A DNA stretch of 64,000 nucleotides, taken from Firmicutes bacterium HGW-Firmicutes-2. GTDB lineage: Bacteria > Bacillota > Clostridia > Lachnospirales > Vallitaleaceae. Where the stretch lies: positions 1 to 64,000 of the forward strand of contig PGZV01000006.1 in NCBI GenBank assembly GCA_002841495.1, written 5' to 3'. Position numbers and translations under genes: made by a program. This document shows, piece after piece, positions 1 to 64,000 of the stretch (within the stretch, counting starts at the first letter, position 1; every line of letters begins with the position of its first letter). The notes under the pieces were generated by a model, which was not told the DNA's origin, made no database searches, and saw only the letters and a program-made list of their open reading frames with translations.

Positions 1-64
1 CACAGCCGGCAAACAGTGCTGTTACCATTGCAAGTACCATTATTATTGTTAACAATCTTTTCAT
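1..64 (-). CDS. Lipoprotein N-terminus (partial, runs off the window)
   Basis: Only the first 21 codons are inside the window. They read as a lipoprotein signal peptide: a KR positive start, a hydrophobic stretch, then the lipobox-like end LFAGC. A strong GGGAGG ribosome binding site lies just upstream of the ATG at 64. Signal peptides of this kind are common on substrate-binding proteins of ABC transporters in Clostridia, and the promoter with a palindromic operator candidate would fit a sugar or nucleoside uptake operon, but the mature protein is not visible, so the function is open. Confidence 0.7.
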   Translation of the reverse strand, partial: MKRLLTIIMVLAMVTALFAGC

Positions 65-113
65 TTTTGGTTCCTCCCTATTACTGTATAATGGTTGCGT
101 TTTCCAGAAAGCT

Positions 114-127
114 TGAAAAGCTTTTCA
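114..127. promoter_or_regulatory. Palindromic operator candidate
   Basis: TGAAAAGCTTTTCA is a perfect 14-bp palindrome just downstream of the -10 box of the lipoprotein promoter, at or after the transcription start. It resembles LacI/CcpA-type sites in outline but has GC rather than CG at the centre, so it is not a standard cre site. Position suggests a repressor site. Confidence 0.35.
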
Positions 128-134
128 CAAAGTA

Positions 135-163
135 ATTTTAGTATAATATGCACATAATGTCAA
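135..163 (-). promoter_or_regulatory. Sigma-A promoter of the lipoprotein gene
   Basis: Read on the minus strand this is TTGACA (158-163), a 17-base spacer, then TAAAAT (135-140). The spacing is ideal for the housekeeping sigma factor, and the lipoprotein start codon follows about 70 bases downstream. Confidence 0.7.
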
Positions 164-257
164 GTGTTTTTTAGTTGTCTTTGTGCGACTTATTTTTTTC
201 TTTGCTTTTCTTTAACTCAAAAGCTTAATTTTACTTATGTTCTGTCATTTTATAAAG

Positions 258-287
258 ATTGATTTATGAAAATTTTCATAAATCAAT
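258..287. repeat. Perfect 30-bp palindrome
   Basis: A 15-bp arm beginning ATTGATTTATGAAAA is followed directly by its exact reverse complement with no loop. It sits between the terminator of the cyclase gene and the -35 box of the lipoprotein gene, about 95 bp upstream of that box. It has no T tract of its own. It may be a distal operator or a cruciform-forming site. Confidence 0.6.
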
Positions 288-333
288 TCCTGCTTTATTA
301 AGAACAATCATGAGGAAAGTAGTTTTTCCTAAT

Positions 334-387
334 AAAAAACCGACCAACTAAACGTTAGATTTTTAGGTCTAACATATAGGGTCAGTT
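334..387 (-). terminator. Terminator of the Cache-GGDEF cyclase gene
   Basis: On the minus strand AACTGACC (380-387) pairs with GGTCGGTT (338-345, one G-U pair), enclosing an inner GTTAGA/TCTAAC stem, and a run of six T follows (334-339). It begins 38 bases after the stop codon of the upstream gene. Confidence 0.75.
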
Positions 388-424
388 CAAAGTAGGGACT
401 TATATTCTATGTGTCCTTCATATT

Positions 425-2329
425 CTATCTAAACATATCACTAGTTACCACACTGTTGCGTCCTTGGTTCTTAGCTTGATAACAAGCCGCATCTGCTGCT
501 ACCAAAAGGTCTTCGATACTTCCTATATCTTCAGTATAAGTGGCAACACCAACACTAATGGTAAAATGAACCTTTTTTTCTTCTTGCTGATAGATATTCG
601 TTTCAAAAAAACGCCTAAGCTTTTCCGCTAACAGGTTAGCGGATTGTAAGCTGGTATTTGGCGCTAATACGCAAAACTCCTCACCACCTAGTCGTGCCAC
701 TACATCCATATTTCTGACTTGAGATTTAAGTGTCATCCCTATATAGAGAAGGACTTCGTCGCCAATACGATGACCAAAACTATCATTAATGCTTTTAAAA
801 AAATCAATATCAATGTATAACAAGGATAAAGGAAGCCCTGTACGAAGTACTGCCTCAACCTCTATTTCACCACGTTCGAGAAAATAGCGACGATTCCAAA
901 GTCCTGTCAAAGAATCTGTTGTCGCTAACCATTTCAAATCTTCTTCTGCCCTAAACTTCTCGGTTATATCCCTATACCGCCATAGTTGCCCTTTCAAATC
1001 GCCATTATTAAACACCGGACAGGTATATTGTTCAAGTACCATTTTGCCGTTTATATGTAATACCTCAAATGTTTCCTCACGTCTAAAAAGTTGTTCATAA
1101 TTGTACGGTTGATCCACTTGTATTTTTAGTAAATGATCCTTAAATTTCGAATATTTTTCATTGGTGTGAATGATATTTCCTTCCAAATCCAGAACAAGAA
1201 TCCCATCACTTGTCGCATCTAAGATTAACCTTAACTCATCATTCTTCTTGCGAAGTGAAGTCTCTGCCATTTCCTCTATTTTTCCGGCGATATTAGCAAG
1301 TTCATTATTGGAATAGATGTACGGATGTTCTGTCCGTATTTTGTGGCCACTTGTAATATCTGAAATATGGTCTCGAAGTGCCGTAATGGGCTTGACAAAA
1401 CGTCTCTCATAAACTTTCACTTGCCCTAATCCAAGTACAATAGCCAGTAGTACTAAAGCCAACATAATATAGGAAACAGTCCTGACTATAGGTCCTAACA
1501 CTTCTGAAGCATCTATGGCTGAAACAATAATCCAATCCGCCTCTTCTAATCTATGATAAAAAGCCAATCTATCCTTTCCGTCAATTTTGTATCGGATAAA
1601 TCCGGAATCTTCAGAAAATTTTTCAGACAGGCCTGGCACAATTGTATCTACGGATTGGTGCAGATAATTGCTATTGTTATGAACAAAAACAACGCGATTC
1701 TCATCCAGTACATAGTTCATTTGTGAGTCATAGTAAGACACTTCCGTCATGATGGATTTTATATACTCTAGGCTGCAATCAACCGCCATGACGCCTTTAA
1801 GGTCACCTTGCTCATCAAACATGGCCAAAGAGACTGAAACCAACCATTCATATGTTAAGGCATCTTGATAAGGGAGACCTACGGACAAACGAGGATAACG
1901 CTCTACCGCCGATGCGTACCATGGTCTAAGACGAGCATCAAAACCAACCGGTGTTTCATATCCTTCAATGAGCAGCGTACCGTCTTCATACCCAGCAAAG
2001 GAATACTTGATATTAGGATTGGCTTGTGTGGTAGCACTGAAAAGCTGAAGTAATTTCTCTTCAGCTTCAGCATATCCTTGTTCATAATCCATGGCTCCGG
2101 GGAAAGCAGCATTTGTTTTTGTCGACATGACTAAGCTTTCTAATACGCCATTTGTATAAGTGCTAATATGTAAATTAGCCATTTCCAGCTTTTTTTGAGC
2201 ATTATCCATACTTAACAAATAAATGCCTACTGAGGCAAGAAGAATAAAAACAAAAGCTATAATCAAAGCACTTGAAAAGCCTATAAAAAAGAATTCTTGT
2301 TTGATTGTCTGTTTGTATTTTTTTATCAT
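425..2329 (-). CDS. Diguanylate cyclase with Cache sensor, HAMP and PAS domains
   Basis: This 634-residue inner-membrane protein should make cyclic di-GMP from two GTP in response to an external ligand. Order of parts: a membrane helix at about 18-39, an extracytoplasmic Cache-type domain to about 275 (it contains the DxRxRPWY motif usual in dCache domains), a second membrane helix near 283-303, HAMP, a PAS segment around 365-455, then GGDEF. The active site is GGEEF at 548-552, an active variant, and RNMD five residues before it is the product-inhibition I-site. A GAGG ribosome binding site precedes the ATG. The gene stands alone with its own terminator. The ligand of the Cache domain cannot be told. 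Confidence 0.9.
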   Translation of the reverse strand: MIKKYKQTIKQEFFFIGFSSALIIAFVFILLASVGIYLLSMDNAQKKLEMANLHISTYTNGVLESLVMSTKTNAAFPGAMDYEQGYAEAEEKLLQLFSATTQANPNIKYSFAGYEDGTLLIEGYETPVGFDARLRPWYASAVERYPRLSVGLPYQDALTYEWLVSVSLAMFDEQGDLKGVMAVDCSLEYIKSIMTEVSYYDSQMNYVLDENRVVFVHNNSNYLHQSVDTIVPGLSEKFSEDSGFIRYKIDGKDRLAFYHRLEEADWIIVSAIDASEVLGPIVRTVSYIMLALVLLAIVLGLGQVKVYERRFVKPITALRDHISDITSGHKIRTEHPYIYSNNELANIAGKIEEMAETSLRKKNDELRLILDATSDGILVLDLEGNIIHTNEKYSKFKDHLLKIQVDQPYNYEQLFRREETFEVLHINGKMVLEQYTCPVFNNGDLKGQLWRYRDITEKFRAEEDLKWLATTDSLTGLWNRRYFLERGEIEVEAVLRTGLPLSLLYIDIDFFKSINDSFGHRIGDEVLLYIGMTLKSQVRNMDVVARLGGEEFCVLAPNTSLQSANLLAEKLRRFFETNIYQQEEKKVHFTISVGVATYTEDIGSIEDLLVAADAACYQAKNQGRNSVVTSDMFR

Positions 2330-2527
2330 GCATAAACCTCTTTTCGAATTCTTCCCTAATATTTACGACACAATTCAATCCCACCTGATTATAACTTCCA
2401 AATCCTTAATATTACTTTTTATATCATACCATTTTACCATTAAACTTTCTATAACAACATGCTAAGTTGCCTATTGCAAATTGTTAAATCTTTGTGTATA
2501 AAGCAAGTATATCTTTCCTAATATAAG

Positions 2528-2568
2528 AAAAAGCCTATAAACATAAAAATATGTTTTATAGGCTTTTT
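2528..2568. terminator. Terminator after the NagZ-like gene
   Basis: AAAAAGCCTATAAACAT pairs with ATGTTTTATAGGCTTTTT around a short A-rich loop. The U-rich tail exists on both strands. It starts directly after the stop codon of the NagZ-like gene on the minus strand. Confidence 0.8.
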
Positions 2569-2569
2569 G

Positions 2570-3865
2570 CTAATCATTCAATAAATCTGCAATCTTTTCT
2601 CGGTCTTCTACTTTACCAATTACCGGATCCTGCATTGCTTGATTCTTATGCTCAAATAAACTATTTTCTAATTTTAAACGTATAATCTTTCTTAATGTTT
2701 CATTTATTTTCATTTCTGCTTCTTTGGATGTTTGAGCCTTTTTCAAAAGATGCTCATAGGCCGCGTCTACATTTTCAGGCATAAGAAATAGATTTAATCC
2801 GGCATCAAGACCCTGATCCATCATCGTTTTTGTATCATAATAATCCACAATGCTCTTCATGTTCAAGGCATCCGATATAACCAGACCTTCAAAACCCAGT
2901 TCATCTATTAATATTTCTTGAATCATAGTTTCAGATAGAGATGCAGGGGTTAAGTCTCCAGTTACCTGAGGCACCTGTAGATGACCCACCATAATAACAT
3001 CAACCCCACCACGAATCGCCTCAACAAAGGGTACAAGTTCAACATTCTTCAGCCGGCTTAAGTCGTGATTCAACGTAGCTGTACCTAAATGGCTATCCTC
3101 TTTTGTATCTCCGTGTCCTGGATAATGTTTGATAACCGGGATAATATTATGGTGCTGATAGGCCTTTATAGCCTCCATCACTTTTTCACCAACAACTTTT
3201 GGATCATCTGAGAAAGCTCTGTGTCCTATTATTGGATTGTTCGGATTTGTATGAACATCACTAACCGGTGCAAAATTCATGTTAAATCCCAATGTACGTG
3301 TTTCTCTAGCAATAATCTCGTTGGCGATATAAACTGCATTTGAAGTTGTGGCATGACCCAGCACCCATGCACTGGGTATTTTTGTGCCACCGATACTGGC
3401 TTCACCGGTAATCCTTGACACCAATCCACCCTCTTCATCTAAGCCTATGAAAGCTGGGACTGTCATTTCACTTTGAATCTTATTAATTATTTTCTGGGTC
3501 TGATTGGCACTTGTCATATTGTGCTTAAAAAATATAATACCGCCGTAGGACAAACCTGTACGCTCATAATCTTCTACGGTTACATAAAACATCTGAGCTA
3601 CTTTTGCTTCTAAAGAAAGATTCGACAAGATCTCATCTATGGACGCTTCTAATTGGATAGCTTCTGTTAATGTTTCAGAGACTACCTCTTCTTTCGACAA
3701 ATCTTCTCGTTCATCCTCTAAGTTAAGCTCTGAATCTATAGCCGGAACAGCTGATTCTTTTAGGTTCTCTTCTATATTCTGATCCAGTTGATTTAATTTT
3801 TCATTTCCAATCTGACAACCACTCAGTAATAGAAGCAGCATCAATATCCAGACCCGTTTCATCAT
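2570..3865 (-). CDS. nagZ: Glycoside hydrolase family 3 lipoprotein, NagZ-like beta-N-acetylhexosaminidase
   Basis: The 431-residue product is probably an exported, lipid-anchored enzyme that removes N-acetylglucosamine from cell-wall fragments. The N-terminus is a lipoprotein signal ending LLLSGC. An acidic linker follows to about residue 75, then one GH3 catalytic domain. The family signature KHYPGHGDTKEDSH holds the His-Asp pair that bacterial NagZ uses for acid/base catalysis, and VISDALNM carries the nucleophile Asp. There is no C-terminal GH3 domain, which matches short NagZ rather than beta-glucosidases. Firmicute NagZ proteins are typically exported, unlike the cytoplasmic enzyme of E. 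coli. It lies 38 bp downstream of carB with no obvious terminator between, so some read-through from the arginine operon is possible. Confidence 0.85.
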   Translation of the reverse strand: MMKRVWILMLLLLLSGCQIGNEKLNQLDQNIEENLKESAVPAIDSELNLEDEREDLSKEEVVSETLTEAIQLEASIDEILSNLSLEAKVAQMFYVTVEDYERTGLSYGGIIFFKHNMTSANQTQKIINKIQSEMTVPAFIGLDEEGGLVSRITGEASIGGTKIPSAWVLGHATTSNAVYIANEIIARETRTLGFNMNFAPVSDVHTNPNNPIIGHRAFSDDPKVVGEKVMEAIKAYQHHNIIPVIKHYPGHGDTKEDSHLGTATLNHDLSRLKNVELVPFVEAIRGGVDVIMVGHLQVPQVTGDLTPASLSETMIQEILIDELGFEGLVISDALNMKSIVDYYDTKTMMDQGLDAGLNLFLMPENVDAAYEHLLKKAQTSKEAEMKINETLRKIIRLKLENSLFEHKNQAMQDPVIGKVEDREKIADLLND

Positions 3866-3903
3866 TCAACCACCTTCAAAGTATCGCTATCCCAATTCCT
3901 ACA

Positions 3904-6900
3904 TCATAACATATAAGCATCAATAGTATCGTAGTCAATGGGTTCGTTGTCTATATACGTTTTCAATGCTTGTAAATAGGCTTTAACAGTATCCAAACAT
4001 GTAAAGCTTGGTACACTAAGATGTTCTGCTAAGTTTCTTAGTTTATAACCATCTCGCGTTACGTCCTTACCCTTTGTGGGTACATTAATCACCATCGCGA
4101 TTTCATCTTTTTTAAACATGACCTGTATATCGGACAAGTCTGATATATTCACAGGCTCATTCGCTATGCCACTTTCTGATAAAAACTGGCTTGTACTTTT
4201 GGAAGCCATTATACCGAAACCAAGCGCCTCTAATTCTTTAACAAAAGGCAAAACCTCATTTTTAGATACATTCGATACAGAGACCAAAACCTTCCCAGCT
4301 GTCTTAAATTTGAAACCTGCACCTTGAAAGGCCTTCAGTAGTGCTTTTTCATAATTACTATCCACACCCAATACTTCACCTGTCGATTTCATCTCAGGTG
4401 TCAGCGCTGCGTCAACCCCTGCCAGTTTGACAAAACTAAATACCGGCGCTTTAACAGCTATGAGATTGCTGGTCTTATATAACCCAGTCCCATATTCTAA
4501 ACCAGTTAATTTGTCACCTAAGATGACTTGCATAGCGATTTTAACCATAGGAATCTTAGTGATTTTGCTTATGATTGGTACTGTTCTTGATGCTCTAGGA
4601 TTCACTTCAATGATATATACTTTTTCATCCCTGATAACAAATTGAATGTTCATCAAGCCCACGACCTGAAGGGCCATGGCTATCTTATAAGTATAATCGA
4701 CAATAATTTCCATCATGGCATCCGATATATTTTGAGGTGGATAGACACAGAAACTATCGCCGGAATGAACGCCTGTACGCTCAATATGCTCCATAACACC
4801 TGGTATAAGTATATTCTCTCTATCGGCAATAGCGTCCACTTCAACTTCCATGCCATCAATATACTCATCAATGAGAATCGGTTGATCTTCCGATAATGAA
4901 GCTGCTTCTTTTACATAGCTCATTAATTCAATGTCGTTATGGACAATCATCATAGCACGACCGCCAATCACATAGGAAGGTCGAACCAAAACCGGATATC
5001 CAATACCTCTAGCTGTGGTAATGGCTTCATCTATATTGGTTACAGCCTTACCCATCGGTTGAGGTATGTTCAGTTCTCTAAGTAAACGTTCAAAGCGTTT
5101 TCGATCTTCTGCCACATCAATGGAATCCACTGAGGTACCAAGTACTTGAACACCACGACTTACCAACTTAGGTGCCAAATTAATGGCTGTTTGACCACCA
5201 TATTGTACGATGACCCCTTTTGGCATTTCTTTTCGTATCACATTCATAACGTCTTCAATAAATAGAGGTTCAAAATACAATTTGTCGGCTATATCAAAGT
5301 CTGTACTCACTGTTTCAGGGTTATTGTTGATAATAATAGACTCATAACCCAGTTCTTGTATGGCCCAAACTGCATGGACAGAGCAATAGTCAAATTCAAT
5401 CCCTTGCCCTATACGTATAGGTCCGGAACCGATGACAATGATTTTTTCTTTTTTACTGATGATGTTTTCTTCTTCATCCTCATAAGTCGAATAATAATAA
5501 GGTGTTGAGGATTCAAACTCAGCAGCACAAGTATCCACCATCTTGTAAACCGGATACATACCATGGGCACGACGTATAGCATCAATAATTCTATAATCTT
5601 TACCGGACAATGCCTGGATCTCTATGTCCGTAAAACCCATCTTCTCTGCTTTAGCAAGTAGCTCTCCCGTAATCGGTTCACTGGATAAGCGTTTTTCTAT
5701 TTTAATGATGTTATAGATTTTCTCCAAAAACCAATTGTCGATACATGTAATCTCATTGATTTTATCAACGGAAACACCTTTTCTTAAGGCTTCTGCAACC
5801 ACAAAGATGCGTTGGTCATCTACCATATCCAACATCTTAATAATGACTTCTTTGGACAACTTCAGTAAAGATTCTTTCCTAAGACCGGTTTCCTTGCCTT
5901 CTAAGGATATGATGGCTTTGAGTAGAGAACTCTCAAAAGTACGATCAATGGCCATGACTTCGCCTGTCGCTTTCATTTGCGTACCAAGCGTTCGATCTGC
6001 ATAATCAAACTTGTCAAAAGGCCACTTAGGAATCTTAGTTACAATATAATCCAGAGCAGGTTCAAAAGAAGCTTTGGTCTTTTTCGTAACCGCATTGGAG
6101 ATCTCATGAAGATGTAAACCGATGGCTATTTTGGCCGCTATTTTTGCGATGGGGTAACCGGCCGCTTTTGATGCCAGTGCTGATGAACGGCTCACTCTTG
6201 GGTTAACCTCAATGACGATATAGGATTTGGATTTGGGATCTAGGGCCAACTGGACATTACAGCCACCTTCAATTTTTAAGGCTTTAATAATCTTAAGTGA
6301 AGCCGTACGAAGCATGTGGTATTCTTCATCAGATAATGTTTGAGAGGGCGCTACTACAATGCTGTCGCCTGTATGGATACCAACAGGATCAAAATTCTCC
6401 ATATTACAAATAATAATAGCGGTATCATTTTGGTCTCTCATGACTTCGTATTCGATTTCTTTCCAACCAGCAACAGATTGTTCAAGTAATACTTGACTGA
6501 TACGACTGTGCATAAGCCCAGTATGTAAAAATTCTTTAAGTTCATTCATATTCTTGGCTATGCCGCCACCTAAGCCACCCATTGTAAAAGCCGGCCTTAT
6601 GATGATTGGAAAACCTATTGAATCAGCTACCGCTAGACCTTGCTCTATGGATGTAACAATCTCACTTTTTGGTACCGGCTCACCGATATCATTCATAAGC
6701 TGTCTAAAGCTTTCTCGGTCCTCAGCTTGGTTAATTGCTTTTAAGGATGTTCCAAGGAGCCTTACATTATACTTTTCCAGCACACCCGCTTCATCCAGTT
6801 CTACCGCCATATTCAGGCCGGTCTGTCCACCTAAAGTGGCCAGTAATCCATCCGGTCGTTCTTTATCAATAATCCAAGTCAATGCCTCTAATGTTAGAGG

Positions 6901-7101
6901 TTGTATATAAACATGATCTGCAATGTTGTCATCTGTCATGATTGTGGCTGGATTGGAATTAACCAGAACCACTTCTATGCCTTCTTCTTTTAATGATTTA
7001 CATGCTTGTGTACCGGCATAATCAAATTCCGCTGCTTGTCCAATAATAATCGGTCCTGATCCGATGACCATCACCTTATGAATGCTTGTATCTCTAGGCA
7101 T
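3904..7101 (-). CDS. carB: Carbamoyl-phosphate synthase, large (ammonia/ATP-grasp) subunit
   Basis: This 1065-residue protein makes carbamoyl phosphate from bicarbonate, ammonia and two ATP, together with CarA. Two homologous ATP-grasp halves are visible: the first begins with VIGSGPIIIGQAAEFDYAGT near the N-terminus, the second repeats it as VIGSGPIRIGQGIEFDY near residue 560. The last 130 residues form the MGS-like allosteric domain. Length is normal for CarB. Its ATG overlaps the end of carA by 8 bases, so the two are translationally coupled. It is the last gene of argJ-argB-argD-carA-carB, which points to use in arginine (citrulline) synthesis, though the product also feeds pyrimidines. 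Confidence 0.97.
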   Translation of the reverse strand: MPRDTSIHKVMVIGSGPIIIGQAAEFDYAGTQACKSLKEEGIEVVLVNSNPATIMTDDNIADHVYIQPLTLEALTWIIDKERPDGLLATLGGQTGLNMAVELDEAGVLEKYNVRLLGTSLKAINQAEDRESFRQLMNDIGEPVPKSEIVTSIEQGLAVADSIGFPIIIRPAFTMGGLGGGIAKNMNELKEFLHTGLMHSRISQVLLEQSVAGWKEIEYEVMRDQNDTAIIICNMENFDPVGIHTGDSIVVAPSQTLSDEEYHMLRTASLKIIKALKIEGGCNVQLALDPKSKSYIVIEVNPRVSRSSALASKAAGYPIAKIAAKIAIGLHLHEISNAVTKKTKASFEPALDYIVTKIPKWPFDKFDYADRTLGTQMKATGEVMAIDRTFESSLLKAIISLEGKETGLRKESLLKLSKEVIIKMLDMVDDQRIFVVAEALRKGVSVDKINEITCIDNWFLEKIYNIIKIEKRLSSEPITGELLAKAEKMGFTDIEIQALSGKDYRIIDAIRRAHGMYPVYKMVDTCAAEFESSTPYYYSTYEDEEENIISKKEKIIVIGSGPIRIGQGIEFDYCSVHAVWAIQELGYESIIINNNPETVSTDFDIADKLYFEPLFIEDVMNVIRKEMPKGVIVQYGGQTAINLAPKLVSRGVQVLGTSVDSIDVAEDRKRFERLLRELNIPQPMGKAVTNIDEAITTARGIGYPVLVRPSYVIGGRAMMIVHNDIELMSYVKEAASLSEDQPILIDEYIDGMEVEVDAIADRENILIPGVMEHIERTGVHSGDSFCVYPPQNISDAMMEIIVDYTYKIAMALQVVGLMNIQFVIRDEKVYIIEVNPRASRTVPIISKITKIPMVKIAMQVILGDKLTGLEYGTGLYKTSNLIAVKAPVFSFVKLAGVDAALTPEMKSTGEVLGVDSNYEKALLKAFQGAGFKFKTAGKVLVSVSNVSKNEVLPFVKELEALGFGIMASKSTSQFLSESGIANEPVNISDLSDIQVMFKKDEIAMVINVPTKGKDVTRDGYKLRNLAEHLSVPSFTCLDTVKAYLQALKTYIDNEPIDYDTIDAYML

Positions 7102-8170
7102 GTGTCATCACCGCCTTTTCATAACCGCTGACCCATTTTTCAAAAATATAATGAGCATCTTCCGGGCCGGGTCCTTCTTCAGGATGAAACTGTACGGATA
7201 ATACCTTATACTGACCACAGCTTAAACCTTCATTGGTTTCATCGTTTACATTATAATGGGTTACTTTAATATGCTCTGTGAATGTCTTCTCATCCACAGC
7301 GTAGCCATGATTCTGAGAGGACATGAATACTTTACCGGTCTCTGTGTCGATAACCGGATGGTTGGCACCTCTATGTCCAAATTTTAGCTTATAAGTATCC
7401 GCACCAAGTGCCAAAGCTAAGATCTGATGTCCAAGACAAATACCCCACATTGGCTTTTGACCAAGTAATTGCTTGGCTAATTCAATAGCTGACTTGGCAT
7501 CTTTTGGATCGCCGGGGCCGTTAGAAAAGAATACTACCTCTGGGTCATAGTTTAATACTTCATCCACCGTTACGTCATGTGGAAATACGGTAATATCGCA
7601 ATTTAGGTTTTGTAGTTGATGGATAATACCCTTCTTAATGCCCAGATCAATAAGTGCTATTTTCATGCCGTCTCCCGGATAATTTTTGATTGTATCACAG
7701 GACACCTGAGCTACTATGTCTTTTGGGAAATGATAATGCTTAAGTTGGCTAATCAGATCAGGGGTTATTTCCTCTGTCGTAATGATGCAGTTCATGGTTC
7801 CGTTGTTGCGAATAATTTTAGTTAGCTTTCTTGTGTCAATGCCTGCAATGCCCGGTATATTGTTGGCTTTTAAATAATCATCCAGCGATCTTTTGCTTTG
7901 CCAATGATTAGGCACCTGTGCGTATTCTTTTACTACAAATCCGGATACTTGAATCTTATCCGATTCATAGTCCACATCGTTAATACCATAATTGCCAATT
8001 AAGGGATAAGTCATGGTTACAATCTGTCCACCATAAGATGGGTCTGTTAATATTTCTTGATATCCGGTCATACTTGTATTAAAAACGATTTCGCCGAATA
8101 AGGTGGTGTTTGCACCAAAGCTCTCACCTTCGAAAATCGTACCGTCTTCTAGATATAATCTACCTTTCAT
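7094..8170 (-). CDS. carA: Carbamoyl-phosphate synthase, small (glutaminase) subunit
   Basis: The 358-residue subunit hydrolyses glutamine and channels ammonia to CarB. The N-terminal half is the CarA-specific domain (start GRLYLEDGTIFEGESFG). The C-terminal half is a class I amidotransferase with nucleophile Cys245 in GICLGHQ, and the His and Glu of the catalytic triad in QFHPEEGPGP. AAGGAGG lies five bases before the ATG. It follows argD by 31 bp and overlaps carB by 8 bp, so it belongs to the arginine operon controlled from the argJ promoter. Confidence 0.97.
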   Translation of the reverse strand: MKGRLYLEDGTIFEGESFGANTTLFGEIVFNTSMTGYQEILTDPSYGGQIVTMTYPLIGNYGINDVDYESDKIQVSGFVVKEYAQVPNHWQSKRSLDDYLKANNIPGIAGIDTRKLTKIIRNNGTMNCIITTEEITPDLISQLKHYHFPKDIVAQVSCDTIKNYPGDGMKIALIDLGIKKGIIHQLQNLNCDITVFPHDVTVDEVLNYDPEVVFFSNGPGDPKDAKSAIELAKQLLGQKPMWGICLGHQILALALGADTYKLKFGHRGANHPVIDTETGKVFMSSQNHGYAVDEKTFTEHIKVTHYNVNDETNEGLSCGQYKVLSVQFHPEEGPGPEDAHYIFEKWVSGYEKAVMTHA

Positions 8171-8201
8171 AAGTTCCTCCTTGCCATTATTGAATTAAGA
8201 A

Positions 8202-9389
8202 TCATTGTGAACTTAGTACATCTTCTAATATATGAATCATTTCGTCGATTTCTGTCTGCTTGATTGTAAGAGGGGGTACAAACCTGATAATATGCGTACC
8301 TGAATTGATAAGCATAAGCCCCTTCTTTAGTGCTATGGCAATGACATCCCCAACAGGATGGTCCATCTCGATTGCCATCATCAGCCCCATACCTCGAACA
8401 TCTATGATGGAGGCATGGCGCCTTTTGAGTTCTATTAGACCGGTCTCTAAATAGGCGCCCATAGCTTTAACATGCTCCAGTAGGCCTTCATGAACGAGGG
8501 CATCCAGTACAACACCTGCTGCCGTAGTGGATAATGGGTTCCCACCAAATGTAGAAGCATGGGTTCCCGGTTCAAAGCCTTTGGATGTTTTCTCATTGGC
8601 TATGATGGCTCCAATCACATAACCGGCACCTAAGCCCTTTGCTAAGGTTACAATATCCGGCTTGACACCATATTGTTCATAGGCAAAAACAGTTCCGGTA
8701 CGTCCGATACCACATTGGACTTCATCAAAAATTAAGACGATATCCAAAGCATCGCATATAAGACGTGCTTTTTCAAGAAAGGATTTTTCTGCAGGTCGTA
8801 TACCACCTTCACCTTGTATGGGTTCAATCATTAAGATTGCTGTTTTCTTAGTTAGTATTTCACTTAGGGCTTCAATGTCATTAAAAGCTGTGTAAGTTAC
8901 ACCTTGAAACAATGGTGCAAAACCCTCATGATATTTGGTTTGCCCTGTTATGGAAACTGTCGCAATAGTTCTGCCATGAAATGAATTTTTCATGGTTATG
9001 ATCTCTGTCTTATTCTCATTCACAAATTTATTGATATATCTTTTACCCAGTTTAAGAGCTGCTTCATTGGCCTCAGCACCACTGTTACAAAAAAATACTT
9101 TACTCAAACCACTAAGTTCGACCAACTTCTGCGCAGCAAGAATACTGGGTTCATTGTAATACAGATTGGAACAATGGGTAATCTTATCAATTTGGTTTTT
9201 CATTGCTTTTTTTAATGGTTCGTAACTGTACCCTAAAGCATTGGTCGCAATGCCGGCTACAAAATCCAAATACTTATTACCTTCTTTGTCAAATATATAG
9301 TTGCCTTCGCCACGTTCTATAAGAATTGGAAGGGGCTTATAATTCTGTAAAAAAACCTCTTGACCTTTTTCAATCCATGTATCCTTCAT
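8202..9389 (-). CDS. argD: Acetylornithine aminotransferase
   Basis: This 395-residue class III PLP aminotransferase converts N-acetylglutamate semialdehyde to N-acetylornithine. Seen in sequence: the substrate and PLP region FCNSGAEANEAALKLGKRY, the FHGRT motif, IFDEVQCGIGRTG with the PLP-contacting Asp, and TLAKGLGAGY with the Schiff-base lysine near residue 250. Length fits ArgD. AGGAGG precedes the ATG. It lies 11 bp after argB and 31 bp before carA in one operon. Related enzymes (ornithine or succinylornithine aminotransferases) are separated here by gene context. Confidence 0.95.
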   Translation of the reverse strand: MKDTWIEKGQEVFLQNYKPLPILIERGEGNYIFDKEGNKYLDFVAGIATNALGYSYEPLKKAMKNQIDKITHCSNLYYNEPSILAAQKLVELSGLSKVFFCNSGAEANEAALKLGKRYINKFVNENKTEIITMKNSFHGRTIATVSITGQTKYHEGFAPLFQGVTYTAFNDIEALSEILTKKTAILMIEPIQGEGGIRPAEKSFLEKARLICDALDIVLIFDEVQCGIGRTGTVFAYEQYGVKPDIVTLAKGLGAGYVIGAIIANEKTSKGFEPGTHASTFGGNPLSTTAAGVVLDALVHEGLLEHVKAMGAYLETGLIELKRRHASIIDVRGMGLMMAIEMDHPVGDVIAIALKKGLMLINSGTHIIRFVPPLTIKQTEIDEMIHILEDVLSSQ

Positions 9390-9400
9390 ACCGTTACCTC

Positions 9401-10270
9401 CTAGTCAAAATACTTACAAAACATAGTTCCGACACCTTGCTTAGTGAAAATCTCAAGGAGCATACTATGGAGAACACGCCCATCTAAAATATGGACACTT
9501 CGAACACCATGGTTCAACCCTTCAACGCAGCATTCTACTTTAGGTATCATACCGCCTGATATAACGCCTTCTTTAATCAGCGTATCCACTTCATCCATAG
9601 CAATTCTTGATATCAATGATGATGTGTCATCTACATCTCTTAATACACCTTCTACATCTGTTAAGAAAATTAATTTCTCTGCTTCTAGAGCGCCTGCAAT
9701 AGCTGATGCTGCATAATCCGCATTAATATTGTAAGTGTTACCTGCTTCATCCGTCCCAATAGGTGCAATCACCGGTATGAAATCATTTTCCAGTAATGAA
9801 TCAATAAGCTTAGTATTTACCTTAGTAATCTCTCCTACAAAACCAATGTCTTCACCATCTACCAGTTTTTTCTTAACCTTTAAGGTTTTCCCATCTTTTC
9901 CCGTAATCCCTACAGCGTTGATGTCATGATTCTGAATCAGCTGAACAATGCTTTTATTAACTTTTCCGGCCAATACCATCTCTACCACATCGACCGTCGC
10001 AGCATCGGTTACTCTAAGACCATTTTGGAATCTGGATTCTATACCGATGGCTGTGAGCATGTCACTAATTTCTTTTCCACCACCATGGACAATCACCGGT
10101 TGAAAACCAACCAATTTCATAAGTACGATGTCCTCTATAACCGATGCCTTTATGGCATCATCCACCATTGCAGAACCCCCATACTTGATAACAACCTTTT
10201 TACCGTTGAACTCCTTTATATAAGGTAGGGCTTCTATAAGCACCTTTGCTTTGTTTATATATTTTTCCAT
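9401..10270 (-). CDS. argB: Acetylglutamate kinase
   Basis: The 289-residue kinase phosphorylates N-acetylglutamate, the usual control step of the pathway. Motifs: KYGGSAM (ATP), VHGGGKEI (substrate), and NINADYAASAIAGAL near the C-terminal third. The protein starts with a helix (KAKVLIEALPYIKEF) like the N-terminal helix that allows hexamer formation in arginine-inhibited enzymes of this family; feedback inhibition here is inferred. The start is unusual: no good ribosome binding site sits directly before the ATG at 10270. Instead a short arginine-rich frame (10255-10308) with a good site overlaps it, suggesting translational coupling. Confidence 0.95.
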   Translation of the reverse strand: MEKYINKAKVLIEALPYIKEFNGKKVVIKYGGSAMVDDAIKASVIEDIVLMKLVGFQPVIVHGGGKEISDMLTAIGIESRFQNGLRVTDAATVDVVEMVLAGKVNKSIVQLIQNHDINAVGITGKDGKTLKVKKKLVDGEDIGFVGEITKVNTKLIDSLLENDFIPVIAPIGTDEAGNTYNINADYAASAIAGALEAEKLIFLTDVEGVLRDVDDTSSLISRIAMDEVDTLIKEGVISGGMIPKVECCVEGLNHGVRSVHILDGRVLHSMLLEIFTKQGVGTMFCKYFD

Positions 10271-10308
10271 GATTCACGTTTATGATGACGGCGTAAGCCA
10301 TCTCTCAT
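10255..10308 (-). CDS. Arginine-rich 17-codon upstream frame, possible leader peptide of argB
   Basis: In the 70-bp gap between argJ and argB an ATG at 10308 follows GAGAGGAGATT, the only strong ribosome binding site in the gap. The frame reads MRDGLRRHHKRESWKNI and stops 16 bases inside argB in another frame. Four of 17 codons are arginine and two are histidine. This is the layout of a leader whose translation could couple to, or sense arginine for, argB. It may also be chance; no family is known to me. Confidence 0.4.
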   Translation of the reverse strand: MRDGLRRHHKRESWKNI

Positions 10309-10340
10309 AATCTCCTCTCTTAATTATAGCGCCACAACAA

Positions 10341-11561
10341 TCAGGTTCTATATTCTCCATTGATTTTTACATATTCATAGCTTAAGTCACATCCCCATGC
10401 TGTTCCTTTGGATGTACCTTCCTCTAAAAAAGCATTCACTGTGACTTCTTTTTCTTTTATAATGTCAAAGGCACGATCCTCATCAAATTTTTGAGGAACA
10501 CCATTCACCATCAAATCAATGGTTCCGGCAGAACTCTCATAGTTTAAGGTCACTTTCTTGGCATCAAACTTAACCCCTGAGTAACCCATAGCACATAAGA
10601 CCCTTCCCCAATTTGCATCATTGCCAAAAAATGCTGTCTTAACCAGGTTTGATGTGACCACAGACATAGCTAAGGCCTGGGCTTCTTTTTTACTTCTTGT
10701 TCCATATATATTTACTTCTATGAACTTGGAAGCGCCTTCACCATCTTTAACAATCAATTTTGCTAAAGTTTTATTTACATAGTCTAAAGCCTTCTTAAAT
10801 GTTAAATAATCCTCATGTTCTTCAACAATCATATCATTACCTGCCATACCGTTGGCGATAACGGTACACATATCGTTGGTGGAGGTGTCACCATCTACAC
10901 TGATCATGTTATAGGCATCCTCGACACTATCTTTTACGGCTTGATCTAACATATCAAAGGAGATGGCGACATCTGTTGTCACATAGCTCAGCATTGTTGC
11001 CATATTGGGATGAATCATACCAGATCCTTTTGCCATACCACCAATTGTAACGGTCTTGCCACTGATTTCAATCTCAACAGCTACTTCCTTAGTAAAAGTA
11101 TCTGTAGTACATATAGCCTCAGCCGCTAATAGACCGGCTTCATAACTAGGCTTTACATGGCCTATATTGTCTTCAATCCCTTTAACAATTTTTTCAATTG
11201 GTAATTCTACACCAATAACGCCTGTGGATCCTACTATCACGTTGCTTTTTTCTATGCCTAAGCACTCAGCTACGGTTGTTGCCATTCTTTCATTGTCAAT
11301 ATCACCCTGATCACCTGTACAGGCATTGGCATTGCCACTGTTCACAACAATAGCTTTAACAGGATATTTGTGTTTATAGATTTCCATATTCCATATGACC
11401 GGTGCCGCTTTTACTACATTGGTTGTGAAGGTTCCTGAATATAGGGCCGGTACCTCTGACACAATCAGAGCAAGATCATTTCTTTTTCGTTTAATACCAA
11501 CATGTGCCCCGTATGCACTGTAGCCTTTGGCTGCTGTAATACCACCTTGTATTGTTTTCAT
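10341..11561 (-). CDS. argJ: Glutamate N-acetyltransferase / ornithine acetyltransferase
   Basis: This 406-residue member of the ArgJ family moves the acetyl group from acetylornithine back to glutamate (cyclic pathway) and in some species also uses acetyl-CoA; which applies here cannot be read from sequence. The self-cleavage and catalytic site is visible as KGSGMIHPNMATML, where the Thr of MATML becomes the nucleophile of the beta chain. GSTGVIGVELP is the conserved oxyanion-hole region. AAGGAG precedes the ATG. It is the first gene of the minus-strand arginine operon and its promoter is covered by two ArgR-like boxes. argC, which often precedes argJ, is absent: the next gene upstream is divergent cls. 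Confidence 0.96.
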   Translation of the reverse strand: MKTIQGGITAAKGYSAYGAHVGIKRKRNDLALIVSEVPALYSGTFTTNVVKAAPVIWNMEIYKHKYPVKAIVVNSGNANACTGDQGDIDNERMATTVAECLGIEKSNVIVGSTGVIGVELPIEKIVKGIEDNIGHVKPSYEAGLLAAEAICTTDTFTKEVAVEIEISGKTVTIGGMAKGSGMIHPNMATMLSYVTTDVAISFDMLDQAVKDSVEDAYNMISVDGDTSTNDMCTVIANGMAGNDMIVEEHEDYLTFKKALDYVNKTLAKLIVKDGEGASKFIEVNIYGTRSKKEAQALAMSVVTSNLVKTAFFGNDANWGRVLCAMGYSGVKFDAKKVTLNYESSAGTIDLMVNGVPQKFDEDRAFDIIKEKEVTVNAFLEEGTSKGTAWGCDLSYEYVKINGEYRT

Positions 11562-11648
11562 TTTTGACTCCTTCTCTTACTTATGCTCATTGCTCTTCTA
11601 TCTCCGAGCAACTGATTCTTATTAATCTATTTTTATACTTATTTAGTT

Positions 11649-11681
11649 TATAATTATACATTTTAATTTATAATAATGCAA
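11649..11681 (-). promoter_or_regulatory. argJ promoter overlapped by two ArgR-type boxes
   Basis: On the minus strand the promoter is TTGCAT (676-681 of this kilobase), 17 bases, TATAAT (653-658). Two ARG-box-like elements start with TGCAT and TGTAT exactly 20 bases apart and cover both promoter boxes. The second is close to the dyad TGTATAATTATACA. The same arrangement is found before argG (13373-13407). ArgR/AhrC binding to paired boxes is known for this family; the regulator gene itself is not in the window. Confidence 0.7.
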
Positions 11682-11876
11682 GATGTTTTTGTTTTACTTT
11701 TTATATCTGTTTCTTTCCTATTATTTCATGTATTGCCTAGGGTTTCAAGTCATACACCTAAGTTTCCTAGTTATCTAGGATATACACTATAAAAACTGTT
11801 GCATTAACTTCTATTATATAGGAGAATATAAGTGTATCCCATTTGCAATTTTGACATATTAGGTATGGAGGACAGA

Positions 11877-13337
11877 ATGATTACTTATATAGCCACTTTC
11901 ACCCAGAACTATACCATTGTGCTCATATTTAACCTAATATTTTCTATCATTATTATATCCCTTGAACGAAGGAACCCCATTTCAGCACTGGCATGGCTGT
12001 TCTTTATGACTATGTTACCTGGCATCGGTTTCTTTTTCTACCTATTGTTGTCACAAAATATTTCAAAGCGAAAGATTTTTAAGTATACCCATGAAGAATC
12101 TGCTGCTTATAACTTCGTATTGGATAAAGAACGTTCGGCTTTTGAAAAAGGGTTATTCAAGTACAAAGATCCGGATATGGATGTGTACCGTGATATCATC
12201 ATTTTTCATAACAAGTTGAGCGAAGCCTCCTTTACTCAAAATAATGACATTACCATTTTCACCAATGGCCAAGAGAAATTTGATAGACTTATAGCCGAAA
12301 TGAAAGAAGCTAAGTCCCATATTCATCTTCAATACTATATCGTAAAAAATGATATGCTTTCTTCTCTTATCTTTGATATATGTAGGCAAAAAGCAAACGA
12401 GGGTGTGGAAATCAGGCTATTAATCGATCATATCGGTGGACGTCATTTACCTAAGTCCACAATAAAAGATTTGAAGGAGGTAGGGTGTGAGGTATACTTC
12501 TTCTTCCCTTCAATATTCAAGTATTTCAACCTAAAAGCCAATTACCGTAATCATAGAAAGATCGCTGTTATAGACGGACGTATCGGGTATGTCGGTGGCT
12601 TTAATATTGGTATGGAATATCTCGGACTTCGAAAACGCTTTGGTAAATGGCGTGATACCCATTTAAGAATCCTAGGCGACGCCGTCAATCAACTTCAAAT
12701 TCGTTTTCTTTTGGATTGGCGTAGTGCCTCAAAGAAACAATTAATTGATATCGCTCAATATATCAAATACAATGAAGACCAGCCCGGTGATGCCGGTGTT
12801 CAGATTGTGAGTAGTGGCCCCGACTCCATTAACCAACAAATCAAACAAGGTTATATTAAGATGATTAACAGTGCCAGAAAGTATATCTACATTCAAACAC
12901 CATACTTTGTCCCAGATGAAAGTGTTATTGAAGCCTTGAAGATTGCTGTCGTATCCGGCATTGACTTAAGGATCATGTTTCCCAACAAACCAGATCACCC
13001 TTTTGTATACTGGGCCACTTATTCTTTTATAGGCGAACTTTTAATGTATGGTGCAAGAGCCTATATCTATGATGACGGTTTTATCCATACAAAGGCAATC
13101 ATCGTGGATGATGTTATAAGTTCCGTTGGTACTTGTAATTTTGATATAAGAAGCTTTCGACTCAATTTTGAGGTGAATGCTTTCATATATGATAAGCCTA
13201 CTTCCCAAACCTTAAGATCCATCTTTAACCAGGATATTCTTGTCTCCAGAGAGCTAACACTAGAGGATTACTTGCAAAGACCTTTAACTATTAAAATAAA
13301 AGAATCCATATCCAGACTGTTTTCACCAGTTTTATAA
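11877..13337 (+). CDS. cls: Cardiolipin synthase, phospholipase D family
   Basis: The enzyme joins two phosphatidylglycerol molecules into cardiolipin at the inner membrane. Two N-terminal membrane helices (PLDc_N region, to about residue 58) precede two PLD catalytic halves with the HKD motifs HRKIAVID and HTKAIIVD, each followed by the usual GG/GTxNFD context. I chose ATG 11877 because GGAGG lies five bases upstream and gives 486 residues, the normal length. An in-frame GTG at 11832 with its own AGGAG would add 15 residues. The gene separates the two arginine operons but has no arginine role. Salt stress commonly raises cardiolipin in bacteria, which fits other osmotic genes here (inference). 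Confidence 0.92.
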   Translation: MITYIATFTQNYTIVLIFNLIFSIIIISLERRNPISALAWLFFMTMLPGIGFFFYLLLSQNISKRKIFKYTHEESAAYNFVLDKERSAFEKGLFKYKDPDMDVYRDIIIFHNKLSEASFTQNNDITIFTNGQEKFDRLIAEMKEAKSHIHLQYYIVKNDMLSSLIFDICRQKANEGVEIRLLIDHIGGRHLPKSTIKDLKEVGCEVYFFFPSIFKYFNLKANYRNHRKIAVIDGRIGYVGGFNIGMEYLGLRKRFGKWRDTHLRILGDAVNQLQIRFLLDWRSASKKQLIDIAQYIKYNEDQPGDAGVQIVSSGPDSINQQIKQGYIKMINSARKYIYIQTPYFVPDESVIEALKIAVVSGIDLRIMFPNKPDHPFVYWATYSFIGELLMYGARAYIYDDGFIHTKAIIVDDVISSVGTCNFDIRSFRLNFEVNAFIYDKPTSQTLRSIFNQDILVSRELTLEDYLQRPLTIKIKESISRLFSPVL

Positions 13338-13372
13338 AGTAACCTAATATTATGAATTCATCGAAGTTGGTA

Positions 13373-13407
13373 TTGCATAAATATTAATTATAATGTATAA
13401 TTAGCCA
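13373..13407 (+). promoter_or_regulatory. argG promoter overlapped by two ArgR-type boxes
   Basis: TTGCAT (13373-13378), 17 bases, TATAAT (13396-13401). Box starts TGCAT and TGTAT are 20 bases apart, as in the argJ promoter. Roughly 25 of 32 bases match the argJ operator when both are read toward their genes, whereas the flanks do not align. Confidence 0.7.
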
Positions 13408-13461
13408 AACTAAACTCAAAGCATCTGAAATTAATCAGATCCAAATATAAGGAGGTCAATC

Positions 13462-14673
13462 ATGAACAATAAAGTTGTACTAGCATATTCAGGTGGTCTT
13501 GACACCACCGTCATTATACCTTGGCTGAAGGAGAACTATGACTGTGAGGTTATTGCAGTATGTGTTGATGTAGGACAAGGAAAAGAAATAGACGGACTCG
13601 AAGAAAGAGCTCTATCTACCGGTGCCAGCAAATTGTATATCGAAAACATCACCGATTCATTCGTCGATGATTATGTGATCCCTTGTGTGAAAGCAAATGC
13701 CGTATATGAGGGCAAATACCTATTAGGAACTTCAATGGCACGTCCCGGCATCGCAAAAGCTTTAGTGGACATTGCTCTAAAAGAAGGTGCTACAGCTATC
13801 TGTCATGGCGCTACCGGAAAAGGTAATGATCAGGTGCGTTTTGAACTTACCATAAAAGCCCTTGCACCCCATCTAGATATTATTGCACCTTGGCGCATAT
13901 GGGACATTAAGTCTCGTGAAGATGCTATTGCTTATCTTGAAGAAAGAAATATTCCAGTACCCATGAAAAAGAAAGAAAGTTATAGCCGTGATCGTAATTT
14001 ATGGCACTTAAGTCATGAAGGTCTTGAACTTGAAGATCCAGGCGTTGAACCGGTCTATGATAACCTGCTCCAGATGTCTGTTACCCCTGAAAAAGCACCT
14101 GATGTTGCAACCTATATTGATTTAGAGTTTGAAAAGGGTAACCCAACCAAGTTGAATGGTGTTTCTATGAAAGCTTCTGATATCATTGCTTCTCTTAATG
14201 AGATTGGTGGCGCTAATGGCATCGGTATTATTGATATTTGTGAGAACCGTGTGGTTGGCATGAAATCGCGTGGCGTATATGAAACACCTGGTGGTGCTAT
14301 ATTGTACTATGCTCACAACGAATTGGAGTATCTGTGTTTGGATAAGCAGACCCTTGCTTACAAAAGCCAAATCGCCATCAAATTTGCTGAGTTGGTCTAT
14401 TCAGGAGAATGGTTTACACCCCTCCGCGAAGCACTTAGTGCCTTCGTAGATGATACACAAAAAACTGTTACTGGTACTGTGAAACTAAAACTCTATAAAG
14501 GCAATATTATTCCTGCCGGAGCCACCTCACCTTACTCTTTATATGACGAGGACATTGCAAGTTTTACAACCGGTGATCTTTATGATCACAAGGATGCAGA
14601 AGGTTTCATTAATCTTTTTGGTCTACCGCTTAAGGTTAGAGCTATGATGAAGGAACGTTCCGGTTTGAAATAA
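13462..14673 (+). CDS. argG: Argininosuccinate synthase
   Basis: The 403-residue enzyme condenses citrulline and aspartate using ATP. The N-terminal ATP pyrophosphatase P-loop is AYSGGLDTT, and further family motifs include [13 protein letters not shown] and the aspartate/citrulline-binding stretch [10 protein letters not shown]. Length is typical for the family. AAGGAGG precedes the ATG. It is followed 38 bp later by argH; the two form a plus-strand operon ending at the terminator near 16210. A small dyad (ATCTGA-AATTAA-TCAGAT, 13423-13440) lies in the leader, with no T run. Confidence 0.97.
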
Positions 14674-14711
14674 ATTGTCCATTTACCTCTTAGATATAAA
14701 GGAGATTTACT

Positions 14712-16103
14712 ATGAAATTATGGGGCGGAAGATTCGCAAAAAGCACCAATGTCATGGTGGATGACTTTAACTCATCCATTCGTTTCGATGAACGCTTGTA
14801 CAAACACGATATTATGGGCAGCATGGCTCATGTTACCATGTTAGCCAAACAGAAGATCATCTCAGCTGAGGATATGGCTATTATCAAATCCGGTCTTGAA
14901 GCGCTTTTAGAAGACATTGAGTCCGGCCAAGTGGCTTTTGACATTCATGAAGAAGACATTCATATGAACCTTGAAAAACTATTAATAGAAAAAGTAGGAC
15001 AAGTGGGTAAAAAACTACACACAGGCCGCAGTCGCAATGACCAAGTTGCTCTGGATATAAGACTCTATATGCGGGACGAACTGGTATTGGTAGATGAATT
15101 GATTGTGAACCTTCAAGAAATAATTCTTGATATAGCTGCAGAACATCTAGATACCATCATGCCAAGCTATACTCATTTACAAAAGGCGCAGCCTATAACT
15201 TTGGCTCATCATCTCATGGCTTATTTTGAAATGCTTAAACGCGATCGTAGCCGATTAGAGGATGCAAAAACAAGAATGAACCAACTGCCTCTTGGTGCCG
15301 GTGCACTTGCTACAACAACATATCCCCTAGATCGTTATTTTGTTGCAGACATGTTAGGATTTGACGGTATTTGTTTAAACAGCATGGATGCAGTAAGTGA
15401 CAGAGATTTCTTGATTGAAATTCTGGCTGCCTTTTCCGTCTTAATGATGCACTTAAGCCGTTTTTGTGAGGAGATTATTCTATGGTGTTCTAATGAGTTT
15501 CAATTCATTGAGTTAGATGACGCCTATAGCACTGGGAGTAGCATTATGCCTCAAAAGAAAAATCCGGATATCGCTGAATTGGTCCGTGGCAAAACCGGTC
15601 GAGTTTATGGCTCTCTCATGAGCCTACTTACAACAATGAAAGCGCTCCCTCTTGCTTATAATAAAGATATGCAAGAAGATAAAGAAGTTACATTTGACGC
15701 TTTAGACACGGTCAAAATGTGCTTACCTATTTTCTCAGATATGCTTCGTACAGCCCGTATCAACAAAAAAAATATGTATGACGGTGCCGGTGGTGGCTTC
15801 ACCAATGCAACCGATGCTGCTGACTATCTTGTAAAAAAGGGCATGGCTTTTAGAGATGCCCATGAAGTCATCGGAAAACTGGTTCTTTACTGCCTCAAAC
15901 ACCAAAAAACATTAGAATCATTGACACTGGATGAATACCAAAGTCTCTCTAAGGTTTTTGAAAATGATGTCTATGAAGCTATTTCTTTAGAAACCTGTGT
16001 AAATAAAAGACAGGTGATTGGAGGACCGGCCAAAGATGTCATGGAAGAAGTCATCGCTATAAATAGAAAGTACTTAAGTATGGTTAAGGGATCAAAACTA
16101 TAG
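14712..16103 (+). CDS. argH: Argininosuccinate lyase
   Basis: The 463-residue lyase splits argininosuccinate into arginine and fumarate, the last step of synthesis. The fumarase/aspartase superfamily signature is present as GSSIMPQKKNP, the flexible catalytic loop with the active serine. The N-terminal KLWGGRF and HTGRSRNDQVALD motifs are ArgH-specific. AAAGGAG precedes the ATG. Length is normal. It is the distal gene of the argGH operon. Confidence 0.97.
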   Translation: MKLWGGRFAKSTNVMVDDFNSSIRFDERLYKHDIMGSMAHVTMLAKQKIISAEDMAIIKSGLEALLEDIESGQVAFDIHEEDIHMNLEKLLIEKVGQVGKKLHTGRSRNDQVALDIRLYMRDELVLVDELIVNLQEIILDIAAEHLDTIMPSYTHLQKAQPITLAHHLMAYFEMLKRDRSRLEDAKTRMNQLPLGAGALATTTYPLDRYFVADMLGFDGICLNSMDAVSDRDFLIEILAAFSVLMMHLSRFCEEIILWCSNEFQFIELDDAYSTGSSIMPQKKNPDIAELVRGKTGRVYGSLMSLLTTMKALPLAYNKDMQEDKEVTFDALDTVKMCLPIFSDMLRTARINKKNMYDGAGGGFTNATDAADYLVKKGMAFRDAHEVIGKLVLYCLKHQKTLESLTLDEYQSLSKVFENDVYEAISLETCVNKRQVIGGPAKDVMEEVIAINRKYLSMVKGSKL

Positions 16104-16112
16104 TTAACTTTT

Positions 16113-16163
16113 ACATACAATATATAGTTATGTGTGTATCTACGTAATCTATATATTGTATCT
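16113..16163 (+). repeat. Intergenic dyad element, copy A
   Basis: A perfect 13-bp inverted repeat (ATACAATATATAG at 16115-16127, its complement at 16149-16161) surrounds a 21-base centre that contains a second pairing, TTATG with CGTAA, and the core GTATCTA. Copies B (37484-37525) and C (56034-56082) have a centre of exactly the same length. It lies 10 bp after argH. Confidence 0.65.
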
Positions 16164-16209
16164 AATTTAGAGAAACTTAGTTATGACACTTTAACCAAGT
16201 AAATAATAT

Positions 16210-16260
16210 TAAAAGAGTATGTCATTATATATTTGTGACTTACTCTTTTATTATTTTATT
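16210..16260 (+). terminator. Terminator of argGH
   Basis: TAAAAGAGTA (16210-16219) pairs with TACTCTTTTA (16241-16250), with further GTCA/TGAC pairing inside, followed by a T-rich tail. The rest of the gap 16104-16398 holds copy A of the dyad element, a TATAAT box near 16286 and a small hairpin (ACGCT/AGCGT) just before the next ribosome binding site. Confidence 0.7.
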
Positions 16261-16398
16261 TTTATATTTATTCTCTTTAAAGATATGTTATAATCATAAA
16301 TGTACACACAAATGTTACCACCTCAACATATTTAATTATTTCGTATAAATAGTAGATAAAAATAAACGCTTTGTTAGCGTCAGAGGGAGGCCATCACC

Positions 16399-16872
16399 AT
16401 GGAACAATCACTGATCGATACATTGAATGCTTATATTGAGAAACAATTGGATGAACAAATTGATACCTCAAAGGAAGGTCATAACCCTTTGAGCAGTCTA
16501 GAAGAATATATCTATCTTAACCATCTTCCTAGTTTTAGAGAACTACTCTTCAATCTAATTGATGAGAGTAATGCTCTTGACTCAGATATTTTTGAGCGCG
16601 CATGCATTGATAAAACGCACTTTATTGACATGCGGTTACACCCGGACTATGATGTAGATAAAAACACTGTCCTTAGCTTGTGCTTAGCCTTAGAACTAAC
16701 TCTTGACGAGACTGAATCTTTGCTCTATACAGCTGGATTCTCCTTTGATACGACGAAAATATTCGATCTTATCCTGCAATTTTGCATTGAGCATAAGATC
16801 TATGATATAGCAGAGGTAAATAAGGCACTAGCGTTATATCATATTGACCCACTTGTTGTTGTAAACGCATAA
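16399..16872 (+). CDS. Divergent XRE-like helix-turn-helix protein
   Basis: The 157-residue soluble protein resembles a domain that occurs widely in Clostridia, alone or attached to macro domains, with the pattern F-LLF-LID-e, CIDKTHFxDMRLHPDYDVDK, LALELTLDETESLLYTAGF and FDLILQFCIEHKIYDIAEVN. In usual members the second block reads like IDRKLFSKIRSNKDYKPSK, so the recognition region is altered here. The N-terminal 40 residues are acidic and unlike the domain. GGGAGG precedes the ATG. It stands alone between two terminators. Its role is unknown; DNA binding is inferred from the fold type. Confidence 0.7.
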   Translation: MEQSLIDTLNAYIEKQLDEQIDTSKEGHNPLSSLEEYIYLNHLPSFRELLFNLIDESNALDSDIFERACIDKTHFIDMRLHPDYDVDKNTVLSLCLALELTLDETESLLYTAGFSFDTTKIFDLILQFCIEHKIYDIAEVNKALALYHIDPLVVVNA

Positions 16873-16904
16873 TCTTGATTGTTGTAGTTTTTTAATTTGA
16901 AATA

Positions 16905-16938
16905 AAAAAGCAAATGACATAAACGTCATTTGCTTTTT
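16905..16938. terminator. Bidirectional terminator between the HTH gene and dps
   Basis: AAAAAGCAAATGAC pairs perfectly with GTCATTTGCTTTTT around a six-base loop. Both strands give a U tract, serving the two convergent genes. Confidence 0.85.
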
Positions 16939-16967
16939 AGCATTCATGATTAATTTTATTTTTTTGA

Positions 16968-17402
16968 TTAACCTTTAATTTGTCTTAAGAACCATAGATT
17001 CTTCTCAAAATCTGCTATAAAAGCTTCGAACATACCAACCGCAGTAAAATCATTTTCTTCATCAGCCAAGTTTCGGATTTCAACTGCAAAATCACGCATC
17101 AATTCAATATCGCTACCAACGTAATCCAATACCTCAGTTGCTGTAAAATCTTTGAAATCTAACTCCTTAATTGTAGAAGCTTTAAGGTAATCTTTCACTT
17201 TAACCAATGGTTTAAAGCCTTTAATCTTAATATGCTCCGCCACATCATCGTAGGCTGCAAATACCTTATCATACATAGCCTCTGTGAATTGATGTAAGGG
17301 CATAAATTGTAGTCCTGTCACATTCCAGTGTAAATTATGAAGCTTAACATTCCAAACAGATAGATTCGCTAGGTACACATTCATTTTCTCAATATGTTTC
17401 AT
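16968..17402 (-). CDS. dps: Dps/ferritin-like iron-storage and DNA-protection protein
   Basis: The 144-residue protein is a Dps-type four-helix bundle that oxidises and stores iron, forming a 12-subunit shell. The intersubunit ferroxidase ligands are visible in LHNLHWNVTG (His) and in AYDDVAEHI (Asp and Glu/His). Length is on the short side and there is no lysine-rich N-terminal tail, so direct DNA binding is doubtful. AAAGGAGG precedes the ATG. A divergent HxlR-family regulator starts 92 bp away and may control it. Oxidative or starvation control is expected from the family. Confidence 0.9.
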   Translation of the reverse strand: MKHIEKMNVYLANLSVWNVKLHNLHWNVTGLQFMPLHQFTEAMYDKVFAAYDDVAEHIKIKGFKPLVKVKDYLKASTIKELDFKDFTATEVLDYVGSDIELMRDFAVEIRNLADEENDFTAVGMFEAFIADFEKNLWFLRQIKG

Positions 17403-17494
17403 TTTTTTCCTCCTTTAATACATGATTAACTTGCTATAGTGATAGTATAACCTATATAATAAGAAACAAAAAGGAAACAAATCAAGGTTTTGAA

Positions 17495-17776
17495 ATGATA
17501 CAAGATATTATGAAGCTAAGATGGATACCTGAAATACTTATGACCATATCCATGGGTTATTCCAATTACTCTGACATTCTAAGTCATATAGAGGGATTAA
17601 GTCATACTGAGCTTAATCGAAAACTAGCACTGCTTATTGAGAAGAAAGCTATTATTAAGGAAAGTGATCATATAAGATCTGGTTATATTCTAACCGAATT
17701 CGGCTCTGATTTAGAGCATATTTTCAAGCATTTCTTAGACATAGCCGAAAAATACGAACCACTTTTAGCCAATTAG
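17495..17776 (+). CDS. HxlR-family winged-helix transcriptional regulator
   Basis: The 93-residue protein is a single winged helix: KLRWIPEILMTIS, then YSDILSHIEGLSHTELNRKLALLIEKKAI as the recognition helix region, then the wing and GYILTEFGSDL. These are the HxlR landmarks (strand KW-x-IL at the start, Y-LT-x-G-L at the end). It lacks the conserved N-terminal cysteine that redox-sensing members use, so it is probably not a thiol switch. It is divergent from dps and ends 1 bp before the convergent TreS-like gene. Confidence 0.8.
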   Translation: MIQDIMKLRWIPEILMTISMGYSNYSDILSHIEGLSHTELNRKLALLIEKKAIIKESDHIRSGYILTEFGSDLEHIFKHFLDIAEKYEPLLAN

Positions 17777-17777
17777 T

Positions 17778-19493
17778 TTAACACCAATAATAACCGTAAG
17801 GTGGTAAAACCAGCTTACCTTCATGCCAGACCATCTTATGACCTAATAAATCCTGTCCCATTTCATTCAGTTTGGGAAGTGTTATATACTGCTCTTTTTG
17901 TGAAAGATTTTGTATGACCAAAACCGACTCATCTTCATATGTTCTCTTGTAAGCTAAAATCGCTTTATTGACTTGTCCGTTTTCTTCTTTCACATCTATA
18001 AAGCTTCTTTCACCACGGCCGAAGACTTTATAGTTATTTCTTATTTCAATCATTTTCTTAACACCTTGATATGTTTTATGCTCTAACGTCTCTGAGTCCG
18101 CTAATTTCTCTTCAACTTCCGGCCAATCTATGGTGCCACGACCAAGATACCTAGTATCCTTATAGCCGGTTTCTTTGTACATTTTATCATAATACGCGGT
18201 GTCATTGCCCTTTGCAAATTCATCACCATAAAAAACGATAGGTGTGCCAAGCAATGTGAACATGATGGAATTAGCAAGTAAGATTCGGTCAAGGTCATGG
18301 TCCATTAAATCCGCTAATCTGGCTGAGATACCTTCACCTTGTCTAAAGTCCCAACTAGGATCTTTGGCATAATGATTGAAAATGAATTCACGTTCCTCAG
18401 GTGTTACCATTTCAAGGGTTAGTTCATCATGGCACCTTAAGAACATAAACCATTGACTGTCCTTTGGGATATCTGGTGTGAAACCAGGCTGAAGAACCAT
18501 TTCAATAGCATCTTTTTTCTCCTCTGCTATAGCTTTGTAAACTCTTGGCATAACCGGAAAATGATAAGCACCGTTACACTCATTGTCATCTCCAAAGTAT
18601 TCTACAACATCCTTAGGTGGTTGGCATGCTTCTGCAAGTAACAAAGTTCCTGGCTTTAGGTAGTCTAATACCGCTCTAAAGAACTGGACCACTTTATGGG
18701 TTTTAGGAAGATTTTCGCAAATAGTCCCTTCTTCTTTCCATATATAAGGAACAGCGTCTGCTCTAAATCCATCTACACCTTTTATTTGCCAATTAACAAG
18801 TGCTTTTGTCATTTTTATAAGCACTTCTGGATTTCTATAATTTAAATCCGGTTGAATCTCAAAAAATCGATGAAAATAATATTCATCTGTCGTTGGGTCA
18901 AGTTCCCAATTGCTGTCACACATACCTTTAAAGATAATCCTGGCTTCCTTGTACAAAGAGGTATCTGTTGACCATATAAAATAATCTCGCATAGGTGAAT
19001 CTTTTGATTTTCTAGCTTCTTTAAACCATTCATGTTCTATAGAGCAATGATTCATGGCAATATCAAAAATTACTTTGATGCCCTTTTTATGAGCCTCGTC
19101 AATAAATGCTTTAAAAATAGTATTTTTCTCTTCAGAAGTGGCATCATCAGGTAGACCAAGAAGTGATGCACGTATGCCTTCATAATCCGAAATATCAAAT
19201 CCCGCATCCTTCATTGGTGACTCTAATATTGGTAATAACCAAAGGCAATTCGCACCTAAGTCCTGAATATAGTCGAGTTTATCTTTTAGACCATTCAAAT
19301 CCGTATTGAATAGATCCCCATATGTTGAATATACCACTGCATCTTTGTACCATGTCTGATTTGATGTATTTTCTTGATAAAAATGCTCTTTTTTTATTGC
19401 TTCTATTGATTCTAGAAACGGGTTAAGCATTTGATCTGCATCTTCATATAAATCTCCATAGATTTCATGCCATACTTTAATAATGTTTTTCAT
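17778..19493 (-). CDS. treS: GH13 alpha-amylase family enzyme, trehalose-synthase (TreS)-like
   Basis: The 571-residue enzyme probably interconverts maltose and trehalose. The start WYKDAVVYSTYGDLFN and CLWLLPILESPMKDAGFD match the TreS pattern. Catalytic residues: nucleophile Asp in GFRADAVPY, acid/base Glu in LLAEACQPPKDVVEYFGD, and the HDELTLEMVTPEE segment typical of TreS. No signal peptide, so it acts in the cytoplasm. GGAGG lies seven bases before the ATG. The usual fused or neighbouring maltokinase is absent. Trehalose as an osmolyte would fit the betaine and beta-lysine genes, but a related alpha-glucosyl transferase or hydrolase specificity cannot be excluded. Confidence 0.8.
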   Translation of the reverse strand: MKNIIKVWHEIYGDLYEDADQMLNPFLESIEAIKKEHFYQENTSNQTWYKDAVVYSTYGDLFNTDLNGLKDKLDYIQDLGANCLWLLPILESPMKDAGFDISDYEGIRASLLGLPDDATSEEKNTIFKAFIDEAHKKGIKVIFDIAMNHCSIEHEWFKEARKSKDSPMRDYFIWSTDTSLYKEARIIFKGMCDSNWELDPTTDEYYFHRFFEIQPDLNYRNPEVLIKMTKALVNWQIKGVDGFRADAVPYIWKEEGTICENLPKTHKVVQFFRAVLDYLKPGTLLLAEACQPPKDVVEYFGDDNECNGAYHFPVMPRVYKAIAEEKKDAIEMVLQPGFTPDIPKDSQWFMFLRCHDELTLEMVTPEEREFIFNHYAKDPSWDFRQGEGISARLADLMDHDLDRILLANSIMFTLLGTPIVFYGDEFAKGNDTAYYDKMYKETGYKDTRYLGRGTIDWPEVEEKLADSETLEHKTYQGVKKMIEIRNNYKVFGRGERSFIDVKEENGQVNKAILAYKRTYEDESVLVIQNLSQKEQYITLPKLNEMGQDLLGHKMVWHEGKLVLPPYGYYWC

Positions 19494-19711
19494 TCATAAT
19501 CCTCCTTAATACAATAAAGTTTATACTTTCTATACTTTGTATTGTACCTTAAAAAAAAATCAATAACCTATAAAATAATGTCCATTCTTATGAAATGATG
19601 ACATTAAATATTATTTTCATATTTACTTATTTCTACTATGCTTTATAATAATTATAAGTGGTTTTTTATATTTTCACCCTGACAACAAGCCTATAGATAG
19701 GATTGAAAAAA

Positions 19712-20941
19712 ATGAGAAAAAATATAACTTTCGAAAAAACAAAATGGCTAAAATTTATCGCTATAGCAATCATGGTGACCTTACCACCGTCTTCACTACC
19801 ATCACCTTATGACTGGATCATAGCTTTCTTTTTGGTCCTGATTATCCTTTTTAGATTTGCTTATATCAACAAACAGAATGACTTTCAATCCACTCAAAAG
19901 CTTAAAGAACTGAGTACAAGTTCAAATGACCAAGTTCGTATGTTACACTCCCAGAAAATCATGTTAGAACTGAGCAATACCATGATTCAAGTTAGTGGTC
20001 TAAAGGAATTGATGTCTATTATACTGGACAAAGCCATTGAAGTCATTCCAAAAGCAGAGTTCGGATCAATATTGGTTATGAATCATGAGGGCTACTTAGA
20101 ATTTCAAGCTATTGTCGGGTTTGAAGATGATTTGTACAACATCACCCTCGACCCAAAGGAATCTTATCAGTGGATAGCTACCGGCGGTAATTTTAGTGGT
20201 CCCATTATCATTGAAGATCTAATGAAATATTCAAAGGATTTCATTAATGAAGACACTTATAACTCTATGAAGGATATCGATGCACTTAGCCTTAAAAGTT
20301 CACTCAGTGCACCTATACTTATTGACGGACAATTTTATGGTTCAATTAATATTGATAGTGAAGAAAATAATATGTTTGACGAACAAGATGTTGCACTGAT
20401 GGCTTATTTCGCTAATCAAGCCACCATAGCTATAACCAATCATCAATTATATGAAAAACTTCTACACCTTTCAAAATATGATGGGTTAACCAAAGTACTC
20501 AACCGCCCTTACTTTGAAGAACTTTTCGAGAACAATCTGGCTAAAAGCAAACGTAATGAAGAAAAAGTCACCTTGGTTGTTGTCGATTTAAACAATTTCA
20601 AGCAAATCAATGACCTGTATGGCCATTCAATAGGTGACTTTGTATTAACCAATTTCGCAGAAAGGTTCAGTCATATGATCCGAGAAACAGATTTGTTAGC
20701 ACGATATGGTGGTGATGAGTTTGTAATTGTGTTTTTTAAAAGTGATTATGAGCAGACTTTGGTTAAACTAAAAAACATTCACCAAAAAATCACCAGTCAA
20801 GCTATAGACCTGACACCATTAGAGAAGAAAATCAATTGTTCTTTCAGTTACGGTCTTGCAGAATTTCCAAGGGATGGTGATAGTTTAAAAACGTTATTCC
20901 ATATTGCTGATCATAGAATGTATGAAATGAAACCCAAATAA
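19712..20941 (+). CDS. GAF-domain diguanylate cyclase
   Basis: The 409-residue protein carries two short membrane helices (about 12-50), a GAF domain (about 75-235) and a GGDEF domain. The active site is GGDEF at about 333-337, with the I-site RETD five residues earlier, so it should make cyclic di-GMP and be inhibited by it. I chose ATG 19712; a TTG at 19703 is in frame, but the GGA motif sits only a base or two before it and is better spaced for the ATG. It is a single gene, divergent from the TreS-like gene with about 220 bp between. Confidence 0.88.
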   Translation: MRKNITFEKTKWLKFIAIAIMVTLPPSSLPSPYDWIIAFFLVLIILFRFAYINKQNDFQSTQKLKELSTSSNDQVRMLHSQKIMLELSNTMIQVSGLKELMSIILDKAIEVIPKAEFGSILVMNHEGYLEFQAIVGFEDDLYNITLDPKESYQWIATGGNFSGPIIIEDLMKYSKDFINEDTYNSMKDIDALSLKSSLSAPILIDGQFYGSINIDSEENNMFDEQDVALMAYFANQATIAITNHQLYEKLLHLSKYDGLTKVLNRPYFEELFENNLAKSKRNEEKVTLVVVDLNNFKQINDLYGHSIGDFVLTNFAERFSHMIRETDLLARYGGDEFVIVFFKSDYEQTLVKLKNIHQKITSQAIDLTPLEKKINCSFSYGLAEFPRDGDSLKTLFHIADHRMYEMKPK

Positions 20942-21076
20942 TATTAATAATATAATTTGGGTTTTTATTTTCTAAATAGATGGCAAGTTAGTATAATAAA
21001 TGGTAAAATATAATTGGTAATTTTTTATCAAATCAGAACTCAAAATAATAAAATTCATTTCATAGGAGGAATCATA

Positions 21077-22453
21077 TTGTTTAAAGCAAAGTCTAAAAAC
21101 AATGTCTCAAAGCAGGGACAACAAGATATACACATACTAATAGAAGAATTAGAAGCCATCAAATCCGGCCATCAAAATAAGCTTTCCCATGAATATAAGG
21201 ATATCGATGGTGCTTTATTAGACAGATTAAATATAGTCGCTTGTTCCAATTGTCCTAGTCATAACACCTTCATCAGGCAGGTCAATCAACTCCTACAGAC
21301 ATTAATGAAAATGGATTTTGTTCGGTCAATGATTCATGAAGCCAACGAACAGGCCAATATGGTAGAAACCATAGCTGCAACCAGTGAAGAAATGGCTGCC
21401 AATATTGAGGATATAGCATCTTTTGTGCGAAATGCTCTGATATCTGCCCACGATTCCAATTCAAAATCTGTCCATAGCAAAGAATTGATGGATATCAGTA
21501 TGGTTGCAATAGAAAATAGTTTTACTGAAACAGAGGTTGCCAAAGAGCAGATTATCCGTGTTAATGAACAAACAGAGAAAATTGATGAAATGGTGAGCAT
21601 CATCATGTCCGTTGCCGCTCAAACTAATTTGTTGGCTTTAAATGCTTCTATTGAGGCTGCAAGAGCAGGCAATAGCGGAAAAGGCTTTGCTGTCGTTGCA
21701 AACGAAATCAAAAAATTAGCTGACCATACCAAAGAGTCTGTCAGTTTTATTCAAGAAAGCGTCCATAGTCTAAGAACACAGATTCAAGCTTCAACCAGTG
21801 CTATAGAAAAAGCCAGTAAATCCTTCTTAAAAGGAAAGGAAACCCTTGCGCAAGTGTTGAATGCTATTGAAGAAGTTGAACATTCTTCTAAACAAATCGA
21901 GACAAATATGGAACAAATCAACATGAATATTGAACAACAAACCGCTTCCTCTGAAGAAGTATCCTCCTCAATTCAAATCATAAACGAAAAAACCAAATCT
22001 CTTCATGAAGATAGCATTCGAACTGGTCAAGGCTTTTTTACCGTATCCCTTGAAATCGATGATCTTAGAAAGAATATTATTCAAAAAGCCACGAACATCG
22101 AAATGTACGATTCTTTAGACCTTGTAATTACAGACAGCTTGAACTGGCGATGGTGTGTCTACAACATGATTCTTGGTAATGCTCAGGTTGATATCTCCTT
22201 AGTCGCTAATGCTGATAACAGCCGTTTAGGTCGATGGATTACCAATTTCGGTTCAAAAGAATCCATTCTTAGAAACCACATCAGTCTTCTGGAAAAACCT
22301 AGATATAAAATGCATGAATTGGCACAAAAGGCGCTTGAGGCTTATAACCACGGGGATAAGAAATCTGCAGAAGATTATCTATCACAAGTTGATAGACTTG
22401 CTATTGAGATTGATAATATTCTTAGAGAAATGCAATCTAAATATAAAAAATAA
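21077..22453 (+). CDS. Soluble methyl-accepting chemotaxis protein with degenerate CZB domain
   Basis: The 458-residue receptor has no membrane helix. The signalling hairpin tip is clear ([19 protein letters not shown] then [15 protein letters not shown]), so it should act with CheA/CheW. The last 106 residues resemble the zinc-binding CZB domain ([24 protein letters not shown]), but three of the four usual ligands look replaced: Ser354 for His, Ser382 for Cys and Arg409 for His; His413 remains. Two cysteines lie in [10 protein letters not shown] near the N-terminus. The start is TTG 21077, with AGGAGG seven bases upstream; this site decides against an earlier start. Confidence 0.88.
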
Positions 22454-22478
22454 CTTGGACGAGAATTTCTATAACCAT

Positions 22479-22522
22479 AAAAGGACAGAAGAAAAACCAA
22501 TTGGTTTTTCTTCTGTCCTTTT
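22479..22522. terminator. Bidirectional terminator between chemoreceptor and clpB
   Basis: A 22-bp arm (AAAAGGACAGAAGAAAAACC then AA) is followed directly by its exact reverse complement, making a perfect 44-bp hairpin with T-rich ends on both strands. It serves convergent genes. Confidence 0.85.
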
Positions 22523-22534
22523 GCTCTGTTGTAA

Positions 22535-25066
22535 TTACTGTGCTAAAAATATATAATTACCGTCTTCATAATCAATGCGAATATCTGCTCCATCCCCAAT
22601 TGATCCGGCTAATAGTTTTTTACCTAGATTTGTTTCAATCTGTTTTTGAATAAATCGCTTAACCGGTCTTGCACCAAACTGGGGGTTATAGGCATCTTGT
22701 GTTGCTTGATTGATGGCACGTTCACTCATACTAATCTTAATATGTCGCTCATTTAACCTTTTTTGAAGTGCCTTCAATGTCAAAAGAATGATATCCGCTA
22801 TCTGATCATAATGTAATGGTGCAAACAGAACTATTTCATCTAAGCGGTTTAATAATTCCGGCTTAAAATACTGGTGCATCAGTGCTAAAACCTGTTGTCT
22901 AACTGGCTCACTAATATTACCTTTTTCGTCTATATCTTCCAAAAGAATTTGACTACCAATATTAGATGTCATAATAATCACTGTATTCTTAAAATCTACT
23001 GTCCTTCCTTGGCTGTCGGTTAACCTTCCATCATCTAATAATTGAAGCAACACATTAAACACTTCAGGGTGAGCTTTTTCAATCTCGTCAAATAATATAA
23101 CCGAATATGGATTCCTTCTTACTGTTTCAGTCAATTGGCCACCTTCTTCATAACCTACATAGCCAGGTGGTGCTCCAATAAGTCTTGCTACCGCATGACG
23201 TTCCATATATTCACTCATATCGATTCTAACCATATTGGATTCGCTATCAAATAAAGCCTCTGCTAAAGCTTTAGCCAGTTCTGTTTTTCCTACGCCTGTT
23301 GGACCTAAAAATACAAAAGAACCAATTGGTTTATCCGGATCTTTAAGACCGGCTCTAGCTCTAATTATAGCATCACTAACGGCATTTACCGCTTCTTCCT
23401 GACCAATTACTCTTTCATGAAGTTTACGTTCCAATTGCAACAACTTCTCTTTTTCTGATTCATTTAATTTATTTAGAGGTATGCCTGTCCATTTAGAAAC
23501 AATCTCACTGATTTCCTCTTCAGTTACGGCTTCTTTTAGCATTTTTGATGTCATCACTCGATCTTTATTTTGTTCTTGAACCAGCCTCTTCTCCAACTCC
23601 GGTAGTTGACCATATTTCAGCTCAGCAAGCTTCGTTAAGTCATACACACGTTCTGCTTCTTCTATATCACGCCTAACTTCTTCAATAGCTTGCTTTAACT
23701 CTTTTTCCTTGATAAGCTCCGACTTCTCAAGTTCCCACTGCGCTTTCATCGCTTGTGACTTTTCTTTTAAAATCGCAATTTCTTTTTCTAGAAGAAATAA
23801 TCGGTCTTTTGTTCCTTTATCATTTTCTTTGATGAGTGCCTGTTTTTCTATTTCTAGTTGCATCTGTTTTCTTAGAATTTCATCCAATTCACCCGGCATC
23901 GTATCAATTTCAGTTCTTATCATCGAAGCCGCTTCATCCATAAGGTCTATCGCCTTATCCGGAAGGAAACGGTCTGTAATATATCTATGTGAAAGTGTTG
24001 CACATGCAATTAATGCCTGATCAGTAATATGTACACCATGGTGAATCTCAAACCGCTCCTTTAAACCACGCAAGATGGATATCGTATCTTCAACCGAAGG
24101 TTGATTGACAACAATTGGTTGAAACCGCCTCTCAAGAGCAGCGTCTTTTTCTATATATTTACGGTATTCATCTAATGTCGTGGCGCCAATACATCTAAGC
24201 TCTCCTCTTGCTAACATTGGTTTCAGTAGATTGCCTGCATCCATAGCACCTTCTGTCTTGCCTGCGCCTACGATATTATGAATCTCATCAATAAACACGA
24301 ATTCACCTCGATACTTAGCTCCGGCTATCAAAGCACCCATATCTAAGGCGTACACCTTTTTATCTTTTAAATCTTCCGGAACATCGTTATTCAGTATTCT
24401 TTGCGCAAGCCCTTCAACAACTGCCGTCTTACCTACACCTGGTTCTCCAATTAATACTGGGTTATTTTTTGTCCTTCTAGATAGAATTCTAATCAGCCTT
24501 CGGACTTCACCGTCTCGACCTATCACCGGATCCAGTTTACCCGCTCTGGCTAATGTTACCAAATCACGTCCATATTTTTCCAGTACATCATAACTAGCCT
24601 CCGGATTCTGATTGGTCACCTTTTGATCTGAACGAAGTACCTTAAGGGACATTAAAAAGCCTTCTAAGTCAATGCCATATTTCTTAAAAAGTTCTGAAGA
24701 TGGTGAACTTTTTTCTTTAAGTAGCGCAATATAAATATGCTCTACACTAATATAATCATCACCAAACGCCTTAGCTTCATCTTCTGCGATAATTAGCAGT
24801 TGGTTCATTCTTCTGGATCCGTAAATCTGAATGCCTTCACCAGACACCTTAGGTATTTGTTCTATAAGTTGCTCAAGATCATGAACATAGGCTTTAATAT
24901 TCACACTCATGTGTGCTAATACTTTTAGTACCAGTCCATCTTCTACTGCAATAAGTCCATAGTGAAGATGTTCACCTTCTATATACTGATGATTTAGTTT
25001 AATCGCCATCTTTTGAGCCCATTCAAGACTTTCAGATGATTTTTGTGTCAATTTATCCATGTTCAT
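22535..25066 (-). CDS. clpB: ClpB disaggregase with an in-frame deletion in nucleotide-binding domain 1
   Basis: ClpB with DnaK rescues aggregated proteins. The 843-residue protein shows the N domain (1-145), Walker A GEPGVGKT (207-214), the pore loop KYRG (251-254), the coiled-coil M domain (about 400-520), and the second AAA+ domain with GPTGVGKT. The odd feature is at 256/257: GEF runs straight into VFIDEIH. In E. coli ClpB about 20 residues (EERLK to VIL) separate these blocks, so roughly 19 are missing, including the helix before Walker B. The Walker B Asp-Glu pair survives. The start ATG 25066 follows AAGGAGG. A CIRCE operator and a strong promoter lie upstream. Confidence 0.93.
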
Positions 25067-25111
25067 AATGATGCCTCCTTCCTTGATAGTACTTTCAATC
25101 ATTATATTGTC

Positions 25112-25134
25112 AGCACTCTCATCTGGTGAGTGCT
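25112..25134 (-). promoter_or_regulatory. CIRCE operator (HrcA site)
   Basis: AGCACTC (25112-25118), nine bases, GAGTGCT (25128-25134) matches the CIRCE inverted repeat with its fixed 9-bp spacer; only the outermost bases differ from consensus. It lies just downstream of the clpB -10 box. HrcA repression at normal temperature is the known role of this element. Confidence 0.92.
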
Positions 25135-25146
25135 TATTCTATATTA

Positions 25147-25175
25147 AGTATAATTCTTCAAGGAAACATTGTCAA
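25147..25175 (-). promoter_or_regulatory. clpB promoter
   Basis: On the minus strand TTGACA (25170-25175), 17 bases, TATACT (25147-25152). A perfect -35 and ideal spacing indicate strong transcription when HrcA is off the CIRCE site. Confidence 0.85.
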
Positions 25176-25176
25176 T

Positions 25177-25203
25177 AAAAAGCATGACTTCGTCATGCTT
25201 TTT
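25177..25203. terminator. Terminator after the MFS transporter gene
   Basis: AAAAAGCATGAC pairs with GTCATGCTTTTT around a 3-base loop. It lies 94 bp after the transporter stop codon and touches the clpB -35 box, insulating clpB from read-through. Confidence 0.75.
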
Positions 25204-25296
25204 ATTATCTTAATTCAAATATAGAAATACCACTTTTCTTTACACATCGCGCATTCTGATATAAGTCTTGCTACAAATTTTACACAACAAAAATTT

Positions 25297-26508
25297 TCAC
25301 TGACGCTTAGGCATACTTTGAGATAGAATAATTCCGATTAAGCATAGACCTATAATGAAGTAGAAGATAACATCATGATTCTTAAAATAATCAAACAGTA
25401 GCCCTGATACATAGACACCAGCAATGGCTCCAATACCGTATGCTGTAAATACCACACCATAATTCTGACTATAGTTGTTATTCCCATATAATAATAGCGT
25501 TGATGTCGGTGCTATAGCTAACCAACCACCTAAGTTCATCCAAAAGATGGAAAAGGAAATAACATAAATAATCACACTGCCTTCATGAGCAAAAAGCATC
25601 AAAATCCCACTGGTTAGAATTGAGCAAAAAGATAGTAGCATTATTTTCTTATAAGATAGCTTATCCGTCAACCATCCAAAAAGAGGTCTTCCAATACCAT
25701 TAAATACTGCAAAAACAGATACAAATAAAGGGGCTGTAATTGCTGACAAACCAATAAGATCAACTCCAATCGTGTTGGTCATACCTATAATGGTCAAACC
25801 TATCATGGTTCCTAATATAAAGCATATATACAAGCTTTTAAAACTTTTCGTCTTAACCATTTCTTGAGTCGATAAACTTCTGCTATTACCTGAGATATTA
25901 AACTTTACTTCATCTGATTTGTGGTCCGGTAATCTTACAAACCTTGATAGAACCGGAATTATAATGGCAAATAATAGACCGAGTATTTTAAATGCATCTA
26001 GAACGCCAAACCCTTCAATCAAAGCTTTTGCGGCTGGTGCAGTGATAAAAGGTGATAGTCCAAACCCCGTTAATACGAGACCTACAACCAAACCCTTCCT
26101 ACTTGGAAACCATTTTGCTACGACAGATATAGGTACACCATAGATAATGCCAACGCCTATACCTACAATGGCACCATAGGTGAGTGTTAATATATAAATG
26201 TTCTCAGCATAGCCTGAAGCAAACCAGCCTATACCAACCAACAAACCGCCAACAGACATCATTTGTTTTGGTGAAAAGCGATCAATATACTTTCCTGAAA
26301 CCAACATAGAAAAAGCATAAAACGCTAAAGAAAACATATAAGGCATACCACTTTGAACTGCACCTACACCATATAATGTCTCTACAGCGCTTCTGAAAAT
26401 ACTCCAAGAATATACTGTTCCTAAGCACATCATAATAACGATACCTAACAAGACATACATCCAAGGATTGGATACTCGCATTTTATTATTTTCTTGATAT
26501 TCTAACAT
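25297..26508 (-). CDS. MFS transporter, oxalate/formate antiporter (OFA) type
   Basis: The 403-residue inner-membrane protein has about 12 hydrophobic helices. The N-terminal region (NPWMYVLLGIVIMMCLGTVYSWSIF) and the loop AKWFPSRKGLVVGLVLTGFG are the hallmarks of the OFA subfamily, which moves small carboxylates. Substrate cannot be told; OFA proteins include oxalate/formate exchange and pyruvate-linked uptake proteins. GAGG precedes the ATG by nine bases. No neighbouring oxalate genes are present. It is transcribed alone. Confidence 0.82.
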   Translation of the reverse strand: MLEYQENNKMRVSNPWMYVLLGIVIMMCLGTVYSWSIFRSAVETLYGVGAVQSGMPYMFSLAFYAFSMLVSGKYIDRFSPKQMMSVGGLLVGIGWFASGYAENIYILTLTYGAIVGIGVGIIYGVPISVVAKWFPSRKGLVVGLVLTGFGLSPFITAPAAKALIEGFGVLDAFKILGLLFAIIIPVLSRFVRLPDHKSDEVKFNISGNSRSLSTQEMVKTKSFKSLYICFILGTMIGLTIIGMTNTIGVDLIGLSAITAPLFVSVFAVFNGIGRPLFGWLTDKLSYKKIMLLSFCSILTSGILMLFAHEGSVIIYVISFSIFWMNLGGWLAIAPTSTLLLYGNNNYSQNYGVVFTAYGIGAIAGVYVSGLLFDYFKNHDVIFYFIIGLCLIGIILSQSMPKRQ

Positions 26509-26705
26509 TTTCTTTTACCTCATGGTTTTTTATTTGAACATCTTCTAATATAGCATAAAAAGGGCTTTTATGAAAAGAATTAATTCTTTGAATACCGTTA
26601 TTTTTCATCTGATCACCTATCTACTATAGAAAATTTCTTATGAATCATGTATACTTGAGTTGTTTAGTTGGTAATGAATGAGCTTTATGACAGGAGAGAA
26701 AATTC

Positions 26706-27191
26706 ATGCACACCATTTCAAAATACATGCCCGGCATGCGGACATTTAAAACAGCCTTATCCGTATTTTTATGTATTACAATATGGCGTATATGGAATAC
26801 GGAAATTCCTTTTTTTGCCTGTATCGCTGCCGTCATCACAACACAGAACTCCATAGAGAGTACCAAACGTGTAGGACTTAACCGATTCCTCGGCACATTA
26901 ATCGGTGCATGTGTTGGTGCTTTAATTGTTTGGTTCTTGCCAAGCAACACCTTCATATTGACCCTTGGCATCATCGTGGTCATTCATTTGACCACCCTTG
27001 TGAAAAAAGGTGGTTCTGCTGCCATTGCCTGTATTGTTTATTTGACTATAATGATCAATATTGGTGCTGAATCTATTAATACCTATATTTTGTTAAGAGT
27101 TGTGGAAACCACCCTAGGTATACTCGTTGCTACTATTATTAATGTTCAAATTAGGCCACCTGAAGAGTCAGACACCGAATCAACACTGTAA
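26706..27191 (+). CDS. Short FUSC/aromatic-acid-exporter-type membrane protein
   Basis: The 161-residue protein has four to five membrane helices and resembles the N-terminal membrane unit of the ArAE/FUSC family (AAVITTQNSIESTKRVGLNRFLGTLIGA is the conserved loop with TxxxGxxRxxGTxxG spacing). Full exporters are 300 residues or more with a cytoplasmic C-terminal domain, missing here. Short single-unit members exist in Firmicutes, so it is not clearly a fragment. AGGAG precedes the ATG. It is a single gene ended by a strong terminator. Confidence 0.75.
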   Translation: MHTISKYMPGMRTFKTALSVFLCITIWRIWNTEIPFFACIAAVITTQNSIESTKRVGLNRFLGTLIGACVGALIVWFLPSNTFILTLGIIVVIHLTTLVKKGGSAAIACIVYLTIMINIGAESINTYILLRVVETTLGILVATIINVQIRPPEESDTESTL

Positions 27192-27206
27192 GATTCAAAA
27201 GAAAGA

Positions 27207-27243
27207 AATAAGGTTGTCTCAGAATCTGAGACAACCTTATTTT
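27207..27243. terminator. Bidirectional terminator between FUSC gene and opu operon
   Basis: AAATAAGGTTGTCTCAGA, one base, then its exact complement. T-rich tails on both strands serve the convergent genes. Confidence 0.85.
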
Positions 27244-27298
27244 AGTTTTTCACCTAATACAAACACATCGTACAATGAAAATGATTTAAAAAGTAGTC

Positions 27299-28468
27299 CT
27301 AAGCTAGAGCACTAACAGCATCTTCATAACTAATGACACCTCTTAAACGCCCTGCTGTATCTGTTATTGCTACATCATAATTACTCTTGTCCAACTTTTC
27401 CCATATTTCATGTAAATAGGCATTCCTATGTAAGCTTTCTACATCTGTCACTATAGCCTCATTGATGTTGCTGATTTCCAACTTGATAAGATCTTTATAG
27501 GCAACATAACCTACCAGCTTGCGCTCCTCATCCACAACAAAACAGAATTCACGATTGAAGCTTTCCAGTTTTTTAATGACCCCTTCTCTGGATTCACCTT
27601 TTTTTGCAAGTGTAAAGGGTTGGCGCATAACCGTTCTGACTCTTAGTACTCTTGATTTATCCACATCTTCAATAAAACTCTTTACATAGTCGTTAGCAGG
27701 GTTCTCAAAGAAATCTTTTGGTTGGCCAATCTGTACCAGTTCACCATCTTTTAGCAAAGCAATTCTGTCTCCAAGTTTAAAGGCTTCATTCATATCATGG
27801 GTTATAAATACAATGGTCTTTTCCATATAGTCTTCCATACTTAAAAGCTCTGTTTGCATTTCTCTACGAATCAAAGGATCCAGAGCACCAAAAGGTTCAT
27901 CCATAAGCAATATCTCTGGCTCATTCGTCAAAGCTCTGGCTATTCCGACTCTTTGCTTCATACCACCACTTAGCTGTCTTGGAAAATAATTTTCCCAACC
28001 TTTAAGACCTACAAGTTCTATGGCTTCCATGGCTTTTTTAGTTATTTCTTCTCCTGAAATCCCTTGCACTTCTAGGCCATACTCTACATTTTTTAGTACT
28101 GTTCTATGACTTAATAAACCAAAATGTTGGAACACCATCGCTACTTTATTCCGTCTCATTTCCAGCAATTGTTCTTTGTCATATTTGGTTATATCTTCAC
28201 CATCAATTAATAACTGACCTGTTGTTGGTACATTCAACATATTCATACAACGAATCAAAGATGACTTACCACTTCCTGACAAACCAACAATAACAAACAT
28301 TTCTCCTTCTTCAATATCAATATTAATGTTATTAACGCCAACAGCTGTGCCTGTCCTTTCTCTTATTTCTTGTATCGTAATGCCCGTTTCCAGCATTTTT
28401 AAAGCTTCTTCTTTTTTATCTCCAAATATCAAGGTAAGATCCTTGATTTCAATTTTTTTCTTATCCAT
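27299..28468 (-). CDS. opuAA: Glycine betaine ABC transporter, ATP-binding protein with CBS domains
   Basis: The 389-residue ATPase powers import of glycine betaine or related osmolytes. The N-terminal helix region (MLETGITIQEIRERTG) is typical of ProV/OpuAA. Walker A is GLSGSGKSS, the signature is LSGGMKQRVGIARAL and Walker B is ILLMDEPFGALDP. The last 120 residues are two CBS repeats that sense ionic strength in OpuA. It is the third gene of the operon, 6 bp after the permease. GGAG precedes the ATG. Confidence 0.93.
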   Translation of the reverse strand: MDKKKIEIKDLTLIFGDKKEEALKMLETGITIQEIRERTGTAVGVNNINIDIEEGEMFVIVGLSGSGKSSLIRCMNMLNVPTTGQLLIDGEDITKYDKEQLLEMRRNKVAMVFQHFGLLSHRTVLKNVEYGLEVQGISGEEITKKAMEAIELVGLKGWENYFPRQLSGGMKQRVGIARALTNEPEILLMDEPFGALDPLIRREMQTELLSMEDYMEKTIVFITHDMNEAFKLGDRIALLKDGELVQIGQPKDFFENPANDYVKSFIEDVDKSRVLRVRTVMRQPFTLAKKGESREGVIKKLESFNREFCFVVDEERKLVGYVAYKDLIKLEISNINEAIVTDVESLHRNAYLHEIWEKLDKSNYDVAITDTAGRLRGVISYEDAVSALA

Positions 28469-28474
28469 ATTTTA

Positions 28475-29326
28475 TCACTCCGTTTCTTTAAGCCTATTGG
28501 CAAAACCTTGCAAGACACGATCTAGAATAATTGCCAGAAAAACAATACCTAAGCCAGCCTGAAAACCTTGTCCAACTTCAAGTCTACGAATTGATATTAA
28601 AACTTGCTCGCCAATACCTTCTGCACCAATCATCGATGATATAACCACCATAGCCATGGCCATCATCGTGGTCTGATTTACACCTGTCATAATGGTTGAA
28701 AGCGCTTGAGGTAATTCTATCTTCATTAACATTTGTTTCGGTGTCGAACCAAATGACAATCCTGCTTCGATGACTTCTTTATCCACATTGGAAATACCAA
28801 GGTAAGTCAATCGGATAAGTGGTGGTAATGCATATGTTGTTGTTGCAAATACTGCTGGTACTTTACCAAAACCAAAAAGCATAACTGCTGGTAGTAGATA
28901 TACAAAGCTTGGCATGGTTTGCATGGCATCTAATATGGGCATAACAATCCGTTTGGTTCTGTCTGATTTTGCCATAAATATACCAAGAGGTAATCCCAAA
29001 ACTAATGAAACCAATACAGAAATAATAACAATTGCTAAGGTATAAAGCATCATGTCCCATAAGCCAAAAAATCCAATGGATAATAGCATTGCAGAAAGTG
29101 CAATACCCATCTTAAGATTGTATAGCTTATAGCCTGCATAAAATAAGGCAATTACCATTAACCACCATGGTATGATATTCAATGTAAACTCAATCCCATT
29201 AAAAATTGTTAATATGAACCGAGTAATCGCATTAAAAAATCCACCTAAATTAATCAGCAACCAATTGACAAAATTATCAATAGGCTCACTGATTTGAAAA
29301 CGTAGTGCATCTGGAAAACTAAACAT
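28475..29326 (-). CDS. opuAB: Glycine betaine ABC transporter, permease
   Basis: The 283-residue permease has about six or seven membrane helices and the ProW/OpuAB permease pattern, with the EAA loop EAGLSFGSTPKQMLMKIELPQA that contacts the ATPase. The binding protein is a separate gene here, unlike fused OpuABC forms. It lies between the binding-protein gene (99 bp upstream, with an intercistronic hairpin) and opuAA. Confidence 0.92.
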   Translation of the reverse strand: MFSFPDALRFQISEPIDNFVNWLLINLGGFFNAITRFILTIFNGIEFTLNIIPWWLMVIALFYAGYKLYNLKMGIALSAMLLSIGFFGLWDMMLYTLAIVIISVLVSLVLGLPLGIFMAKSDRTKRIVMPILDAMQTMPSFVYLLPAVMLFGFGKVPAVFATTTYALPPLIRLTYLGISNVDKEVIEAGLSFGSTPKQMLMKIELPQALSTIMTGVNQTTMMAMAMVVISSMIGAEGIGEQVLISIRRLEVGQGFQAGLGIVFLAIILDRVLQGFANRLKETE

Positions 29327-29366
29327 GTTTCAATCAACTCCTTTTTGCTTGAAAAACAGAATAAGA

Positions 29367-29394
29367 AATCAAAAGATGTTCCCATCTTTTGATT
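29367..29394 (-). promoter_or_regulatory. Intercistronic hairpin in the opu operon
   Basis: AATCAAAAGATG, a TTCC loop, CATCTTTTGATT: a perfect 12-bp stem. On the minus strand it is followed only by TTTCTTATT, a weak U tract. It probably protects the binding-protein mRNA or ends part of the transcripts, giving more binding protein than permease. Confidence 0.6.
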
Positions 29395-29424
29395 CTCATT
29401 TTACCCTTACATCTATATTGCAAT

Positions 29425-30402
29425 TTATTGAATGGCAGCCATAATCTTATCATAGGCTTCTTCTGTTACCCAACCTGCCCATATATCTTGTTTCTCTTCT
29501 AAGAACCACTTAGCTGCTACATCAGCTTCCGCTTCGTTCTCCTGCATATACGCAAGAGCCTCGCTTGTTAATTGTGATGACGTTGTATATTGTTTTAAAA
29601 ATTCTGTGATTTCTGGATACGCCTCCACAAACTCAGGTGTGGATACGACTTGTACGTCCACAGATGGGAATGATCCGATACCAGCTGCAAAATCATCAGC
29701 AGAGTAAGGTGTATCTTCTAATAACACCAAATCAAACAACCCCATGACCCATGTAGGTTCCCAGTTATAACCTAACCATGGTTCACCTTTTGCATAAGCA
29801 GAAGCAAGTGTTGCATTTAGAGTTGCACCTGAATCGATTGCTTTGAAGTTATAGTGCTCATCTAAACCATATGCTTCCATTTTATTATGAAGAAACGCTG
29901 TTGCTGACCAACCTTCCGGTCCACCATAGATGATACCCATATCCGGGTTCTCTGGATCAATAAAGTATTCTACATAGTCCGGTAAATCTTGGACAGATTT
30001 TAGATCCGGTAACAAAGCATCATCACCTTCAACTAAATAAGCAGGTACATATAAACCTTGGACATTATCATCAAAGTTGGTGGCTAGTTTTACATAATCA
30101 CCATTTTCAATATCTTCCGGATAGGTCGGTACATTGTCCGCCCATAATTCCAACGCTAAATCAATGGTTTTATTTTTGAGTCCCGAAATCATAACCGCTG
30201 TATCTGCAATAATGATATCCGTTTCAACACCATATCCTTCTTCTATAATGACCTTGACAACTTGATCATGGAAAGCATTGCTATCCCAATCACCTTCTCC
30301 AATGACTATTTTCTCCGGTTCACTAGCACATGCACCTAAGCTTATAACCAACACAGCACTCATAAGTACCATGGTTATTTTCTTCCATATTTTCCAGTTC
30401 AT
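29425..30402 (-). CDS. opuAC: Glycine betaine ABC transporter, substrate-binding lipoprotein
   Basis: The 325-residue lipoprotein (signal ending ISLGAC) binds the osmolyte outside the cell. The mature part follows the ProX-like OpuAC family: IVIGEGDWDSNAFHDQVVK near the start, ELWADNVP, GPEGWSATAFLH and GYNWEPTWVMG, which supply Trp residues for cation-pi binding of quaternary ammonium groups. It is the first gene of the operon, behind AGGAGG and a promoter with a predicted BusR-type operator. Choline or proline betaine are possible alternative ligands. Confidence 0.92.
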   Translation of the reverse strand: MNWKIWKKITMVLMSAVLVISLGACASEPEKIVIGEGDWDSNAFHDQVVKVIIEEGYGVETDIIIADTAVMISGLKNKTIDLALELWADNVPTYPEDIENGDYVKLATNFDDNVQGLYVPAYLVEGDDALLPDLKSVQDLPDYVEYFIDPENPDMGIIYGGPEGWSATAFLHNKMEAYGLDEHYNFKAIDSGATLNATLASAYAKGEPWLGYNWEPTWVMGLFDLVLLEDTPYSADDFAAGIGSFPSVDVQVVSTPEFVEAYPEITEFLKQYTTSSQLTSEALAYMQENEAEADVAAKWFLEEKQDIWAGWVTEEAYDKIMAAIQ

Positions 30403-30450
30403 AATAATCCTCCTATTTTTATGTATTATTCATTTAATACAATCTCGTTA

Positions 30451-30482
30451 CAGACAACCTAATTAATTATATAAGTTGTCTG
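30451..30482 (-). promoter_or_regulatory. Predicted BusR-type bipartite operator over the opu -10 box
   Basis: CAGACAAC (30451-30458), 16 bases, GTTGTCTG (30475-30482). The spacer holds the minus-strand TATAAT (30466-30471). The same half-sites with the same 16-base spacer lie over the -10 box of the BusR-like gene (49134-49163). The rest of the gap up to 30754 contains only AT-rich promoter sequence for the divergent membrane-protein gene. Confidence 0.65.
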
Positions 30483-30754
30483 TTCGCACAATACCTATTG
30501 TAGCATAGTCTAAAAAATTTGTAAAGGAAGCTACCCTTATATAAACTTAATACATACATCTCGACTGTTGTTATGACTATGTTTCAAGCTTCTTGAAAAA
30601 CTTCATTTTTTTCTTCTATGCTTTCTTAAAATTGGATTAAAACGTAAGTTTTTTCATCATTTTTTCTTGTTCTTGTGCTATACTACTTTTATTGCTTATC
30701 CAATTACACTTTTTATATATTGAAACAATTCATCGTTTTAGAAGGGAGTATCAA

Positions 30755-31738
30755 ATGAAAGGTCATAATTTTAATAAAATTCTTAAGCTCTTTGATTATT
30801 TCAAAATTGCGTTTCAATTGAACTTAAGTAACAAACAACTGTACAAACCACAAATTGCTTTTCTTGTTATTAGAGGGCTTCTGATTATCTCAAGTGCCTT
30901 CGCTTTACTCAGTATCGGTGATAAGATGATTCATCTTACATCTATGGATTTTAACCGATTTGTAGGTCTTTTTTGGTCCGAGTTCCAAGGCATACCTATG
31001 TTACTGACACTTGTTACGATCTTGGTTATGGTCCTTGGCTCAACCTATGTAGAATCCGGTCTTTATCATATGTTCTACAGAGCCTATAAAGGCGAACTAA
31101 CTGCCGGTGATTTTTCAACAGGCGCTGGTACCTACTTTTTCAAATTTTTAGGTGGTAACATACTTATTATACTTTTTTGGATCTTAGCCCTCATACCCTA
31201 TCTGATATCCGGTATCCTAACACTAACGATAGGCTTCACTTTAATTCCTATAATTGTCAGCACTTTTTTGCTGGTATGGAAAGCTTCTTTGGTGACAGAT
31301 CAAACCACGCTGGGTGATGCGTTTAAGAACAGTTACCGGTTTTCTAAGACTAATTTTATACCGACAATGACATTTGTTGTTATAAAAAATGCTATGACCA
31401 GTATTGCCTCCGGTGGTAGTGGTGGTGGTTCCTCAAACATCTCTCAAATGACAAACAATACTAATACCTTTTTTCAAGATATGCCTTCCGATTTTCCATC
31501 GCAGGATCTTCCTTTTTCGAATAGTTTTTTCAACTACGACATCCTCAAGCTTTTTGTAATTGGTATAACAACCTTGATTACTGTCGGTACCATCATAACC
31601 GGATTGATACAAATGCTTTTTAATATTTACTTTGGATTGGCGACGATCGTCCTATATAATGAAGGATGGGTTTTAGAAGAGATAACGACAGAAACTCTAC
31701 CAACTCTAGAAATTCCAATTGAGGAGGTGCTATCATGA
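30755..31738 (+). CDS. Polytopic membrane protein of unknown function
   Basis: The 327-residue protein has about five to six membrane segments with a Gly/Ser-rich linker (ASGGSGGGSSN) followed by an Asn/Phe-rich loop near residue 230. A segment resembling the membrane domains of the DUF975/GPDPase-like group is visible (HMFYRAYKGELTAGDF, then DAFKNSYRFSK). No catalytic motif. ATG 30755 follows GAAGGGAG; an upstream in-frame extension of 21 codons has no such site. It overlaps the next gene by 4 bases, and the two proteins look distantly alike, suggesting a heteromeric membrane pair. Confidence 0.8.
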   Translation: MKGHNFNKILKLFDYFKIAFQLNLSNKQLYKPQIAFLVIRGLLIISSAFALLSIGDKMIHLTSMDFNRFVGLFWSEFQGIPMLLTLVTILVMVLGSTYVESGLYHMFYRAYKGELTAGDFSTGAGTYFFKFLGGNILIILFWILALIPYLISGILTLTIGFTLIPIIVSTFLLVWKASLVTDQTTLGDAFKNSYRFSKTNFIPTMTFVVIKNAMTSIASGGSGGGSSNISQMTNNTNTFFQDMPSDFPSQDLPFSNSFFNYDILKLFVIGITTLITVGTIITGLIQMLFNIYFGLATIVLYNEGWVLEEITTETLPTLEIPIEEVLS

Positions 31739-32520
31739 CACGTTTTAATAATTTGATGGATGATATGAAAGAAGCTTTAACACTGAGTCATCGTTACAAA
31801 AGTCTATTCCTACCTGCCTTGATCGCAAATCTGATTATGGTTGTGCTTGGCTTCATCATGATTTTTGTCATTATTTTCTTTGTTATGGGTACCATTATGT
31901 CTTTAACTGCGTCACAAGCCAACTGGACATATCTAATCAGTATCGGCGTCATAACTGTACTTTTGATTTTATTCTTTAGCCTGATATTTATGGCTCTAGA
32001 TCTTGGCATAAACAGTATCGTCATTGGCTCAGTAAATGGTGAAAAACCAAGTGCTAAACTATTCTTCAAAGGCATCCGAACTTTTTTTCTTAAAGTACTC
32101 ATGACCAAAATCGGTCTCTTCTTCCTATACACAATCGGGTTTATTTTATTACTCATACCCTATTTATTGTATTTAGTAACCGTTGGTGTTTTAACCGGAG
32201 GCTATGGGATTCTATTCGTAACATGCTTACTCCAAGCTTTCCTTGGTTCGTGGACCCTACTGCTTATGGAAAATGAAGATCATCCGATTAGCGGTTTTAC
32301 AAGCGTCGGTATTAACTTAAAATTTGGTAAAAACTATTTTTGGCTTTTAATCCTAGTCTTCTTTATTCAGCTTCAGTTGACTGCATATCTTCCCGGACTT
32401 TTTGGATTATTAGGTGCAACCCTAGCAACACTATTTATCAGTTATGTGGTTGCGACTGTTTTCAAAATAGTTGTCTTACTTACTTACAGAAGGTATAAAG
32501 AAAATCTTGAGTTAAAATAA
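31735..32520 (+). CDS. Membrane protein of unknown function, partner of the preceding gene
   Basis: The 261-residue protein has about six hydrophobic segments and almost no soluble part. It starts inside the preceding stop codon (ATGA overlap) behind GAGGAGG, a sign of coupled translation at similar levels. Its layout (short cytoplasmic start DDMKEALTLSHRYKSLF, then paired helices) parallels the upstream protein. I do not recognise a function. Confidence 0.8.
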   Translation: MTRFNNLMDDMKEALTLSHRYKSLFLPALIANLIMVVLGFIMIFVIIFFVMGTIMSLTASQANWTYLISIGVITVLLILFFSLIFMALDLGINSIVIGSVNGEKPSAKLFFKGIRTFFLKVLMTKIGLFFLYTIGFILLLIPYLLYLVTVGVLTGGYGILFVTCLLQAFLGSWTLLLMENEDHPISGFTSVGINLKFGKNYFWLLILVFFIQLQLTAYLPGLFGLLGATLATLFISYVVATVFKIVVLLTYRRYKENLELK

Positions 32521-32530
32521 ATCTGCATGC

Positions 32531-32580
32531 AAAAAGAAAGAATCAATCGGTTATTATTTCACTGGTTGGTTCTTTCTTTT
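32531..32580 (+). terminator. Terminator of the membrane-protein pair
   Basis: AAAAGAAAGAATCAATC pairs through G-U wobbles with GGTTGGTTCTTTCTTTT around an AT-rich loop. Confidence 0.65.
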
Positions 32581-32602
32581 CTAATATATGAAAGTTTATC
32601 TT

Positions 32603-32941
32603 CTATTTAACATTTTGAATTTTTTTAATTATTTCTGTTTCCAACCTATACCAATGTTGTACGGTATTTTCTAAAATATAATAATGACGCACGTAAAATA
32701 CATCTAGAAAAAAGAGTATTATGAGTAGCAGATAGAATAATATACTATCTTGAAATAAGCACAGCATAAATGTTAAAAATAATACTATTGAAACAACACT
32801 TGTAACCAGCAAATGAATATACCGTTCATGTTGAAGATAGGCAATCTGTGCCCTATGATTTGTTAAATCCTGCTGATTTAATATGTTTTGGTTGAATTTT
32901 TCCTCTAGATATTTTTCATATACTTTAATGTTTTTTGTCAA
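32603..32941 (-). CDS. Small membrane protein of unknown function
   Basis: The 112-residue protein has a charged N-terminal region with coiled-coil character (KVYEKYLEEKFNQN), the block LQHERYIHLLV, two membrane helices, and a C-terminal tail YYILENTVQHWYRLETEIIK. Similar small proteins of unknown role are common in Clostridia. I chose TTG 32941, six bases after GAGGTG; an ATG six bases earlier overlaps that site and upstream ATGs lack one. Confidence 0.65.
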   Translation of the reverse strand: MTKNIKVYEKYLEEKFNQNILNQQDLTNHRAQIAYLQHERYIHLLVTSVVSIVLFLTFMLCLFQDSILFYLLLIILFFLDVFYVRHYYILENTVQHWYRLETEIIKKIQNVK

Positions 32942-33078
32942 ATGCATCACCTCAACTATTAGACACAATGCTGATATTATTATTGGCAATCATGATGAAA
33001 AAATGTTATAATTTAAATATATTTACATATATCTTGCACAAAATCTTATATCATACCTAAGAAATCAAGGAGGACTTT

Positions 33079-34068
33079 ATGTCAATTGGCCATCATAAAA
33101 ATAATTCTACTCAAAAAAACAATCGACAAGCCTTGAGTTTACCTGAAGGTCTAGTTATTCGAACAATCTTAAATAATTCTGATGACACCATTTATTTCAA
33201 AAATCTAGAGTCGAAGTTCATATTAAATAGTAAAGCTCACGCACTACAGCAAGGTGAGCAAAACCCTGCTGATATGGTTGGCAAAGATGATTTTGATTAC
33301 TTCCCTTATTCATTTGCCAAGGCCGCCTATGACGATGAACAACGCATTATTCAAACCGGAAAATCTATGATCGGTCATGCTGAAAAATGGGTTCATCCTG
33401 ATGGTACTGTCACTTGGTTTTTGGCCTCTAAATACCCCCTACTCGATGACCAAGGAAACATCATTGGCACATGGGGTACTTCTAAAGATATCACAGATCT
33501 TAAAGTTGCTCAAGAACAATTAACCTTACTCAACAAGCAACTACAAGAAGCGAATCAACGCTTAGAGTTCTTATCCATGCGAGATGGATTATCCGGTCTT
33601 TTCAATCATCGTCATTTTTATGAATCTTTGAACATGGCCTTAGCTCAAATATCTCGTCAAAGACATGCCCGTCTCAAAAATGTTTTTACAATTTTGCTCT
33701 TAGATATTGATCATTTTAAAATCATTAATGATACTTACGGTCATTTGGTAGGAGATATTGTTATTAGAACCATTGGTGAAACCCTTAAAAAAGCAACTCG
33801 AATTACAGATACCTGTTTTCGTTATGGTGGTGATGAGTTTGCCATCATTTTGACCGATACCGATTTAGTTTCCGGTCAACATGTAGCCGATACACTGCGC
33901 AATCTGTTAGCATCTACACCAATCGAAACTGAAAGCCTAACCTTCCAAATTCGTGTCAGTTTTGGCGTTGCATGTTCTGAAGAAGCGAAATCGGCTACAG
34001 AATTGGTTGAGTTAGCAGACAAACGGCTCTACTTATCAAAAACAGAAGGTCGTAATCAAGTAAATTAA
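33079..34068 (+). CDS. PAS-domain diguanylate cyclase
   Basis: The 329-residue soluble protein has a PAS domain with PAC tail (about 20-150; DDTIYFKNLESKF, then GTWGTSKDITDLK) and a GGDEF domain. The active site GGDEF is at 250-254, with the I-site RITD before it. It should make cyclic di-GMP in response to a cytoplasmic signal. AAGGAGG precedes the ATG. The only membrane-free cyclase of the window. It is convergent with the ABC exporter genes. Confidence 0.9.
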   Translation: MSIGHHKNNSTQKNNRQALSLPEGLVIRTILNNSDDTIYFKNLESKFILNSKAHALQQGEQNPADMVGKDDFDYFPYSFAKAAYDDEQRIIQTGKSMIGHAEKWVHPDGTVTWFLASKYPLLDDQGNIIGTWGTSKDITDLKVAQEQLTLLNKQLQEANQRLEFLSMRDGLSGLFNHRHFYESLNMALAQISRQRHARLKNVFTILLLDIDHFKIINDTYGHLVGDIVIRTIGETLKKATRITDTCFRYGGDEFAIILTDTDLVSGQHVADTLRNLLASTPIETESLTFQIRVSFGVACSEEAKSATELVELADKRLYLSKTEGRNQVN

Positions 34069-34087
34069 GCCCCACCTAAACTAACAA

Positions 34088-35254
34088 TTAAGCTTCTTGG
34101 CTTAATTGTTTCTTTTTGCCAACTACCAGTGCCAGTGCAAGAAAAGCGATAGCAAATCCAAGTACTACGCCTGTATACCCCATGGTTTCTCTTAGGCTAT
34201 CCATATCAAAACTATTTAGATTCGCTATGGTATTGTTGGCTTTAACATACCAATAGGTTGGTGTAAAACTGGCAATCTTCAGTACATTCTCTCCTATAAA
34301 TTCTTGCGGTACAAACACGCCGCTAATAAAGCTCGGACCTAAGGCTATAACATTGGTAAGCGCTGATATGCCATCTTGATTTTTCACAAGATTACCCACT
34401 AAGAAACTTATGCTCACTGCACATAAAGTAAATACAAAGGAATTTAGAAGAAATAATAAGGTGTTGGGCGTATTGCTGTTTTTGTAATCAAATAGGATAC
34501 AAAAGCCAACCATGATGGCCCAGCATATAACTGCATATACGCCATTTGCCAAAATAAACTGAAAATTAGAACTACCTGCTGATATGGGAGAACATGCATT
34601 GCGACGTCTTAGGTCTTGGTTTTTAAATACTAAGATAATCGTAGATATACCAAGTATAAGTACTGAAAAAAGTGAATATGCCAAATAGTTATAATAAAAC
34701 ATGGCATAGCTTTGGTCTTGCTGAACTTCTTCACCACCACTAAAGTTGACTTTTGTTTCATTTTCCATATCTTTTTGTATATGTTGAGCTATCATTGCAC
34801 TGTCGATATGAGACTGAGACTTGTATAAACCTGCAATCCTTAGATATTGATTGACCTGAAGATCAACATATATTGCATCAATTGAATTTGGAATGCCCGT
34901 TTTTTCAATCCAAACCTCATCACCTGCTAAAAACTTTTCTGTGAAATCTTCCGGTATTCTTAGAATATAGGTTACTTTTCGATAATATAAGGCATCTTGT
35001 AATGTACTTGGCTCATCTTCTAAAGGCACAATATGCGCTATTTCTTTTAAACCATTAATCAAGCCTGTAACCAAGGGTGATTGATCATAATTGATGATGG
35101 CAATGTTCGTTTTAGTTTGGACGAAGCCTTTTTCTCTATCTGTTTTTGTAGCACCGGCAATCAATAGAGATATAACTAGAAAAAGACTTACATAAATCAT
35201 TATAATGGGTAATTTTTTTATGAATATCTTAAGACATAGTTTAAATACTGGCAT
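34088..35254 (-). CDS. ABC-2 type exporter permease (LnrN-like)
   Basis: The 388-residue permease has one N-terminal membrane helix, a large extracytoplasmic domain (about 35-190) and five to six C-terminal helices, the ABC2_membrane_3 layout. The sequence FISGVFVPQEFIGENVLKIASFTPTYW carries the usual late-helix motif. It overlaps the second permease gene by 14 bases. With the ATPase, second permease and divergent kinase/regulator pair it matches the gene set of the B. subtilis linearmycin-resistance system LnrJKLMN, so export of an amphiphilic antibiotic or lipid-like compound is likely (inference from context). Confidence 0.85.
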   Translation of the reverse strand: MPVFKLCLKIFIKKLPIIMIYVSLFLVISLLIAGATKTDREKGFVQTKTNIAIINYDQSPLVTGLINGLKEIAHIVPLEDEPSTLQDALYYRKVTYILRIPEDFTEKFLAGDEVWIEKTGIPNSIDAIYVDLQVNQYLRIAGLYKSQSHIDSAMIAQHIQKDMENETKVNFSGGEEVQQDQSYAMFYYNYLAYSLFSVLILGISTIILVFKNQDLRRRNACSPISAGSSNFQFILANGVYAVICWAIMVGFCILFDYKNSNTPNTLLFLLNSFVFTLCAVSISFLVGNLVKNQDGISALTNVIALGPSFISGVFVPQEFIGENVLKIASFTPTYWYVKANNTIANLNSFDMDSLRETMGYTGVVLGFAIAFLALALVVGKKKQLSQEA

Positions 35255-36377
35255 ATTTTTCCCTCCTTATAATACGGTAGGTAATAATTGAAAATATAAG
35301 AATAAAGATTATTAAATTCATAACATTCATACTGTAACGCTCATAATCATCATAGTAGTATAAGGCATAGAAGGCATCTGCTAATACGTTAATCGGATTC
35401 AGTCTACCTACAATCGGTACATGTTGATCAATGATATACTTCATGTCACCATACATCATACCGCCAAGGAATGAGCCTAACATACTCACACCAATACATA
35501 TGGCATACTTGATGCCTTCTCCACCTTTTACAACCACACCAACTAGAGCACCCATCGTGATACCGACCACACTACCTAAAAAAGTTGTAAAAACAACAAA
35601 ACCATATTGATGACCAAAATCAATGCCCAAACCAAAATGTAGATAAGCAAGAAGAACCATCAACTCTGTTGTATGAATCAATACAGAAGAAGCCCCACTA
35701 TAGATAAATGCTTTAAGTTTATGTACCGGAGATAGGTTGACTCTGGCTGCATGTGGTGATTGGTCTGCTTGGATATCGATAACTTCCCTTAGTCCAAAAA
35801 AGGATCCGTATAAACAGCTCATGGCTATAAGTGCATAGAAATACATCAATGTGTTGTCTGGTTTTGCTTTACTAAGTTGAAATTCTTTGGTATATACAGT
35901 CCCTTCTTCAAGAGAAGTGACTAAACCATGTACCAATGTCATATCGCCTTCAATAATGTTTATTATGGCTGAGTATGTCTGGCTATATTGGTCTAGAAAA
36001 AGTTTAATAACACTTTGATTAAACCCTCTCTGGTGAACAGTTAAGATCATCGGGCTACCTACGTTTATAAAACCATCTATCCTATTAGAGACCAGTTTTT
36101 CTTTAGCTTCATTTTCATGCATTAGAAATGCTGCAAACATCGGTTCTTCTTCTTGTGACAAAGATTGAATCAACTCTTGAAACGCTATGTCACTTTGATA
36201 ATTTGCATCATCAATAATACCAATATTGATGGTTTTGAACTGTTCATGCTCATTAAGACCGCTGAATGCAAGACTAAAAAAAGTTGCCAGTAATAAAGGG
36301 AAGACCATCGTCCAAAATATCATAGACTTATTTCTAATAAGTGACTTGAATCTATACTTAAATATATGAATAAACAT
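35241..36377 (-). CDS. ABC-2 type exporter permease (LnrM-like)
   Basis: This 378-residue permease has the same topology as its partner: one N-terminal helix (NKSMIFWTMVFPLLLATFFSLAF), an extracytoplasmic domain, then about five helices. FWTMVFPLLLAT is the typical ABC-2 start. AGGAGG precedes the ATG. It starts 9 bp after the ATPase gene and overlaps the next permease, so one transporter of one ATPase dimer and two different permeases is expected. Confidence 0.87.
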   Translation of the reverse strand: MFIHIFKYRFKSLIRNKSMIFWTMVFPLLLATFFSLAFSGLNEHEQFKTINIGIIDDANYQSDIAFQELIQSLSQEEEPMFAAFLMHENEAKEKLVSNRIDGFINVGSPMILTVHQRGFNQSVIKLFLDQYSQTYSAIINIIEGDMTLVHGLVTSLEEGTVYTKEFQLSKAKPDNTLMYFYALIAMSCLYGSFFGLREVIDIQADQSPHAARVNLSPVHKLKAFIYSGASSVLIHTTELMVLLAYLHFGLGIDFGHQYGFVVFTTFLGSVVGITMGALVGVVVKGGEGIKYAICIGVSMLGSFLGGMMYGDMKYIIDQHVPIVGRLNPINVLADAFYALYYYDDYERYSMNVMNLIIFILIFSIITYRIIRREKYASI

Positions 36378-36386
36378 AATGACCTC

Positions 36387-37319
36387 CTAATCTCTTAGTT
36401 CTTTGCCTGTGATTTCTAAAAAGACATCATTAAGTGTAGGCTTTTCAGAGTAGATAGTGCCGAAATTAATGCCATTTTTACGAATATAGTCTAAAACATT
36501 TTCTAGGTTATTCTTACCTTTGTGTGACTTTATATCTAGTGTATGATTTTGATATGTCACGGAAGTAATATTGGGCAATAATTCAATTTCTTTAACATGT
36601 GCTTCACTTAAGCCAAATACTTCAACTGATATTTTTTCTCCGAGAGATATCATATTTTTCAACTCTTCTTTTGTGCCTTCAGCAATGATCCTGCCTTTAT
36701 CCAATATCATAATCCTAGAACAAATCTGTTCAACTTCTTCCATATAATGGGAAGTGTAAATAATCGTTGCTCCTTGACGATTTAATGCGACGATACCTTC
36801 TAATATCTTGTTGCGACTTTGTGGGTCAACGGCAACCGTTGGTTCATCCAATATAATTAGTTTAGGCTTATGTGCAATACCACACGCAATATTCAATCGC
36901 CTGAGTAAACCACCACTTAGTTTTTTTGGGGAAAACTTGATAAAGTCTCCAAGGCCAACAAAATCTATGGCTTCTTTTACATAAGCTTCTTTTTGTATTT
37001 TATCCGTGATATATAAACCACAGAAATAATCGATGTTCTCATAAACCGTTAGTTCTTCAAAAACAGCAACATTCTGCATGACGATGCCTATATCTTTTTT
37101 TATGTCATAAGCATAGGGTGTCATCGGTTTGTCGAATACCTCAATGATACCCTTATCATACTTAAGCAAAGAAAGAATACAATTAATTGCCGTTGTTTTT
37201 CCCGAACCGTTCGGACCCAATAATCCAAATATCTCACCTTGCCTAACATCCATAGACAGATGATCAATTGCTGTTAATTCCCCATATCTTTTTACCAAAT
37301 TTTCTACATGTACAATCAT
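36387..37319 (-). CDS. ABC-2 type exporter ATP-binding protein (LnrL-like)
   Basis: The 310-residue ATPase has Walker A GPNGSGKTT, signature LSGGLLRRLNIACGI, Walker B LIILDEPTVAVDP and the switch His in YTSHYMEE. A C-terminal extension of about 90 residues after the nucleotide domain is usual for drug-export ATPases of the DrrA/LnrL type. ATG 37319 follows TGGAGG; an ATG 12 bases upstream lacks spacing. It is the first gene of the three-gene exporter operon, divergent from the histidine kinase with about 220 bp between. Confidence 0.9.
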   Translation of the reverse strand: MIVHVENLVKRYGELTAIDHLSMDVRQGEIFGLLGPNGSGKTTAINCILSLLKYDKGIIEVFDKPMTPYAYDIKKDIGIVMQNVAVFEELTVYENIDYFCGLYITDKIQKEAYVKEAIDFVGLGDFIKFSPKKLSGGLLRRLNIACGIAHKPKLIILDEPTVAVDPQSRNKILEGIVALNRQGATIIYTSHYMEEVEQICSRIMILDKGRIIAEGTKEELKNMISLGEKISVEVFGLSEAHVKEIELLPNITSVTYQNHTLDIKSHKGKNNLENVLDYIRKNGINFGTIYSEKPTLNDVFLEITGKELRD

Positions 37320-37483
37320 AATGACCTCCATTTTATGTAATCCAATAACTTTATTAACTATAACTTATTATAGACCGCACTTAACCATCAAGTAAGTGAA
37401 TAGATTCACAACTTTTTATGACAAATGTCATATTTATGGATATAATAAAGCTAAAGGAATCAAACTACTTAGTTGAACTATCT

Positions 37484-37525
37484 ATAAAATATATAGTTAC
37501 GAACGCATCTACGTAATCTATAATC
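37484..37525 (+). repeat. Intergenic dyad element, copy B
   Basis: The 21-base centre (37497-37517) holds TTACG and CGTAA arms around AACGCATCTA; it matches copy A with compensating changes in the inner stem (TTATG in A pairs with CGTAA through G-U). The outer arms are shortened to TATAG/CTATA. It lies about 18 bp before the histidine-kinase start codon, in its leader. Confidence 0.6.
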
Positions 37526-37542
37526 TAAAGAAGGTGAAGCCC

Positions 37543-38616
37543 ATGAGAAACCATTACGACTATGTGGATAAAATTGTTTTATTCATCTGTTGTACCGTCA
37601 TCTACCAAGCTATGAAAGCCTCTGACTTAAGTGTCATCCCCTTGTTGATAGCAATTGCTATCACGAGCTTCATAATGGTTTTTGAACATAAGCCTTTTAT
37701 ACGCTATTTCCTATATATACTCTTTATCGTCATCACACTTTTTTATAAAGATGCGATATTTTTCATCCCCCTGATTATCTATGATTTAATCGATGAGCCT
37801 TTGCGCTATCTTTATGCATTGCCTTTACTGCCACTTTCCGACTTTTTTCTAACACATAGCTTTATTGAGGCTTTTCTAGTCTTCATTGTTATTATGTTGG
37901 CTGTATTTATCCGATTGAAAAGTAAAGATATCCTCGGATATAAGGCAAAATATTTTCTCCTTTTGGACACAACAAAAGAGCTGTCCCTGAAATTGGAACA
38001 GCAAAATCAAGACTTAATCGAGAAACAAGATCATGAAGTTCATATTGCCACATTAAACGAAAGAAACCGTATCGCAAGAGAAATACATGATCATGTCGGA
38101 CATCAACTCTCCTCATCACTTTTGCAAATCGGTGCACTCATGGCCACATGTAAAGATCAAGATCAATTGATTCGGTTGGAGGGACTAAAAAACACCTTGA
38201 GTCTTGGTATGAATAATATCAGGGATAGTATTCATAACCTATATGATCATGCTATCGATCTTGATGCACAACTTACTGAAGTCATTGACAACTTTGCCTT
38301 CTGCAAAGTGATTTATCACAATACCATCATAGAACCTCCCAAACAAAAACAAAGTTATGCTTTTATTTCCATAGTTAAAGAGGCTTTATCCAACATTATT
38401 AAGCATGCCCAAGCCACCGAAGTAACAATTCTTCTCAGAGAGCATCCTAGTATGTATCAACTAATCATTCATGATAACGGAACTGTCGTTGATTATAATC
38501 CGGATCACGGTATTGGTCTGAAAAATATGGCACAAAGAGTTGAAATACTAAAAGGCCATCTACAAATTAGAACATTAAATGGATTTGAAGTTTTTGTTTC
38601 ATTACCTAAAATATGA
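37543..38616 (+). CDS. Sensor histidine kinase, NarL-partner (HisKA_3) type
   Basis: The 357-residue kinase has about six short membrane helices in its first 130 residues and little outside the membrane, so it probably senses at the bilayer, as LnrJ-type kinases do. The phospho-acceptor is His in ERNRIAREIHDHVGHQL. The ATPase part has EALSNIIKHAQA (N box) and DNG, GIGLKNM (G boxes). ATG 37543 follows GAAGGTG; an in-frame GTG nine bases upstream lies inside that site. The response-regulator gene follows 31 bp later. Confidence 0.9.
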   Translation: MRNHYDYVDKIVLFICCTVIYQAMKASDLSVIPLLIAIAITSFIMVFEHKPFIRYFLYILFIVITLFYKDAIFFIPLIIYDLIDEPLRYLYALPLLPLSDFFLTHSFIEAFLVFIVIMLAVFIRLKSKDILGYKAKYFLLLDTTKELSLKLEQQNQDLIEKQDHEVHIATLNERNRIAREIHDHVGHQLSSSLLQIGALMATCKDQDQLIRLEGLKNTLSLGMNNIRDSIHNLYDHAIDLDAQLTEVIDNFAFCKVIYHNTIIEPPKQKQSYAFISIVKEALSNIIKHAQATEVTILLREHPSMYQLIIHDNGTVVDYNPDHGIGLKNMAQRVEILKGHLQIRTLNGFEVFVSLPKI

Positions 38617-38647
38617 CATATGAAGTTTTACTAAGAAAGGAATAAAT

Positions 38648-39274
38648 ATGAGAATTGTAGTTGTTGATGATGACCGCTTGGTGACATCTTCTTTAAAAAC
38701 CATCATAGAAACGGACCCTGCAATCCAGGTTGAAGGTATCGGCAATAATGGGCAAGAGGCGATCGACTTATTCGAACAACTTCAACCCGATATCCTATTA
38801 ATTGATATCCGTATGGATCAAATGAATGGGATTGATGCGGCAAGTATCATCTTAGAACGCCATCCGGATGCAAAGATATTGTTTTTAACCACTTTCTCTG
38901 ATGATGCCTATATCATCCAAGCCCTAAAAATAGGTGCTAAGGGGTATTTACTAAAACAAAATTTTGAAAGCATCATCCCTTCTCTTAAAACAGTCTATGC
39001 CGGTCAAAGAGTATTTGGAGATGAAATTATCACAAAAATCCCATCTCTCTTAAATGATGCTTCTTCAGATTGTTTATCTGATTTGGAACTAAGCGACAAA
39101 GAGTTGCTAATTATGACCCATGTCGCAGAAGGACTCTCCAACAAAGAAATTGCTGATATCATCTGTCTTGGCGAAGGTACTGTCCGTAACTACATCAGCA
39201 TTATACTTGATAAGCTCAGCTTAAGAGATCGAACCCAGTTGGCCGTTCTCTATTATAAAAGACATCAATCATGA
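38648..39274 (+). CDS. Response regulator, NarL/FixJ family
   Basis: The 208-residue regulator has a receiver domain with acidic pocket DDD (7-9), phospho-acceptor Asp53 in LLIDIRM and Lys in GYLLKQN. The C-terminal LuxR-type helix-turn-helix reads EGLSNKEIADIICLGEGTVRNYIS. It pairs with the upstream kinase and probably turns on the divergent exporter genes. The last 10 bases overlap the convergent membrane-protein gene. Confidence 0.92.
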   Translation: MRIVVVDDDRLVTSSLKTIIETDPAIQVEGIGNNGQEAIDLFEQLQPDILLIDIRMDQMNGIDAASIILERHPDAKILFLTTFSDDAYIIQALKIGAKGYLLKQNFESIIPSLKTVYAGQRVFGDEIITKIPSLLNDASSDCLSDLELSDKELLIMTHVAEGLSNKEIADIICLGEGTVRNYISIILDKLSLRDRTQLAVLYYKRHQS

Positions 39275-39744
39275 CCGGATTTCATTTTTCTCGAAATCTG
39301 AATATATAATTTACGACTTACCATAAATATAATAGGAAAAAGAATCAAGAGCTGAATAACCGGAAGCCAACCAATAGGTGTCCCTGGTATTATAGGCATG
39401 GTATCCGGGTTATACCCCCAACGATTTGTATGTAATGCATGAATTTCAAAATAAAAACTTAAAAATAATGCGTAAAAAACCATGATTACATAGTCATGTC
39501 TTTGCCATTTTCCTAATAACCAATTCACATCCTTATTTATGAACATAAACATCCAAAGCAATAATACACTCATATTCATATCGCCTACAGTGGCGCTGAT
39601 CATAAGCCTTGTATGGCCCGTTAAATCATCCATTATATAAAAGGTGCCACACTGGCTGTATTCCCATACTAATTGAAGTGCAAAAGCAACCAATGCCACA
39701 ACAAATGTTTGGATTATAAAACGTTTTATTGATGGTCTAGTCAT
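39265..39744 (-). CDS. Four-helix membrane protein of unknown function
   Basis: The 159-residue protein has about four membrane helices. Between helices are FYIMDDLTGHTRLMISATVGDMN and HALHTNRWGYNPDTMPIIPGTPIGWLP, rich in His, Asp and aromatic residues, which might line a pocket; I do not recognise the family. It overlaps the SanA-like gene by 8 bases and is therefore cotranscribed with it. GGAAG precedes the ATG. Its end overlaps the convergent response-regulator gene by 10 bases. Confidence 0.75.
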   Translation of the reverse strand: MTRPSIKRFIIQTFVVALVAFALQLVWEYSQCGTFYIMDDLTGHTRLMISATVGDMNMSVLLLWMFMFINKDVNWLLGKWQRHDYVIMVFYALFLSFYFEIHALHTNRWGYNPDTMPIIPGTPIGWLPVIQLLILFPIIFMVSRKLYIQISRKMKSGHD

Positions 39745-40432
39745 CTGTCAAACTTCCTTCCTCGTATATAGGTATGACTTCTCCCAAATATGTAGGTTTT
39801 GGCCTCACCAAAACATAGAAAAAATCTTTAACTCTGGCTAAATACTCCCGAAAATCTCTACCTCTTTGGCCATAATATTCCCTTGGATCTGACGCAACAC
39901 CATAAGCTTCCATACCAAGTTCATTAGCCATAAATAAAGCTCTATAAAGATGATATCTCTGAGTTACGATAACCACCTTTTCCACTTCAAATACTTGATT
40001 GGCTCGAACCATAGACTCATAAGTAGAAAATCCCGCATGATCCATAAAAATATGGTCACCCTCTATACCGGTATCTTTGGCGTAAGCTTTCATAACATTG
40101 ACCTCGTCATAATCCTTGCGCCCATGATCCCCACTCATTAATAAACGGTTAGATACACCAGAATTATATAACTCAATACCTTGATTAAGACGGTCCTCCA
40201 ACATAGGACTCGGTCGATTCCCTTGCCAAACCCCAGCACCTAAAACAAGTATACAATCACTCGCCATTTGTTCTAAGCTTTCGGCATCAAGAATCCGGTC
40301 TTCGTATTTCTTGATCATATATAAATTAATAATCCCACTTGCCACTACTACAACCGTTATCCCAATCATCAATCTACCTATGGCTTTCATGATTTTTCCA
40401 GACCTATTGTTCACACTTCTTTTTCTTCTCAT
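39737..40432 (-). CDS. SanA/YdcF-like DUF218 membrane-anchored protein
   Basis: The 231-residue protein has one N-terminal membrane helix (IGRLMIGITVVVVASGIINLY) and a DUF218 domain: CILVLGAGVWQGNRPSPMLEDRL, LLMSGDHG, DHAGFSTYES and VIVTQRYHLYRALF. These match the SanA branch, linked in E. coli to the envelope barrier and vancomycin exclusion; the biochemical role is unsettled. I used ATG 40432, preceded by AAGGG; an ATG six codons upstream has no visible site. It is followed by an overlapping membrane-protein gene. Confidence 0.85.
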   Translation of the reverse strand: MRRKRSVNNRSGKIMKAIGRLMIGITVVVVASGIINLYMIKKYEDRILDAESLEQMASDCILVLGAGVWQGNRPSPMLEDRLNQGIELYNSGVSNRLLMSGDHGRKDYDEVNVMKAYAKDTGIEGDHIFMDHAGFSTYESMVRANQVFEVEKVVIVTQRYHLYRALFMANELGMEAYGVASDPREYYGQRGRDFREYLARVKDFFYVLVRPKPTYLGEVIPIYEEGSLTDD

Positions 40433-40479
40433 AACGATTATACCCTTCATCTTAAGATTTGACCAAAGAGACTGAGCTT

Positions 40480-40525
40480 AAAAAACAGCCCGTACATGAA
40501 TTAAAACCAGCGTACGGGCTTTTTT
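40480..40525. terminator. Terminator after the Fur-family gene
   Basis: AGCCCGTAC (40487-40495) pairs with GTACGGGCT (40512-40520); six A on one side and T on the other give U tracts on both strands. It ends the Fur-family gene transcript on the minus strand. Confidence 0.8.
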
Positions 40526-40550
40526 GTATTAAGACTACTAGCTTCTAGTG

Positions 40551-40979
40551 TTATTTTTTCTCTTTACAATCCGGACAATAGCCATAGATCTCAAGGCGAT
40601 GTCCCGAAATGTCATAATCCGTTTCCTCTTCCAATATTTTTTCATATGCACCTAAGGGGCAGCCCTTTATAACTTGCATTTTTTTACAACAATAACATAT
40701 TAAATGATGCTTATGCTCCATATTGTTAATTTCAAAAACAGCCATGTTGTCTTCCGACAGGTTTCTTTTGATGACAAGTCCTTTTGATATAAATACTTCA
40801 AGTATCCTATATACCGTTGATAAGCTGATTTTTTCATCTAATGCTTTGAGCTTCAAAAAAATCAGTTCTGCCGTCACCGGTAGGTTTTCCTCTATTAATA
40901 TGTTATAAGTCATGTTTCTTTGTTTCGTATTTTTTATGCCTTTTTCGGCAAATAGAATTTTATTTTCCAAGTTATCCAT
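40551..40979 (-). CDS. Fur/PerR-family metal-dependent regulator
   Basis: The 142-residue regulator has the N-terminal winged helix (NTKQRNMTYNIL, SLSTVYRILEVFISKGLV) and a C-terminal metal and dimer domain (KHHLICYCCKKMQ, then SGHRLEIYGYCPDC). Two CxxC pairs fit a structural zinc site. HHLIC is the regulatory metal region. The sequence does not allow a safe choice among Fur, PerR and Zur. ATG 40979 follows GAGG by ten bases; a TTG nine bases earlier is too close to the site. Confidence 0.85.
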   Translation of the reverse strand: MDNLENKILFAEKGIKNTKQRNMTYNILIEENLPVTAELIFLKLKALDEKISLSTVYRILEVFISKGLVIKRNLSEDNMAVFEINNMEHKHHLICYCCKKMQVIKGCPLGAYEKILEEETDYDISGHRLEIYGYCPDCKEKK

Positions 40980-41054
40980 ATACGTCAATCCTCAATAATA
41001 GTGCTTTGTATATTTCAATACAGCTTTTTTAGGTACAGTTTCTTGTGTAAACTA

Positions 41055-41906
41055 TTAGAAAGTCTTTAAATCCGGATCACCGCCAAAACCACAAGCGCCT
41101 GTCAAATTAGCTATATCCTCAACATCTCTTTCTTCAAGTTGAAAATCAAAAATATCCGCATTGGCTTCAATTCTTGAAGGTGTCACTGATTTTGGTAGAG
41201 GGAGATAGCCTCTTTCCAAACTCCATCTCAAGCAAATCTGAGCAATACTCTTACCATATTTTTTTTCAAAAAACTGCATTTCCGGAACATCAAATACTTT
41301 ACCGGTACCTAGTGGACTGTAAGCTTCAAGTAATATGTTATGTTGTCTGCAAAAATCTACCGTCTCCTCTTGAAGGTCTCCCGGACATAACCTTATCTGA
41401 TTGACCATCGGTACTATTTTTGCCTGATTCATAATTGCCTTTAGATGATGGGTTCTAAAGTTACTTACACCGATCGCTCTAATTTTTCCAGCTTCATAAA
41501 GCTCTTCCATAGCCTTCCAAGTCGCTGAATTCACTTCTTGCCACTTATCTCTAAACTTAGGTGGGTTAGGCCAATGAATCAGATAAAGATCCAAATAATC
41601 GGTATCCAAACGCTTCATAGTTTCTTCAAAAGCTCTGTACGTTGCTGCGTAGCCATGGTCATCATTCCATAATTTGCTGGTTAAGAAGATTTCTTCTCTT
41701 GGAATACCACTGGCTTTCATTGCTTTCCCCACACTGACTTCATTACCATAAATCGCTGCTGTATCAATATGTCTGTAACCTACATCTAGGGCTGTTTTAA
41801 CCGATGTTATGCCCACATCATCATTGGGCGTCTGCCATGTTCCAAAACCGACACAAGGTATTGTCACGCCATTATGTAAAGTATAATAATCTGTTAATGA
41901 TTTCAT
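41055..41906 (-). CDS. Aldo/keto reductase
   Basis: The 283-residue cytoplasmic oxidoreductase is an AKR barrel using NADPH. Catalytic tetrad: Asp in GYRHIDTAAIYGNE, Tyr in the same block, Lys in LTSKLWND and His in YLIHWP. The C-terminal nucleotide-binding region reads LPLPKSVTPSRIEAN. It resembles the AKR5 group (2,5-diketogluconate or methylglyoxal reductases); the true substrate is unknown. AAGGAG precedes the ATG. Single gene. Confidence 0.9.
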   Translation of the reverse strand: MKSLTDYYTLHNGVTIPCVGFGTWQTPNDDVGITSVKTALDVGYRHIDTAAIYGNEVSVGKAMKASGIPREEIFLTSKLWNDDHGYAATYRAFEETMKRLDTDYLDLYLIHWPNPPKFRDKWQEVNSATWKAMEELYEAGKIRAIGVSNFRTHHLKAIMNQAKIVPMVNQIRLCPGDLQEETVDFCRQHNILLEAYSPLGTGKVFDVPEMQFFEKKYGKSIAQICLRWSLERGYLPLPKSVTPSRIEANADIFDFQLEERDVEDIANLTGACGFGGDPDLKTF

Positions 41907-41993
41907 TCAACCACTCCTTTTTATCTTATCATCTTAAGGATGCTTCAGGTCGCCTTGACCTATAATCTACTTCAATTGCATACAAGGTATACC

Positions 41994-44177
41994 CTATTGT
42001 TCCTTATTGGTTTCTATATTCTCTATTTCTATATGCTTTGTTTCTTTATGCCTTTTAAGTTTCTCTATTGGTTGAGGTTTAGAAAAAAGGTAACCTTGTA
42101 CAATTCTAAGGCTTGTTCCTTTGATCATCTCTAACTGTTCCATGGTTTCAACACCTTCTGCAACAATATCATAATCATATATCTTTGCAATTTCACACAG
42201 TATCTGAAAAAGCTTAAAAGCTTTGTCATCATCCAGTATTTGATCCATAAAAGTCTTGTCAATCTTCATCTCATCGAAATCAATACTTTTCAAATAATTA
42301 AATGAGGAGTACCCAGTACCAAAATCATCAATGGAAACCTTAAGACCCAACACATGTAAGGAAGTGATAATCGTTGATATCTTCTTAAAATCAGCAATGA
42401 AAATATCCTCTGTAACTTCTAAAATCACCTTTTCAGCAGGTACATTGTGAAACACTAATGCCTGCATAACTGTCGTCAGAAAACCCACTTCAAGAAAATG
42501 CGTCGGACTGATATTAATTGAGACGGATATACCTTCACCATATATTTCCTTCAACTTAGCATAATCTCTCATGACCCTATCTATCATATAGTCACCAAAT
42601 TTGGAAGTCAAGTTCAGTTCACTTAATGCCGGTATGAAAACATTAGGTGATACATAACCCAATTCATCTGAGAACCATCTTGATAGCGCTTCAACACCAA
42701 CCACTTTTTGCTTCACAAAATCATATTTTTCTTGATAATGTACGGTTATTTTCTTCTCTTCTATAGCTACCTTTAGATATTTACGCATCTCAAGCTCGTC
42801 CAAGATGGCTTTTTCCATATCGCTATCAAACATATAGATTTTGGTATTTCTTTGCTCTTTTGCATGTTTCATTGCCATGGAAACCTTGTTATAAAGTGTT
42901 TCAAAATCAAGTCCCTGATCGGGAAAATTGGCCACAGCCACATGATAATCCAGTGGATGCATGAAATCGTTGGCAATCAAATATTTACGTATGCCGTCTT
43001 GTAGTTTTTCTATACTGGTCCTTACTTGGACAGCAGACTTTTCCTCTAACCATACTGAAAACTCATTGCCGCTGGTTCTGGCTATGAAAAATATATCTTC
43101 AATCTGACTCTTAAAATATGCACCGACTTTTTTTAGTAGTTCATCTCCTTGATCATAACCCATGGTTGAATTAATGACTTTGAAGGCACGAATGTCTATT
43201 TGAACCAAATAAGCGTCTCCATTACATGTCATCATTCGGGTATTGACATGTTTTTTGAATCTATTTCTATTTGGTAATTTTGTCAGCTCGTCGTTATAGG
43301 CTAAATAGGACAACTTTTCCGTTTGATAGGTAAGATTTTTTCTTGTCACATCCATAGATTCTACCATCAAGTTGTAGCCTTTGGTAAGTTGGCCAATCTC
43401 ATCTTGTGAAATGACTTCCGGTATGGTTTGGTACACCCCTTGACTTACTGCATCCATACCCTCTGACACCTGTATAACCGGCCATGTCACACGCCGAAGT
43501 ACGCCTGCAGCTATTACCGTCACCAGAATCATAAGGCCTAAATAAATAAGCATTAATACCAGTAATATGATACGGGCAGAAGCATTAAAATCCATCTCAT
43601 ATGCCGTCGCTGAAACAATCCAGCCCCAGTTAGGGTCATACCCAGCATAAGCAATCTTGTCAGCAATAACATCTGAGTGGGGTAATACCCATGAATAATA
43701 AGTGAAGCCTCCACCACTTAATCCCTTTTCAATCTGGTCTCTGACGATATAATGATTTGGATTCTTCATATCCGTAGCATCTATAACATTCAATCCTTCT
43801 AGAGTCGGATGCATAATTTCCGTCCCGGATAAGTCATAAATGATCATATAACCATTTTGTCCAAGATCAATTTTCCCATGCAACGTTCTTGTTCCATCAT
43901 CATTCATTGGACCTAGCAAAGCCAATTTAACATTTTCTTTAGCTCTTTCCTCAGTAATTGCCCCAGCCAGACTTTTACCATGTTCAGCCTCAATAAGTTT
44001 CAAAGCCATTACAACTGCATTTTTCAGTGTTACTTCACCTTTATCTTGAAGGGCTTTGCTTGCAATATAATAGCCTGAAACACCTATTCCAAAAGTGGCC
44101 AAAGACAACAAAACAATAAAAAGCATCATCAACTTCTTATTGAGGGAGTATTTGAATTTTTTGGGCATTCCATTCAT
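41994..44177 (-). CDS. Cache-HAMP-GGDEF-EAL protein, probable cyclic di-GMP phosphodiesterase
   Basis: The 727-residue membrane protein has helices near 15-35 and 208-230, an extracytoplasmic single Cache domain between (GQNGYMIIYDLSGTEIMHP, NWGWIVSATAY), HAMP, a GGDEF domain and EAL. The GGDEF motif is degenerate (SGNEF) and the I-site is absent, so cyclase activity is unlikely. The EAL domain has its key residues: VEALSRW, LEVTED, SIDDFGTGYSS and DIVAEGVET. It should break cyclic di-GMP, with the altered GGDEF perhaps binding GTP as activator (known for some family members). GGAGG precedes the ATG. Confidence 0.88.
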   Translation of the reverse strand: MNGMPKKFKYSLNKKLMMLFIVLLSLATFGIGVSGYYIASKALQDKGEVTLKNAVVMALKLIEAEHGKSLAGAITEERAKENVKLALLGPMNDDGTRTLHGKIDLGQNGYMIIYDLSGTEIMHPTLEGLNVIDATDMKNPNHYIVRDQIEKGLSGGGFTYYSWVLPHSDVIADKIAYAGYDPNWGWIVSATAYEMDFNASARIILLVLMLIYLGLMILVTVIAAGVLRRVTWPVIQVSEGMDAVSQGVYQTIPEVISQDEIGQLTKGYNLMVESMDVTRKNLTYQTEKLSYLAYNDELTKLPNRNRFKKHVNTRMMTCNGDAYLVQIDIRAFKVINSTMGYDQGDELLKKVGAYFKSQIEDIFFIARTSGNEFSVWLEEKSAVQVRTSIEKLQDGIRKYLIANDFMHPLDYHVAVANFPDQGLDFETLYNKVSMAMKHAKEQRNTKIYMFDSDMEKAILDELEMRKYLKVAIEEKKITVHYQEKYDFVKQKVVGVEALSRWFSDELGYVSPNVFIPALSELNLTSKFGDYMIDRVMRDYAKLKEIYGEGISVSINISPTHFLEVGFLTTVMQALVFHNVPAEKVILEVTEDIFIADFKKISTIITSLHVLGLKVSIDDFGTGYSSFNYLKSIDFDEMKIDKTFMDQILDDDKAFKLFQILCEIAKIYDYDIVAEGVETMEQLEMIKGTSLRIVQGYLFSKPQPIEKLKRHKETKHIEIENIETNKEQ

Positions 44178-44344
44178 AGGTGACCTCCATAGGATGTAAT
44201 AAATAATAAGCCTCTACTTAGCGCATATAATGTACTTATATAAACAATTATACGCAAAGTAAAGGAAAATAACAAGGATTACACATATAAATATATTTAA
44301 CGTTATACAGCATAGCGGCTGTGGAAGGGTTTTCATGATAGCTC

Positions 44345-47300
44345 CTATAACCCATCACTTACATATATCTGATTTTTTCCAAGTTCTTTGGCCTTATACA
44401 AAGCCTGATCTGCCAAAGCAATAAATTGCTCTTTATCAAGATCATCACTTGGTACCATACTTACTAAACCGATGCTAATGGTTGTTTTGGGTTGTTCTGA
44501 CCCAAATTTGGTTTTGGATCCAGACTCAGATTCTTTTTGAATTGGAATTTGACTCACCTCATGTTGTATGGTTTCACATAAGGCATAAGCACTTTCAGGG
44601 TTATTATCATATAAAATAATAATAAACTCATCACCACCATAACGAATCGCTTTGTCTGTACTTCGACTTAACAGTCTATGAACGGTATCTGCAACATCCA
44701 CCAGATAATAGTCTCCCGCAATATGCCCATATTGATCATTAATATCCTTAAAATTATCAATATCAAACATGATTAAAGTTAAATTGGTCTTAGAGCGTTT
44801 TGCTAGTCTTAAGAGTTCCTCTAATTTAAAGTCTAGGTACCTTCTATTATAAAAATCTGTTAAAGCGTCTTTGACAGAAAGTGTTTCTAGCTCAACATTA
44901 ACAACTTCCAACTTCTCATTAAGTTTTGCCAATTTAGAATTTCTTCGCTTGAGTTCGCTTGATTCAATAATCCTAATAATACCATAGCCCATTAAAATCA
45001 TAATGATAGCATAAATCATCAAAGCCCATTTTGTTCTGTACCATGGTGTTTCAATAGTAAAATAAACACTGACCGGCTCTGATTTATTATAACGAATGCC
45101 TTCTGCCACCACCATAAGTTCATAATCACCTGAGGGTAAATTGGAATAAGATGCATAATTCCTAGTTCCCGCATAGATCCAATCCTGATCAAAACCAACC
45201 AGCTTATATGAAAATATAATTTTACTCGGTGAATCATAGTCTAGAGCTATAAATTTAAAACCTAAAAAAGTTTCTTCTGGAGCAAATTTCAAACGTGCTC
45301 CATTATAAAACAAACGCTTTTCATCTATTGGTTGCTGAAACAACTCCACCGCTGTAATGTACAGCTTTGGAGGGTTCATTCTGAATTCTGAGTATTCTTT
45401 TGGAATCACAGTAACACCGTGAACACCGCCAAACAGCATACTACCATCCGAACTTTTTAAGTGTCCCTTGGAAAATTCCATCCCACCAATACCATCGTCT
45501 GTGGTTAATATGCGAATCTCTCCCGTTGTAGGATTCAAAATGGACATACCATCATAGGTGGCTATCCATATCAAATTGTCATTTCCTTCAAGCATACTTA
45601 TAACAGCATTACTGGAAAGTCCATCCTCTTCTGTAAAGCTGATAAAATTCTTGTTAATTTCATCATAATAGGCGACACCACCATCTAACATGCCGATCCA
45701 TATCCGTCCTGTTGAATCCTCAAATATATCGGCAATAGAATTGTTGGCCAGCTGATTTTCTTCTCTACTCCCTTTTTCATACATCTTAAAAGTATCCGAG
45801 CCTTTTTCAAGTAGATTTAAACCATTATTAGTGCCAACCCACAATCGACCTTTGCTATCATGATGGATAGTATATACCAGATTATCCGACAATGTATGGT
45901 AAGCTTCGTCTGTAAAACTATATTGTTTGGTTGAATCGGTTTTCATATTATAGTAAAACAGGCCATTGGTATAGGTTCCAATCCATAGCTCATGATCACT
46001 TACCCGTTCTATGTCATAAATCCTTAGATTCTCCGGTAAAATATTCCAAGGTATAAAGGTATCGGTATTTGGGTTATAGAAGACCAAACCTTTTGCTGTC
46101 CCAACTAAGATCCTGCCGTCTTCTAACAATTCCATAGCCATCACTTGATTGTCCATTAAGGATCCTTCTTGGTTCTCATCATACTTGTATTTGGTAATGC
46201 TTTCTGTTTTAGTGTTGTACTTATTTAAGCCATTATTGTAAATTGCAAACCATATGTTCTCGTCATTGTCTTGTTGTATATAGTTAATTTTTCCGATATC
46301 CATAGAATCCGGCACTTTAGGATCATGTGAGAACTTTACATAATCTCTTTTTCTTGGATTCAACTTGGATATACCACCACCGTTGGTACCTATCCATAAA
46401 ATACCTGAATCATCTTGAAGCATAGAATATACAATCGGATGTACCAAGTCTTGATCTTGGTCTCCACTAGTAAAATGATGGGTTGATTTGTTTTTTTCAG
46501 TAGCAAATAGGCCGCCACCCCAAGTGCCGACCCATAATGTGCCATCATATGTTTTTTCTAAGCTGTAGACACGGTTATCCGAATAGCTGATTCTACTAAG
46601 TACATTAAAATCCATATCCAACTCAACAACACCACCATCCCAAAGACCTAGAGTTAAGATATTTTTGTTAAATTCCTTTATAACCATTACATTTGGCGAT
46701 GGCAAGTCTATCTCTATAGGAACCACTATGTCGCTTACAGGGTCCATCATCAAGAGCCCATCGTAAGTACCGATTAACAAGCGTCCTTTTGAATCTATAA
46801 ACAAAGACCTAACAGTCTCTTTGGGAATATCATATTGTTTAACTGTACCGTCTCTTGTATCTAATCTATTTAATCCGTTCATCGTCCCAAGCCACACATA
46901 ACCCTCCAAGTCCTTCTCTATAGCTATGATGATCGGATTAGACAGATTGTCATTTTTGACTGTATAATTTACAAAACGATTTTCATGTATAATAAAATGT
47001 GAAACCCCTTGGTAAGTACCAACCCATATTTCATGGCGTTGATGATCATAGTAGATCGTCTGAACCAGATTATGTGCTAGACCGTCTTCTCTAAAGGGAA
47101 TGGTTTTGTAGACCTCTATCTCTCTACCGTTATAACGATTCAAACCACTCTGGGTTCCAAACCATAAAAAACCATACTTATCCTGAATCATAGAAGAAAC
47201 GGATAGATTCGACAACCCTGATTCTCTACCCATTCTTTCAAAAAGTATCCCTACATCATCGCGTATTATAGGCGCTTCTATCGTTTCGCCATAAATATCC

Positions 47301-47383
47301 AAAACCATAACGCTAGATGCCATCAGCATAGAGACCAGTGCTAATAAAAAAACTCTACTTAAAGCTTTATAAACAGCTGTCAT
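44345..47383 (-). CDS. Two-component-type beta-propeller sensor fused to a GGDEF diguanylate cyclase
   Basis: The 1012-residue protein has an N-terminal signal-like helix, about 14 propeller repeats of the Reg_prop kind (GFLWFGTQSGLNRYNG, GTLWVGTWGGGLF and so on, roughly 50-660), a Y_Y_Y domain (to about 770), a membrane helix near 775-795, a short coiled coil and GGDEF. Active site GGDEF is at about 916-920 with I-site RSTD. Proteins with this sensor usually end in a histidine kinase, often for polysaccharide sensing in Bacteroidetes; the cyclase output is less common. ATG 47383 follows GGGGG; an upstream ATG overlaps this site. Confidence 0.88.
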   Translation of the reverse strand: MTAVYKALSRVFLLALVSMLMASSVMVLDIYGETIEAPIIRDDVGILFERMGRESGLSNLSVSSMIQDKYGFLWFGTQSGLNRYNGREIEVYKTIPFREDGLAHNLVQTIYYDHQRHEIWVGTYQGVSHFIIHENRFVNYTVKNDNLSNPIIIAIEKDLEGYVWLGTMNGLNRLDTRDGTVKQYDIPKETVRSLFIDSKGRLLIGTYDGLLMMDPVSDIVVPIEIDLPSPNVMVIKEFNKNILTLGLWDGGVVELDMDFNVLSRISYSDNRVYSLEKTYDGTLWVGTWGGGLFATEKNKSTHHFTSGDQDQDLVHPIVYSMLQDDSGILWIGTNGGGISKLNPRKRDYVKFSHDPKVPDSMDIGKINYIQQDNDENIWFAIYNNGLNKYNTKTESITKYKYDENQEGSLMDNQVMAMELLEDGRILVGTAKGLVFYNPNTDTFIPWNILPENLRIYDIERVSDHELWIGTYTNGLFYYNMKTDSTKQYSFTDEAYHTLSDNLVYTIHHDSKGRLWVGTNNGLNLLEKGSDTFKMYEKGSREENQLANNSIADIFEDSTGRIWIGMLDGGVAYYDEINKNFISFTEEDGLSSNAVISMLEGNDNLIWIATYDGMSILNPTTGEIRILTTDDGIGGMEFSKGHLKSSDGSMLFGGVHGVTVIPKEYSEFRMNPPKLYITAVELFQQPIDEKRLFYNGARLKFAPEETFLGFKFIALDYDSPSKIIFSYKLVGFDQDWIYAGTRNYASYSNLPSGDYELMVVAEGIRYNKSEPVSVYFTIETPWYRTKWALMIYAIIMILMGYGIIRIIESSELKRRNSKLAKLNEKLEVVNVELETLSVKDALTDFYNRRYLDFKLEELLRLAKRSKTNLTLIMFDIDNFKDINDQYGHIAGDYYLVDVADTVHRLLSRSTDKAIRYGGDEFIIILYDNNPESAYALCETIQHEVSQIPIQKESESGSKTKFGSEQPKTTISIGLVSMVPSDDLDKEQFIALADQALYKAKELGKNQIYVSDGL

Positions 47384-47454
47384 AGAAACAACCCCCATAT
47401 TTTCTCATACTTCTACTTATTTCTATTATCACACATTCAATATTATTACACAAC

Positions 47455-48318
47455 TCAAGCTTTTATACCCTCTTGCTCAAAGCTTTTAAACCAAATATTC
47501 ATGGACTCAATGCCGCCTGAAATCTGATTGTTGTTCCATAATGTACCACCGTATTCATATCCGCACTTGCCAAAAATCTTGTTCATGCTAGGTGAACCGG
47601 CGCGGGTCATAGTGTATGCGGTTTTTATACCTGCTGCTATCATAACCGTCTCCATTTTCCTCATCAAATGCATACTTAAGTTATAACCACGGTACTTTGG
47701 CAAAATAGCAAAATCAGTTACTTCCACATTTTCTTCATGAAAATTCACACTACAGGCACTGACCCCAATAAGATCATCCTGATTGAATAAACCAAAATAA
47801 AGTGTCTCATGTCCCATATTGTCTGTGATGTAAGTAGGATCTTCGATTGGATAAGGATGGGTCTTAAAAACCTGATCATATATATCAGCAATCTTTTTTG
47901 CATCACGTAAGTCTAACAACTTTATTTTATAACCCTCTTTTATGGTCGTGAGGTCTTCCATATTGCTGATCTTCTTTTTCGCTTCCCTAATGATAGATGT
48001 AAGTTCCTTTTTATTCTTTACGACTTTCCTATCCGGATTTGTATACTTCGCCATAAAAAAACAGGCTTTTTTTCCATTATAAAACCCAGGTATCTTTGCT
48101 TCTTGATCAAATCCATGTCTTATGAATTTGATTTTTGCAGCTTTTGGTGTCTTTGCAATAATCTTACCATATTCATGGTCTTCAACCATTAAGTCCAGTT
48201 GATCTATTAAATAAGGGTCAAGTGCATGCTTATAGTCATCTACAAATATCCTATCGTTGTGTTGTCCATGTTGTACCTTACTTCTACCCATTAATACTAA
48301 TTTCTCTTGTTCTTTCAA
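47455..48318 (-). CDS. ablB: Beta-lysine N6-acetyltransferase, GNAT family
   Basis: The 287-residue enzyme probably acetylates beta-lysine to N6-acetyl-beta-lysine, a compatible solute. The N-terminal part matches AblB (KVQHGQHNDRIFVDDY, KIIAKTPKAAK, KIPGFYNGKKACFFMAKY), and the C-terminal GNAT core has the acetyl-CoA pattern ILPKYRGYNLSMHL. The start is TTG 48318 behind GGAG. Its usual partner ablA (lysine 2,3-aminomutase) is not adjacent. It lies downstream of the BusR-like gene on the same strand with a terminator between. Confidence 0.85.
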   Translation of the reverse strand: MKEQEKLVLMGRSKVQHGQHNDRIFVDDYKHALDPYLIDQLDLMVEDHEYGKIIAKTPKAAKIKFIRHGFDQEAKIPGFYNGKKACFFMAKYTNPDRKVVKNKKELTSIIREAKKKISNMEDLTTIKEGYKIKLLDLRDAKKIADIYDQVFKTHPYPIEDPTYITDNMGHETLYFGLFNQDDLIGVSACSVNFHEENVEVTDFAILPKYRGYNLSMHLMRKMETVMIAAGIKTAYTMTRAGSPSMNKIFGKCGYEYGGTLWNNNQISGGIESMNIWFKSFEQEGIKA

Positions 48319-48360
48319 AACCTTATCTCCTTTTTGATCTTTCTTGTCTTATATGATTGG

Positions 48361-48402
48361 TAACAAAAACAAAGCACTCTAACCCAAAAGAGTTAGAGTG
48401 CT
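48361..48402 (-). terminator. Terminator between busR and ablB
   Basis: On the minus strand AGCACTCTAAC pairs perfectly with GTTAGAGTGCT around an 8-base loop, followed by TTTGTTTTTGTT. Confidence 0.75.
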
Positions 48403-48433
48403 GAATATATTCATAATTATAATCATCAAGCAA

Positions 48434-49081
48434 CTACTTCACGTTAATTTCTTTTAATGCATAATGCCGAATAAATTCCCCAAGCCTAACACTGGTTGCT
48501 GCTTCTCCAACATAGAGCAGTTTGTCATCCTTACTGATTTTTTCATACCCGGGTGGTGACAATAAAATACTCCCATCCCTTTTGATACCTACAATAGTTG
48601 CACCCGTGTTGGTCCAAAAATCAAGTTCCTGTATGCTTTTTCCAATGACTTCTGATGCCATGTCTATACTATATTCATATACGGTTATGTGTTCACTATG
48701 ATTAAATCGACTCGTATAATCTATGATGGCATTCATGGTCTCATTCATTTTATCTTCAATGGCATCCCTTTTTTTCATTAAATCTATTAACTCATCTTTT
48801 AATTCATTAACTGAAGAACGAATTCTGTATCTCTCAATAAACTCTAAAGCCCTGTCAACGGATGCCACATAAATACCATTTCCATGTTTGACTTCCACGA
48901 TATTCATATCGGACAAAAGTCGCATTGCCTTTCTGATGGTTTCCGGAGATACATTATACTCCCCTGCAAGTGTCGATCGTCCGCTTATTTTTGCCTGTCT
49001 TTTAATATCTTCACGACTGATTCTAGCAGCTACATCCACTGCTACCTGCATGTAAATCGGTGTAGAATTTCTTTTTGCCAT
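48434..49081 (-). CDS. busR: BusR-like regulator: GntR helix-turn-helix plus RCK_C domain
   Basis: The 215-residue protein has a GntR-type winged helix (1-75: STLAGEYNVSPETIRKAMRLL), a helical/coiled-coil linker (75-125) and a C-terminal RCK_C (TrkA_C) domain (about 130-212: TGATIVGIKRDGSILLSPPG, DKLLYVG). This is the BusR architecture; BusR binds cyclic di-AMP through RCK_C and represses betaine uptake in streptococci and lactococci. Here a bipartite inverted repeat covers its own -10 box and a matching one covers the opu promoter, supporting the same role with autoregulation. AGGAAGGTG precedes the ATG. Confidence 0.87.
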   Translation of the reverse strand: MAKRNSTPIYMQVAVDVAARISREDIKRQAKISGRSTLAGEYNVSPETIRKAMRLLSDMNIVEVKHGNGIYVASVDRALEFIERYRIRSSVNELKDELIDLMKKRDAIEDKMNETMNAIIDYTSRFNHSEHITVYEYSIDMASEVIGKSIQELDFWTNTGATIVGIKRDGSILLSPPGYEKISKDDKLLYVGEAATSVRLGEFIRHYALKEINVK

Positions 49082-49132
49082 GGTTCACCTTCCTCATATA
49101 CGCTTACAAAACAATTTCTTCTTAAATGAAAA

Positions 49133-49165
49133 GAGACAACTTTATTATAAAATAAGATTGTCTCT
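49133..49165 (-). promoter_or_regulatory. Predicted BusR operator over its own -10 box
   Basis: AGACAAC (49134-49140), 16 bases, ATTGTCT (49157-49163), with one extra matching base pair on each outer side (G at 49133, C at 49164). The spacer contains TATAAT on the minus strand (49144-49149). Half-sites and spacer length equal those at 30451-30482. Confidence 0.65.
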
Positions 49166-49225
49166 GGATATATGTCATTATACCTTATCTATTGTGTTTT
49201 GTCAAATATGCTGCTGATTTATTGA

Positions 49226-51265
49226 CTACACTCTTGAAGATATACGTTGTTTTAACTCGGAATAAGGCATAGGTTTTGCATAATGATACCCTTGTCCAAA
49301 TTGACAACCCATATCATGCAGTAAATCTCCTTGAGCTTTATGTTCTATACCTTCAGCCACTGTTACAATACCTAAAGCCTCCGTTAAGCTCAACAATTGC
49401 TTAACGATAATATATCCTTTATCTTTATCCAATATATCATCTATATAAGTCTTATCAATCTTTAATACATCAAAAGGAAACATACTTAAATAATTCAGTG
49501 ACGAGTATCTTGTACCAAAATCATCTAAAGACACTGAAAATCCGATAAATTTTAATTGTGCCATGACTTCTTTGGCCTTTGTCATATTTTTTATGATGGA
49601 ATGCTCAGTAATTTCAAAAGAAATCCTTTTAGCATTAATCTTATAAAGCTCCACCATTTCTATTAAATAAGGTATAAACTTTGAAGAATTAAATGTTTGA
49701 GTGGATATATTAATAGAAACCTTCAAATTCTCAAATGTTTCATGTTCTTCTGATATACTGTAAAAAGCATTTTCAATAACCCATCGATCCACTTTTAGTA
49801 TTTGCCCTGTTTGCTCAGCAAACTCAATCAGCTTACCAATATTCATATCTTTATGAGTCGGATCATTCCATCTAAGTAGTACCTCACATGCATCAAAAGT
49901 ATTTTCTTTCAGATTATATATCGGTTGATAATATAGCTCAAAAGCATCTTCTAATAAAGCATTATTTATTTTCTTCTCAAGACCTGCTCTAAAGAATACC
50001 TCTTCCAATAATGCTTGACTATAAAACTCATAACGACCTCTACCATTAGCTTTTGCCTTATATAGTGCTATATCCAGTTGCTTTAATACCTCTGATACAC
50101 TTTCTTGAATCATAAGACTGGTAACAACACCGATGCTTAAAGTCATCTGGTATTCCACATCCATCAGATTCCATTTACGATTGGATAAATCTAATATATA
50201 ATCCAACATCCTCTGTATCATTTCTTCATCCACAGTCTCCTGAATAATCAAAAAACCATCTCCCTGCCATCGATAGGCATGAGATAATTCTAAAAACTTA
50301 AGAGCTTTAGATAACGCGACTAAAAAAAGGTCACCATACTCGTGGCCGTGAATATCATTTAAGTCTTTAAAATAATCAATATTAATATAATAAGCTGTAA
50401 AAGGCTTTTCTTCTTCTAAAAGCGTTTCAATTCTCGTATCAAAAACCACACGATTATCCAGTCCGGTTATAGGGTCTTTTGTAGCCATCTCAATTAATTT
50501 TTGTTTGTGTTTGTGTTCATCCGTCACGTCGATGCCGAAAGAAACAATTAAAGGTGCTTCGTTCTCTGTTTCCATCAAGACATCATTCCAAATCATATCT
50601 CTAACCGTTCCGTCTTTTGCTCTAACTTTTGTCTCATAATTAATCAACTGTTTTTTTTCATACAGTCGGCCCATAAAAGTTGCCAAATCAAAGTCTTCTT
50701 CACTTGTTCTTGTATATTCAATCCAATTTTCTCCAATAAATGCTTCATCATAGCCCAAAATTTCATAATAATGCCTGTTTATATCCACTACTTCACCACC
50801 AATTTTCCAAATCATAATGGCTGCATTACTGTTGTTGTACAATAAGTCAAAATATTTCTTTTGCTTCTTGAGTTCATGGTTAATCTTGTCCAGATTTTTG
50901 ACTTTTTCTACCAGTTCATCATCAATAGCAATAAGCTCCTCTGAAGTCGCTAACAGTTCCTCATTTGTTGATTGAATTTCTTGATTTAAATGAAATACTT
51001 TATTGTTATTAAGGGTGGCAAAGTAATAGAACAACATACTGGTCATAACTACATAAAACCATCCTTTATAAAGCTGCATCTCTTGATACACCTTGTGATC
51101 TTGAACCAATATACTAAGAATGCCATCAGAAAAAAGTATCCATAATACACCAATTACTGCGTAAACGAGTGTAATTTTCCAAGGGTTATATTCTTTTTTT
51201 GACAAGTAAGTAACATCTTGATGATTCATGAGTCTTTTATGTACATTATCCAGCTTAATATCCAA
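49226..51265 (-). CDS. PAS-GGDEF-EAL protein, probable cyclic di-GMP phosphodiesterase
   Basis: The 679-residue protein has two N-terminal membrane helices (about 28-48 and 65-85) with little outside, a coiled coil, a PAS domain (about 130-255), a GGDEF domain with degenerate site QGDGF, and an EAL domain. EAL residues are kept: CEVLLRW, FEITEHS, SLDDFGTRYSS and VTVAEGIEH. Hydrolysis of cyclic di-GMP is expected, synthesis not. The start is TTG 51265 behind GAGGTG. Single gene next to busR but with separate transcription. Confidence 0.87.
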   Translation of the reverse strand: MDIKLDNVHKRLMNHQDVTYLSKKEYNPWKITLVYAVIGVLWILFSDGILSILVQDHKVYQEMQLYKGWFYVVMTSMLFYYFATLNNNKVFHLNQEIQSTNEELLATSEELIAIDDELVEKVKNLDKINHELKKQKKYFDLLYNNSNAAIMIWKIGGEVVDINRHYYEILGYDEAFIGENWIEYTRTSEEDFDLATFMGRLYEKKQLINYETKVRAKDGTVRDMIWNDVLMETENEAPLIVSFGIDVTDEHKHKQKLIEMATKDPITGLDNRVVFDTRIETLLEEEKPFTAYYINIDYFKDLNDIHGHEYGDLFLVALSKALKFLELSHAYRWQGDGFLIIQETVDEEMIQRMLDYILDLSNRKWNLMDVEYQMTLSIGVVTSLMIQESVSEVLKQLDIALYKAKANGRGRYEFYSQALLEEVFFRAGLEKKINNALLEDAFELYYQPIYNLKENTFDACEVLLRWNDPTHKDMNIGKLIEFAEQTGQILKVDRWVIENAFYSISEEHETFENLKVSINISTQTFNSSKFIPYLIEMVELYKINAKRISFEITEHSIIKNMTKAKEVMAQLKFIGFSVSLDDFGTRYSSLNYLSMFPFDVLKIDKTYIDDILDKDKGYIIVKQLLSLTEALGIVTVAEGIEHKAQGDLLHDMGCQFGQGYHYAKPMPYSELKQRISSRV

Positions 51266-51395
51266 TTGAGCACCTCTTATGATTTTGTCATCTATTGCAT
51301 ATGCATGGTAACATTCAGTATACCTGAAATCACTTCATAAAGCTATTATCTTATTGACCTAGACAGAACTGATGTAGATTATAATATTAAGCCGT

Positions 51396-52643
51396 CTATA
51401 ACGTCAAATCCTTTAAGAGATAGACATCTACAAGCGTCCCTTTAACAAATTCCCCTTTTTCAATCGTGATTTTTATATAGCCACTGGCTTTTGCCAGCAA
51501 CGTCATCATACCTGATTTACCATATAACGGTATTGCTTCCCATAAGTCGTCTTTTCTACTTAATTGAACCATCTGATAGGTTTCTCTTCCCGGTGCCGCA
51601 TACACACTTCCTGTAAGTTCAGCTTGTATATGAACCACTTCTTGATGGTTCCTTTGAATGGTTAAAAAATACCTTTTTACAAATAAGCTGAATGTGACAA
51701 GTGCCGATGCTGGATGGCCCGGAAGGCCTACCACAAGTTTACCGTCTATTTGTCCGAATATAGTTGGTTTACCCGGCTTAATGGCTATACCATGTACCCA
51801 AATCTGACTTTGGTTAAAAGATTCAATAACATTTCTTGTATAATCCTTTGCTCCCACAGAACTACCACCGGATATTAATACAATATCGCTTGAAGACAAA
51901 CATACTTTAAGTGCTTCTCTCATACACTCAAAATCATCCTTAACTATTCTACACGTATGAACGTCTCCACCTAATTGCTTGATCAATCCACCTAGGGCAT
52001 AACTGTTAATTTCTCTAATTTGTCCTAAAGCCTGTTCTTCCTCTATGCCAATGATCTCGTCTCCTGTAGAAATAATTGAAAAAACAGGTTTTCTATAAAC
52101 TTCAACTTTTCCGACACCCATTGATGCAAAAAGCCCTAAATCATAAGCGGTTATTCTCTTGCCTGCTGTAATATAAGTTTCACCTTGTGTCAGATCATCA
52201 CCGGTGTAACTGATGTTTTCGCCGTATAATACCGACTTATGAATACTTACAGATCCATCATCTAACTTTTGGGTATATTCAATCATGACCATACCTTCAG
52301 AGTTGCCCGGTAGCATCCCACCGGTAGGTACATATACAGTCTGACCTGTTATTAAAGTTTCTGTTACGACTTCCCCCATCGTAACTTCATGAATGACATT
52401 AAGAACACTAGGTGAAGCCTCAGAAGCTGATTGGACATCTTGAATCATAACCGCATAACCATCAACCGTTGAGCGATTAAATTGCGGTAGATTAGCCGAT
52501 GCCTTGTAATCTACAGCTACAATACGATCTATAGCATCCACAAGTGACACTATCTCTGTATCCATTTTATAGTCGTTTGCCAACTTTGTTATAATTTGAA
52601 GAGCTTCCTTTACAGGTATAGCATTAAAAAAATCCATAAACAT
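51396..52643 (-). CDS. moeA: Molybdopterin molybdenumtransferase
   Basis: The 415-residue MoeA inserts molybdate (or tungstate) into adenylylated molybdopterin. Family marks: PQFNRSTVDGYAVM, PTGGMLPGNSEGMVMIEY, IISTGDEI, SGGSSVGAKDYT and VVGLPGHPASALV, then the C-terminal barrel domain. AAGGA precedes the ATG. It lies 12 bp after mogA. No moaA, moaC, moaE or modABC genes are in the window. Confidence 0.95.
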   Translation of the reverse strand: MFMDFFNAIPVKEALQIITKLANDYKMDTEIVSLVDAIDRIVAVDYKASANLPQFNRSTVDGYAVMIQDVQSASEASPSVLNVIHEVTMGEVVTETLITGQTVYVPTGGMLPGNSEGMVMIEYTQKLDDGSVSIHKSVLYGENISYTGDDLTQGETYITAGKRITAYDLGLFASMGVGKVEVYRKPVFSIISTGDEIIGIEEEQALGQIREINSYALGGLIKQLGGDVHTCRIVKDDFECMREALKVCLSSSDIVLISGGSSVGAKDYTRNVIESFNQSQIWVHGIAIKPGKPTIFGQIDGKLVVGLPGHPASALVTFSLFVKRYFLTIQRNHQEVVHIQAELTGSVYAAPGRETYQMVQLSRKDDLWEAIPLYGKSGMMTLLAKASGYIKITIEKGEFVKGTLVDVYLLKDLTL

Positions 52644-52655
52644 CTCTTTTCCTTC

Positions 52656-53153
52656 TTATTTAGGGATTTCCCCGCACTCGGAAGTATCCCCAACGAGAAT
52701 TTGTAATCCGTGAAGCAAAGGTTCCAAAATAAAAGTCAAGGATTCTTTAACTGCCTTAGGGCTACCCGGAAGATTCACAATGAGTGTATTGCCTCGTATA
52801 CCTGCAACCCCTCTTGATAGCATGGCTTTTGGTGTTATATCCAAACTATTATGTCGAATTGCTTCTGCAATACCTGGCGCTTCTTTCTCTATAATATTCA
52901 TTGTAGCTTCAGGTGTCACATCTCTTTGACTGAAACCTGTGCCCCCTGTTGTCAATATCAAATTTATTTTCAACTCATCTGCCATAAAGACCATTTCATT
53001 GGATAAGCCAATAGCGTCATCCGGTAACATGATATATTTTAGAACTTTGTAACCAGCTTCAGTCATGATTTCTTCTATTAGTTTGCCACTAAGATCTACA
53101 CGTTCTCCTTTGGCACCTTTATCACTTGCTGTTATAATCCCTACTGTATACAT
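52656..53153 (-). CDS. mogA: Molybdopterin adenylyltransferase (MogA/MoaB family)
   Basis: The 165-residue protein adenylylates molybdopterin before metal insertion by MoeA. Motifs: VGIITASDKGAKGERVDLSG, LTTGGTGFSQRDVTPEA, SRGVAGIRGNTLIVNLPGSP. ATG 53153 follows AAGGAGG and gives the typical MYTVGI start; an upstream frame extension of ten codons has no site. It forms a two-gene operon with moeA. Confidence 0.93.
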   Translation of the reverse strand: MYTVGIITASDKGAKGERVDLSGKLIEEIMTEAGYKVLKYIMLPDDAIGLSNEMVFMADELKINLILTTGGTGFSQRDVTPEATMNIIEKEAPGIAEAIRHNSLDITPKAMLSRGVAGIRGNTLIVNLPGSPKAVKESLTFILEPLLHGLQILVGDTSECGEIPK

Positions 53154-53184
53154 AGAATTCCTCCTTGTTAATGACTTACTCATT

Positions 53185-53213
53185 ATTTTACGCTAGATAC
53201 AATCATATTACAA
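53185..53213 (-). promoter_or_regulatory. mogA-moeA promoter
   Basis: On the minus strand TTGTAA (53208-53213), 17 bases, TAAAAT (53185-53190), about 32 bases before the mogA start. The leader is too short for a molybdenum-cofactor riboswitch. Confidence 0.6.
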
Positions 53214-53337
53214 GGTTTAAACGTGTTTTATTGCTACAAGAAAAGAAGCTTCACTCATATTTCTGAACGGATCGATAGGAAAGGTATTTGACGTATTCTG
53301 CCATGTTTCAAGGCTGATTACTATAACAATAAACAAA

Positions 53338-53358
53338 GCCATGCTCATTGCATGGCTC
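53338..53358. other. Short hairpin in the mogA/AraC divergent gap
   Basis: AGCCATGC-TCATT-GCATGGCT is a perfect 8-bp stem. On the minus strand it is followed by TTGTTTATT, terminator-like, but no upstream gene on that strand needs one. The gap also holds an unassigned 47-codon minus-strand frame (53217-53360) without a ribosome binding site. Confidence 0.4.
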
Positions 53359-53447
53359 ATAGTTACATAAATATGATATTATCTCTTTAATACTACCTGA
53401 TGATACGTTATACTGAAAAAAACGACTATTAATTGGAGGCTAATTCT

Positions 53448-54284
53448 GTGCAAACGACTTATTTCCCCTTACAAGATTTGACATCCGGTTCTTTACCTAT
53501 TTACTTATCCAGTATAGGTTATGACTACGTAGAAGGGCACATGCATCGACCTGATGGGTATAGCCGCTACCAATGGGTACATACCACTTCCGGTGAAGGG
53601 GAACTCTCACTACATGGTCGCTTATACAGTTTACCTGTTGGACATGGCATGTTTCTATATCCGAATGTGCCCCATACTTATTATCCTAAGTCAAATCAAT
53701 GGATCACAGAATGGTTAAGCTTTGACGGTAAAGATATTGCCCAACTTGTGGATGCTATTGGCTTTCATTCTAGTGGCGTCTATCAACTGGATTATCTTGA
53801 CCAATTCAAAAACCATCTAAGAGAAGGGTATCGATTAGCAACTTCCACAAACCAATACAGTTCACTTGATATGTCCGCTTTCCTATATAATTTCCTCATA
53901 GAGCTTATAAAGAATGTAAAACCCCTACATAAGACTTCAAGATCCAATCAATATGATAAATTATTACCTGTGCTTTTATATCTGGATGTTCATTATTCTC
54001 AACCTATGGTACTAGAAATACTGGCTGAGCTTATACAAGTGAGTCCTCAGTACCTTTGCACTTTGTTTAAAAAAGTCTTTAATACAAGACCCTCTGCATA
54101 TCTGAACCATCTTAGAATTAATAAAGCTAAAGAAATAATGCTCACTCAGCCTCATAAAAGTATTTCTCAGATTGCTAAAGAGGTCGGAATAGAAAGTCCA
54201 AGCTATTTTAGTGCTTTATTCAAAAAACATGAAGGAAAAACACCCAATGATTTTATATCGCTACATCGCCCGCAATACGATTAA
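53448..54284 (+). CDS. AraC-family transcriptional regulator with cupin sensor
   Basis: The 278-residue regulator has an N-terminal cupin-like ligand domain (HMHRPDGYSRYQWVHTTSGEG, LYPNVPHTYYP) and a C-terminal pair of helix-turn-helix motifs (LAELIQVSPQYLCTLFKKVF, ISQIAKEVGIESPSYFSALFKK). Such proteins usually sense sugars or related small molecules. GTG 53448 follows GGAGG by eight bases; an earlier in-frame TTG overlaps that site. It is divergent from mogA. No sugar genes adjoin, so the target is unknown. Confidence 0.9.
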   Translation: MQTTYFPLQDLTSGSLPIYLSSIGYDYVEGHMHRPDGYSRYQWVHTTSGEGELSLHGRLYSLPVGHGMFLYPNVPHTYYPKSNQWITEWLSFDGKDIAQLVDAIGFHSSGVYQLDYLDQFKNHLREGYRLATSTNQYSSLDMSAFLYNFLIELIKNVKPLHKTSRSNQYDKLLPVLLYLDVHYSQPMVLEILAELIQVSPQYLCTLFKKVFNTRPSAYLNHLRINKAKEIMLTQPHKSISQIAKEVGIESPSYFSALFKKHEGKTPNDFISLHRPQYD

Positions 54285-54301
54285 TTCTTCCATCTAGGTG
54301 G

Positions 54302-54895
54302 TTATATACCACCGATTTTGTTAAGTGGTGCAACCCTAATAAGTGCCTTTCCTTCTATCTGGCGTAATGAAACCAAACCAAAATGTCTACTGTCTCGACT
54401 GACATCTCTGTTGTCCCCTAGTAGAAAATAATAGCCATCCGTTAGGGTGATCGGATACTGAATAATACTTGGGAAAGTCAAATCCTCAGTATAGGTTTCT
54501 TCCAATTTGGTATTATTCACATAGACATAACCGTCCTTTATATCAATACTGTCTCCTGGTACTCCAATAACCCGCTTGACCAAACGCATCCGCTTTGATT
54601 TTCCCGTGAATTTTGAAAGCATATCTTCGTATAATACTTTGATTTTCATCAAATAATCGTCTGTGACATATTCATTTTCTACAAAGACTACAATATCTCC
54701 CTGCTTAGGTGCTTCAAAAATCATACTAAGTTTTTCAATGACCAAAACATCGTTTTCCGTTAATGTGGTTTCCATTGAACTTTGTTTAACAGTTGAAAAT
54801 GTAAAGACTAATGTGTTCAGTAATGTTGTAATCACAAGAATAAAAAACAGGAGTTTAAGATAATCTATGATCTCAGTTATAAATTTATTTTTCAT
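54302..54895 (-). CDS. lepB: Type I signal peptidase
   Basis: The 197-residue membrane enzyme cleaves signal peptides of exported proteins. One N-terminal membrane helix is followed by the catalytic Ser in QSSMETTL and the general base Lys in MRLVKRVIGVPGDS. Late boxes are GYYFLLGDNRDVSRDSRHFG. It has a longer insert between Ser and Lys boxes (DDYLMKIKVLYEDMLSKFTG) than short Bacillus enzymes. AAGGGA precedes the ATG. It lies 15 bp after the preceding queA gene on the same strand. Confidence 0.93.
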   Translation of the reverse strand: MKNKFITEIIDYLKLLFFILVITTLLNTLVFTFSTVKQSSMETTLTENDVLVIEKLSMIFEAPKQGDIVVFVENEYVTDDYLMKIKVLYEDMLSKFTGKSKRMRLVKRVIGVPGDSIDIKDGYVYVNNTKLEETYTEDLTFPSIIQYPITLTDGYYFLLGDNRDVSRDSRHFGLVSLRQIEGKALIRVAPLNKIGGI

Positions 54896-54910
54896 TAATA
54901 TTCCCTTCTC

Positions 54911-55936
54911 TTACTTAATCAACATAGCATCTCCAAAACTAAAAAATCGATATGAAGATTCTACTGCAGCTTCATAGGCTTCTAGAATAAATTCACGACC
55001 TGCTAGTGCACTTACAAGCATGATTAAAGTCGACTCCGGTAGATGAAAATTGGTTATTAAAGCATCCACAATCTTAAATGAATATCCGGGGTAGATGAAT
55101 ATATCTGTCCAACCGCTACTTTTTTTAATATAACCATCCTCATCAGCAACAGATTCAAGGGTTCTAGAACTTGTCGTGCCAACTGCAATGACCCTTCCTC
55201 CTTTATTCTTAGCTGAATTGATTTTCAAAGCTTCTTCCTCTTCAATAAAATAGTATTCAGAATGCATATCGTGCTCCAGTACATTCTCTACTTTTACAGG
55301 CCTAAATGTTCCAAGCCCCACATGTAAGGTGATATAAGCGATCGCCACACCTTTTTCTTCTATTTTTTTCATGAGATCATGGGTGAAGTGCAATCCGGCA
55401 GTAGGTGCTGCAGCTGAACCCGTATGCTTAGAATAGACAGTTTGATACCTTTCTTTATCCTCTAACTGCTTCGTTATATAGGGTGGTAGTGGCATTTGCC
55501 CCAGTTGATCTAATACTTCCTCAAAAATACCTTCATATTCCAAGGCAACCAATCTATTGCCACCGTCCATGATTTCTAATACTTCGGCTTTAATCATGCC
55601 GTTGCCAAACTCAATGACATCGCCTACCTTAGCTTTTTTACCCGGTTTTACCATAACTTCCCACTGATTCTGCTTTTTTCTACTTAGAAGCAAAAATTCA
55701 ACTTTGCCTTGGGTCTTTGGTTTTTCTCCTATGAGTCTAGCAGGCATGACCCTTGTATTATTTAGTACCAAACAGTCTCCCGAGTGTAGCTCCTCCAAAA
55801 GATCTGTGAATTTTTTATGTTCTATAGAATGATTATTTCGGTCAAGTACCATAAGCCTTGAGTCTGATCGATCCTCCAAGGGTTCTTGAGCGATTAATTC
55901 TTGTGGTAATTTAAAAGTAAAGTCACTTAACTTCAT
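54911..55936 (-). CDS. queA: S-adenosylmethionine:tRNA ribosyltransferase-isomerase
   Basis: The 341-residue enzyme transfers and rearranges ribose from SAM to 7-aminomethyl-7-deazaguanine in tRNA, a step of queuosine synthesis. Family motifs: [49 protein letters not shown] and [19 protein letters not shown] 55936 (MKLSDF) follows AAGGAG and gives the normal length; an earlier ATG adds seven unusual residues. tgt is not in the window. Confidence 0.95.
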
Positions 55937-56033
55937 CACATACTCCTTAATATTCAATGTATCATTTTTACACTGCCTCTCATTATATAAAAAAAGACTT
56001 AAAGCGTCAACTGAATTAGACTATTATACATTA

Positions 56034-56082
56034 CATACAATATATAGCTACAAATGCATCTAAGATACCTATATATTGTATG
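56034..56082 (+). repeat. Intergenic dyad element, copy C
   Basis: A perfect 14-bp inverted repeat (CATACAATATATAG at 56034-56047, complement at 56069-56082) around a 21-base centre with the core GCATCTA. Outer arms equal those of copy A; the inner arms are changed and pair poorly. It lies in the 525-bp gap between queA and the next AraC gene. Confidence 0.65.
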
Positions 56083-56231
56083 TGCATCTGAAGAAATCCA
56101 GTTTTGCATACCAAGCAATATTAAAAAAACAAAAGTTTATAAATTTTTAATATAGAAATAATAAGAATACCCTTACATTATATCTATATTTGTAGTAAAA
56201 TATCAATATATACTATTACTCAACTTTCCAC

Positions 56232-56399
56232 ATGTCGAATTTCTTTAGAATGGTCGACCACTGGTTACTTTTGAAATCTAATTTCATGAACAATAATCAG
56301 ACTGGTTTACATGCCTACGCTAAAGTATCCTATGTGATCGTTGAGTTATTCGTGACCATGGCGGTATTATTACTTCTTAGTTCATCAATTTATACTTAA
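56232..56399 (+). CDS. Possible 55-residue single-helix protein
   Basis: An ATG frame of 55 codons between queA and the AraC gene ends in a hydrophobic helix (YVIVELFVTMAVLLLL). No ribosome binding site is visible, and I know no family. It could be a small membrane protein or chance. The rest of this gap shows only copy C of the dyad element and AT-rich promoter-like sequence. Confidence 0.2.
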   Translation: MSNFFRMVDHWLLLKSNFMNNNQTGLHAYAKVSYVIVELFVTMAVLLLLSSSIYT

Positions 56400-56461
56400 A
56401 ATCTATTTAAGGTCAGCAATTCATTTATTTCAGATTTTCATAGAAACGGAGTTGATCATGA

Positions 56462-57712
56462 ATGTATCAATTGTCCCATCTCGTAAAACAAAAAATATTA
56501 GATTTACCACTTATTGAGTCCCTCGCAAAGACATTATATTACGGTACAGGACTGTCGTTAACGGTTATAGATCAGAACCACAATAAGGTTTTCTCACATG
56601 GACCAAACGCACATGTGGATGATTTTTTGGAAGATATTTTTCACCCTTTCGTTGGTTTTGTAAAAGACACCATTAAAAACCATGGGAATGGCGTCTACAC
56701 CTATGACTCTGACTATGCCTTATCCTATCTTGTCACTGTCGTTGCAGATGCATCCAGCTATTATGGATCTTTATTACTTGGTCCATTCCTAACAAAAGAA
56801 GCCAATGAACATCTCATTAATGAAGTGATGCATGAGCAAAAATTTTCTATGTCGAAGCGAGAACAACTCAAAGACCTTTTCAATCTAATACCTATTCTCA
56901 GCTCTTCGCGAAATTATTACATACAACAACTGGTAGCCGCCATAGTGACCAACCCTCATGTAATTGATTTATATCCTGAAGCACACCTTACAGAGCTAAC
57001 CGAAGAAATGGTTGAAACCTTTGACCATGCTATTGAAATCGAAAAAACAGATCACAACCACGCACTCGAAGTACTCTTTCTAACCAAAGTGCAAAGTGGT
57101 GATATCGAAAAAGTCATTGATTTATATAATGAACACATCAAGGCTCAATATTTCAGCCAAACCTCACCCAACCATCTTCGAAATTCGAAGAACAAAGCTA
57201 TCGCTTTTTCAACATTACTATCTAGAACCATTATAACCGGTGGTGTTGAAGCTGAAAAATCCTTATCATTAGCTGAATATTACGCTCAGAAAATTGAGCA
57301 GTCACATAATTTTGAGGAACTCATCGACATCATTGAGCGCATGATTATCAAGTATACCAACAGTGTCTTACAGCTCTCTAATATTAACCATGTAAGTGTC
57401 ATCAAAAACGCTTCAAAATTTGTCCACTTACATCTTTCAGAGCCTATCCGGTTAAATGATGTAGCCAACTATGTCAATTTATCACCAAACTATTTTTCTT
57501 CTTTATTTAAAAGAGAAATGAACCTTTCCTTTGCGGATTACGTTAATCAAACCCGCGTCAAGGAAAGTCAATACCTACTTGAAACGACCAATTACTCGAT
57601 TTTGGATATTGCTATTTCAGTGGGCTACAACAATCAGAATTATTTTACAACCATCTTTAGAAAATTCACAGGTGTTACACCTAAGCAGTATAGAATGCGA
57701 AGTGCGAAGTAA
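56462..57712 (+). CDS. AraC-family transcriptional regulator with large N-terminal sensor
   Basis: The 416-residue regulator ends in two helix-turn-helix motifs (LNDVANYVNLSPNYFSSLFKREM and ILDIAISVGYNNQNYFTTIFRKF). The first 100 residues (LSLTVIDQNHNKVFSHGPN) look GAF/PAS-like, followed by about 200 helical residues, as in regulators resembling the output halves of Clostridial two-component AraC proteins. GGAG lies ten bases before the ATG. It is single, with a terminator directly after. Target and ligand are unknown. Confidence 0.88.
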   Translation: MYQLSHLVKQKILDLPLIESLAKTLYYGTGLSLTVIDQNHNKVFSHGPNAHVDDFLEDIFHPFVGFVKDTIKNHGNGVYTYDSDYALSYLVTVVADASSYYGSLLLGPFLTKEANEHLINEVMHEQKFSMSKREQLKDLFNLIPILSSSRNYYIQQLVAAIVTNPHVIDLYPEAHLTELTEEMVETFDHAIEIEKTDHNHALEVLFLTKVQSGDIEKVIDLYNEHIKAQYFSQTSPNHLRNSKNKAIAFSTLLSRTIITGGVEAEKSLSLAEYYAQKIEQSHNFEELIDIIERMIIKYTNSVLQLSNINHVSVIKNASKFVHLHLSEPIRLNDVANYVNLSPNYFSSLFKREMNLSFADYVNQTRVKESQYLLETTNYSILDIAISVGYNNQNYFTTIFRKFTGVTPKQYRMRSAK

Positions 57713-57743
57713 TGGTAAAAATATAACTAAAGTAAGTCAACCA

Positions 57744-57778
57744 AGTCTCTAAGTGAAAAATGCTTAGGGACTTTTTTT
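57744..57778 (+). terminator. Terminator of the AraC-family gene
   Basis: AGTCTCTAAG pairs (one G-U) with CTTAGGGACT, followed by seven T. Confidence 0.8.
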
Positions 57779-57867
57779 AGATGAAATTTGATTTACTTTT
57801 TACTCCCTCGTACAAGCTTGGGATAGAAAGAATGGGGTTTTAAGTGGGTCCCATGAAAACCCTTCCA

Positions 57868-57959
57868 CAGTATGTATAATTACGGTCTCCCGTTGGTGCA
57901 TCCATGCACCAAATGTCGACGGTCAGCATCCATGCTGACTAGCTCCATTACACATACTG
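57868..57959 (-). ncRNA. Multi-branched RNA-like structure 1 with two CAUGGAUG hairpins
   Basis: Outer arms CAGTATGTATAAT (57868-57880) and ATTACACATACTG (57947-57959) pair fully only as minus-strand RNA, where the single mismatch becomes G-U. Inside are three hairpins: 57922-57939 and 57893-57912, both with a TGGA apex on the minus strand (stems GTCAGCA and TTGGTGCA), and 57882-57893 with an ACGG/CCGT stem and a GAGA tetraloop on the minus strand. The GNRA loop and the G-U pair both favour a minus-strand RNA, perhaps the spoIID 3-prime region. A further GGGTTTT/AAAACCC stem lies at 57835-57862. Confidence 0.5.
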
Positions 57960-58053
57960 ATTCCAGGAACTTCATGGTCGATGTTGGCACACTCTGTTTT
58001 ATTGGCTGCTTTAGGGCGTAGAATATTTTTACTATCGCGAAACCGAATGAGGA

Positions 58054-58155
58054 AAGAAAAGGCGCTGATCAATCACAGTTCTACATGGATGTAGAATGTC
58101 CTTCATTTTTACATGGATGTAAAAAAGGAAGGATGATTGAGCAGTGCCTTTTCTT
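58054..58155 (+). ncRNA. Multi-branched RNA-like structure 2 with two CAUGGAUG hairpins
   Basis: A 22-bp outer stem (58054-58075 with 58134-58155; 20 direct pairs, one G-U on the plus strand, one mismatch) encloses two hairpins: TTCTACA-TGGA-TGTAGAA (58079-58096) and TTTTTACA-TGGA-TGTAAAAA (58106-58125), the second lengthened by TCCTTC/GAAGGA. The apex equals that of structure 1 but on the opposite strand, while all stems differ in sequence. The 12-base direct repeat GAGCAGTGCCTT occurs in the right arm and again at 58204, just after spoIID. Confidence 0.5.
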
Positions 58156-58213
58156 GACGAAATGACGATTACAACCTAGGGTTAAAATCAGTGAGTTGCT
58201 TTGAGCAGTGCCT

Positions 58214-59845
58214 TTATTTCACTTCAACACCTTTATAGTAATACTCCAATATATCCTTATAAGTATAATCTGCAAGTGCCATCCCTTTTGCTCCTGACTG
58301 ACTCATACCGACACCATGCCCATAACCAACACCAGCCAAAATAAACTTTCCGGTTTCTCCCGAAATCATCGGTTGATTTATGATGTTACCCGCGCTCATG
58401 ACAATGACTTGATCCTTCTGGCCAAGGAATTTTACTGCTTTTCCACTACTACTTATAACATAGGCATCACTGTAATCCACGACCCCAACATAGTTTTTAC
58501 CCGAAATAACTGAATGCCTCAAAAATGGTAGGTTTCCCGGTTTTATTAAAGTAAATTTTCGACTGTCCATACCCAACCACTGACGCATGGTTTCTTTTTT
58601 CAGAATATAAGTGCCACCGCTACCGATCACTTTTAGTTCAAGCACCCTACCTGCATCTGTATAACCCATTACTTCAAGATCTATAACAGAACCTATAGAT
58701 ATGTCTCTTTTGATCAATGCACTCTCAATCTCTGCCGGTGTGTAGGTCTTAATCCAAGGTGCTCTTGCCGGCTCAGTTTCATAAAGATCAGGCATACTTT
58801 TTAAATAAGGTACTGAAGCAGACCATACATGCTCACTGGCTTCTGTACGTCCTCCACTGGTTGAAAAGAAATAGGCAGGTATGACGGATCCATCATAATA
58901 TATCATCTTACCCTTTGTGCCATCCACTGCAACTGTTACCCTCCTATCCTCAACACCATAGCCTTTATAAACTTGAGAGTTCACTGTATCATCTAAATCA
59001 TAGGGCTCGTTGGGGAATTTTTTTGCTACTGTGACATAATAGATGGCAAAGGTACGAGCCGCTACGGCTTGCGCCTTAATACTCTCAATCGGCCAGGATG
59101 CATAGATTTCCGAAACGACAACACTATAGAGATAGTCTTCAATATCAACAATATTGACTGCTAAAAGTTTTTCCTTACCATAACGACCAATCTCAACTTT
59201 GCCTCGGTAAGTTGCTTTGCCAAGATTCAAGACAGATGCATCACCTATTTTATCATTGGTGCCGATGACCACCTTATGTAAACTGTTATCAAGAATTATA
59301 CCTTCTACTTGATCAAAGGTCATGATTATCCGTTCCTTGTTAGAAGGTGCTTCTAAGAAATGGATGTCATAGAGTGTGTCTATTTGATCCAGTGTCATTT
59401 GAACATCCACAGTTTCAACAAAGATTTTCCAAGTATGAATATCTATTAAACTGGGATATACAGTGAACCCATCTGCTTTTAATAAATCAGCCTTCGACTT
59501 AGCCGTCTCATAATCTTCATAAATATCTGCTGACATAATGTATGTAGTTATTGAAGGTTTGAATAAAAACATCTGACCTGCTGAGAAAATTGTTGATTCC
59601 GGCAACCAGATATCATTACTATAGAATCCTAATATAATTGATTTATTAAATACTTGAACTTGGTCCTGGTCTTTAAATTGCGTTACCAAACCAATCCTTA
59701 AGGTATCAATGTCTGCTTCTTTTCCCTTACTGCTAATATCCGTGATGTTCATAAAGGTCATCAAAAATGAAAGCATGACCATAGCATAGCTTATTCTCTT
59801 AAACCTTTTTATTTTTTCTGTACTGAAATATTTTTCTCTAATCAT
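58214..59845 (-). CDS. spoIID: SpoIID/LytB-domain cell-wall protein
   Basis: The 543-residue protein has one N-terminal membrane helix and an exported body. Residues about 65-190 hold a SPOR-like segment (YETAKSKADLLKADGFTVYP). The SpoIID domain follows: VDIEDYLYSVVVSEI with the catalytic Glu, IKAQAVAARTFAIYYV, YFFSTSGGRTE, and the end GYGHGVGMSQSGAKGMA. SpoIID is a lytic transglycosylase acting on peptidoglycan during engulfment; related LytB-type proteins act in vegetative cells, and this gene has no sporulation neighbour, so its exact role is open. GGGG precedes the ATG. Confidence 0.88.
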   Translation of the reverse strand: MIREKYFSTEKIKRFKRISYAMVMLSFLMTFMNITDISSKGKEADIDTLRIGLVTQFKDQDQVQVFNKSIILGFYSNDIWLPESTIFSAGQMFLFKPSITTYIMSADIYEDYETAKSKADLLKADGFTVYPSLIDIHTWKIFVETVDVQMTLDQIDTLYDIHFLEAPSNKERIIMTFDQVEGIILDNSLHKVVIGTNDKIGDASVLNLGKATYRGKVEIGRYGKEKLLAVNIVDIEDYLYSVVVSEIYASWPIESIKAQAVAARTFAIYYVTVAKKFPNEPYDLDDTVNSQVYKGYGVEDRRVTVAVDGTKGKMIYYDGSVIPAYFFSTSGGRTEASEHVWSASVPYLKSMPDLYETEPARAPWIKTYTPAEIESALIKRDISIGSVIDLEVMGYTDAGRVLELKVIGSGGTYILKKETMRQWLGMDSRKFTLIKPGNLPFLRHSVISGKNYVGVVDYSDAYVISSSGKAVKFLGQKDQVIVMSAGNIINQPMISGETGKFILAGVGYGHGVGMSQSGAKGMALADYTYKDILEYYYKGVEVK

Positions 59846-59917
59846 AAGAAACCCCTTTATAATGATGTCACTAATTATTATAAAGGGGTTTCTTCAAAAA
59901 AGCTAGTCCATATAAGC

Positions 59918-62308
59918 CTATTTTCTTAAGGTGGCACCGAGTTCATTCTCCAGACCCTTCAGGATCTTTTCCATGGTTTTGCTGATTTCTTTTTCTTGTA
60001 ACGTATGATCAGCTGCTCTAAATGATAGCGCATAGGCCACAGATTTGTATCCTACTTCTATCTGTTTACCCTTATAAACATCAAACAACTCCAGTTTCTC
60101 CAGTATTTTTCCGGAGCATCTTCGGATGACTTCTTCAATGTCACCAACCAATATTTCTTCCTTCACCAACATGGCAACGTCTCTATTGACCGCTGGGTAC
60201 CTCGGTACGGGTGTGTATTTATGGTCAAGTGTCGCTTCACCAATCAGATCTTCCATATCAATGACAGCAATATAAGCTTTATCATGAATATCGTATGCAT
60301 CGAGAACATCCGGATGCACTTCACCAATATAACCGATTTCTTTATTATTCAACATAACCTTGGCTTTTCGTCCAGGATGCAGGTATGATAATTCGATATT
60401 TGGATCCCATTTTGCTAAGTCAAGACAATTGAAGGCTTCAAATAAAGTTTCCAGAATACCTTTTAACTTGAAGAAATCACAGTCCCCATACATGCCAATC
60501 GTCAACTTCTGAGACTCTTTAGGCAATTCTTTAAGTGGAATGGCTTTAGGTTCATAAATGGTACCAATTTCATATAAACCAACCTTTTCATTTCTTTTAG
60601 CATAATTATTGGATAAAGCTTGGAGCATACCGTTAACCGTCGAAGTACGCATAACACTAAAATCTTCTCCAAGTGGGTTATCAATCTTCACCGCTACTCT
60701 TAGAAGACTATCCGGCGCAAGCTTTAACTTGTCATATACCTTCGGTGACTCAAAGCTATAAGTCATGGCTTCATTAAGACTACAATCTTCCATTATCTGT
60801 CTTGCTAGGTCTTCCATTCTTTGAGTAAAACTTCTTTTACCCACCGTTGGTGTTCCTGTTGCAAGGGTTGTGGGTAGACGGTCATAACCATAGAGTCTTG
60901 CCACTTCCTCAGCTAGGTCTGCTTCACATTCAATATCAGCTCTAAATGTAGGTGCCAAGATTTCTTTTTGATCTTCGTCAACCACAAACTCAAGACGTTT
61001 AAAATAGCTTACCATTTCTTCTTCAGAAATATTCGTTCCCAGCAGTTTATTAATATTCCCAACATTATAAGCCACTTTATTAGGCTTTCTATTGCTGTTA
61101 TTCACATCTATAGTACCTGCCATAACATGACCGGCACCTATCATTTCTGCCAGTTGGCAGGCACGTTCTATGGCAATTAGAGCCGTATTGGGGTCAAGAT
61201 GTTTTTCGAATTTTGTGGATGCATCTGTTCTAAGACCTATTTTTTTCGAGGTCTTTCGAATACTTGCCGGGTCAAAATTAGCTGCTTCAAGTAGTATCAT
61301 GCCTGTATGATCTTTGACCTTAGAACCTTCTCCACCCATCACGCCGGCCACACCAATAACTTCTTTTTCACCCGCTATGACCAACATGGTCTCATCCAAT
61401 TCTCTTTCTTCACCGTCAAGTGTCATCATTTTTTCTTGATCTTTGGCGCGTCTTACAATAATTTTCCCATGGGTAAGCTCTTCAAGATCATAAGCGTGCA
61501 TGGGCTGGCCCATTTCAACCATGACAAAGTTGGTTATATCCACTAGGTTATTGATAGGGCGTATACCGACAGATCTCAACCTGTCTTGCATCCATTTTGG
61601 AGAAGGCTTTATATCTACATCCACTAAAACTTTTGCAACAAACCGAGGGCATAAGTCGGTGGCAATAACTTCTACAGAAGCATGTTGGTTGATGTCACCT
61701 GCCACTTCATTATAACCGATTTCAGGATAGTGAAACTCTGTGTCGACGGTGGCTGCTGCTTCTCTTGCTATGCCCAGTAAACTAAAACAGTCCGGACGAT
61801 TTGATGTGATCTCAAATTCGACTATAGCATCATCCAATCCAAAAATAGGCTTTGCATCACTTCCGAGTGGATACTCACCTTTTATAATATAGATGCCATG
61901 TTCAGGTGCGTCGGGAAAATGATCCGGATCTAAACCCAACTCTTCTACTGAGCACATCATGCCGTTAGATGCTACACCTCTAAGCTTACCTTCTTTAATT
62001 TTCAAACCTTCAGCAAGGTTTGCACCCGGAAGTGCAACCGGCACCAAGTCTCCAACCTTCATGTTATCAGCACCTGTGACAATCTGAATGGTTTTATCTC
62101 CAACATCTACTTGGGTGACAACCAATTTATCTGCATCCGGATGTTTAACGATTTCAAGAACTCTGCCGACAACAACATCTGTAATGTTCTCACCTTTTTT
62201 TACTACAGAATCCACATTCGAACCGGACATGGTCATCTTTTCCGCAAATGTCTGTACATCACAATCTATTTTCACATATTCTCTTAACCAATTCATTGAT
62301 ACATTCAT
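59918..62308 (-). CDS. pheT: Phenylalanyl-tRNA synthetase, beta subunit
   Basis: The 796-residue subunit binds tRNA and edits mischarged tyrosine in the alpha2-beta2 enzyme. Order: N-terminal tRNA-binding OB domain (VVGRVLEIVKHPDADKLVVTQVDVG), B3/B4 editing domain (FEITSNRPDCFSLLGIAREAAA), B5, the catalytic-like core, and the C-terminal anticodon-binding FDX-ACB domain (PRYPAVNRDVAMLV). Length is standard for the long bacterial form. It lies 28 bp after pheS in one operon. AAGGAG precedes the ATG. Confidence 0.97.
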   Translation of the reverse strand: MNVSMNWLREYVKIDCDVQTFAEKMTMSGSNVDSVVKKGENITDVVVGRVLEIVKHPDADKLVVTQVDVGDKTIQIVTGADNMKVGDLVPVALPGANLAEGLKIKEGKLRGVASNGMMCSVEELGLDPDHFPDAPEHGIYIIKGEYPLGSDAKPIFGLDDAIVEFEITSNRPDCFSLLGIAREAAATVDTEFHYPEIGYNEVAGDINQHASVEVIATDLCPRFVAKVLVDVDIKPSPKWMQDRLRSVGIRPINNLVDITNFVMVEMGQPMHAYDLEELTHGKIIVRRAKDQEKMMTLDGEERELDETMLVIAGEKEVIGVAGVMGGEGSKVKDHTGMILLEAANFDPASIRKTSKKIGLRTDASTKFEKHLDPNTALIAIERACQLAEMIGAGHVMAGTIDVNNSNRKPNKVAYNVGNINKLLGTNISEEEMVSYFKRLEFVVDEDQKEILAPTFRADIECEADLAEEVARLYGYDRLPTTLATGTPTVGKRSFTQRMEDLARQIMEDCSLNEAMTYSFESPKVYDKLKLAPDSLLRVAVKIDNPLGEDFSVMRTSTVNGMLQALSNNYAKRNEKVGLYEIGTIYEPKAIPLKELPKESQKLTIGMYGDCDFFKLKGILETLFEAFNCLDLAKWDPNIELSYLHPGRKAKVMLNNKEIGYIGEVHPDVLDAYDIHDKAYIAVIDMEDLIGEATLDHKYTPVPRYPAVNRDVAMLVKEEILVGDIEEVIRRCSGKILEKLELFDVYKGKQIEVGYKSVAYALSFRAADHTLQEKEISKTMEKILKGLENELGATLRK

Positions 62309-62336
62309 AATCTGCTACTCCTTTCTGTCCACCTCA

Positions 62337-63356
62337 TTAAAACTGCTTTAAAAACCGAATATCATTTTCATAAAAAAGTCTCAGATCTTCAATTCCATAT
62401 CTTAACATCGTAATACGTTCAAGACCCATACCAAAAGCAAACCCGCTGTACTTAGTCGGATCTATACCGGACATCTCAAGAACTTTGGGATGTACCATGC
62501 CACAGCCAAGAATTTCAATCCATCCGGATCCTTTACATATGTTACAACCTGTTCCACCACATTTAAAACAGGAGACATCGACCTCAGCACTAGGCTCCGT
62601 AAAAGGAAAGTAATGCGGTCTAAAACGCACTTTAGCATCATCACCGTACAATTCCTTGACAAATTCTGCTAAAGCACCTTTTAGATCTGCCATGGTAATA
62701 TGTTCATCGATGACCAAGCCTTCAACCTGATGAAACATAGGTGAATGGGTTGCATCGACTTCATCCGAACGGTACACTCTACCGGGCGCAATAACACGAA
62801 TAGGTGGTTTTTGGTGTTCCATAACATGAACTTGTGTTGGTGACGTGGATGTTCTAAGAACAAAGTTCTTATCAATATAGAAAGTATCCTGTTCATCTCT
62901 TGCTGGATGATCTTCTGGAATATTTAATGCTTTAAAATTATAATAGTCTTCTTCAATTTCAGGACCTTTTGCAATCTGATACCCCATACCTATAAAGATG
63001 TTCTTAAGATCCTCAAGAACAATATGCATGGGATGACGATGCCCCAGTGTCTTTTTGTTAGAAGGCATGGTGACGTCAATGACCTCTTCTTTAAGTTGTT
63101 GTTCTCTTACTTTTGACGCTAGATTGTTCTTAGCGTTCTCTATAGCTGCTTCAATATCTGTTCTAACTTCATTCACTAGGGCACCAATTGTAGGACGATC
63201 TTCCGGTGCAACATCTTTCATACCTTTAAGTATGGACGTTAATTCTCCTTTTTTCCCTAATATGTTGACGCGAACCTCATCAAGTGCTTTAAGGTCTGCT
63301 ATGTTATGTAGATTTTTTACGACTTTGATTTTAATTGCTTCCAGCTGTTCTTTCAT
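62337..63356 (-). CDS. pheS: Phenylalanyl-tRNA synthetase, alpha subunit
   Basis: The 339-residue catalytic subunit charges tRNA-Phe. N-terminal coiled coil, then class II motifs: motif 2 region RVYRSDEVDATHSPMFHQVEGLV and motif 3 GFAFGMGLERITML. FTEPSAEVDVSCFKCGG includes a Cys-rich loop (CFKCGGTGCNICKG), a zinc-like knuckle seen in Clostridial PheS. AAAGGAG precedes the ATG. Expression is set by the T-box leader upstream. Confidence 0.97.
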   Translation of the reverse strand: MKEQLEAIKIKVVKNLHNIADLKALDEVRVNILGKKGELTSILKGMKDVAPEDRPTIGALVNEVRTDIEAAIENAKNNLASKVREQQLKEEVIDVTMPSNKKTLGHRHPMHIVLEDLKNIFIGMGYQIAKGPEIEEDYYNFKALNIPEDHPARDEQDTFYIDKNFVLRTSTSPTQVHVMEHQKPPIRVIAPGRVYRSDEVDATHSPMFHQVEGLVIDEHITMADLKGALAEFVKELYGDDAKVRFRPHYFPFTEPSAEVDVSCFKCGGTGCNICKGSGWIEILGCGMVHPKVLEMSGIDPTKYSGFAFGMGLERITMLRYGIEDLRLFYENDIRFLKQF

Positions 63357-63396
63357 TAGGACTCCTTTCGTTTTTCAGTTCATGATTTTACACAAT

Positions 63397-63653
63397 AAAA
63401 AAAATCCATCCCTAACAAGGGACCGATTTCATCGGCGGTACCACCCTAATTCCTGCTATTGCAGGCACCTTGGACGCTTAACGTGCGTTAACGGCATGGC
63501 TTACTCATTTCAGTCATGCAGCTCAAGTGGGAAATTCAATCATCGGCTGAACCTATAGGTGCTCACAGCCTAGGCACCTACTCTCTAAAGGAAACCGATA
63601 ATCTACTAGGAACCAAGGTCATGGTTCTATACACCGTCATCGCTTTTACAATT
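63397..63653 (-). promoter_or_regulatory. Phenylalanine T-box leader with terminator
   Basis: On the minus strand the T-box sequence AGGGTGGTACCGCC lies at 63434-63447. The stem I specifier region reads GAATTTCCCACTTGAG, with UUC (Phe) at 63531-63533. The competing terminator (63397-63428) has TCCCT/AGGGA and a run of eight T. Uncharged tRNA-Phe would stabilise the antiterminator and allow pheST expression. Confidence 0.92.
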
Positions 63654-63659
63654 GACTAT

Positions 63660-63687
63660 ATTGTAACATATTTGTCCTATCTGTCAA
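63660..63687 (-). promoter_or_regulatory. pheST promoter
   Basis: On the minus strand TTGACA (63682-63687), 16 bases, TACAAT (63660-63665); the T-box leader begins right after. Between this and fbp, AAGACTTCTTAG/CTAAGAAATCTT (63720-63772) forms a stem without a U tract. Confidence 0.75.
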
Positions 63688-63793
63688 GAAATAAGTACTG
63701 TTTTACATAACTTTGCCTAAAGACTTCTTAGCTCTTAGTTAACAAACTGGCCAACCATCACTAAGAAATCTTATAACTGGAAAGTTGAGTTCT

Positions 63794-64000
63794 TTACAAA
63801 ACGCCCTTTTGATACATTCTAAGTAAAACTTTTAGATTGTTGATATCATCTTTGAGTTTCTTTCCTATATCTGTTTCACCAACCAGTACTCTATGGTCGG
63901 CTTTGTGTATAATACTAATCTCAGATATTAAGTCCACGTTATGATCAATGGCTTCTTTAGCAGAATCAAAGGGCTCGTGGGTTGCTAGTAAGAGACCGTG
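63794..64000 (-). CDS. fbp: Class III fructose-1,6-bisphosphatase, C-terminal end (partial)
   Basis: The last 68 codons are inside the window. LLLATHEPFDSAKEAIDHN, then ADHRVLVGETDIGKKLKDDI and LKVLLRMYQKGVL, match the C-terminal end of the large Firmicute-type enzyme, which makes fructose 6-phosphate in gluconeogenesis. The start and active site are outside the window. It is upstream of pheST on the same strand. Confidence 0.8.
   Translation of the reverse strand, partial: HGLLLATHEPFDSAKEAIDHNVDLISEISIIHKADHRVLVGETDIGKKLKDDINNLKVLLRMYQKGVL

Follow-up and report, generated by a model that had tools for sequence, protein, structure and literature searches.

In the window, by which we mean the entire 64,000-nt stretch of DNA analyzed here, positions 57830-58160 occupy the gap between an AraC-type gene (56462-57712, plus strand) and spoIID (58214-59845, minus strand), both gene names being taken from the initial annotation. 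Two structures in inverted orientation had been proposed to lie in this gap, and folding bears the proposal out: when the segments 57830-57990 (minus strand) and 58035-58215 (plus strand) were each compared with 200 dinucleotide shuffles, structure 1 (57847-57987, minus strand) reached z scores of -3.5 as DNA and -4.0 as RNA, and structure 2 (58037-58166, plus strand) a z score of -7.7 as DNA, with 0 of 200 shuffles equaling the native fold in each case. Structure 1, hereafter module M1, is delimited by folds, covariation, and strand tallies and comprises a closing stem and two GGA-loop hairpins (GGTCCCATGAAAACCC...CATGGTCGATGTTGG on the plus strand). Its minus-strand helices are an outer stem, P0 (57851-57857 with 57971-57977; alignment columns 5-11 with 128-134); the closing stem proper, P1 (57868-57879 with 57948-57959), which covariation and ortholog pairs show to be the most variable helix, with compensation; and the hairpins P2 (57893-57912, minus-strand apex GUGCAUGGAUGCAC) and P3 (57922-57939, minus-strand apex CAGCAUGGAUGCUG), both defined by covariation and a survey of loops, and P3 also by comparison with the folded flagellin leader, whose hairpin reads CAGCAUGGAAGCUG. 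Structure 2, or module M2, was defined by its fold and by covariation; on the plus strand, its closing stem (58054-58075 with 58134-58155) surrounds two GGA-loop hairpins supported by covariation and the loop survey, namely hairpin a (58078-58097, GUUCUACAUGGAUGUAGAAU, apex ACANGGAUGU) and hairpin b (58099-58133, tip UUUUUACAUGGAUGUAAAA). The two modules are joined by a linker (57988-58036, assigned to neither strand), which was compared with transposase 3′ ends as described below, and alignment with the orthologous copy L101 places at 58160-58177 (plus strand) the site of a third module, M3, a covarying hairpin of ~85 nt that is deleted in the window. On the other side, 3′ of the AraC-type gene, an intrinsic terminator, M0 (57743-57773, plus strand), was recognized by a terminator scan and aligned with the orthologous site and with L069, an ISL3 element of a congener, in which the M0 hairpin and a similar spacer also lie between the left inverted repeat and M1.

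Several details of the initial annotation can be refined. Of the closing stems described as 13 and 22 bp, the former stands, its 13 pairs being continued outward by CCATGAA/TTCATGG, whereas the latter consists of 21 pairs and one mismatch. The CA-UGGA-UG apex is present at the tip of all four hairpins (CAUGGAUG apices). The GNRA loop (CGG-GAGA-CCG, minus strand) that had been adduced for structure 1 is not conserved, being found only in the window copy among 20 aligned copies; covariation in this region favors a different pairing, with columns 40 and 73 occupied by UA in 12 and by CG in 8 of the 20 copies. Rfam covariance models produced a single match to positions 56000-60000 of the window (E values up to 5), irrelevant and outside the element, and, at the gathering threshold on loci L213, L104, L245, L083, L079, and L231, only a c-di-GMP-I riboswitch beside the L213 element. 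With no Rfam family matched by the element, assignment to a known RNA family was rejected. The riboswitch itself (L213:3734-3820, minus strand, 85.9 bits) is located just outside one copy of an ISLre2 element in genome G003 of the same genus.

The stretch in the window is one copy of a dispersed modular repeat, a conclusion that, together with its covarying folds and its association with transposons, we consider practically certain. A BLAST search of its own genome (G000; 3.52 Mb in 35 contigs) at E ≤ 10 yielded 74 pieces, which we grouped into 40 sites including the window, that is, many dispersed, intergenic, palindromic copies, as in REP-type repeats. M1 is about 141 nt long, or up to about 218 nt with an extra long hairpin, P4; M2 measures about 129 nt, and M3 is a hairpin of 85 nt. 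Sites with more than one module have them in the order M1-M2-M3, and some copies are flanked by additional M1 pieces, partial or inverted; the window copy is devoid of M3, and its orthologue in G003, L101, retains all three. A covariance model of M2 (R2) also matches the minus strand of the M1-type elements L083, L084, L076, and L087, so that M1 and M2 represent one fold in inverted arrangement. Blocks have been exchanged among copies, as orthologues often differ in the type of P2/P3 stem or in P4 (six ortholog pairs aligned base by base). At L037, L039, L042, L045, and L017, a full M1 is followed, ~20-36 bases on, by a second, truncated M1 with the same (left) end preserved. Elsewhere in the window, sequence comparison detected a fragment resembling the left end of M1 (GGTTATAG GAGCTATCATGAAAACCCTTCCACAG; 44323-44342, minus strand) directly behind a stop codon, which is probably a truncated M1 relic. 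A second dispersed, hairpin-rich repeat (...GGAAAGGTCCTTGACGTATTCTGCC...TACTAAAGTATGACTTTCCT...) was observed at L085, L108 (inside M2), L024, and L231:405-525; it is inserted into M2 in some copies and also occurs upstream of fliW.

The distribution of the repeat is narrow. At E ≤ 0.01, the M1 covariance model (R1) had 43 matches in G000, 57 in G003, 30 in G001, and 25 in G002, all four belonging to the genus Petrocella (Vallitaleaceae, Lachnospirales), the genome under study being marine; beyond the genus, 5 matches were found in G004, 2 in G013, and 1 each in G008 and G015, with 14 of 22 family genomes having none. Under stricter filters, the model had no match at E ≤ 0.001 in 37 genomes from other families of the order. 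The matches listed included Petrocella sp. FN5, the metagenome-assembled genome (MAG) HGW-Firmicutes-3, and one Vallitaleaceae MAG; the many single matches in other phyla among those listed we take for chance. An origin from a phage or plasmid was rejected, there being no DNA match in the phage or plasmid collection searched, and searches of open-license papers, at the level of titles and opening lines of abstracts, returned no earlier description of the repeat.

Covariation, the absence of which the initial annotation had named as grounds for dismissing an RNA, is present in all three modules. For M1, 9 of 40 pairs were changed on both sides among 20 copies, a value equaled by 0 of 500 shuffles, although one of the five measures in this test, the number of further pair types, was reached by 54 of 500 shuffles. 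Among 89 copies, 33 of 40 pairs were changed on both sides (0 of 500 shuffles), and 94.4% of cells were paired compared to 26-48% when the pairing was slid, in an alignment that was fitted to the model and hence leans toward it. For M2, both sides had changed in 9 of 43 pairs (13 copies) and, in the larger set of 39 copies, in 13 of 42; for M3, this was true of 7 of 29 pairs in 13 copies, with 0 of 500 shuffles equaling each; the large M1 alignment (84 loci) and the M2 set (39 loci), as well as the 36 loci used for placement in G003 below, are selections from the available loci. Changes between orthologues point in the same direction. Among 20 of the 28 ortholog pairs, P1 has undergone 17 compensated double changes vs. 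11 single and 1 double breaking changes, and 24 single changes of the G.U type, 21 of which yield G.U on the minus strand and 3 on the plus strand (binomial P = 3 × 10⁻⁴). Over all M1 helices of the ortholog pairs, the minus vs. plus split is 27:13, mostly owing to P1, and the P3 counts (15 single breaks) are affected by inserts. Some of the stem change between orthologues stems from exchange of blocks between copies. The structure of M1, M2, and M3 is thus under selection.

The assignment of structure 1 to the minus and structure 2 to the plus strand, originally made from G-U pairs, holds across aligned copies. When read on the plus strand, structure 1 contains 21 A.C vs. 5 G.T cells in 20 copies, and structure 2 contains 15 G.T vs. 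0 A.C cells in 13 copies; for M3, the tally in 13 copies is 31 vs. 3 cells in favor of the plus strand. The larger sets are weaker and agree in direction, with 99 vs. 38 cells for M1 (88 copies, one of the 89 rows, the opposite-strand match L013:3175-3245, having been dropped) and 56 vs. 20 for M2 (39 copies); the small-set tallies and the 88-copy M1 tally omit one loop pair.

The part of the hairpin loops that persists is the GGA, as in CsrA-binding sites. It is retained in 85 of 87 P2 hairpins and 73 of 74 resolved P3 hairpins of M1 (P2 is missing from one row, and P3 could not be resolved in 14 rows that have an insert after it, each of them with a GGA somewhere in the stretch), and in 36 of 39 and 39 of 39 hairpins of M2, counts that are not independent because the copies share ancestry and exchange sequence. 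M1 loops include UGGA, AGGA, AGGAA, AGGAC, AGGGA, AAGGA, ACGGA, and others, such that loop length varies and GGA is retained. Better evidence comes from the other genera and from the ISLre2 branch, whose stems differ. According to passages of PMC4347634, the consensus of CsrA ligands obtained by SELEX is RUACARGGAUGU, in which ACA and GGA are invariant. The ISLre2-type P3 hairpin (L213, L217, and L222) contains AUACARGGAUGU, a match in 12 of 12 positions, and hairpin a of M2 contains UACAUGGAUGUA in most copies and UACAGGGAUGUA in 4 of 39. The tips of Petrocella M1 are mostly GCA-NGGA, falling short of the SELEX ACA, and the full 12-mer occurs 0 times in the 13.0 kb of elements at the 40 sites. 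Within element limits set by us, ACANGGAUGU occurs 29 times in these 13.0 kb vs. 4 times in the surrounding 297 kb (both strands), and ACARGGAUGU 2 vs. 4 times, respectively.

A search for csrA and fliW, suggested in the initial annotation, located both: G000 encodes a single CsrA (E = 7 × 10⁻²⁶), the gene being situated between fliW (PF02623, E = 1.3 × 10⁻³⁸) and a flagellin gene. Phylogenetic co-occurrence of csrA and M1 is uninformative as a test, given that csrA is nearly universal (21 of 22 family genomes), with M1 found in only 8 of the 22. The flagellin leader is an expected target of CsrA, and in G000 it folds into a hairpin, UGCCAGC-AUGGAA-GCUGGCA, accompanied by a GGA in the ribosome-binding region. 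The leader hairpin UGCCAGC-AUGGAA-GCUGGYA is found in all four Petrocella genomes (the G002 contig ends soon after it), and its core, CAGC-AUGGAA-GCUG, is near-identical to the P3 hairpin of M1. In G012, from another genus, the leader hairpin has a different stem (GGCA-AGGA-UGCC); among three further genomes, all with M1, no GGA hairpin was called in the flagellin leader of G004 and G008, and G013 had a GGA loop only elsewhere. As described in parts of PMC7652899, CsrA of Bacillus subtilis represses hag through two sites in the flagellin leader, and the CsrA antagonist described in Firmicutes is the protein FliW; in parts of PMC8523840, the predicted site BS1 of Clostridioides difficile fliC contains ACAAGGATGT, the same ten letters as in the ISLre2-type P3 hairpin. 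The repeat resembles these flagellin leaders in presenting GGA within a hairpin loop and differs from them in context: a leader site blocks translation from its position at the beginning of a single mRNA, whereas the repeat consists of paired predicted hairpins in transposase 3′ untranslated regions and at dozens of gene ends. A CsrB-like small RNA (sRNA) is mentioned for B. subtilis in a passage of PMC4347634, its role being unsettled. The idea of a CsrA-binding RNA put forward in the initial annotation thus gains from csrA and fliW, the leader hairpin, the retention of GGA, and the SELEX match in one branch, whereas its variant of a sponge sRNA is not supported, as discussed below. Judging from these sequence features, CsrA probably binds at least some of the hairpins; a decoy role of consequence for the cell is possible but doubtful.

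The association with transposons is apparent in G003, where four nearly identical repeats of 1.69 kb (L069-L072), together with a fifth, L104, belong to the ISL3 family, with a transposase matching PF01610 (E = 1.6 × 10⁻⁷³) as well as NF033550, imperfect inverted repeats of ~25 bp, and 8-bp target duplications in all five copies; the transposase frame is split in three of the five. On the coding strand, the transposase stop codon is followed by M1 and, in L069, then by the M0 terminator hairpin; M2 and M3 are absent. L069, with P4, and L104, without it, encode identical transposase proteins and carry different versions of M1. These elements are alike to known members of the ISL3 family in transposase, inverted repeats, and 8-bp duplications, and differ by the covarying GGA double-hairpin domain. 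A relative in G004, with 69% amino acid identity and an alignment extending through to the C terminus, shows, directly after the stop, two hairpins on a closing stem of 19 pairs (z = -8.8), with AGGA in one loop and ACGAC, devoid of GGA, in the other. The linkers of L010, L016, L019, and L023 (4 of 12 examined) match about the last 16 codons of the ISL3 transposase (scores of 51-69 vs. shuffle maxima of 22-28), all four ending at the same base; the other eight, including that of the window, are not above their own shuffle maxima. Because the G004 relative aligns through to the C terminus, these codons are native to the transposase, and the M1-linker part of composite copies therefore very probably comes from such an ISL3 element with loss of the transposase gene. 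This transposase had no match in the 35 contigs of G000, in a search run without a positive control, and the left inverted repeat is found at 1 of its 40 sites (L044) and the right one at none (up to 6 mismatches in 25).

A second, unrelated type of carrier consists of five copies of an ISLre2 element in G003 (L213-L217; 1.94 kb, 97.8-99.9% identity), the transposase of which was identified by NF033529 and, as UPF0236, by PF06782. Alike in these matches to the ISLre2 family, the element carries an M1 domain, like that of the ISL3 element in AAAACCCTTCCA...TTCCAGGAACTT, 5-40 nt behind the transposase; at least two copies have split frames. Within these insertion sequences (ISs), M1 occupies an internal position 150-180 bp from the IS end. 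In G000, L222 is a solo end of an ISLre2 element (91% identity over 369 bases). The GGA double hairpin is not general among ISL3 elements, a notion rejected on the basis of four distant ones (about 30% amino acid identity; 4 of 25 listed of 941 records) that lack it. One of these, on a Geobacillus plasmid (L255), has a long stable hairpin behind the transposase stop (z = -7.8) without GGA loops, and the other three (two from Pseudomonadota and one from Desulfuromonadia) lack GGA loops as well, with z scores of -1.7 to -2.7. Structured 3′ ends of other kinds, like that of L255, may exist in some ISL3 elements. To our knowledge, no RNA partner has been described for the ISL3 or ISLre2 family.

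The copies lie mostly at gene ends. With genes taken as script-called open reading frames (ORFs) of at least 80 codons, the left neighbor is on the plus strand at 36 of 40 sites in G000 (33 of the 35 bearing M1, partial M1 included), the configurations being +- at 19, ++ at 17, -- at 4, and -+ at none; in G003, the left gene is on the plus strand at 33 of 36 sites examined (+- 23, ++ 10, -+ 2, and -- 1). M2 occurs at 11 of 19 convergent sites vs. 3 of 17 ++ sites, an excess with a Fisher P of 0.019. Between convergent genes, the right-hand message, in this case that of spoIID, would contain the GGA strand of M1 at its 3′ end; the one terminator-like site that the scan of the window gave on the minus strand (57683-57669) is located beyond M1. 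Promoter-like sites in the window number 3 vs. a shuffled mean of 1.5 (SD 1.3), one lying inside M1 on the plus strand, and inspection of the linker by eye disclosed no conserved promoter facing M1. In G013 (L083) and G004 (L081), ORFs read as uvrB and ileS are preceded, at distances of about 81 and 89 nt, by M1-type structures on the coding strand, which could be leaders of these genes.

Flank alignments place an element at the orthologous position in G003 for 28 of the 40 sites. Twelve sites are without a partner among the G003 loci compared, and all nine that were queried (L028, L030, and L046 being left out) could be located. The element is in fact present at L016 and L020; M1 remnants are kept at L034, L035, and L037, indicating losses rather than new insertions; L038 is nearly clean, between TAATAG repeats; and the flanks of L019, L021, and L031 are replaced. 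Solo copies had no target duplication that could be defined. At the L016/L219 site, the G003 element is inverted relative to G000 with both flanks collinear, which represents an in-place inversion, perhaps via the inverted M1/M2 folds, or a second insertion.

This placement is what would be expected if the modules were general 3′-end RNA structures that protect message ends or insulate bidirectionally, with GGA loops that bind another factor or are merely stable. The position of 33 of 35 M1-bearing copies behind a plus-strand gene, with +- and ++ dominating and not one divergent site among 40, the similar pattern in G003 with only two divergent sites, and the orthologous retention at 28 sites, implying function or tolerance at gene ends, all agree with such a role, which nevertheless appears unlikely: it leaves unexplained why GGA is kept amid variable loop lengths and flanks and why the apex is shared with the flagellin leader, and the terminator scan of the window called no terminator at the modules, the folds of M1, M2, and M3 having no T tract directly after them. 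The strongest point against any general RNA function is that, in 14 of the 35 M1-bearing copies, where both neighbors are on the plus strand and only M1 is present, the GGA strand is antisense to both neighbors, unless there is antisense transcription or selection against the sense orientation. A purely DNA-based explanation, in which a non-autonomous, MITE-like element uses the folds as single-stranded DNA for movement or recombination, would account for the ISL3 derivation, the left inverted repeat at L044, the remnant of the parent transposase gene in 4 of 12 linkers, the block exchange, the L016/L219 inversion, and an orientation fixed relative to the upstream gene (16 ++ vs. 2 --; P = 0.0013). 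We regard it as rather improbable, considering that IS inverted repeats persist at only 1 of 40 sites, that ISL3-type DDE transposases act on double-stranded ends whereas M1 is internal, that M1 occupies the same position behind two unrelated transposases, and that three of the nine located sites without M1 in G003 are losses that left remnants behind, not fresh insertions. In view of the orientation bias, we also considered an attC-like site recognized by a tyrosine recombinase, with its bottom strand folded and a position behind genes; nothing specific favored it.

The mobile palindromic repeat that the initial annotation named as its main alternative, with hundreds of copies beside a RAYT gene, proved correct insofar as the copies are dispersed and derived from mobile elements, but they number in the tens, and the RAYT part fails. 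Like REP/REPIN and MITE sequences, the repeat is short, structured, dispersed, and mostly located at gene ends, and its modules M1 and M2 share a single fold in opposite orientations; unlike them, it has no RAYT, its IS inverted repeats are absent from nearly all solo copies, and its covarying folds are strand-specific. The Y1_Tnp domain (PF01797) had no match in G000 (35 contigs, 98% complete), with 5 of 14 control genomes positive, and on this basis mobilization by a RAYT transposase was rejected as exceedingly improbable. Very little also speaks for an autonomous sponge sRNA of the CsrB/RsmZ type, even if GGA hairpins and csrA are both present. CsrB and RsmZ present multiple stem-borne GGA hairpins that suit CsrA dimers, whereas a copy of the repeat offers only two on each strand; neither a conserved promoter or terminator nor a discrete sRNA gene was recognized, and ~40 copies dispersed on 3′ flanks are unlike one or a few sRNA genes.

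On balance, we lean toward the explanation that the stretch belongs to a multicopy, IS-derived repeat, the M1 and M2 RNA domains of which are bound by CsrA. Under this explanation, M1 would form part of the 3′ untranslated region of transposase messages; it lies 5-40 nt past the stop codon, on the coding strand, both in an ISL3-family element that was active recently and in an unrelated ISLre2-family element of the congener. Solo and composite copies (M1-linker-M2-M3) would have arisen as the transposase gene was lost and copies exchanged sequence, and these came to lie mostly at the 3′ ends of host genes, many of them before the Petrocella species split. With two GGA-loop hairpins on one closing stem, M1 and M2 would each suit one CsrA dimer. 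On the transposon message, CsrA might restrain or stabilize the transcript; transcribed copies elsewhere, for example, in the 3′ end of the spoIID message, might serve as CsrA binding sites or decoys. Transcription of the copies, their binding by CsrA, and a regulatory effect are what we infer from sequence comparison.

In its furthest extension, which we offer tentatively, two unrelated transposon families of a Firmicute would carry a CsrA-decoy RNA domain in their transposase mRNAs and would have seeded dozens of copies at gene ends, forming a transposon-borne RNA network that titrates CsrA beside the protein antagonist FliW. The analysis already shows that two families of elements carry a structured RNA domain downstream of the transposase gene. 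If the extended reading is correct, paired CsrA-type hairpins on a mobile RNA domain would add an RNA layer to the FliW-CsrA circuit and would link that circuit to transposon control, with ~40 candidate sites per genome.
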